Shown here: piece by piece, positions 1 to 21,382 of the stretch
Layout of the letters: each line of letters begins with the position of its first letter
Numbering within the stretch: position 1 is the stretch's first letter
Origin: a virus
Direction: 5' to 3' (one strand)
IMG/VR virus record: IMGVR_UViG_3300008116_006531
Location: 1 to 21,382 of that record
Length of the DNA: 21,382 nucleotides
Notes under the pieces: model-generated
The model's database searches: none
What the model was told of the DNA's origin: nothing
The model's input: the letters and a program-made list of their open reading frames with translations, nothing else
Translations under genes and position numbers: made by a program

Positions 1-45
1 CTCCTTGAACAGCTGACCCAGGAGAAAGGCCCCAAGGCCGCCTAG
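1..45 (+). CDS. C-terminal end of an upstream gene (partial)
   Basis: The window opens inside a reading frame that gives LLEQLTQEKGPKAA and stops at TAG 43-45, two bases before the next ATG. The tight spacing fits the same transcript as the neck and tail genes that follow. Position suggests a head-tail connector or other morphogenesis protein, but 14 residues are too few to identify it. Confidence 0.55.
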   Translation, partial: LLEQLTQEKGPKAA

Positions 46-47
46 CC

Positions 48-521
48 ATGCCCGATTCCATCGCCGTGCAAATTGCCGACTCCCTGGCTGACGGCCTGAC
101 CGCCTACGCGTTCTCGGCACCTTACGAGTCCCTCGTCGCCAGGCGGCTCTATGTTCCCGACTACGATGGGCCGGACCTGCGGACGCTCAAGGTGAGCGTC
201 GTGCCGGGCACGATCGAGAGCGAGCGGTCTGCGCGCGGGCAGGATTTGTTCACGCACGAGGTCGTCGTCGTGATCGGCAAGCTCGTGGACGGCAGCAACG
301 CCGAGGTCGACCAGCTGGCGAATCTCGCCGAGGAGATCATGGACGCGATCCGCAGCGAGTTGCTGACGATGCCGGGGATGCCAGAAAACGCCCGGTATTT
401 CGGTGCGACAATGGAGACGACGTTTGATCGCGACGCCCTAACGGATCGCCGCGTGTTCCTGGCACAGATCGGCGTGACGTATCGCGTGCCGCGGGACCAT
501 CTAACTCCAACGGGGCCGTAG
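48..521 (+). CDS. Putative phage neck/tail-terminator protein
   Basis: A 157-residue soluble protein with mixed alpha/beta character and no membrane segment. Size, composition and position (before an HK97-gp10-like protein and two tail-tube-like proteins) match small minor tail or tail-terminator proteins, which form the ring capping the tail tube at the neck. Features consistent with that fold are an N-terminal helix (IAVQIADSLADGLTAY), a central strand carrying VVVVIGKLVDG, a long helix (DQLANLAEEIMDAIRSEL) and a C-terminal strand (FLAQIGVTYRVPR). ATG 48 lies two bases after the preceding stop and the next gene begins two bases after this stop, so the three are probably cotranscribed. The role rests on gene order and general shape; I see no diagnostic motif. 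A head-completion role is the main alternative. Confidence 0.55.
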   Translation: MPDSIAVQIADSLADGLTAYAFSAPYESLVARRLYVPDYDGPDLRTLKVSVVPGTIESERSARGQDLFTHEVVVVIGKLVDGSNAEVDQLANLAEEIMDAIRSELLTMPGMPENARYFGATMETTFDRDALTDRRVFLAQIGVTYRVPRDHLTPTGP

Positions 522-523
522 TC

Positions 524-1294
524 ATGGCGATTTTCCCGACGGGCCAGCTAATGCCGAGCATGGGGGGCGGGTTCCGCATCCCCGGCGTCGCCATGCGGGC
601 GACGGTCAATAACTTTTTCGATCGAGCGGCCGTAAAAAACGCTTTGTCGAACATGGAGTACCGTGCGCTAAGCAAGGGCTCCATGCGGATCAAGGACTAC
701 GCGAAGCGGTCGATCAAGAAGATGGGCATGGCAAAGCCCAAGCTCAAGATCATGCGGGCCGACCCCAACATGACGCTCCGCGACGCCGCTCGGGTTCCGG
801 GGCTACGAAAGAACACCAGGGACGCGATTATCCAACGGGTTCGCGAGATCAAGACCAGGCCGCCGTCCGCTCCAGGCACGCCGCCGCATACGCACGTTCC
901 ATACGGCCATATGCTCGGCTTCCGCCGCAATCTGTGGAACTTCTACGACCCAGTGACGCACTCGGCGGTCGTTGGGCCGTCGCAAAAGGGAAAGATGCTG
1001 CCCTACCTGCACGAGTTCGGCGGGAGCCAGATGCTTGAGCGGTGGGACTACGTCCCCCAGTTTCCTCGTGCCTACAACAATCCGATCGTCTGGCGGCTAC
1101 CCGTCGGCCAGCAACCCCGCAACACGGCCAAGTGGGCTCACAGCGGGCGATCGCCAAAACGCTTTACCTACCCCGCACGCCCATTCATGCAGCCCGCTCT
1201 GCGGAAGGCGATCAGCAGGGGCGACCTGGCAAAACCGTTTTTCGGGCAGTTCAAGGCTGCGATCGGACCGCGGGCCGGGCTCGGCAACATCTAA
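524..1294 (+). CDS. HK97 gp10-like tail completion / neck protein
   Basis: A 256-residue basic protein resembling the HK97-gp10 or phage virion morphogenesis group, which closes the head-tail junction. Supporting sequence includes a basic helical N-terminal half (MRIKDYAKRSIKKMG), the motif PPSAPGTPPHTH near residues 112-123 that often precedes the loop of these proteins, the strand YDPVTHSAVVGPSQKG near 146, LHEFGGS near 167, and the C-terminal signature YPARPFMQPALRKAI near residue 221. That last signature (R/P-F-M-P-A-L) is the most typical element of the family. The protein is longer than usual (about 110-160 residues), with additional basic sequence at the N terminus. ATG 524 is two bases after the preceding stop. 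Family assignment is from motif memory, not a profile search. Confidence 0.7.
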   Translation: MAIFPTGQLMPSMGGGFRIPGVAMRATVNNFFDRAAVKNALSNMEYRALSKGSMRIKDYAKRSIKKMGMAKPKLKIMRADPNMTLRDAARVPGLRKNTRDAIIQRVREIKTRPPSAPGTPPHTHVPYGHMLGFRRNLWNFYDPVTHSAVVGPSQKGKMLPYLHEFGGSQMLERWDYVPQFPRAYNNPIVWRLPVGQQPRNTAKWAHSGRSPKRFTYPARPFMQPALRKAISRGDLAKPFFGQFKAAIGPRAGLGNI

Positions 1295-1300
1295 TTGCGG

Positions 1301-1306
1301 TATACT
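1301..1306 (+). promoter_or_regulatory. Weak candidate -10 box before the tail-tube genes
   Basis: The 62-base gap between the neck gene and the first tube-like gene contains TATACT (5 of 6 to TATAAT) inside GCGGTATACTGACGTACAGG. No convincing -35 lies 16-18 bases upstream. A similar word (GTACAATAGAGCGTAGG) precedes the gene at 11236. It could boost expression of a major structural protein, but the evidence is thin. Confidence 0.25.
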
Positions 1307-1356
1307 GACGTACAGGTAGGCGATTTCCGCCCCGACGCACAGGAGCAACCGCACAG

Positions 1357-1734
1357 ATGGCCGCAGTCGCGCACAAATACTACTTGGGGAAAGATGCGTC
1401 TTTCACGTTCGCCAGCTCGATCGCGAACAAGGACGTGAAAAGCGTCACGGTCAACCGTGAGACGGCGGCCGAGGCCGACGTGACCACCCGCGGCTCTGAC
1501 GACGAACAGGAGTTTGCGTTCGTTCGCACCAACACGACGATCGAGGTCGTGTGCCTGGATCACTCGGCAACCATCGGTGCGACCGGCGCTGTCACCATGA
1601 CGCTGTCGCCGTCTGGCCCCGCGCAGCCGAGCGGCACCTTCCAGGTGATGAGCATTTCGGAGCCGCAAGAGCTGGACGGTGCGATCGAGTGGACGATCTC
1701 CCTCCGTAAGACCCCGTCAGTGACCGGCGCCTAA
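1357..1734 (+). CDS. Putative phage tail tube-like protein (copy 1)
   Basis: A 125-residue beta-rich protein. It reads like a small siphovirus tail tube subunit: N-terminal strand KYYLGKDASFTFA, then SVTVNRETAAEADVTTRG, and a C-terminal strand IEWTISLRKT. The next gene has the same layout (YRLGRECVFTL, REVNVSRRTTEVDATGYG, IATFTLKQW), so the two look like duplicates that diverged. The E-A/V-D-T/A-T motif after the first hairpin is shared. Location just before the G/T chaperone genes and the tape measure is the canonical place for the tail tube gene. CAGGAG at 1339-1344 lies 12 bases before the ATG, a rather long Shine-Dalgarno spacing. One copy may be the tube proper and the other a cap or decoration protein. 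Confidence 0.6.
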   Translation: MAAVAHKYYLGKDASFTFASSIANKDVKSVTVNRETAAEADVTTRGSDDEQEFAFVRTNTTIEVVCLDHSATIGATGAVTMTLSPSGPAQPSGTFQVMSISEPQELDGAIEWTISLRKTPSVTGA

Positions 1735-1747
1735 CGTGAGGTGAGGC

Positions 1748-2119
1748 GTGCCGAACGAAAAGTATCGCCTTGGGCGTGAGTGCGTATTCACGCTCGACGG
1801 GCAGATTCTTTCGGGCGTGCGTGAAGTGAACGTGTCGCGTCGCACCACAGAGGTCGACGCGACGGGGTACGGGCACGCCGCGCAGTCGACGGCCGTCATT
1901 CATCGCACCTACGAAATCAACGTCGCGGTGCTCAAGCCATCCGATGCGGCAAAACTGCGTGCAGCCGAGGTTGACGGTAGGGCGGTGACTATTACAACGA
2001 CGAACGGCCTCCGTGAAGTGAGCGCCGACTTCGTCGTTTCGGACTCCACGGACGACGAGCCGCTTGACGACGCGGTGATTGCCACGTTCACACTCAAACA
2101 GTGGATGCACGGCAAATGA
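1748..2119 (+). CDS. Putative phage tail tube-like protein (copy 2)
   Basis: A 123-residue beta-rich protein with GTG start at 1748, chosen because GAGG at 1738-1741 sits six bases upstream and because the alternative ATGs remove conserved strands. The sequence parallels the preceding gene: LGRECVFTL aligns with LGKDASFTF, and VSRRTTEVDATGYG aligns with VNRETAAEADVTTRG. The EVDATGYG element resembles the segment around the beta-hairpin of tube subunits. The stop codon overlaps the start of the next gene as ATGA (2116-2119), giving translational coupling to the chaperone. I cannot say which paralogue builds the tube. Both lack a recognisable Ig-like extension. Confidence 0.6.
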   Translation: MPNEKYRLGRECVFTLDGQILSGVREVNVSRRTTEVDATGYGHAAQSTAVIHRTYEINVAVLKPSDAAKLRAAEVDGRAVTITTTNGLREVSADFVVSDSTDDEPLDDAVIATFTLKQWMHGK

Positions 2120-2673
2120 AAACCTTCACCGACACCGAAGGGCGGCACTGGAATCTCAAGGGAAGCCTAGGGGCATTTGAGAGAGTCAAAACGTCGTGCG
2201 ACGTGGACCTGCTCGACCTGCCGACGACGCAGGAGTGCCTCAAGAAAATCTCCGACGTGTTCACGCTCGGCAAGGTGCTCTACGTCATGTGCGAGGACCA
2301 GGCGGAGGCCCGCGGCGTGACGCCCGAGCAATTCGCCGACGGGTTCAATGCCGACGTGCTGCACGAGGCAAGTGAATCGCTGATCGAGGAAGTGATTTTT
2401 TTTTGCCGGAAAGACCTGCGGCCGGCGCTAGAGATGGCCTTCGCGAAGGCGAAGGCGGCGGATCGGAAGGCCGCGGAGACAATGCGGACGCGGATTCACT
2501 CGCTAGAGAGGGAGATGGACGCGGCAATGGAAAGCCTACTGACATCTACCGACTCTGCTACGAGCTTGCCGGCATCGTCGGAGTCCACCCCGGCCAATGG
2601 ACGCTCCGCGGCCTCGTCTGGGCGGCCGAGGGCGCCCAAAAAGAGCGGTGGAACCATACGAGCAGCGTCGTAG
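2116..2673 (+). CDS. Tail assembly chaperone, G-like component
   Basis: A 185-residue protein occupying the position of the lambda G gene: after the tube genes, before the tape measure, and overlapped by a second frame. ATG 2116 was chosen over TTG 2101 because it forms an ATGA overlap with the upstream stop. The N-terminal part (FTDTEGRHWNLKGSLGAFER, then VDLLDL) begins with beta strands. The middle is helical (DVFTLGKVLYVMCEDQAEARGVTPEQFAD), followed by a charged coiled coil (PALEMAFAKAKAADRKAAET, SLEREMDAAMESLL) and a Ser/Pro/Gly-rich tail (SLPASSESTPANGRS). Third-position GC is high up to about 2535 and then moves to the other frame. The tail assembly chaperone is thought to coat the tape measure during assembly and is absent from the finished virion. 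Confidence 0.65.
   Translation: MKTFTDTEGRHWNLKGSLGAFERVKTSCDVDLLDLPTTQECLKKISDVFTLGKVLYVMCEDQAEARGVTPEQFADGFNADVLHEASESLIEEVIFFCRKDLRPALEMAFAKAKAADRKAAETMRTRIHSLEREMDAAMESLLTSTDSATSLPASSESTPANGRSAASSGRPRAPKKSGGTIRAAS
2396..2404 (+). other. T9 homopolymer, candidate -1 slippery site
   Basis: Nine consecutive T read in the upstream frame as ATT TTT TTT TGC. The heptamer T TTT TTT (2397-2403) allows perfect re-pairing of both tRNAs after a -1 slip. Slipping enters the frame of the next ORF, which is open from 2376 (after a TGA at 2373-2375) to 2816. In this GC-rich window a T9 run stands out. Whether it is the working site is uncertain because codon usage favours the upstream frame until about 2535. 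Confidence 0.45.
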
Positions 2674-2816
2674 CCCAACAGTATTCGATTCACCGCGACC
2701 CCAAGAAACGCCAGAAGCCGTACCAACCGCACGAGTTCAATCCGTTCTACGAGCCTCCCAAGGTCAAGCCGCGGATCATCACGCCCGAGCTATTCGACGA
2801 GATATTCAAGGACTGA
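2403..2816 (+). CDS. Tail assembly chaperone, T-like extension
   Basis: A reading frame in the -1 phase relative to the G-like gene, overlapping it by about 270 bases. The convincing part begins near residue 45: DIYRLCYELAGIVGVHPG, WTLRGLVWAAEGAQKERWNH, then HRDPKKRQKPYQPHEFNPFY. The LTLREL-type segment followed by AEG and HRDP resembles T-domain proteins I recall from related phages. There is no ATG or GTG start in a sensible position; TTG 2403 sits inside the T9 run. I infer that the segment is made as a G-T fusion by -1 frameshifting. With a slip at T9, the linker would be Gly/Glu/Arg-rich (residues 3-43). Independent initiation, or a slip nearer 2530, remain possible. The stop is three bases before the tape measure ATG. 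Confidence 0.6.
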   Translation: MPERPAAGARDGLREGEGGGSEGRGDNADADSLAREGDGRGNGKPTDIYRLCYELAGIVGVHPGQWTLRGLVWAAEGAQKERWNHTSSVVAQQYSIHRDPKKRQKPYQPHEFNPFYEPPKVKPRIITPELFDEIFKD

Positions 2817-2819
2817 CGT

Positions 2820-5183
2820 ATGTCATCGGCTGGAGGCGTGCGAGCCGGAAAAACCTTCGTTGAGATTTTCGCGAAGGACACAGAGTTTCAGCGCGGCATG
2901 AACCGCGTGCAGACGCGGCTCAATAACATCGGCTCTGCCATGCAGAGCTTCGGCACAAAGATGATGCTGGCCGGCACGGCCGTTGGCCTGCCGCTTTTGC
3001 TGGCCGCCAGGCAAGCGGCAGGGTTTGAGGATGCTTTGCTCGGCATGAGCGCCGCGGCCGGCCTCGCTGGCGACCAGGTCGCGCAGATGGAAGCCGAGGC
3101 CATGCGGCTCTCAAAAACCATGGGCGTGAGCCCCTCCAAGATCGCCAACGCGATGCTGGAGCTGGCGAAGGCCGGCATGGATGTGGAGGACGTGCTGGGC
3201 GGGGCGGCCGAGGCGGCCGTGCAGTTCGCTCGCGTGTCGGGCGTGGAGATGGCCGATGCGGCGGTATTCATGAAAACCGCCATGAACAGCTTTGGCGTAT
3301 CGGCAACCGAGGCCGTCGATACGCTGTCGGCCGCGGCGGACGCATCCGAAACTTCGATCCTGGCAATGGTCGAATCGTTCGCCCTCGTCGGCTCCGCCGG
3401 GGCTCTGTTCAATCAGTCGCTATTCGACGTGTCGCAGGGGCTCGCCCTGCTTGCCAGGTTCGGCATCCGCGGCGAGGAGGCCGGCACGGGCATCAAAACC
3501 ATGCTCGTGCGGCTCACGTCGCCGAGCAAGGAGGCCCGCGACGCCCTGGAGCGTATCGGCCTCACCATGGGCGACTTCCGCGACCAGGCCGGGAAGTTGC
3601 TGCCAATCGCCCAAATCGTCGGCGTCCTCGAGCGTGCCCTAAAGGGCGTCGACAAGATGGCCCAGGACGAAATCCTTACGACCGTGTTCGGCGATCGCGG
3701 CATCCGCGTTATCGGCGGTTTCCTGCAGGTCGGCACCCATGGCTTCGACACCATGGCGGATGCCATGGAAAGCAACCTGCCAGTGGCCGCAAAGTTTGCG
3801 ATCCTCATGTCTGGCCTGTCGGGAGCATTCGAGAAACTCCGCGGAGCCGCGGAGCGTATGGCGATCGCCTTTGCGAAAACGCTCGGCGACGGAGCCGCCC
3901 GAGCTGCCGCTGCTATCGCCTGGATGATGGATGCGATTTCCGCGTTGATGATTCAGTTCCCCCGCATATCGCAGGCCGTGGTCGGCGTGACGGCGGCCTT
4001 GCTGGCAGTCGGCGCGGCGGCGATCGTCGTGGGAATCGCTTTCAAGGTGCTTGCCGCTGCCGTTGCTGTGCTGGCGTTTGCGTTCACGCCCGTCGGCTCC
4101 GCGGTAATCGCAGCCACGGCAACGCTCGCGGTGTTTGCTCAAAAGATGTACGCGCTATCGCCGGCGTTCCGCGGCGAAGTTGACGCGATCCTGGCTGCGG
4201 CGCAGCGGCTTGATTTCTCCAGCGCGTGGGAAATTATGAACCTAAACCTCGCCATCGCGCTAACGCAGATGGATCAGTATTTCGGCGGGTTCTTCTTGAG
4301 CATCCAAAACGCGGCGACTGGTGCGGGGTTTGCGATCTACGACGCGATCGCTGGCCCGATAGATAGATTGCTCGTTTACGCAACAAATCTCGCAGACAGG
4401 ATGGCGGGCATTTTTAGTGCCACGCAGGAAGCTTTTAGCGGCGGCGGCCTCGGGTATACGGGCCTTGCCGGCGCCATGGCCGCGGGCCTTGCCCAAACGT
4501 TCGGCAGGTCGGACGAGGATGTGCAGCGAAGCATGGAAGAAACACAGGCCGACATACAGGCAACATTTGATCGCGAGAAAAAGAGAAATGCCGACCTCGC
4601 AGAGCGCGAGCAAGCACGGAAAAACCGAGCCGGCCAGCGGCAGGCCCAGGGCGACGGCACGCTAGAGGACTTGCGGCGTAGGCTGGATGAAGCAAAAAAG
4701 GCCGCCGCACGCGAGGCGGACGGGAGCACGGCCGCCAAGCGATCCGAGAAGCGTAAAGAAGGCTTCCCGATGCCTCCAGAGCCGCCAGAGGACCCAAAGG
4801 AGCCAAAGGCCGGCAAGGAGCCGAAGCCGCCGACGCCGTCAACGCTATCCACGTTTGCGGCGGAGATTGCAGGGCAGATTGGCGTCGGGCCGGAACTGGA
4901 TTACGCCCAGCAGACCGCCAACAACACGGCCCGCGCGGCCGACGCCCTCGACAGAATCTTGAACGTCGGCGACTTCGGCAAGGGCGGAATAAAAGCGTTC
5001 GACCCAGCTGGCATCCAGCAGGCGCTTGCGTCCGCACAGCGGGACGTGTCCGCCCCGGTCGCTGGCGGCGACAAAGACCTCCTTTCGGCCAACGAGAAAA
5101 CTGCCGCCGCGTCCGAGCGGATGGCGGCCACCCTTGACCGTATGGCCCGCTCCATGGGCGGCGGCGGCCTGGCCTTCGCGTAA
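2820..5183 (+). CDS. Phage tail tape measure protein
   Basis: A 787-residue protein of the TP901-core tape measure family, which sets tail length and occupies the tail lumen. The N-terminal 60 residues (FVEIFAKDTEFQRGMNRVQT, IGSAMQSFGTKMMLAGTAVG) are typical of the family. Residues 66-350 carry the Ala/Gly-rich core: GFEDALLGMSAAAG, MGVSPSKIANAMLELAKAGM, ALLARFGIRGEEAGT and the hallmark LTSPSKEARDALERIGL followed by VFGDRGIRVIGGFL. Hydrophobic stretches lie around residues 381-440 (QAVVGVTAALLAVGAAAIVV, VLAAAVAVLAFAF), consistent with membrane insertion during DNA delivery. Residues 570-645 form a charged coiled coil and about 647-680 a Pro/Lys/Glu-rich linker. No lysozyme or peptidase domain is visible. 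The length would predict a tail of very roughly 0.12 micrometre at 1.5 angstrom per residue. Confidence 0.92.
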   Translation: MSSAGGVRAGKTFVEIFAKDTEFQRGMNRVQTRLNNIGSAMQSFGTKMMLAGTAVGLPLLLAARQAAGFEDALLGMSAAAGLAGDQVAQMEAEAMRLSKTMGVSPSKIANAMLELAKAGMDVEDVLGGAAEAAVQFARVSGVEMADAAVFMKTAMNSFGVSATEAVDTLSAAADASETSILAMVESFALVGSAGALFNQSLFDVSQGLALLARFGIRGEEAGTGIKTMLVRLTSPSKEARDALERIGLTMGDFRDQAGKLLPIAQIVGVLERALKGVDKMAQDEILTTVFGDRGIRVIGGFLQVGTHGFDTMADAMESNLPVAAKFAILMSGLSGAFEKLRGAAERMAIAFAKTLGDGAARAAAAIAWMMDAISALMIQFPRISQAVVGVTAALLAVGAAAIVVGIAFKVLAAAVAVLAFAFTPVGSAVIAATATLAVFAQKMYALSPAFRGEVDAILAAAQRLDFSSAWEIMNLNLAIALTQMDQYFGGFFLSIQNAATGAGFAIYDAIAGPIDRLLVYATNLADRMAGIFSATQEAFSGGGLGYTGLAGAMAAGLAQTFGRSDEDVQRSMEETQADIQATFDREKKRNADLAEREQARKNRAGQRQAQGDGTLEDLRRRLDEAKKAAAREADGSTAAKRSEKRKEGFPMPPEPPEDPKEPKAGKEPKPPTPSTLSTFAAEIAGQIGVGPELDYAQQTANNTARAADALDRILNVGDFGKGGIKAFDPAGIQQALASAQRDVSAPVAGGDKDLLSANEKTAAASERMAATLDRMARSMGGGGLAFA

Positions 5184-5192
5184 GAAAAACCA

Positions 5193-6137
5193 ATGGCATT
5201 TCCTGACAAGATCGAGCTATTTGATTCCGGCACTGGCGGCCTGACGACCGAGGAAAACGGCGTCCAGAAGCGCGAAGTCACGCTGCGATGGCTGGTCCCA
5301 AACATGGCGGACTACACGTCCGCCGAGAACAAGGGGCAGGAGATTGCTCCGCTTATCTGGAGCGGCCACAGACGGAGCCGGCTAGAGGTCCGCAGTCTCG
5401 GAAATCTGTGGTACGAAGTAGGGGCGACATACGGCACGGTCCTCCGCGAGGAGGAGGAGGACCCGGAAAACCAAAACGACCCTGTCGCAAACACCATTAG
5501 TTTCGATACCAGCGGCGGCACCGAGCACGTCACGCAGACCATACAGTTCAACGGCGGCGGCTACACCCAGGTGGTCGGCTCGTGGACTGGCATAAAAGGT
5601 CAACTTGGGCACGCCGCCCCAGGACTGGGCGCGACGGTGCCGGACCTTGAAGGTGCGATCAACGTCGAAGGCGACCAAGTCAAGGGCGTCGACAAGGTCG
5701 TGCCGCTATTCAACTTCTCGGAGACATGGGTATTTCGATCCGAGTATCTCGTCACGTCCTACATCGCGACGCTCTACGAATTGACGGGCACCATCAACCA
5801 AAAGCCTTGGCGCGTGTTTCAAGGTGGAGAGGTCCTGTTTATGGGGGCCCGCGGCGAGATCACCCGCAACGCCGAGGCGGCTTCCGTGACGTTTTCGTTC
5901 CAGGCGCGGCCAAATGCGACCAACTTCAAGGTCGGCAATATCGACGTGGTAGGAAAGTTGGGCTGGGACCAAATGAGTGTCATGTACGAAACATCCGCTG
6001 GCCCGGCGACCATTATCCGCAAGCCGCAGTTTGTGTTTATCAACTCCGTGTACGACTCCAAGGACTTCGCCAGGCTGTCAATCGGCAACAGGTTCCCGGC
6101 CGTTTATCCGCCAGGGATACCATTCAGGAGACGGTGA
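5193..6137 (+). CDS. Putative tail protein downstream of the tape measure
   Basis: A 314-residue soluble, beta-rich protein beginning nine bases after the tape measure stop. Position corresponds to distal tail or baseplate hub proteins. Visible segments are MAFPDKIELFDSGTGG, then KREVTLRWLVPN, RLEVRSLGNLWYEVGATYG and a C-terminal half with YIATLYELTGTINQKPW and FMGARGEITRNAEAASVTFS. Aromatic residues regularly spaced in strands suggest a beta-sandwich. I see no catalytic motif and no membrane segment. The stop overlaps the next ATG by one base (TGATG at 6135-6139). No clear Shine-Dalgarno sequence precedes the ATG, so translation may depend on coupling with the tape measure. Role inferred from gene order only. 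Confidence 0.6.
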   Translation: MAFPDKIELFDSGTGGLTTEENGVQKREVTLRWLVPNMADYTSAENKGQEIAPLIWSGHRRSRLEVRSLGNLWYEVGATYGTVLREEEEDPENQNDPVANTISFDTSGGTEHVTQTIQFNGGGYTQVVGSWTGIKGQLGHAAPGLGATVPDLEGAINVEGDQVKGVDKVVPLFNFSETWVFRSEYLVTSYIATLYELTGTINQKPWRVFQGGEVLFMGARGEITRNAEAASVTFSFQARPNATNFKVGNIDVVGKLGWDQMSVMYETSAGPATIIRKPQFVFINSVYDSKDFARLSIGNRFPAVYPPGIPFRRR

Positions 6138-6724
6138 TGGACCCGTACCAGAAAGTCCAGCCTGGCGAGCGGCTCGTGATCCCGGCGGCCGCCTGGAACA
6201 AGATGCTCGACTCGATCGCGCCAACCGTGCGAACCGGTGGCGAGCTGGGGAGTCTGGAGTCGGCGCCGAATACAGTGTGGATCAAGAACGGCACCGGGCA
6301 CGACGTTCCGCGATTCGGAGTGCTGGGCATCGCCGGCGTGGCTGTTGATCCGGCGTCAGGCCCGACGCAGGAGGCCGATTTCTGCCGGCGGCCAGTGCTG
6401 CGTGGCGTCACGCCGACGACTGCGCAGCACGCAGACCGATTTGCTGTCTGCACAGAGCCGATCAAGAACAACGCCATCGGCCGCGCGGCCGTCGGCGGAA
6501 TGTTCGCCTGCAAGGTCTTTCTCACCAGTGAGTCGCATAGGTTCGCCGGCGTCCGCAACGAGGACCGCACGCAGCTGCAGTCCTCGTCGTGCGGGCTTGT
6601 CCAGCTCTTATGGGTTCAGTCATCCGGCTCTGCAAATGCCGTCACTGGAGCCACCGGGCCGAGCGGCGTCACTGGGTCGACAGGCCCAACCGGCGCCTAC
6701 AAGTGGGCAGTGGGGGTCATGTAG
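6137..6724 (+). CDS. Hypothetical virion-associated protein with collagen-like tail
   Basis: A 195-residue protein started at ATG 6137, which overlaps the upstream stop by one base; the frame is open further upstream but that part is a shadow of the previous gene. The N terminus, YQKVQPGERLVIPAAAWNKM, resembles a conserved opening I recall from tail-region proteins of planctomycete phages. The middle is beta-rich (NTVWIKNGTGHDVPRFGVLG). The C-terminal 25 residues contain Gly-X-Thr triplets (GATGPSGVTGSTGPTG) like the collagen-like repeats of tail fibres, ending with KWAVGVM. Such repeats usually form a trimeric stalk, but only five or six triplets are present. The function is unknown. The next gene begins at GTG 6724 within TAGTG. 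Confidence 0.55.
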   Translation: MDPYQKVQPGERLVIPAAAWNKMLDSIAPTVRTGGELGSLESAPNTVWIKNGTGHDVPRFGVLGIAGVAVDPASGPTQEADFCRRPVLRGVTPTTAQHADRFAVCTEPIKNNAIGRAAVGGMFACKVFLTSESHRFAGVRNEDRTQLQSSSCGLVQLLWVQSSGSANAVTGATGPSGVTGSTGPTGAYKWAVGVM

Positions 6725-8505
6725 TGCCGCGCCGCGTGCAACGCTGCCGATGCTGCAAGTGTCTCGGCGACTGCCGGCGGCCGTATCGCGTCGCAAGGCT
6801 TGCGGACGGGAGGCTCGATCCCCCGGAAATACCGTTTGAGTCGCAGCCGGGAGCGTTTGAGCAGAGATTCTCCAGGTACGAGCTATGGCCTGGCTACAAC
6901 GAGTCTTGCGTCTGGCAGGTGAAGTCCGGCGCCGTCGAGCCCCTGACGTTCGGGCAGGTGTTCAGAACAACGGCCGAGGCGCGAGCTGCCGTCGAGGAGC
7001 TTGGGCTTGTGTGGAGCACAGTGCTTCAAATGACTGCGATGGACGCGGTGGCCGCGTTCACGGCTGCCATGGGCGGCTACACACAAAAGCAGAGAGCCGA
7101 CTGGTATCTGCGCGTCACAGACTTTCTCGGGTCGGTTTACGAGCCTGCGGACGAGTACGTTCCACCAGCGAGCGGTCCATCTGCGATCCGGCTGACGCAG
7201 CCGGGGACGCTCGTGGTTCGCGGTCCGTTCGCCGCGCCGCGGCATATCGTGCATCTGTCAGTGGAAACGCCCGACGTGCGCTATCGGCCGTTCACGATCG
7301 ACGTGCTGATTGGGTGCAACGCGGAAGGCCTTTCTCCAGCCGCGACAGTTCGCCTCAAGCTGGAGGTTGGGCCGACGATTTCGGCCGTGCAGCCGCTAAC
7401 GTCCCACGTCCTGACGGGCGATAGTTCCGGGTGGGCGGAGTGCGGTCTGGTGATGCAGTTGCTAGACGCGGCCGGGAGCGTTGTTGATTCTGTGACGATC
7501 GCTCATTTCCCTCACCCGTTTTTCGCGGGCGACGCAACGAACAATGCCTGCCGATTGGGGCTTCCATTTCCTCTTAGGCTTGCAATATCAAGCGACGGCC
7601 CGCTTCGCATCGAGGCGATTTTCTCGCATATAGAGCACATAGCAGACGGCCTCGATACCGGGTCGGCTGCGGGCGGGGTCAGCCCGCCGCTGCGGCACCT
7701 GTTACCTCAACTGCCTGGCTACTTCGACGTGAGCCGCATAGCCGTGCGTCTGGCTAGTGCCAGCAACAACTCGGTATCGGTTGTCCATCGACCGCTCGGG
7801 CAAAATGCTAACGGCACCCCGGAGTGGTTTGGTGTTCAGCAGGGCGCAGGATGCCAGGGCAGCGGCGAAGCCGAGATGGCAACTGCCGCCGGCACGAAAA
7901 CGAACTGCACGTCATGGTCGCGATCCTGCCACGTCACTCACTCACAGACAGAAAACTGCCTGCAGGAGCTAGACGTAGATTTAGCGGGCACGTTTATCCC
8001 GCAGGCCCACGTCAGCCCTATCAACAATGCCGACGTTGCCGCTGTGCTCCAGGGGGCGTTTACGCTGGGTCGCACAAGCGCCGGGTCTGCGTCGCTGTGG
8101 CAAAACTCGTTCTGGTTTGAAGATGACGAGGACCTGGCGGTCGGCGTAGCAACTCGCAAGCGGCTGGAAATCTCTGGTGTGATCGGCGCGCACTGGCCTG
8201 TTCCCGTCTGCGTCGGCAGCGAGCGGCCGGTCGAGATCGCGTTTTTCTGCCGCGCAATAATCCGCGTCTCTAGCAATTTCGTTTTGCCGTTTCCGTTTGG
8301 GGCAAACACGGATTATCCGATCCACGCGGTCTTGCGGTGCAATGTTTCGCAGCGGATTTTTCAAGGCGAGCGCGTCAGCGCCAGCAACGACAGCATGAGT
8401 TGGGACCTCGATTTCCCCTGGGGTGCGTCATTTTGGGATAAGGCCGGAAAGCAGCTCAACACGCTGCTTCTCGGCCTCTCTAAGTGTGAGTTTCAGCTGC
8501 GATGA
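6724..8505 (+). CDS. Large hypothetical tail/fibre-region protein with Cys-rich N terminus
   Basis: A 593-residue protein. GTG 6724 was selected because it overlaps the preceding TAG and starts the Cys-rich segment RCRCCKCLGDC (residues 7-17), which may bind a metal. Residues 30-90 contain FESQPGAFEQRFSRYELWPG. The rest is beta-rich with several Ser/Asn-rich segments and scattered Cys (TNCTSWSRSCHVTHSQTENC near residues 390-415). The C terminus (NTLLLGLSKCEFQLR) is compact. Its size and place after distal tail genes suggest an adhesin or receptor-binding role, but no sialidase, lectin or depolymerase motif is evident. The stop overlaps the next ATG (ATGA at 8502-8505). I do not recognise the family. 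Confidence 0.55.
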   Translation: MPRRVQRCRCCKCLGDCRRPYRVARLADGRLDPPEIPFESQPGAFEQRFSRYELWPGYNESCVWQVKSGAVEPLTFGQVFRTTAEARAAVEELGLVWSTVLQMTAMDAVAAFTAAMGGYTQKQRADWYLRVTDFLGSVYEPADEYVPPASGPSAIRLTQPGTLVVRGPFAAPRHIVHLSVETPDVRYRPFTIDVLIGCNAEGLSPAATVRLKLEVGPTISAVQPLTSHVLTGDSSGWAECGLVMQLLDAAGSVVDSVTIAHFPHPFFAGDATNNACRLGLPFPLRLAISSDGPLRIEAIFSHIEHIADGLDTGSAAGGVSPPLRHLLPQLPGYFDVSRIAVRLASASNNSVSVVHRPLGQNANGTPEWFGVQQGAGCQGSGEAEMATAAGTKTNCTSWSRSCHVTHSQTENCLQELDVDLAGTFIPQAHVSPINNADVAAVLQGAFTLGRTSAGSASLWQNSFWFEDDEDLAVGVATRKRLEISGVIGAHWPVPVCVGSERPVEIAFFCRAIIRVSSNFVLPFPFGANTDYPIHAVLRCNVSQRIFQGERVSASNDSMSWDLDFPWGASFWDKAGKQLNTLLLGLSKCEFQLR

Positions 8506-8798
8506 TGTGCCAATTCCAAGATGGCCGCTGCACGCGCTGCGGCGCTCGCCGCGACCCTCCGTACCCTCGCCGCCGCTGCACGCCTGGCCTGGGGGACATG
8601 GCGGCCTCTGCCTTGTCGGCCGTCGGGATTACCAAAACGCGCGCGGAGCGGCTTGCCAGCTGGGCAGGGTTTCACGGTTGCGGATGCCCCGAACGGCGGG
8701 AGCTGATGAATCGCGTGGGCCGGGAGTATTTCGGTATCGGTGCCGCCGAGGAGCCGGGGTTGACGCCATTTCACAATCAGGCAGAAACGATTGAATGA
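8502..8798 (+). CDS. Small Cys-rich protein (putative zinc-binding)
   Basis: A 98-residue protein overlapping the previous gene as ATGA; ATG 8505 is an equally plausible start. The N-terminal section has CQFQDGRCTRCGARRD and a fourth Cys near residue 24, then a helix GDMAASALSAVGITKTRAER, and a C-terminal CGCPERRELMNRVGREYFG. The order C-x2-C, then AVGITK, then CGCxxRRxxxNRxG resembles small proteins found near tail genes of many phages, in which GLGD-x-VxxxTKAxGIKxCxxCxxRRxxLN is typical. Their function is not established to my knowledge. The Cys spacing is compatible with one zinc site. Translationally coupled on both sides. Confidence 0.55.
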   Translation: MMCQFQDGRCTRCGARRDPPYPRRRCTPGLGDMAASALSAVGITKTRAERLASWAGFHGCGCPERRELMNRVGREYFGIGAAEEPGLTPFHNQAETIE

Positions 8799-9076
8799 GC
8801 CGGCCCAAGCGCGTTCATATCGGCGATCGGTTCTGGCGCGTGCATAAGACGCGCGTGCCGGCAGATCGCGACGGAGATTGCAACTGGGAACTGGGCAGGA
8901 TTCGCGTCCGATCAAGCCTGCGCGGAATCGACCTAATGCGGGTTTTGATCCATGAACTACTGCACGCCCGGCTTTGGGACTTAGACGAATCAGTCGTTAC
9001 AGAGTTCGGTGAGGTCGTATCCGCGGTCCTGGACGCCGAAGGGTTCCGCCAAGCTGACGATCACGAGGATTACTGA
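8795..9076 (+). CDS. Minimal HExxH metallopeptidase-like protein
   Basis: A 93-residue protein built around IHELLHARLWDLDE: the HExxH zinc motif occupies residues 53-57, and Glu70 in VVTEFGEVV is a candidate third ligand. The N-terminal half (RVHIGDRFWRVHKTRVPADR, then GRIRVRSSLRG) looks like the beta strand framework that precedes the active helix in SprT/WLM-like and other short zincins. Such tiny phage metallopeptidases are known as gene families, but substrates are unknown; it could equally be a non-catalytic metal protein. It overlaps the upstream stop as ATGA and the downstream gene begins immediately after its stop. I infer a soluble cytoplasmic enzyme from the absence of a signal peptide. 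Confidence 0.65.
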   Translation: MSRPKRVHIGDRFWRVHKTRVPADRDGDCNWELGRIRVRSSLRGIDLMRVLIHELLHARLWDLDESVVTEFGEVVSAVLDAEGFRQADDHEDY

Positions 9077-9325
9077 ATGGCAAAAGGCAGCAAGCTCATA
9101 GATGCGATCAGGGCCATTGTTCCGCCGCATTCCGGGACTAGGCCATGGTACGAGAGGGTTACGGGCAACCAGGCGGTCGAATTAGCAGAGGTCTTGGCGG
9201 CATACAAGCGCGGCGAGTTCGGGCCAAGGCGGCGGACGGCGGCCAGGGCGATCGCGAAGGGCTTGGCGTCAATCGGAATCACGATCGGGGAGCAGGCAGT
9301 CGAAGCATGGCTAAAACGCAGCTAG
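9077..9325 (+). CDS. Small basic protein, possible helix-turn-helix DNA-binding
   Basis: An 82-residue basic protein starting directly after the previous stop, with GAGG at 9064-9067 as Shine-Dalgarno nine bases upstream. The sequence is helical: SKLIDAIRAIVPPHSGTRPW, AVELAEVLAAYKRGEFG, RRTAARAIAKGLASIGI and IGEQAVEAWLKR. The closing G-x-x-IGEQ-x-VxxWL segment resembles a recognition helix seen in small phage DNA-binding proteins that accompany terminase or phosphoesterase genes. It overlaps the phosphoesterase gene by 19 bases, so the two proteins probably act together. I cannot separate a terminase-small-subunit-like role from a generic regulator. Confidence 0.5.
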   Translation: MAKGSKLIDAIRAIVPPHSGTRPWYERVTGNQAVELAEVLAAYKRGEFGPRRRTAARAIAKGLASIGITIGEQAVEAWLKRS

Positions 9326-10383
9326 TCGAATCAGTGGCCGCAGACGTGGCCGCGGACGAAAGGCTCGCCGCCGAGGCGGAGATCGCCAGGCTGCGGGCCG
9401 AGGTCGCGAGCCTCCGCGGCCGCTACAAGACCGCCCTGCGGCAGATTGACCGCGAGCGGGAAAGGGCAGACGCACTTGTCGCACTCAAGGGCCTTTCGGC
9501 GACACGTCCACCGAAACGTGTCGCCAAGAGCGACAAGCACGCCGCGACCATGGTCGTCCTGCTGTCCGACATTCACTGCGAGGAAGTCGTCCGTCCCGAG
9601 ACGGTCAACGGGCTCAATGCCTTCGACCTAGAGGTCTGTGAGGCCAGGCTTGCCGAGCTGCAGGAACGGTTTTTCACGATGCTCGATCACGAGCGGCAGC
9701 TGACCCGTATCGACCGCGTCGTGCTCTGGCTCGGCGGCGACCTTATCAGCGGCATGATCCATCCAGAGCTGGCCGAGGAGAACAGCCTGCACCCGCTGGC
9801 CGCGATTCGATGGATCGGCGAGCGGCTTCGCGGGTTCCTGGACGCGGTGGCGGAAAACGCCAAGGAAGTCGTCGTGGCGACGAGCTGCGGCAATCACGGC
9901 CGCACCACGGAGAAGCTGCGGACGAACGAGGCTGACACGTCCTATGAGCATCACCTGTACCTGACGATGCGTGCGGCCGAGACGCGGCGGAACGTCTCGT
10001 GGCAGGTAGGCGAGGGGCATTTGAACTACCTCGACCTAGATGGATTCAAGATTCGCTTCTGTCATGGTCATGCCGTCCGCTACCAGGGCGGTATCGGCGG
10101 CATACACGTCCCGCTGAACAAAGCTATCGCCGCATGGGACGTGAGCGAGCGTGCTGACTTGACGTGCATTGGGCACTGGCACCAGTTTTCGTGGAGCCGC
10201 ATCGGACGGTACGTCACAAACGGCAGCGTCATTGGCCATTCAGCCTACGCTGTGCGGATCAAGGTTGCCGGTGCCGAGCCACCGTGCCAGGCGGCCATCG
10301 TCATCGACCATGGCCGCCGCGAGGTGACGCAGGCGTATCCGTTGTTCTGTGATCGCGACCTACGGCAACGGAGGCTGGATTGA
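9307..10383 (+). CDS. Calcineurin-like metallophosphoesterase
   Basis: A 358-residue protein with an N-terminal coiled coil (residues 12-62, AEIARLRAEVASLRGRYKTA) and a metallophosphoesterase domain from about 81. All signature blocks are visible: SDIHCE (Asp88, His90), GGDLISGM (Asp145), GNHGR (Asn196, His197), CHGHAV (His253, His255) and GHWHQ (His290, His292). The set is complete, so a two-metal phosphoesterase is expected, acting on a nucleic acid or nucleotide; the substrate cannot be read from sequence. ATG 9307 was chosen because the longer frame (from 9145) is a shadow of the preceding gene. It overlaps that gene by 19 bases and the following gene by four. A phage DNA-processing or host-nucleic-acid role is plausible. 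Confidence 0.85.
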   Translation: MAKTQLVESVAADVAADERLAAEAEIARLRAEVASLRGRYKTALRQIDRERERADALVALKGLSATRPPKRVAKSDKHAATMVVLLSDIHCEEVVRPETVNGLNAFDLEVCEARLAELQERFFTMLDHERQLTRIDRVVLWLGGDLISGMIHPELAEENSLHPLAAIRWIGERLRGFLDAVAENAKEVVVATSCGNHGRTTEKLRTNEADTSYEHHLYLTMRAAETRRNVSWQVGEGHLNYLDLDGFKIRFCHGHAVRYQGGIGGIHVPLNKAIAAWDVSERADLTCIGHWHQFSWSRIGRYVTNGSVIGHSAYAVRIKVAGAEPPCQAAIVIDHGRREVTQAYPLFCDRDLRQRRLD

Positions 10384-11156
10384 GCGACCTGCTGCCGGCC
10401 GACTACCTGGCGGCCGTCGAGCGACGGTGTAGGCGGTTCCAAGGAACGTGGGATCAAGGCACGAGCGGCTCGCTGGCTGCGGATGCGTTTCGGCTACTAC
10501 GGGAGAGGAAGCAACTCATGGCGACGATCGCGGACCTGGAGCGGGCCAACGACGAATTGCGGGCGGCTGTCGAGGGGCGGATTGCCGCGGCGGAGGCGGC
10601 TTGCTGCGAGGGCTCGCCGCTGTGTCACGCGATCGACACTCGAGTACCGCTGCCAGACCCTAGTGCCGTGATTGCGGATGGCGACGAGGGCCTCGACGCG
10701 CCCCGCTGTGTCAATGCCACGGACCCCGCGGCGATGGAGCGGGCATGGGCCAGCGTGAAGGCCCGCTACCAGGCTATCCAGCCGGAGCCCGAGCCGGAGC
10801 CAGAGCCGGCCGAGCGGCGGCCGCGGGTGTTCTCGTCCGCCGGGCCCGTCGAGGCCGCTCCGACGCCGGCGGAATCCCTTCTGCGGACGGCGATCGACAC
10901 GATCCGCGACCGCCGCGGCACCTACGGGCCGCCGCAGGAACACTTCCGTATCACTGTCGGCCTGCTCAATGCGGCCTTTGCCGACAAGTTCCGGCGGCGG
11001 CTGGATGCCGGCGAGCTGCCGTTTTCTGTGGATGATTGGCCGATCGTCATGGCCCTAGACAAGATCGCCCGAGACATGGGCCCGCGGCCGTCGCTCGATA
11101 CGCCGATCGACCTGGCCGGCTACGCGGCGACGCTCGCCGAGTGCCGCCAGCCGTAA
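10380..11156 (+). CDS. DUF6378-like protein
   Basis: A 258-residue protein with probable TTG start at 10380, overlapping the previous stop as TTGA. The N-terminal 80 residues form a helical or coiled-coil segment (LMATIADLERANDELRAAVE). Residues 137-147 are a Pro-Glu repeat (PEPEPEPEPAE). The C-terminal domain (165-255) holds RDRRGTYGPPQEHFR, ALDKIARDMGP and the ending DLAGYAATLAECRQ. The combination of an RGxYGxPxxxF helix, a KIAR helix and a terminal DxAGYAA helix is what I associate with phage DUF6378, a small helical fold reminiscent of MazG-type proteins; no biochemical function is known to me. It closes the first plus-strand run: the next gene lies 79 bases on. Confidence 0.65.
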   Translation: MSDLLPADYLAAVERRCRRFQGTWDQGTSGSLAADAFRLLRERKQLMATIADLERANDELRAAVEGRIAAAEAACCEGSPLCHAIDTRVPLPDPSAVIADGDEGLDAPRCVNATDPAAMERAWASVKARYQAIQPEPEPEPEPAERRPRVFSSAGPVEAAPTPAESLLRTAIDTIRDRRGTYGPPQEHFRITVGLLNAAFADKFRRRLDAGELPFSVDDWPIVMALDKIARDMGPRPSLDTPIDLAGYAATLAECRQP

Positions 11157-11210
11157 TCCCTCGACCGCTGCCATGGCGGGGCCGCGCGCGAGAAACGCGG
11201 TGAACAAACG

Positions 11211-11228
11211 TACAATAGAGCGTAGGAG
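11211..11228 (+). promoter_or_regulatory. Candidate -10 box and Shine-Dalgarno before the lysis-region run
   Basis: TACAAT (11211-11216) lies in the only sizeable gap of the plus-strand accessory genes, followed by AGGAG at 11224-11228, seven bases before ATG 11236. No good -35 is visible, and a start point about seven bases after the -10 would fall inside the ribosome site, so the promoter call is weak. The Shine-Dalgarno is clear and decides the start. Confidence 0.3.
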
Positions 11229-11235
11229 CCACGCC

Positions 11236-11472
11236 ATGATCGCCCGTAAGACTGCCTACGAAACCAGTTTCCGCACGACCTCAAGCGGCCGCGTGCCGTT
11301 GGCTCCGCCGAGCGGCGAGCACGTTCACTACCAGCCACGGCGGAGTGTTGGGATCGGCTCGATCACAAGTCGGCCGCGGCCGACCTGCACGTTTTGGGAG
11401 CTGCTGGCGTTCAAGCTGCACTGCAACGTCGCAACGGCCAAGCGGCTCTATGAGGAAGGACTGATTTCCTAA
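11236..11472 (+). CDS. Small hypothetical protein
   Basis: A 78-residue basic protein beginning at ATG 11236, supported by AGGAG seven bases upstream; a longer in-frame start at 11173 has no such site. The first 45 residues look disordered (SFRTTSSGRVPLAPPSGEHV). The last 25, CTFWELLAFKLHCNVATAKR followed by LYEEGLIS, form two probable helices that could be a small DNA-binding or protein-docking element. The stop overlaps the next ATG (TAATG at 11470-11474). I do not recognise a family. Confidence 0.55.
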   Translation: MIARKTAYETSFRTTSSGRVPLAPPSGEHVHYQPRRSVGIGSITSRPRPTCTFWELLAFKLHCNVATAKRLYEEGLIS

Positions 11473-11981
11473 TGGCAACGTCCCTGGCCGTCACCGGCAA
11501 TTCCCGCTGCACCTACTCGTTCTCCGACTCGCCTACGATCGGCAGTCTGGCGGAGAGCGTGGAGCTGAAAACCTCCCGCACGGTCGAGAACGGCACCGGG
11601 GCCGGCCAGGCCAACGTCGCCTGGAGGGATCGCGTCTCGATCGCCGCCGGCCAGGTGTATTCGCTCGACCTGCTGGACCTGGGTGCGACGGCGTTCGGGT
11701 TCGCGGGCAAGGTCGTCATGTCGACGCTCAAGGAGTTCATGCTGGTCGTGAACACGACGACGGCCAGCCGCTACGTCCTGGTGGGCTGCATCGGTCCAAG
11801 CGACACGACGGGGTATTCCGCCCGCGTGAACCGCGGCGGCGACTATCGCGTCGCCGACTACCAGGACGGTTGGGCCGTCACCAACGGCGTGAACAACGTC
11901 ATCTATATCGCCAACCCGTCAGGCGGTGCCGTGAGCATCGACCTGGTCGTGGTCGGCGTCGGGAGCACGGCCGATACATGA
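11472..11981 (+). CDS. Putative beta-rich virion protein
   Basis: A 169-residue beta-rich, Cys-poor protein. It starts MATSLAVTGNSRCTYSF and contains VENGTGAGQANVAWRDRVSI followed by a strand YSLDLLDLG, a pattern I recall from small phage structural or decoration proteins that begin MATTLAVT and carry a NGTGANQAN turn. It ends with GAVSIDLVVVGVG. No signal peptide and no catalytic motif. It is coupled to its neighbours by one- to four-base overlaps. A role in the virion is inferred from fold type alone; its place among membrane and lysis-type genes is unusual for a structural protein. Confidence 0.55.
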   Translation: MATSLAVTGNSRCTYSFSDSPTIGSLAESVELKTSRTVENGTGAGQANVAWRDRVSIAAGQVYSLDLLDLGATAFGFAGKVVMSTLKEFMLVVNTTTASRYVLVGCIGPSDTTGYSARVNRGGDYRVADYQDGWAVTNGVNNVIYIANPSGGAVSIDLVVVGVGSTADT

Positions 11982-12349
11982 TCCACGAAGCCCCTGTCTT
12001 TGCGTCGAGCGGACTGCCTGGCGTGGCCGAGAAGGTTCGCGCCTTCCTCGCCGCGTCGTCGGCGGCGGCGGCTGGCGGTATTTCGGTCGCCGAGTTTGGC
12101 GAGCTGGCCGTATCGCTGATGCGGGTTGTGATTGCGGCCGCCGAAACGATCCCGGCCGACGGTGCCAGGAAAAAGGAATGGGTCGTCGAGGCCGTCGGCC
12201 TGCTGTTTGACGCGATCGCCGACAAGGCGATCCCGACGCTGGCCTATCCGATCTGGCTCGTGGTTAGGCCGGCCGTGCGATCGCTCGTTCTCATGGCGGC
12301 CGCCGGGGCCGTGGAATCGCTCCTGCCGCTCGTTAGGAAAGCCGCGTGA
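11978..12349 (+). CDS. Hypothetical membrane-associated protein (lysis region)
   Basis: A 123-residue helical protein overlapping the previous stop as ATGA. N-terminal residues are Ala-rich (VRAFLAASSAAAAGG), the middle is amphipathic (ELAVSLMRVVIAAAETIPAD), and the C-terminal 45 residues are hydrophobic (IPTLAYPIWLVVRPAVRSLV then LMAAAGAVESLLPLV), enough for one or two membrane-inserted helices. Its place beside two further membrane proteins and a peptidase suggests holin-like or accessory lysis function. This is inference; the hydrophobic part contains Arg and Glu residues, which is atypical of a simple transmembrane helix. Confidence 0.55.
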   Translation: MIHEAPVFASSGLPGVAEKVRAFLAASSAAAAGGISVAEFGELAVSLMRVVIAAAETIPADGARKKEWVVEAVGLLFDAIADKAIPTLAYPIWLVVRPAVRSLVLMAAAGAVESLLPLVRKAA

Positions 12350-12912
12350 CGCTCCCCTTAATTCTGGCGATTGCTGCCGTCCTGTTGCTCGCCGGCCCGT
12401 GGCTTGTCGAGCAGCTCACCGCCATCCTGGCCGACGTGGAGCTGCCGGCCCTCGGCAAGCGGCACCTGGCCGCGGCCTTGCTCGTCGTGGCTGCGGTCGT
12501 CGCATGGGTCAGCTCGTCGGCCAGGCCCGACGCGCCGACGCCCGCCCCTGCCCCGGCGGACGCAAAGCTCGATCTCCGCGGGCGGTTCGTCGGGCCGTCG
12601 GCGGCGGTCGATGCCGCGATCACGGCGGCACTCATGGAGGAGGTCGCGGCCGAGCTGGAGTATGACGCCGGCCTTCCCGAGCCCCTTCTCAAAAGCGGGC
12701 AGGCGATGGACCAGCTCCGCCAGCGGGCTCGCCTGCTCATGTGCCGCGGCGTCAGCCTCGGCGACCGGCATCCGATGGCCCGCGACGCCATCAAGGACTA
12801 TCTGGACCAGGCCGCGGGCGTGGCCGGTGGCCCGCTGTCGCCGGCCCAACGGGCCGCGTGGGTGTCGGCCTACCGTGATGTAGCGAGGGCCGCCGCTGAT
12901 GCCTGCCGGTGA
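12346..12912 (+). CDS. Two-helix membrane protein, candidate holin
   Basis: A 188-residue protein with GTG start inside the GTGA overlap with the previous gene. It has two hydrophobic segments, residues 3-24 (LPLILAIAAVLLLAGPWLVE) and 41-58 (LAAALLVVAAVVAWV), joined by a short polar stretch, then a Pro/Ala linker (DAPTPAPAPADAK) and a soluble helical domain of about 110 residues (EEVAAELEYDAGLPEPLL; MDQLRQRARLLMCRG). Two N-terminal membrane helices with a cytosolic or periplasmic tail resemble class II holins, though the soluble domain is longer than typical. It overlaps the peptidase gene by 14 bases. Other possibilities are a membrane-anchored chaperone of the peptidase or a superinfection factor. 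Confidence 0.55.
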   Translation: MTLPLILAIAAVLLLAGPWLVEQLTAILADVELPALGKRHLAAALLVVAAVVAWVSSSARPDAPTPAPAPADAKLDLRGRFVGPSAAVDAAITAALMEEVAAELEYDAGLPEPLLKSGQAMDQLRQRARLLMCRGVSLGDRHPMARDAIKDYLDQAAGVAGGPLSPAQRAAWVSAYRDVARAAADACR

Positions 12913-14029
12913 TCTGTACCGCGACCGTCGCCCCGCTCGTCTGCTCGCCGTGGCCCTGCTGCTGGGGATTGCGGCCGCGGCCGTCGTCCACTTCTGGCCG
13001 GCGAAGTCTGCCGGCAAAAACTTCGGCTATACGCCGGACCCGGTCGGTGAGCGGGCGTTTCTCGCGAGCCTCGACCAGCCGTTTTTCGCGCAGGCCGGCG
13101 CGGAGTGCATGCGCCAGGCCCGCGGCGTCGACACGTTCTTGTACCGGCCGATGTACCGGGCCCACCTGGCTCGCTACGGCAAGCCGTGGGTTGTGGGCCG
13201 GCAACTCCTCGGCGACTGCGTGGCCTGGGGAGCGGCGCATGCGGTCTTTTGCCAGGAAAGCGTGGCCTGGACGTTGGGGGCGGCGGCCGAGCCGCCGATG
13301 CTGCCGAGCACGGAGGCCATCTATGGCGGGGCCCGATGCCAGGCCCTCAATCGTTCGTTTGCCGGATGGTCCGATGGTGCCACCGGATTCGGCGCGGCCA
13401 AGTGGCTCAAGAATTGGGGGGTGGTCTATCGGCAACCGCTGCCCGATCTCGGGCTCGACCTGACGAAGTACGACCCCAACCTGGCGAAACAGTGGGGGGC
13501 GTACGGTGCTGGCGGCGAGAAGGGGCGGCCTGGCCTGGAGGCGCTCGCCAAGAAAAGCCCCTGCCGGCACGTCGTCGCCGTGCGGACCTGGGCCGAGCTG
13601 GCCGCGTCGCTAGAAGCCGGGTTCCCTGTGACGCTGGCGTCGTCGCAGGGATTCGATTCGCGGCTCGGGCCGTCGGGCATCATGGAAGCCTCGGGCACCT
13701 GGATGCACCAGATGGTGGCGATTGCGATTCGCTACCGGGCCAACGGATCGCCCGACGATTGCGTGCTGGTGCTTAATAGCTGGGGGCCGTCGTGGTGCGG
13801 GCCGCACGAAAACAGATGGCCCGACGATATGCCGGCCGGCTCGTTTTGGGCACGGCGTCGCGTCGTCGAGGGAATGCTGGGCGATGCCTGGGCGATCGGC
13901 GACGTGAAAACGGGTTTCCAGTGGCGCGACCTGCACAACGGCAACTGGCTGCAGCCGGTGCCGCCGGAAGCCAGGCCGGCCGCTCCTGACGCTCTTTTTG
14001 ACCCGGCCTCCCTGTCGCTGTCGCTGTGA
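12899..14029 (+). CDS. Membrane-anchored papain-like cysteine peptidase
   Basis: A 376-residue protein. Residues 13-32 form a membrane helix or uncleaved signal anchor (ARLLAVALLLGIAAAAVVHF), preceded by a positive N terminus (YRDRRPAR). The catalytic domain has every family C1-type landmark: Gln102 and Cys107 in RQLLGDCVAWGAA, His270 in GTWMHQMVAIAI, and Asn293 in VLVLNSWGPSWCG. The DCVAWG block corresponds to CGSCWA of papain, and NSWGPSWCG to NSWGxxWG. The orientation would place the enzyme outside the cytoplasmic membrane. The gene lies in the position where phages encode an endolysin, between membrane-protein genes, so a role in breaching a protein-rich envelope is attractive; maturation of virion proteins or proteolysis of host targets are alternatives. 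No peptidoglycan-binding domain is evident. Confidence 0.8.
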   Translation: MPAGDLYRDRRPARLLAVALLLGIAAAAVVHFWPAKSAGKNFGYTPDPVGERAFLASLDQPFFAQAGAECMRQARGVDTFLYRPMYRAHLARYGKPWVVGRQLLGDCVAWGAAHAVFCQESVAWTLGAAAEPPMLPSTEAIYGGARCQALNRSFAGWSDGATGFGAAKWLKNWGVVYRQPLPDLGLDLTKYDPNLAKQWGAYGAGGEKGRPGLEALAKKSPCRHVVAVRTWAELAASLEAGFPVTLASSQGFDSRLGPSGIMEASGTWMHQMVAIAIRYRANGSPDDCVLVLNSWGPSWCGPHENRWPDDMPAGSFWARRRVVEGMLGDAWAIGDVKTGFQWRDLHNGNWLQPVPPEARPAAPDALFDPASLSLSL

Positions 14030-14039
14030 GGGTATTTCG

Positions 14040-14294
14040 ATGGATCGCAAGACAATGCTGGTGATCGTGGCCGCGTTCGCCGTGGGCTACTGGTGCTCGG
14101 GCTCGGCCGCCAGGCCGTCGCCGTGGGCACCGGCGCACGATCGCCCCGTGTTGCGGTGGATCGCCAAGGCCGCCAAGTCGATGCTCTGGATCGCTGTCTT
14201 TGCCGAAGGGCCGCCGGCCGAAAATCGCCTGGTTCACTCGCCGCCGGTCGGCGAGGACGGGTTTCCGATGGTCGACCATGGGCAGGGGTGGTAA
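14040..14294 (+). CDS. Small membrane protein (MDRK...DHGQGW)
   Basis: An 84-residue protein whose start at 14040 is fixed by GAGGG at 14028-14032, seven bases upstream. Residues 5-22 are one membrane segment (TMLVIVAAFAVGYWCSG). The body has RPVLRWIAKAAKSMLWIAVF and the last 20 residues are LVHSPPVGEDGFPMVDHGQG plus W. I recall similar proteins, with the same opening and the DHG-GW ending, in phage regions of Planctomycetota, always in this position. The function is unknown; a lysis or envelope role is inferred from neighbours. The next gene follows without a spacer (TAAATG). Confidence 0.6.
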   Translation: MDRKTMLVIVAAFAVGYWCSGSAARPSPWAPAHDRPVLRWIAKAAKSMLWIAVFAEGPPAENRLVHSPPVGEDGFPMVDHGQGW

Positions 14295-14594
14295 ATGACA
14301 CTCTGGCGTTGGCTCGTGTCGTTGCTCGTCTGGTGGTCGGCTGACCCGGCGGAGATCGACCGCCAGGCGCCGCGGGCTGCCGCTGCGGTGGCCGCCGCGC
14401 GTGCCAGCATGACGCCGGACGAACCCCCATCCCCTGCCCCGGCTCCGGCTCCCCAGGAGTGCGTCTGTGGCCGGACGTGCGTCAACGGCTACTGGAAGCC
14501 GGACGGCCGCATTCTGCAGCCATGCTCGTGCAAGTGCGATCGGTGCCAGAAAAAGCCGGCCGCCTGCCCTGACGGCAAGTGCCCGCCGAGGTGA
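14295..14594 (+). CDS. Small membrane-associated protein with a Cys-rich module
   Basis: A 99-residue protein. The N terminus is hydrophobic and aromatic (LWRWLVSLLVWW), then SADPAEIDRQAPRAAAAVAA, a Pro/Ala linker (PPSPAPAPAP), and a C-terminal module with nine Cys (residues 56, 58, 62, 77, 79, 81, 84, 91, 96; for example CVCGRTC and CSCKCDRC). The Cys pattern would bind one or two zinc ions or form disulfides if exported. Together with the 84-residue protein upstream it forms a pair I recall from related phages. The stop overlaps the next GTG as GTGA. Confidence 0.6.
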   Translation: MTLWRWLVSLLVWWSADPAEIDRQAPRAAAAVAAARASMTPDEPPSPAPAPAPQECVCGRTCVNGYWKPDGRILQPCSCKCDRCQKKPAACPDGKCPPR

Positions 14595-14971
14595 GCGTGG
14601 ACGCTCTGGAACAGCTCACCGCGCACCTCCGGCAAGTCTGCGGGAATCGCGCGGCTATATGCCGCGGGCGATTCGACGAGCTGGCCCGCCTCGTCGTCCG
14701 CCACTGGCCGCACAAGCACCTAGAGGCGATCGAGCGGAACGGCGGCCGGAATCACAAGGCCGTCGATCATGCTGTGGCCCTGGTTCGGGCCCAGGTTCGC
14801 GAACAATGGGAGGCCCGGCATGGCGTCGGGCCATTGTGGCCGCTGTTACTGCGTGGCACGGTGGACGCGATCGCTACCGTCCTGCTGGGGCTCTGGTGGT
14901 CGGACCCGCAGATGCGGCTCGTGCTGCGCGCCCTGGCCGCCCGGCTGGCTAACGGCGGACAATCCCGATAG
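14591..14971 (+). CDS. Hypothetical protein with one membrane segment
   Basis: A 126-residue protein. GTG 14591 was preferred because it forms a GTGA overlap like neighbouring genes; GTG 14579 or 14597 are alternatives. The soluble N-terminal two thirds are basic and helical (EQLTAHLRQVCGNRA; RFDELARLVVRHWPHKHLE), followed by a membrane segment near residues 80-103 (VGPLWPLLLRGTVDAIATVL). The C terminus is helical. It is the last plus-strand gene; its end overlaps the end of a minus-strand gene by 23 bases. Function unknown. Confidence 0.5.
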   Translation: MSVDALEQLTAHLRQVCGNRAAICRGRFDELARLVVRHWPHKHLEAIERNGGRNHKAVDHAVALVRAQVREQWEARHGVGPLWPLLLRGTVDAIATVLLGLWWSDPQMRLVLRALAARLANGGQSR

Positions 14972-15194
14972 CGGCGTCGGCCAAGTCGAGCGTCGCACGG
15001 CCAAGCCGGCGGAGCGGGCCCGGCTCTGGCGGCATTGGTTGTCCGGCGATGGGTTGTGACATGGGTTGTCCGGCGATCGCCGCCCGATAGGCCAGGTCGG
15101 CGACGTTGAGCTGGTGCCGTGTTTCGACCGCGAGCCCGGCGGCCGCCGCGAGCACGGCGACCGCCAGGGCGGCACGGAAGGCGTCGCGGATCAT
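14949..15194 (-). CDS. Small exported or membrane protein with duplicated IAGQPM
   Basis: An 81-residue protein; ATG at 15194 overlaps the stop of the primase-polymerase gene as ATGA. It opens MIRDAFRAALAVAVLAAAAG, a signal peptide or membrane anchor. The middle carries a nine-residue tandem repeat, IAGQPMSQP then IAGQPMPPE, encoded by a 14-base direct repeat. The C terminus is LRRLGRATLDLADAAIGIVR. It is the last gene of the minus-strand operon and lacks its own repeat leader, relying on coupling to the upstream gene. I do not know its function. Confidence 0.55.
   Translation of the reverse strand: MIRDAFRAALAVAVLAAAAGLAVETRHQLNVADLAYRAAIAGQPMSQPIAGQPMPPEPGPLRRLGRATLDLADAAIGIVRR
15037..15077. 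repeat. 14-base direct repeat inside the small exported gene
   Basis: GGTTGTCCGGCGAT occurs at 15037-15050 and 15064-15077, 27 bases apart so the duplication stays in frame and doubles the peptide IAGQPM. The GGGTTGTC part also resembles the motif recurring in the intergenic gaps of this operon. Confidence 0.7.
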
Positions 15195-15676
15195 GCGTAG
15201 GCTCCCGCCAGAAGTTGCGCCGGAAACGCGGCCACCGGCACGCTCGGTGGCACGATCCATTCGTAGGTTGTGCCGTCGGGATGGATCGACGGCGGGAGCA
15301 CGGATTGAGCGGCGCGGCCGCCGAGCCGTATTTCGATCGCGTCCAGCTGGATCACGGCGGCCGGCGGCATCCACGGTTCCCAACGGAATAGGCGGTGCTC
15401 GCCGCGGGCCGATCGCCAGGTCGGCGTCACGAGGTCGGTGATCCCGTAGGCGGCGAGCTGGTCGAGCCCTTCCGGCTGGTCGTATTCCACGTCGACAAGG
15501 CCGGAAGCCGGGCCCAGTAAGAGCCCGACGTTGGAGCCCGCCCGCAGCCAGGCGGCCACGTCGGCCGGGTTGTCTGTGCTGCGGGTTTGCCAGGCCGCGC
15601 CGAGCGGTCGCTTTTCACGGCGGGCGAGGCGGACGAAGCGGCCGCCGGCGGCGGCCAGGTGGTCGAGGTCGGTCAT
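15191..15676 (-). CDS. Stand-alone primase-polymerase (prim-pol) domain
   Basis: A 161-residue protein matching the N-terminal bifunctional DNA primase/polymerase family. Landmarks in order: GAAWQTRSTDNPADVAAWLR (residues 27-46), NVGLLLGPASGLVDVEYD with acidic residues Asp62, Glu64 and Asp66 in the metal-binding position, RSARGEHRLFRW with His94, and VLPPSIHPDGTTYEW (127-140). Known prim-pol proteins make primers or extend DNA and are commonly fused to a helicase or a PriCT domain; here nothing follows, so the helicase must be elsewhere or the protein acts alone. The ATG at 15676 is preceded by AAGGAG in the repeated leader. The longer upstream frame is leader sequence and was left out. Confidence 0.8.
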   Translation of the reverse strand: MTDLDHLAAAGGRFVRLARREKRPLGAAWQTRSTDNPADVAAWLRAGSNVGLLLGPASGLVDVEYDQPEGLDQLAAYGITDLVTPTWRSARGEHRLFRWEPWMPPAAVIQLDAIEIRLGGRAAQSVLPPSIHPDGTTYEWIVPPSVPVAAFPAQLLAGAYA

Positions 15677-15697
15677 GGGTTCGCTCCTTGGTTGGGG
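15677..15697 (-). repeat. Repeated start-codon leader (prim-pol gene)
   Basis: Read on the minus strand the leader is AACCAAGGAGCGAACCC then ATG, a variant with GCGAACCC in place of CCGAACCC. The Shine-Dalgarno is strong. Confidence 0.7.
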
Positions 15698-15711
15698 TTG
15701 GGGCTGGTGCT

Positions 15712-15903
15712 CTAGCTCAAGGCCGCGTCGAGGTCGTTGCACAGTGCCAGGTATTCGGCGCTCGTCATGCGGCGCTGGAGGCTCCCCATGGCGGCGCTCC
15801 ATACGGCATCACACTCTGGCCGCATATCGGCGACCAGCTCACGGGCCACGTCGGCGAGCGTCGAGACGGGCAGGGATTCGATTCGTTCGGCTAGTGCGTT
15901 CAC
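15712..15903 (-). CDS. Small hypothetical helical protein
   Basis: A 63-residue protein with GTG start at 15903, placed there because the repeated leader (AGGAGCCCGAACCC) ends exactly at this codon; it is the only family member that uses GTG. The sequence is helical and acidic: LAERIESLPVSTLADVAREL, then MRPECDAVWSAAMGSLQRRM and SAEYLALCNDLDAALS. No known domain. It sits between the prim-pol gene and the 89-residue gene, separated from each by about 30 bases of leader. Confidence 0.55.
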   Translation of the reverse strand: MNALAERIESLPVSTLADVARELVADMRPECDAVWSAAMGSLQRRMTSAEYLALCNDLDAALS

Positions 15904-15927
15904 GGGTTCGGGCTCCTGGGTTGGGGT
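15904..15927 (-). repeat. Repeated start-codon leader
   Basis: Minus-strand sequence CCAACCCAGGAGCCCGAACCC directly before GTG 15903, identical to the family consensus. Plus strand has GGG runs separated by 2-5 bases. Confidence 0.75.
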
Positions 15928-15931
15928 GGGG

Positions 15932-16201
15932 TCACGCGGGAATCTTGGAATCAAGCATGGTGAACGTCTGGCGCATGGGGATGCCGGCGGCCGCAGTGAT
16001 GCGGCGAACCTCCCGCCGGATGCGCTCGCAGCGGTGCTCCACCTCGGGGGCGCCGATGTCGTAGTAGGTGTCGAGGATGGCAAACTTCTCGGGCATCTCC
16101 CGCCCGCCGGCGATCGCGTGGACGATCGGCTGGGTGAGCGGGTCGCAACCGCGGAAGGCAGATTGCCTGGCTAGGGTTCGGTATCGGGCCATTGGGGTCA
16201 T
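15932..16201 (-). CDS. Hypothetical protein expressed from the P1 promoter
   Basis: An 89-residue protein beginning at ATG 16201, with AGGAG at 16209-16213 seven bases upstream. Sequence: MTPMARYRTLARQSAFRGCD, then QPIVHAIAGGREMPEKFAIL, APEVEHRCERIRREVRRITA and QTFTMLDSKIPA. It is mostly helical, basic in the middle and has no membrane segment. I do not recognise it. It is the first gene after a candidate promoter with a hairpin in its 5' untranslated region, so the prim-pol gene and its neighbours may be controlled here. Confidence 0.55.
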   Translation of the reverse strand: MTPMARYRTLARQSAFRGCDPLTQPIVHAIAGGREMPEKFAILDTYYDIGAPEVEHRCERIRREVRRITAAAGIPMRQTFTMLDSKIPA

Positions 16202-16220
16202 GGGTTCTCTCCTGGGTTGG
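16202..16220 (-). repeat. Repeated start-codon leader (89-residue gene)
   Basis: Minus-strand CCAACCCAGGAGAGAACCC before ATG 16201; the CCCGAACCC part is shortened to AGAACCC. The UTR hairpin lies immediately upstream. Confidence 0.7.
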
Positions 16221-16236
16221 GGCCGCTCGTGCGGCC
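16221..16236 (-). promoter_or_regulatory. 5' UTR hairpin with ACGA loop
   Basis: GGCCGC-ACGA-GCGGCC on the minus strand forms a perfect six-pair stem with a four-base loop, a few bases after the predicted P1 start. The same arrangement with the same loop recurs after P2 (18505-18518). Confidence 0.55.
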
Positions 16237-16245
16237 GGTTGTCTA

Positions 16246-16274
16246 GTTCTATCCTATCGGCAACTATCGGGCAA
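16246..16274 (-). promoter_or_regulatory. Candidate promoter P1 with TTGCCGAT operator word
   Basis: On the minus strand, TTGCCC (16269-16274), a 17-base spacer, and TAGAAC (16246-16251). The spacer includes GTTGCCGATAGG, and CCGATAG occurs twice. The bases from GTTGCCGAT to CTAGACAAC are nearly the same as in promoter P2, which supports a conserved regulated promoter. It would transcribe the 89-residue gene, its downstream neighbour and the prim-pol gene. The spacer word also occurs in the promoter of the small excisionase-like gene. Confidence 0.55.
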
Positions 16275-16304
16275 GAGCTGAAACGGTTTGGCGGTCGTGT
16301 TGGC

Positions 16305-16523
16305 CTAGTGGGCGTGCGATCCGCCGCGCGGGCGGCCGACGTTCGGCATGGTGGCTGCGTAGGATTCCACACTGCTACGCTTGGCAAACCATTGGTTGTC
16401 GATCTGCACGCCGGCGACGTGGCCGGCCTGCACGAGCTTGCGCATCCACAATCGGGACACGTTGGCTAACTTGGCCGCGGTGCCGATCGTGACGTATTGG
16501 TCGGGGTCGATTTTTGGTGCCAT
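16305..16523 (-). CDS. Excisionase-like DNA-binding protein (short)
   Basis: A 72-residue protein from ATG 16523; a start at 16532 or in the CCGAACCC repeats (16568, 16580) is possible. It contains the winged-helix excisionase/MerR-like pattern: YVTIGTAAKLANVSRLWMRK, then LVQAGHVAGVQIDNQWF and a C-terminal NVGRPRGG. Layout and wording match the C-terminal domain of the 194-residue protein at 20508: the shared positions are Y-[VI], AA-x-LA-[ND]-V, WMR, V-x-AG, G, W and GRPR. Such domains bind specific DNA as recombination directionality factors or regulators. The start codon is seven bases after a -10-like AACAAT, so the mRNA may be leaderless. A palindrome in that promoter suggests autoregulation. 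Confidence 0.7.
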   Translation of the reverse strand: MAPKIDPDQYVTIGTAAKLANVSRLWMRKLVQAGHVAGVQIDNQWFAKRSSVESYAATMPNVGRPRGGSHAH

Positions 16524-16530
16524 GTCGGCC

Positions 16531-16558
16531 ATTGTTGCCGATCGGCACCGCGGGTCAA
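16531..16558 (-). promoter_or_regulatory. Candidate promoter with 12-base palindrome, likely operator
   Basis: On the minus strand TTGACC (16553-16558), a 16-base spacer and AACAAT (16531-16536). The spacer contains most of the perfect palindrome TGCCGATCGGCA (16536-16547), which in its longer form reads GTTGCCGATCGGCA on the plus strand. TTGCCGAT is also in the spacers of P1 and P2. The position between -35 and -10 would let a bound protein block RNA polymerase. The probable transcription start is at or near ATG 16523. Confidence 0.5.
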
Positions 16559-16604
16559 GCGGTGGCATGGGTTCGGGCATGGGTTCGGCGGCGGTGGGTT
16601 GTCT

Positions 16605-16832
16605 CTACTCTGCCGCGGCGACGCCGCGGGCGATCTCGCACACTGCCGTGTGGTAGCTGGTCCACCCTGGAAGCGTGCGCCAGTGGGCCATGATCGCGGC
16701 GTGTTCGGCCGGCGTGATACCGTCGGGGTCAAGGCGTCGGCGGGGGCTGTCGCCTGGTTGGCGGAAGGCATGGCGGAAGTCGCCGCCTAGCAGCGTGTGG
16801 GCCAGGATGTAGCGGGCACGTTCGGGCGTCAT
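16605..16832 (-). CDS. Internal-start protein nested in the 158-residue ORF
   Basis: A 75-residue unit beginning at ATG 16832 directly after a full repeat leader (ACGAGGAGCCCGAACCC), which is exactly how independent genes of this operon begin. The sequence is MTPERARYILAHTLLGGDFR, HAFRQPGDSPRRRLDPDGIT, PAEHAAIMAHWRTLPGWTSY and HTAVCEIARGVAAAE. It is helical and has no identified domain, but the WRTLPGWTSY segment looks like a packed small fold. It lies in frame with the upstream unit with no stop between, so it may be made both separately and as the C-terminal half of a fusion. Confidence 0.55.
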   Translation of the reverse strand: MTPERARYILAHTLLGGDFRHAFRQPGDSPRRRLDPDGITPAEHAAIMAHWRTLPGWTSYHTAVCEIARGVAAAE

Positions 16833-17081
16833 GGGTTCGGGCTCCTCGTGGGTTTGGGTTGGGGTCGTGGGTTGTCTGTCGGTCATGCCCCTCCTCCGTC
16901 GCTCCAGCTCGGCGGCGGCGTAGCTGATTTCATCCTGGTAGCGGCCGGCGTTGGGGCAGTCCGGCCAGGCGGCCAGGCTTTCCCGGCAGTCGGCGATGAT
17001 GTAGAGCAATTCCGCCTCGGAAAGCCGGCGGCACCGGCGGGGGTAGGCGGCGTGGTCGATTTCGCGGGCGGCGGTGGTCAT
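16605..17081 (-). CDS. 158-residue two-part ORF: YIIADCRE-type protein fused to a second unit
   Basis: The ORF starts at ATG 17081 with leader CAGGAACCCGAACCC. Its first 65 residues (HAAYPRRCRRLSEAELLYII, ADCRESLAAWPDCPNAGRYQ, DEISYAAAELERRRR) match a short phage protein type I remember, with the order IxDCREAxAAxPxxxxAGxYxDEIxYxxxELxRR. Normally such proteins end there. Here the frame continues through the repeat leader, which is translated as a PTTPTQTHEEPEP linker, into the next unit. Either the stop codon was lost and two proteins are now fused, or most product is the internal-start form. No domain function is known to me. Confidence 0.55.
   Translation of the reverse strand: MTTAAREIDHAAYPRRCRRLSEAELLYIIADCRESLAAWPDCPNAGRYQDEISYAAAELERRRRGMTDRQPTTPTQTHEEPEPMTPERARYILAHTLLGGDFRHAFRQPGDSPRRRLDPDGITPAEHAAIMAHWRTLPGWTSYHTAVCEIARGVAAAE
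16833..16862 (-). repeat. Repeated start-codon leader, located inside an ORF
   Basis: Minus-strand AACCCACGAGGAGCCCGAACCC before ATG 16832. It is fully inside the longer frame. The plus strand carries GGG-TTT-GGG-TT-GGGG, a canonical quadruplex pattern when the next run is included. Confidence 0.7.
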
Positions 17082-17110
17082 GGGTTCGGGTTCCTGGTTG
17101 TGGGTTGGGT
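17082..17110 (-). repeat. Repeated start-codon leader (158-residue ORF)
   Basis: Minus-strand CAACCAGGAACCCGAACCC before ATG 17081, with AGGAA as ribosome site. On the plus strand GGG runs follow in series (GGGTTGGGTTGGGG). Confidence 0.7.
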
Positions 17111-17145
17111 TGGGGCTCGGGCGACGTGCCAGGCCTTCCCCGGTT

Positions 17146-17168
17146 CCGGCGGCCGCGGGCGCCGCCGG
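17146..17168 (-). other. Intergenic hairpin
   Basis: CCGGCGGC (17146-17153) pairs with GCCGCCGG (17161-17168), an eight-pair stem around a seven-base loop. It is between the stop of the 133-residue gene and the leader of the 158-residue ORF. No U-run follows, so it is not a normal intrinsic terminator. Confidence 0.5.
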
Positions 17169-17185
17169 TGGCGGGGCGGGCCGGG

Positions 17186-17587
17186 TTAGTAGGTGTCGGC
17201 GATGTCGTCAAACTCTGCCGCCAGCTCGCCGGCGTGCATCCGCGACCAGCGCGGCGCGTCGCCGATTCCGTGCCCGGCCTCGTTGGCTGCGGCGCGTACC
17301 AGCTCAAGCCAGGCCAGGCGGAGCCAGTGGGAGCGGGCGGGCGGCTCGCCGTGCAAGGCGGGGCCTGGGTTCGGGTCGACGAGGCGGAGCACCGCGGCGA
17401 TCATTTGGACCGCGGGCCACGGGTTTTCGTCGGTCGTGTGGGCGTGGCACGTCGCGCGGCAAGCCTTCCTATAGGCGTGCGTGGGCACGTTGTCGGGGTC
17501 GATCGTTTCCAGCTCTCGGATTGCGGCGAGCGACGAAAACAGATTCGCGATAGCCTGCCGCCGCTCGTGGTTGTATGTGGTCGTCAT
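17186..17587 (-). CDS. Hypothetical protein, 133 residues
   Basis: Starts at ATG 17587, positioned by the leader CAACCAGGAACCCGAACCC. The same frame runs upstream to 17854, but that part is the disrupted neighbouring gene and leader. Sequence features: RRQAIANLFSSLAAIRELET, then NVPTHAYRKACRATCHAHTT, WPAVQMIAAVLRLVDPNPGP, and WLRLAWLELVRAAANEAGHG, ending ELAAEFDDIADTY. It is a soluble, helical protein with two Cys near residue 50. I do not recognise it. The product is acidic at its end, unlike the Arg-rich neighbours. Confidence 0.6.
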   Translation of the reverse strand: MTTTYNHERRQAIANLFSSLAAIRELETIDPDNVPTHAYRKACRATCHAHTTDENPWPAVQMIAAVLRLVDPNPGPALHGEPPARSHWLRLAWLELVRAAANEAGHGIGDAPRWSRMHAGELAAEFDDIADTY

Positions 17588-17610
17588 GGGTTCGGGTTCC
17601 TGGTTGGCTA
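17588..17610 (-). repeat. Repeated start-codon leader (133-residue gene)
   Basis: Minus-strand AGCCAACCAGGAACCCGAACCC then ATG 17587. AGGAA stands ten bases from the start. Confidence 0.7.
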
Positions 17611-17619
17611 CGGGTTCGG

Positions 17620-17644
17620 GCCCGGCGGCGACGTGCCGCCGGGC
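17620..17644 (-). other. Intergenic hairpin with GACGT loop
   Basis: GCCCGGCGGC (17620-17629) and GCCGCCGGGC (17635-17644) form a perfect ten-pair stem around loop GACGT. The same loop occurs in the twelve-pair hairpin at 18865. It is located between the disrupted small gene and the leader of the 133-residue gene. Confidence 0.6.
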
Positions 17645-17654
17645 TGGTTCTCTG

Positions 17655-17827
17655 TCATGCGTCCGCGCGGACGAAGTACGGGTGCATCCCCTCGGCGGCG
17701 ATTTCGTCGCAAGCCTCCCAAGCGGCGAGCAGCGTGGCGAAGCGTTTGACGCAAGGGGCCTAGCGAGAAGGCATCGCATCTGCCAGCGGTCGACGATTCG
17801 CAGGACGTAATAGCCGGGGGCGTTCAT
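17655..17827 (-). pseudogene. Small gene with apparent single-base frameshift
   Basis: ATG 17827 has a full consensus leader and the first frame reads MNAPGYYVLRIVDRWQMRCL before becoming unlikely (Ser/Arg/Pro-rich). A second frame, shifted by -1, takes over with APCVKRFATLLAAWEACDEI then AAEGMHPYFVRADA and a TGA at 17655-17657. That second part looks like a normal protein C terminus, is preceded by an in-frame TAG, and has no start of its own. The total of 173 bases fits loss of one base from a gene of about 57 residues. The break is within about 17740-17775. A sequencing error or a programmed shift cannot be excluded, although I see no good slippery heptamer. The function of the presumed intact protein is unknown. 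Confidence 0.5.
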
Positions 17828-17851
17828 GGGTTCGGGCTCCTGGGTTGGGGT
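17828..17851 (-). repeat. Repeated start-codon leader, consensus copy
   Basis: Minus-strand ACCCCAACCCAGGAGCCCGAACCC immediately before ATG 17827; the clearest example of the family. A second GGGTTCGGGG copy lies just upstream (17855-17864), directly after a CAT triplet, as if a duplicate leader were present. Confidence 0.75.
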
Positions 17852-17872
17852 CATGGGTTCGGGGCGGTTTCA

Positions 17873-17921
17873 GCCGCTCCCGCGGGCGCCGGCCGGCCTG
17901 GCCGATGGCCGCGGGAGCGGC
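17873..17921 (-). other. Long intergenic hairpin
   Basis: GCCGCTCCCGCGG (17873-17885) pairs perfectly with CCGCGGGAGCGGC (17909-17921), thirteen base pairs, with a 23-base loop that is itself GC-rich. It begins two bases after the stop codon of the 185-residue gene. No U-run follows it. Confidence 0.6.
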
Positions 17922-17923
17922 CG

Positions 17924-18481
17924 TTAGGCGGCCGCGGGTTCGGGTGATGGGAGGTCGAGCCAGGCGGCGTGAGTGAATCCGGCACGAGCAAACCGGGCCA
18001 CGTCGGCGGGATCGGTGCGGTCGACGGCGGCCAGGCGGCCGGCGGCGTCGGCGGTCATGTAGCTGCACTCTGGCCGGCGGCCGGCCTGCCGATACCGATA
18101 CTCCGCGGCGGCCTCGGGCGTGAGGCCAGCGGGGACGCTCGACGACGTGCGGGCCCATACGATCCGATCCTCGGCGGCCGCTGCGGCCGCGGCGGCGATG
18201 GCCGCGCGGCGAGTCTGCCGGCGGACGGTGCCAGCTCGGCGGCCGGCGTGCGGGCGGGCGGCGTCATACTCGCCGGCCTCCTCGGCCTCCTGGCGGAGCT
18301 GGCGTGCGAGGGTCGAGTCTCGGCGGCCGCTGCGGGCCTCGGCGGCGCACACTACGCCCCAATATGAAACGTCGTCGGAATCGGCCAGGCGGACGGCGAC
18401 GCGGCGCGCGGGACAGTAGGTGCCGCAGAGCTCACAATGGCCGGGCTCGTCGACAATTCCCAAAACTTCGAAGCGGTGCAT
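17924..18481 (-). CDS. Zinc-finger-like protein, 185 residues
   Basis: ATG 18481 follows leader ACGAGGAGCCCGAACCC. The N-terminal 50 residues hold a likely treble-clef zinc site: FEVLGIVDEPGHCELCGTYC, then RVAVRLADSDDVSYWGVVCA AEA. This resembles phage and actinobacterial small proteins with C-x2-C, a beta hairpin and YGxxCAxxA. Residues 60-105 are an Ala/Arg-rich helix (AIAAAAAAAAEDRIVWART), and the C-terminal 70 residues are AAEYRYRQAGRRPECSYMTA followed by DVARFARAGFTHAAWLDL. A nucleic-acid binding role is suggested by the finger and the basic helix; not established. It is the first gene after promoter P2. Confidence 0.6.
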   Translation of the reverse strand: MHRFEVLGIVDEPGHCELCGTYCPARRVAVRLADSDDVSYWGVVCAAEARSGRRDSTLARQLRQEAEEAGEYDAARPHAGRRAGTVRRQTRRAAIAAAAAAAAEDRIVWARTSSSVPAGLTPEAAAEYRYRQAGRRPECSYMTADAAGRLAAVDRTDPADVARFARAGFTHAAWLDLPSPEPAAA

Positions 18482-18504
18482 GGGTTCGGGCTCCTCGTGG
18501 TTTG
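18482..18504 (-). repeat. Repeated start-codon leader (zinc-finger-like gene)
   Basis: Minus-strand CCAAACCACGAGGAGCCCGAACCC before ATG 18481; AGGAG at 18491-18495, nine bases from the ATG. Confidence 0.7.
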
Positions 18505-18518
18505 GCCGCTCGTGCGGC
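18505..18518 (-). promoter_or_regulatory. 5' UTR hairpin with ACGA loop (P2)
   Basis: GCCGC-ACGA-GCGGC on the minus strand, a five-pair stem with the same loop as the P1 hairpin and at a comparable distance from the promoter. Confidence 0.5.
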
Positions 18519-18528
18519 GTGTTGTCTA

Positions 18529-18578
18529 GTTATATCCGATCGGCAACAACAAAGCAAGTAGGCCAGGAAAAGTTTTTT
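18529..18578 (-). promoter_or_regulatory. Candidate promoter P2 with TTGCCGAT operator word
   Basis: On the minus strand TTGCTT (18552-18557), 17-base spacer, TATAAC (18529-18534, five of six to consensus). The spacer has GTTGCCGATCGG, continuing as GGATATAACTAGACAAC, the same order as in P1. An A/T tract (18567-18578, GAAAAGTTTTTT) lies about 45-56 bases before the expected start, where an UP element would be. It would direct the zinc-finger-like gene and those downstream. The 18535-18588 stretch contains no gene. Confidence 0.6.
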
Positions 18579-18588
18579 CGGGCGGCGG

Positions 18589-18828
18589 TCAATCGGCGAA
18601 CATGGGCACGCACCGGGCGGCGGCCGGCCTGGCCGGGCCGACGGCGGCACCGGCCGCGTCCAGGTCGAGTAGGTAGCGCTCGGCCGCGCGGCGGGCGTCG
18701 GTGCCGCGGGCGGCGTGGCGTTCGGCCTCGGCGGTATCGGCCAGGGCCAGGGCGTCGACGGCCTGGCGAACGTCGGCGGGCAGGTTCGCGTATCGGGCGG
18801 CCAGGCGGCAAAATTGAGCGGCGGTCAT
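18589..18828 (-). CDS. Small Ala/Arg-rich hypothetical protein
   Basis: A 79-residue protein from ATG 18828, set by leader CCGAGGAGAACCCGAACCC. It reads MTAAQFCRLAARYANLPADV, RQAVDALALADTAEAERHAA, RGTDARRAAERYLLDLDAAG and ends ARPAAARCVPMFAD. Helical, no membrane segment, no recognised family. The start at 18909 is an extension through leader sequence and was not used. P2 begins about ten bases after its stop, so this gene may end the upstream transcript. Confidence 0.55.
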   Translation of the reverse strand: MTAAQFCRLAARYANLPADVRQAVDALALADTAEAERHAARGTDARRAAERYLLDLDAAGAAVGPARPAAARCVPMFAD

Positions 18829-18853
18829 GGGTTCGGGTTCTCCTCGGTTCGGG
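18829..18853 (-). repeat. Repeated start-codon leader (79-residue gene)
   Basis: Minus-strand CCGAACCGAGGAGAACCCGAACCC before ATG 18828, with an additional CCGAACC copy at the 5' side. Confidence 0.7.
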
Positions 18854-18864
18854 TTCGGGGCCTG

Positions 18865-18893
18865 GCCGGCCGCGGCGACGTGCCGCGGCCGGC
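18865..18893 (-). other. Intergenic hairpin with GACGT loop
   Basis: GCCGGCCGCGGC (18865-18876) and GCCGCGGCCGGC (18882-18893) form a perfect twelve-pair stem with loop GACGT, matching the loop at 17630-17634. It lies between the ArdC-like gene and the leader of the 79-residue gene. No U-run. Confidence 0.6.
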
Positions 18894-18905
18894 GGTTGTC
18901 GATCG

Positions 18906-19862
18906 TCAAGCGGTGACGGCGGCGGCCTCCTCGGTCGCGGTGTCGTCGGCGGCCTGGTCGCCGGCTCCGCCCGGCTGCAGCGAGTGGAGATAGGCGGCCG
19001 CCCGGCTCGCCGCGCTGGCTGCGGTGAAAATGGCGCGCTTATCGGCCTTCAAAACCCGAAGCCACGAGGCGAGATAGGCGGCGTGGTCGTCGCGCGGTGA
19101 GGCTTCGAATCCAATATCGGCGGCCAGGAAAGCGGCGGCCAGCTCGGCCACCAGCTCCTCCGCCGCGTAGGCGTCGTCGCCGAATCGCTTAGCTTTGGTG
19201 AAATCGCGGTCGAGCCGCGACGTGTGGCCGGTCCAGTGGGCCAGCTCATGCACGAGCGTCGCCGCGTGCGCCTCGGCGGATTCGAACGTGGCCGCCTCGG
19301 GCATTTGGACGAAGTCGCCGGAAGGCGAGTAATAGGCGCGGGCTCCGCCGGTGCGAACGTCGGCGCCAGTGTGGCCGGTGAACGCGAGCACGTCGGCCAG
19401 GGGGTCGACGTGGCCGGCCGGCGGCGGGACCTGGCGGTAGTAGTGCTCGGGCAGGCCGTCGCATTGTTCGGCATTGAACACGGCATAGGTTTTGAGGAAG
19501 GGAATATTCCGGCGGACCTTCTCGCCGGCGGCGTTTTCTTCGTCCTTCGCGAACGTGGACGCGTAAACGACGCTCGTAGACTTCTCGCCCTTGCGGACGT
19601 GGCCGCCTAACTCTTGAGCCTGGCGGTAGGTGATCCAGTACGGGCACGTCCGGCCGGCGGCCTCGGCGGCCATCCAAAGCCAAAGCACGTTAACGCCGTT
19701 ATAGGGTTGGCCGTTGAAGCGGAGCGGCCGCGAGACGGGCCCGGCGGCGTTGCCGGCCTTCCAGGGTTGATGCCATGGGAGCACGTCGCCGGCCTCGATC
19801 CGGGCGATGATGGCGGCGGTGACGGTTTCGTAAACGTCGGCACGGGTGGCGGTCGCGGTCAT
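18906..19862 (-). CDS. ardC: ArdC-like antirestriction protein
   Basis: A 318-residue protein with the ArdC layout. The N-terminal domain (1-130) begins DVYETVTAAIIARIEAGDVL, then PWHQPWK, RFNGQPYNGVNVLWLWM and RKGEKSTSVVY, all typical of the ArdC single-stranded-DNA-binding part. The C-terminal metallopeptidase domain (about 150-295) carries ATLVHELAHWTGH with zinc residues His205 and His209, and a downstream glutamate cluster (AAEELVAELAAAF). The end motif KADKRAIFTAASAASRAAAY is standard. In plasmids ArdC protects entering DNA from restriction; the same role is likely for a phage. All expected motifs are present, so the gene appears intact. Start at 19862 follows leader CAGGAACCCGAACCC. 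Confidence 0.88.
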   Translation of the reverse strand: MTATATRADVYETVTAAIIARIEAGDVLPWHQPWKAGNAAGPVSRPLRFNGQPYNGVNVLWLWMAAEAAGRTCPYWITYRQAQELGGHVRKGEKSTSVVYASTFAKDEENAAGEKVRRNIPFLKTYAVFNAEQCDGLPEHYYRQVPPPAGHVDPLADVLAFTGHTGADVRTGGARAYYSPSGDFVQMPEAATFESAEAHAATLVHELAHWTGHTSRLDRDFTKAKRFGDDAYAAEELVAELAAAFLAADIGFEASPRDDHAAYLASWLRVLKADKRAIFTAASAASRAAAYLHSLQPGGAGDQAADDTATEEAAAVTA

Positions 19863-19884
19863 GGGTTCGGGTTCCTGGTGCTAG
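19863..19884 (-). repeat. Repeated start-codon leader (ArdC-like gene)
   Basis: Minus-strand CTAGCACCAGGAACCCGAACCC before ATG 19862, with a further CCGAACCCC copy at about 19885-19893. Confidence 0.7.
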
Positions 19885-19908
19885 GGGTTCGGGTTGTCGG
19901 GCGAAGTT

Positions 19909-19934
19909 GCCCGGCCGCCCGGCACCGGCCGGGC
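19909..19934 (-). other. Intergenic hairpin
   Basis: GCCCGGCCG (19909-19917) pairs with CGGCCGGGC (19926-19934), nine pairs with an eight-base loop. Adjacent sequence to 19968 is GC-rich and may form further stems. Gap between the 60-residue gene and the ArdC-like gene. Confidence 0.5.
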
Positions 19935-19969
19935 CCGTTCGGGCACGGCCGGCGGCCGGGGGGCCGCAG

Positions 19970-20152
19970 CTATCGGACAAGGTCGGCGGCCTCGTCGGCG
20001 GCCTGGTAGGCGGCACGAGCGGCGCGAAGCACGTCGGCGGCCTGAAGCCGTGCGAACGTGCCGCGCTTGTGGGTTCGGAGTTTCGCGGCACGGGCTCGGG
20101 CGGCGGTCAGGTTGTCGGCGGTCAGGCGGTCAAGTTGTGCTTGCGTCGTCAT
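19970..20152 (-). CDS. Small basic Ala/Arg-rich protein
   Basis: A 60-residue protein from ATG 20152 with leader ACGGAGCCCGAACCC. Sequence MTTQAQLDRLTADNLTAARA, RAAKLRTHKRGTFARLQAAD and VLRAARAAYQAADEAADLVR. It looks like a single long amphipathic helix or a short coiled-coil hairpin, basic in the centre. A similar compositional style is seen in the 59-residue protein upstream. No family recognised. Codon third positions are nearly all G or C, in favour of coding. Confidence 0.55.
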   Translation of the reverse strand: MTTQAQLDRLTADNLTAARARAAKLRTHKRGTFARLQAADVLRAARAAYQAADEAADLVR

Positions 20153-20213
20153 GGGTTCGGGCTCCGTATGGGTTCGGGTTATGGGTTCGGACGGGTTCGG
20201 GTTCGGGTTGTCG
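20153..20213 (-). repeat. Leader with expanded CCGAACCC repeats
   Basis: Leader of the 60-residue gene followed upstream by repeated copies: on the plus strand GGGTTCGG appears about five times and GGGTTATG once within 60 bases. Minus strand: CCGAACCC units. It looks like local expansion of the leader's terminal word and makes a long GGG-run array. Confidence 0.7.
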
Positions 20214-20219
20214 TTCAAG

Positions 20220-20239
20220 CGGCCGCCGGACGGCGGCCG
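20220..20239 (-). other. Intergenic hairpin
   Basis: CGGCCGCC (20220-20227) pairs with GGCGGCCG (20232-20239), eight pairs with a four-base loop. It is a few bases after the stop of the 59-residue gene. Confidence 0.5.
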
Positions 20240-20243
20240 ACGA

Positions 20244-20423
20244 TCACGCGCGGCACCGGCGGCGGCACCGGCGAGCGGCGGCACGTTCGGCGGCCAGGCC
20301 GGCCGCGGCACGTTCGGCCAGTAGTTCGGCCTGCCAAGCGTCCAGGCCAGCGGCCGCGGCACGAGCGGCACGAGCGGCGGCGGCCAGGCCGCGAGCGATC
20401 GCAAGGGAAAGAATGTCGGTCAT
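20244..20423 (-). CDS. Very small Ala/Arg-rich protein
   Basis: A 59-residue protein found by following the leader AGGAGCCCGAACCT to ATG 20423. It reads MTDILSLAIARGLAAAARAA, RAAAAGLDAWQAELLAERAA and ends AAARRCRRRCRA with TGA at 20244-20246. Evidence for coding is the leader, the length between adjacent genes, and codon use dominated by GCC, CGT and CTG. It is a single Ala-rich helix with a basic Cys-containing end. It may bind nucleic acid or a membrane; the function is not known. Confidence 0.5.
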   Translation of the reverse strand: MTDILSLAIARGLAAAARAARAAAAGLDAWQAELLAERAAAGLAAERAAARRCRRRCRA

Positions 20424-20448
20424 AGGTTCGGGCTCCTCGTGGGTTTCC
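20424..20448 (-). repeat. Repeated start-codon leader (59-residue gene)
   Basis: Minus-strand AACCCACGAGGAGCCCGAACCT before ATG 20423; the last base differs from the consensus C. Confidence 0.7.
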
Positions 20449-20486
20449 CGCCGGTTTCCCGCGGCGGTTTCGGGTTTGTTCGTCGG

Positions 20487-20506
20487 TTGTCGCCGATGGG
20501 CGACAA
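20487..20506 (-). other. Intergenic hairpin after the first operon gene
   Basis: TTGTCGCC (20487-20494) pairs with GGCGACAA (20499-20506) around a four-base loop. It begins one base after the stop codon of the 194-residue gene (20508-20510). Not followed by T's, so a processing or attenuation structure is more likely than an intrinsic terminator. Confidence 0.5.
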
Positions 20507-20507
20507 T

Positions 20508-21092
20508 TCAAAAGGGGGCGGCCTCTTGGAAGGCGCGGAAGCGCGGCCGGCCCGCCGTCGGGTGGCGTGCGAAAAATTCCGCGTCGGCGCGGCACACTTG
20601 CCAGTTGCGGCCGGCCTTGCGGCCGCGGATGCGGCCGGCCTTGACCATTTGGCGCATCCATTGTTCCGTAACGTCGGCGAGCGCGGCCGCGGCCACGAGC
20701 CCGATATATTCCGGCTCGTCGGCCTGGCCGGTTGCCAGCTCGATTAGGCGGTCGATCGTTTCCGCCATCACATCATCGGCCGGCCGCATCGTGACTGCGT
20801 CGCCGGCCAGCTCGTCCAACAGCTCGTCGGCCGTCATTCCGCGATCGGCCGCGGTCACGTCGAGCCCGCGAATGTAGGTGGCATCCCCGCCGTTCAGTGC
20901 GGCACGGTTGCGGGCCTTCCATCGGCCGCCGTGATCGTCGCCGCATGAAGAACGGAAGGCATCGCGGCGAGCGTCGCCGATACGCTCCAACTCCGCAGCT
21001 TCCAGGCCGCGGGCCTCACGATATGCGGCCAGGACTACGGGCCAGTCAAGGCCCGCGGCCGCCGCTCGTGCTTTGTGTTCGTTCGTGTTCAT
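20508..21092 (-). CDS. Excisionase-like DNA-binding regulator (long)
   Basis: A 194-residue protein, first gene of the minus-strand cluster. The N-terminal 125 residues have no recognised domain: MNTNEHKARAAAAGLDWPVV, then AAELERIGDARRDAFRSSCG, and an acidic helix ADDVMAETIDRLIELA. Residues 129-184 hold an excisionase/MerR-type winged helix: YIGLVAAAALADVTEQWMRQ, MVKAGRIRGRKAGRNWQV, and GRPR at 181-184. The same layout is found in the 72-residue protein at 16305. ATG 21092 has no Shine-Dalgarno, and the predicted promoter would start transcription at this base, so translation is probably leaderless. It lacks the repeat leader of all the following genes, which fits a different control. Confidence 0.65.
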   Translation of the reverse strand: MNTNEHKARAAAAGLDWPVVLAAYREARGLEAAELERIGDARRDAFRSSCGDDHGGRWKARNRAALNGGDATYIRGLDVTAADRGMTADELLDELAGDAVTMRPADDVMAETIDRLIELATGQADEPEYIGLVAAAALADVTEQWMRQMVKAGRIRGRKAGRNWQVCRADAEFFARHPTAGRPRFRAFQEAAPF

Positions 21093-21098
21093 GCCGGA

Positions 21099-21151
21099 AG
21101 TATCCCATGGGAAAGTATCGACGTCAAGCGGGGTTCAAAATAATTTTTTTT
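21099..21151 (-). promoter_or_regulatory. Strong-looking leaderless promoter with palindromic operator
   Basis: On the minus strand: TTGACG (21122-21127, five of six), a 17-base spacer, GATACT (21099-21104), then six bases to ATG 21092, which is therefore the predicted transcription start. An A/T tract at 21134-21151 lies at about -42 to -59, the UP-element position. The spacer contains the palindrome TCCCATGGGA (21103-21112), flanked by direct repeats of AAGTATC on the plus strand (21098-21104 and 21113-21119). The arrangement suits repression by a DNA-binding protein. Confidence 0.6.
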
Positions 21152-21382
21152 CGCCTACCCTTCCGGCCGCGGCCGCCCGGCGGACAGTTGGTATGGTGAG
21201 AATCCGCCCGGCCATCGGCGGCCGTCCGGCCGCCCGATAGGGGGGCGCCGCGGGCCCGTGCTCGTGAGGCCGTCGGCCGGCCATCGGCACGAGCGGCCGC
21301 CGGGCCCGTCGGCCTGGCCGGCCAGCTCACCGGCGAGCGTCGCCGGCCGTCGGCCTGGCCGACGACATGGGCGGCACCGGCG
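21152..21382. other. GC-rich repetitive sequence without a convincing gene
   Basis: Between the promoter and the window edge I find no ORF with plausible start, codon use and protein. The sequence is dominated by words such as GGCC(A/G)TCGGC and CCGTCGGCCTGGCCG; the latter occurs at 21306-21320 and 21347-21361. Several inverted repeats are possible. It could be a regulatory or replication-related region, or the end of the phage; the continuation is outside this window. Confidence 0.5.

Follow-up and report, generated by a model that had tools for sequence, protein, structure and literature searches.

The phiC31-type repressor acts at early promoters through conserved, dispersed inverted-repeat operators, which resemble the dyads described below, and it is a larger protein than the 72-aa regulator considered here. 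MerR-regulated promoters have unusually long spacers of ~19-20 bp. MerR operators are dyads within the promoter spacer (PMC9909328, PMC3431237). Xis/BldC/RdfS/Apl-type proteins are known to bind head-to-tail on direct repeats and not on dyads (PMC11963761, PMC7498355). Our search of the literature on inverted-repeat early operators and stoperators found little.

The window analyzed here is the whole 21,382-nt stretch of IMG/VR virus record IMGVR_UViG_3300008116_006531. Its leftward early cluster contains antirestriction ArdC, Prim-Pol, and small genes, and four promoters within it carry a dyad between the -35 and -10 boxes (Table 1). A preliminary description had proposed a small regulatory circuit here, and this idea is supported, as it passes every comparative test that we ran: dyad conservation, specificity to the phage family, and covariation of the dyad with a residue in the recognition helix of the 72-aa protein all favor it. 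We think it fairly probable that the 72-aa protein binds the dyad as an operator, blocks RNA polymerase, and so represses its own and other early promoters. The dyad on which this predicted winged-helix protein would sit has its center five bases ahead of the -10, and because it lies between -35 and -10, the bound protein would block the polymerase. Its targets would be its own promoter, P1, P2, and the promoter of a 194-aa paralogue, which together would divide the cluster into four units; the circuit may serve a homeostatic shut-off of early genes or the maintenance of lysogeny.

Table 1. Promoters, dyads, and genes of the early cluster (positions in the window).
Feature	Position	Strand	Remark
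Promoter P1	16246-16274	minus	TTGCCC-N17-TAGAAC
Dyad in P1, GCCGATAGGA	16252-16261	minus	
Leader hairpin GGCCGCacgaGCGGCC behind P1	16221-16236	minus	
Near-identical copy of the P1 leader hairpin, behind P2	18504-18519		
Promoter P2	18529-18557	minus	TTGCTT-N17-TATAAC
Dyad in P2, GCCGATCGGA	18535-18544	minus	
Promoter of 72-aa regulator gene	16531-16558	minus	TTGACC-N16-AACAAT
Perfect palindrome TGCCGATCGGCA at 72-aa promoter	16536-16547		
Dyad GCCGATCGGC in 72-aa promoter	16537-16546	minus	Within TGCCGATCGGCA; proposed autoregulatory operator
Promoter of 194-aa paralogue	21099-21127	minus	TTGACG-N17-GATACT; its gene opens the cluster in the record
Perfect dyad TCCCATGGGA in 194-aa promoter	21103-21112	minus	
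72-aa winged-helix (HTH_17-like) protein gene	16305-16523	minus	Proposed reader of the dyad
89-aa protein gene, first behind P1	15932-16201	minus	No function assigned
Prim-Pol gene (bifunctional primase/polymerase N-terminal)	15191-15676	minus	Downstream of P1; PF09250, 1.9e-22
185-aa gene behind P2	17924-18481	minus	Cysteine cluster CELCGTYC; no Pfam match
194-aa gene	20508-21092	minus	C-terminal winged-helix domain paralogous to the 72-aa protein; helical N-terminal part

The preliminary description had placed GCCGAT in the spacers of P1, P2, and the 72-aa promoter, and we found it at all three places on the minus strand. The sequence shared by P1 and P2 belongs to an 84%-identical 55-nt repeat that takes in both promoters, with GTTGCCGATnGGATAnAACTAGACAAC and the leader hairpin, and the palindrome noted at the regulator gene is indeed perfect. 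The word is present at the 72-aa promoter but had been given in the wrong orientation: in the direction of transcription it reads GTGCCGATCGG, and TTGCCGATCGG is the other strand. The three operator sites and the single regulator, a 72-aa gene beside its own dyad, likewise stand, but a fourth dyad, at the 194-aa promoter, and a second, paralogous regulator, the 194-aa protein, had been missed. The concern that the word might be common and not promoter-linked holds only for the bare 6-mer, which occurs 52 times in the window vs ~24 expected and is not specific; the two copies that had been noticed inside plus-strand genes lie at 6078-6088 and 13425-13435. Since the 6-mer is common throughout the window, it is informative only when in register with a -10 box. 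One fixed rule applied to the whole window yields seven promoter-like sites, three of which have GCCGAT in the spacer, while 200 first-order Markov windows gave a mean of 0.04 and a maximum of 1; none of the 200 reached three, which rules out chance as the source.

The -10 of the 72-aa promoter ends 7 nt ahead of the ATG, which makes a leaderless mRNA probable; the corresponding distance is 6-7 nt in 43 of 43 contigs. A longer start for this gene (16580), which would place the promoter in coding sequence, does not hold up, as the alignment of relatives begins at MAPKIDP and the promoter sits directly ahead of it.

The system is common to ~50 uncultured phage contigs, in ~45 of which the dyad is kept at the 72-aa promoter and the P1 orthologue, plus further early promoters; the 72-aa promoter itself is conserved in ~40 contigs. 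Of 46 contigs, 45 have the P1 orthologue; in the 19 contigs listed, it follows the regulator ATG by 262-307 nt. Upstream of the 72-aa gene, all 29 first relatives have a TTGACA-like box, 16-17 bases, and a -10, and in 28 of them the spacer holds GCCGAYCGG or a variant; the wider set is more variable. The orthologous 194-aa promoter in relatives also carries the word. A profile trained without the window gives its highest scores in the window to P2 and the 72-aa promoter; in most of the complete relatives, early promoters come first or close to first.

The conserved dyad at orthologous early promoters is typically GCCGAYNGGM, centered five bases upstream of the -10; in many promoters it extends to ~20 bp as TTGTnGCCGATNGGAnACAA, and one site (in contig L010) is a perfect 22-bp palindrome, GTTGTATCCGATCGGATACAAC. 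Across 64 distinct gene-anchored promoters, the best in-spacer dyad has a mean of 3.73 of 5 pairs vs 2.78 when shuffled (maximum 3.0 of 500), and its offset is nearly always identical. The distance from dyad to -10 is near-fixed, while that to the -35 varies by 1-2 bp, in spacers of 15-18 bp (mostly 16-17). The outer pair is found as G-C, C-G, A-T, and T-A. Self-inverted identity is 7.35/10 vs 3.75 at the 72-aa promoter and 6.0/10 vs 2.7 at P1; direct shifts of 10-11 bp reach at most 4.25/10, slightly above null, so direct-repeat (Xis-like) sites leave only a weak signal and inverted symmetry dominates. Covariation of pairs within the dyad, tested by column shuffling at strictly fixed register, is only mildly positive; the stronger sequence evidence is the dyad-versus-shuffle test together with protein-DNA covariation.

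This covariation is the strongest link that the comparison offers between the dyad and the 72-aa protein. Residue 28 lies within the recognition helix (residues 24-33 of the AlphaFold2 model). Where it is Arg, base 9 of the P1 dyad is G in 34 of 37 contigs (the exceptions are L023, L024, and L073), and in all eight contigs with Leu that base is something other than G (Fisher 7.7e-7, uncorrected for kinship). The near-identical sisters G033 and G036 combine R28 with GCCGATTGGT and L28 with GCCGATTGCT, respectively. Over all detected early promoters, duplicate loci included, C-G at positions 2/9 accompanies R28 in 86 of 94 cases and L28 in 0 of 19. The residue-28 label requires two changes on the tree, and the R28/L28 shift probably arose through two independent changes; the covariation rests on these two events, and formally the shift may have had a single origin. 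Altogether, the 72-aa protein and the word appear to have changed together during evolution, and we propose R28 as the specificity residue. Several observations complicate this picture. Residue 28 is equalled in strength of association by a residue of the C-terminal tail, which is poorly modelled. The P1 dyad of L28 phages has changed in its right half only, which counts against a symmetric dimer because a dimer should shift both halves; at the 194-aa promoter of these phages, both halves have changed. G036 has L28 but still G at the 72-aa promoter, where G032 and G033 have a poor word (AACAAATGGC).

The operator could instead belong to a divergent Cro/CI-type HTH_3 protein, a classical lysogeny repressor, which we judge unlikely. 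Such proteins normally bind dyads, and in most of the complete relatives a divergent HTH_3 gene lies ~2 kb upstream of the 194-aa gene; an HTH_3 match is present in nine of 13 records, and an integrase-like ORF adjoins it. However, two relatives of ~41 kb each (G006 and G031) carry the words with no HTH_3 match, the HTH_3 gene promoter has no well-formed word in the three relatives inspected, and this explanation does not predict covariation with the 72-aa protein. In the window, HTH_3 matches neither the 72-aa protein, which matches HTH_17 instead, nor anything else. Integrase-like ORFs occur in some relatives, in a region that the window stops short of, and by eye a 77-kb record (G037) appears to be two phage-like stretches, with no host flank recognised.

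There is about as little reason to expect that the 194-aa paralogue is the main binder, whether by itself or in a heteromer with the 72-aa protein, the latter then being a competitor or antagonist. The paralogue has the same domain (33-43% identity to the short gene in relatives) and the word in its own promoter, and its predicted long N-terminal helices could dimerise. Yet it keeps R at the site equivalent to residue 28, and where the 72-aa protein has L28 the operators change, its own promoter included, while its recognition helix does not. Its best column association is also weaker (p = 0.0007 vs 7.7e-7).

The fold of the 72-aa protein, our preferred binder, is predicted to be a winged helix-turn-helix of the Xis/BldC/MerR type. 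Its AlphaFold2 model (mean pLDDT 82.8) best matches BldC (6ama, Z 6.6) and Pukovnik Xis (4j2n, Z 6.5); the latter is also the top Foldseek match, with probability 1.00 but E 0.028. The match to Pfam PF12728 has E 0.00057 and 20.5 bits, below the gathering cut-off of 27, and a sequence search of solved structures found none. A protein of this MerR-like fold might bind the dyad but activate from the spacer, MerR-fashion, and MerR operators are spacer dyads too (PMC9909328, PMC3431237). Such activation seems improbable: the spacers here are short compared with those of MerR promoters, the final helix of the model (residues 49-58) is not followed by a long dimerisation helix, and many of the -35 and -10 boxes are good already.

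Among 2.9 million viral contigs, the 18-nt promoter word occurs in this phage family and at six other sites only, the latter without relatives of the window's early genes; 84,980 species genomes hold five exact matches in five different groups, none near early-gene relatives. The exact 24-nt P1/P2 pattern was absent from other viral contigs, the 72-aa protein found no relatives in the species genomes, and the 194-aa protein found none among cultured phages, to which generic tape-measure matches were no useful pointer. By these counts, the word is not a general host sigma element, and the full promoter word is confined to the phage family. It is very unlikely that a host (or phage) sigma factor reads the word as an extended core-promoter element, with no operator involved: this would suit the near-fixed distance to the -10 while the -35 shifts, but sigma reads asymmetric sequence and the word is a dyad with compensated outer pairs, other promoter-like sites of the same phages lack it, the matches in species genomes are few and scattered, and within one phage clade it shifts jointly at multiple promoters, a sign that its reader is encoded by the phage.

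From sequence alone, the analysis offers a concrete, testable early-gene circuit for a phage family so far seen only in metagenomes, and a candidate for a natural switch in residue-to-base specificity within the Xis/BldC fold. A bolder version, which we hold only tentatively, is that a 72-residue protein of this fold is the master early-gene repressor of uncultured, at least partly temperate phages, acting as a dimer on dispersed dyads, and that natural R28-to-L28 switches, probably two, changed base 9 from G to C, A, or T.

Set beside known systems, the locus shares with the MerR family the predicted fold and, by position and symmetry of the word, a predicted dyad site between -35 and -10, but it has an ordinary spacer, and the 72-aa protein lacks a C-terminal coiled coil or sensor domain. 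Nor does this protein have the HTH_3-type domain of Lambda-type Cro/CI. As with the L5-type immunity repressor of Cluster A mycobacteriophages, one regulator would serve several genome sites and both diverge together (PMC6550527); however, an L5-type genome has up to 30 stoperators, asymmetric sites of 13 bp that mostly lie away from promoters, whereas here 3-6 symmetric dyads per genome lie nearly all in promoter spacers. Phage 186 Apl and P2 Cox are small excisionase-type proteins that repress early phage promoters (PMC7498355), as the 72-aa protein may do, but Apl uses direct repeats one helix turn apart in one switch region and att, and here we find single dyads in the spacers of dispersed promoters. 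BldC, RdfS, and phage Xis (HTH_17 winged-helix) are the nearest in predicted fold, and RdfS negatively regulates its own promoter (PMC11963761), as we propose for the 72-aa protein. BldC, RdfS, and Xis assemble head-to-tail and are often only weakly specific for sequence, while the site here is a conserved dyad and not direct repeats about one helix turn apart, a difference from Xis/BldC/RdfS/Apl-type binding that counts against our best reading. If the 72-aa protein does bind these dyads, it would represent an unusual binding mode for its fold and a minimal phage repressor.

The window is a 21,382-base IMG/VR virus record that may be a fragment. Its plus strand carries structural genes, including a tape measure with PhageMin_Tail, and its minus strand a leftward early-type cluster with ArdC antirestriction, Prim-Pol, two HTH_17-like proteins (72 and 194 aa), and numerous small ORFs. 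The preliminary description had assigned GCCGAT to the spacers of P1, P2, and the 72-aa gene promoter; all three lie at the positions it claimed, each with the word within its spacer. Under a single fixed promoter rule, GCCGAT is present in three of the window's seven promoter-like sites, against a mean of 0.04 (maximum 1) such sites in randomised windows. P1 and P2 are both included in a 55-nt repeat (84% identity). The 194-aa gene promoter provides a fourth site, with the perfect dyad TCCCATGGGA.

The cluster has other recurrent features. A near-identical start context, AGGAGCCCGAACCCATG, precedes most of its genes, and the spaces between genes repeatedly contain GACAACC with a G+C-rich hairpin after it. 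Immediately upstream of the -35 at P2 and the 194-aa promoter is an A-tract/T-tract of the type GAAAAAnTTTTTC, which resembles an UP element and occupies the same place in many relatives (loci L052, L054, L046, and others); the 72-aa promoter does not have it.

Coordinates of features in the window, the 72-aa protein, and related contigs (G) or loci (L)
Feature	Sequence	Position	Strand
P1	window	16246-16274	-
72-aa gene	window	16305-16523	-
72-aa gene promoter	window	16531-16558	-
P2	window	18529-18557	-
194-aa gene	window	20508-21092	-
194-aa gene promoter	window	21099-21127	
Start contexts; GACAACC hairpins	window	15896-20446	-
A-/T-tract, P2	window	about 18560-18580	
A-/T-tract, 194-aa promoter	window	21130-21155	
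Helices	72-aa model	13-20, 24-33, 49-58	
Wing	72-aa model	38-48	
GAGTATTTCGATAG cluster	G005	224-289	
GAGTATTTCGATAG cluster	G006	27673-27750	
GAGTATTTCGATAG cluster	G027	19994-20038	
GAGTATTTCGATAG cluster	G030	7624-7704	
GAGTATTTCGATAG cluster	G031	21784-21847	
GAGTATTTCGATAG cluster	G032	20051-20139	
GAGTATTTCGATAG cluster	G033	23872-23958	
Recombinase-like and third HTH_17-like ORFs	G006	about 28.6-30.1 kb	
Same region	L095	8636-9979, 9839-10081	
Integrase match	G037	16.3 kb	
Extra dyad-bearing site	G034	10728	+
Extra dyad-bearing site	G035	38086	-

The word is a dyad. Across 64 distinct gene-anchored promoters, the best in-spacer dyad averages 3.73 of five pairs, compared with 2.78 in shuffles, and the outer pair occurs as G-C, C-G, A-T, or T-A. 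Pairs 7, 9, and 10 are complementary again in the P1, P2, and 194-aa promoters, which makes the left spacer arm a mirror of part of the -10 box; one related locus, L010, has a perfect 22-bp palindrome. Direct-repeat signal at the sites is far below inverted symmetry. Because a column shuffle at strictly fixed register was only mildly positive for pair covariation within the dyad, the case for symmetry is built on the dyad statistic, not on such covariation.

Queries with the 72-aa protein, its alignment, and the 194-aa protein recovered 29, 43, and 14 viral contigs, respectively, and these overlapping sets comprise about 50 distinct contigs; the records are fragmentary. The promoter and word upstream of the 72-aa gene are kept in 28 of the first 29 contigs, with variants in more distant members, and the dyad also occurs in P2-type and 194-aa promoters of relatives. 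Of 46 contigs, 45 have a detected P1 orthologue; where its distance is listed (19 contigs), it lies downstream of the start of the 72-aa gene by 262-307 nt. At the 72-aa gene, the gap from -10 to ATG is 6-7 nt in 43/43 (overlapping pieces removed), so a leaderless mRNA is predicted.

The model of the 72-aa protein (mean pLDDT 82.8) has a winged helix-turn-helix fold. Among solved folds it is nearest to those of BldC and Pukovnik Xis, followed by MerR proteins; for this predicted structure, the match scores show that the arrangement is shared, not that the proteins are close kin. Within the recognition helix, residue 28 is either Arg (R28) or Leu (L28), and base 9 of the P1 dyad is G in 34 of 37 R28 contigs versus none of eight L28 contigs, counted with overlapping pieces removed and with kinship allowed for solely via the number of changes on the tree. 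The tree requires two R/L changes; the difference may have a single origin. Between contigs G033 and G036, the 72-aa proteins differ at few residues, R28L among them, and the sole difference in the P1 word is G to C at base 9. The obvious chemistry would be an Arg-guanine contact lost with Leu. A survey of operator changes across early promoters, R28 versus L28, retained overlapping pieces. The 194-aa paralogue has Arg at the equivalent position in both groups, yet its own promoter is also altered in the larger L28 clade (GTCGATCGAC, GACGATCGAC), which makes the 72-aa protein the probable reader of the dyad.

These sites may also serve the 194-aa paralogue. Relatives also carry a divergent HTH_3 gene, and the window ends short of the corresponding region; its product is less likely to read the words, since two ~41-kb relatives without an HTH_3 match keep them. 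MerR-style activation by the 72-aa protein is disfavoured by the ordinary spacer length and by the model, which has no dimerisation helix.

A promoter profile trained with the window left out gives its top scores within the window to P2 and the 72-aa promoter. Early promoters rank at or near the top in most of the complete relatives; in contigs G032, G033, and G036, the word has drifted and profile sites are weaker or fewer. Among 2.9 million viral contigs, the 18-nt promoter word matched this phage family plus six other sites, none accompanied by relatives of the early genes found in the window. A related pattern matched five of 84,980 species genomes (Planctomycetaceae, Chitinophagaceae, Bacteroidales, Eremiobacterota, and Bacillota records), none near relatives of the early genes and most simply by chance. 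Judged by these searches, the word is specific to these phages. That it is a sigma-factor element is unlikely given its symmetry and this specificity: many species-genome matches would be expected if a host sigma factor read it, although the collection may omit the true host. Contigs G034 and G035 each have one extra dyad-bearing promoter-like site far outside the early cluster.

Since the dyad overlaps the region needed by RNA polymerase, a bound protein should block initiation. Through the site at its own promoter, the 72-aa protein would maintain its own level, and through those at the other three promoters it would hold down the other early units. This circuit may act as a Cro-like shut-off in lytic growth or as a lysogeny repressor. 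Integrase-like ORFs in relatives (PF00589, mostly below cut-off), together with the divergent HTH_3 gene, make at least part of the phage family look temperate. A second repeat, GAGTATTTCGATAG, frequently spaced 22 or 33 bp, is clustered upstream of the 194-aa gene in relatives and forms a palindrome arrangement in G032/G033/G036; it may comprise arm sites for an integrase, mark an origin, or provide operators for a further regulator. Contig G006 has a tyrosine-recombinase-like ORF and a divergent third HTH_17-like ORF (STREAAKILGIS), with no HTH_3 match in the same region. By eye, G037 (IMGVR 3300042453_002958, 77 kb) looks like two joined phage-like stretches rather than a prophage flanked by clear host sequence.

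Altogether, the system would function as phage repressors with dispersed operators do, except that its protein has a predicted Xis/BldC fold. Apl and RdfS are closest to the 72-aa protein in protein type and in promoter repression, but their sites are direct repeats or have no clear motif (PMC7498355, PMC11963761), whereas those here are dyads. L5-type systems are closest in layout to these dispersed operators; they use asymmetric sites that for the most part lie outside promoters (PMC6550527), unlike the dyads in promoter spacers here.
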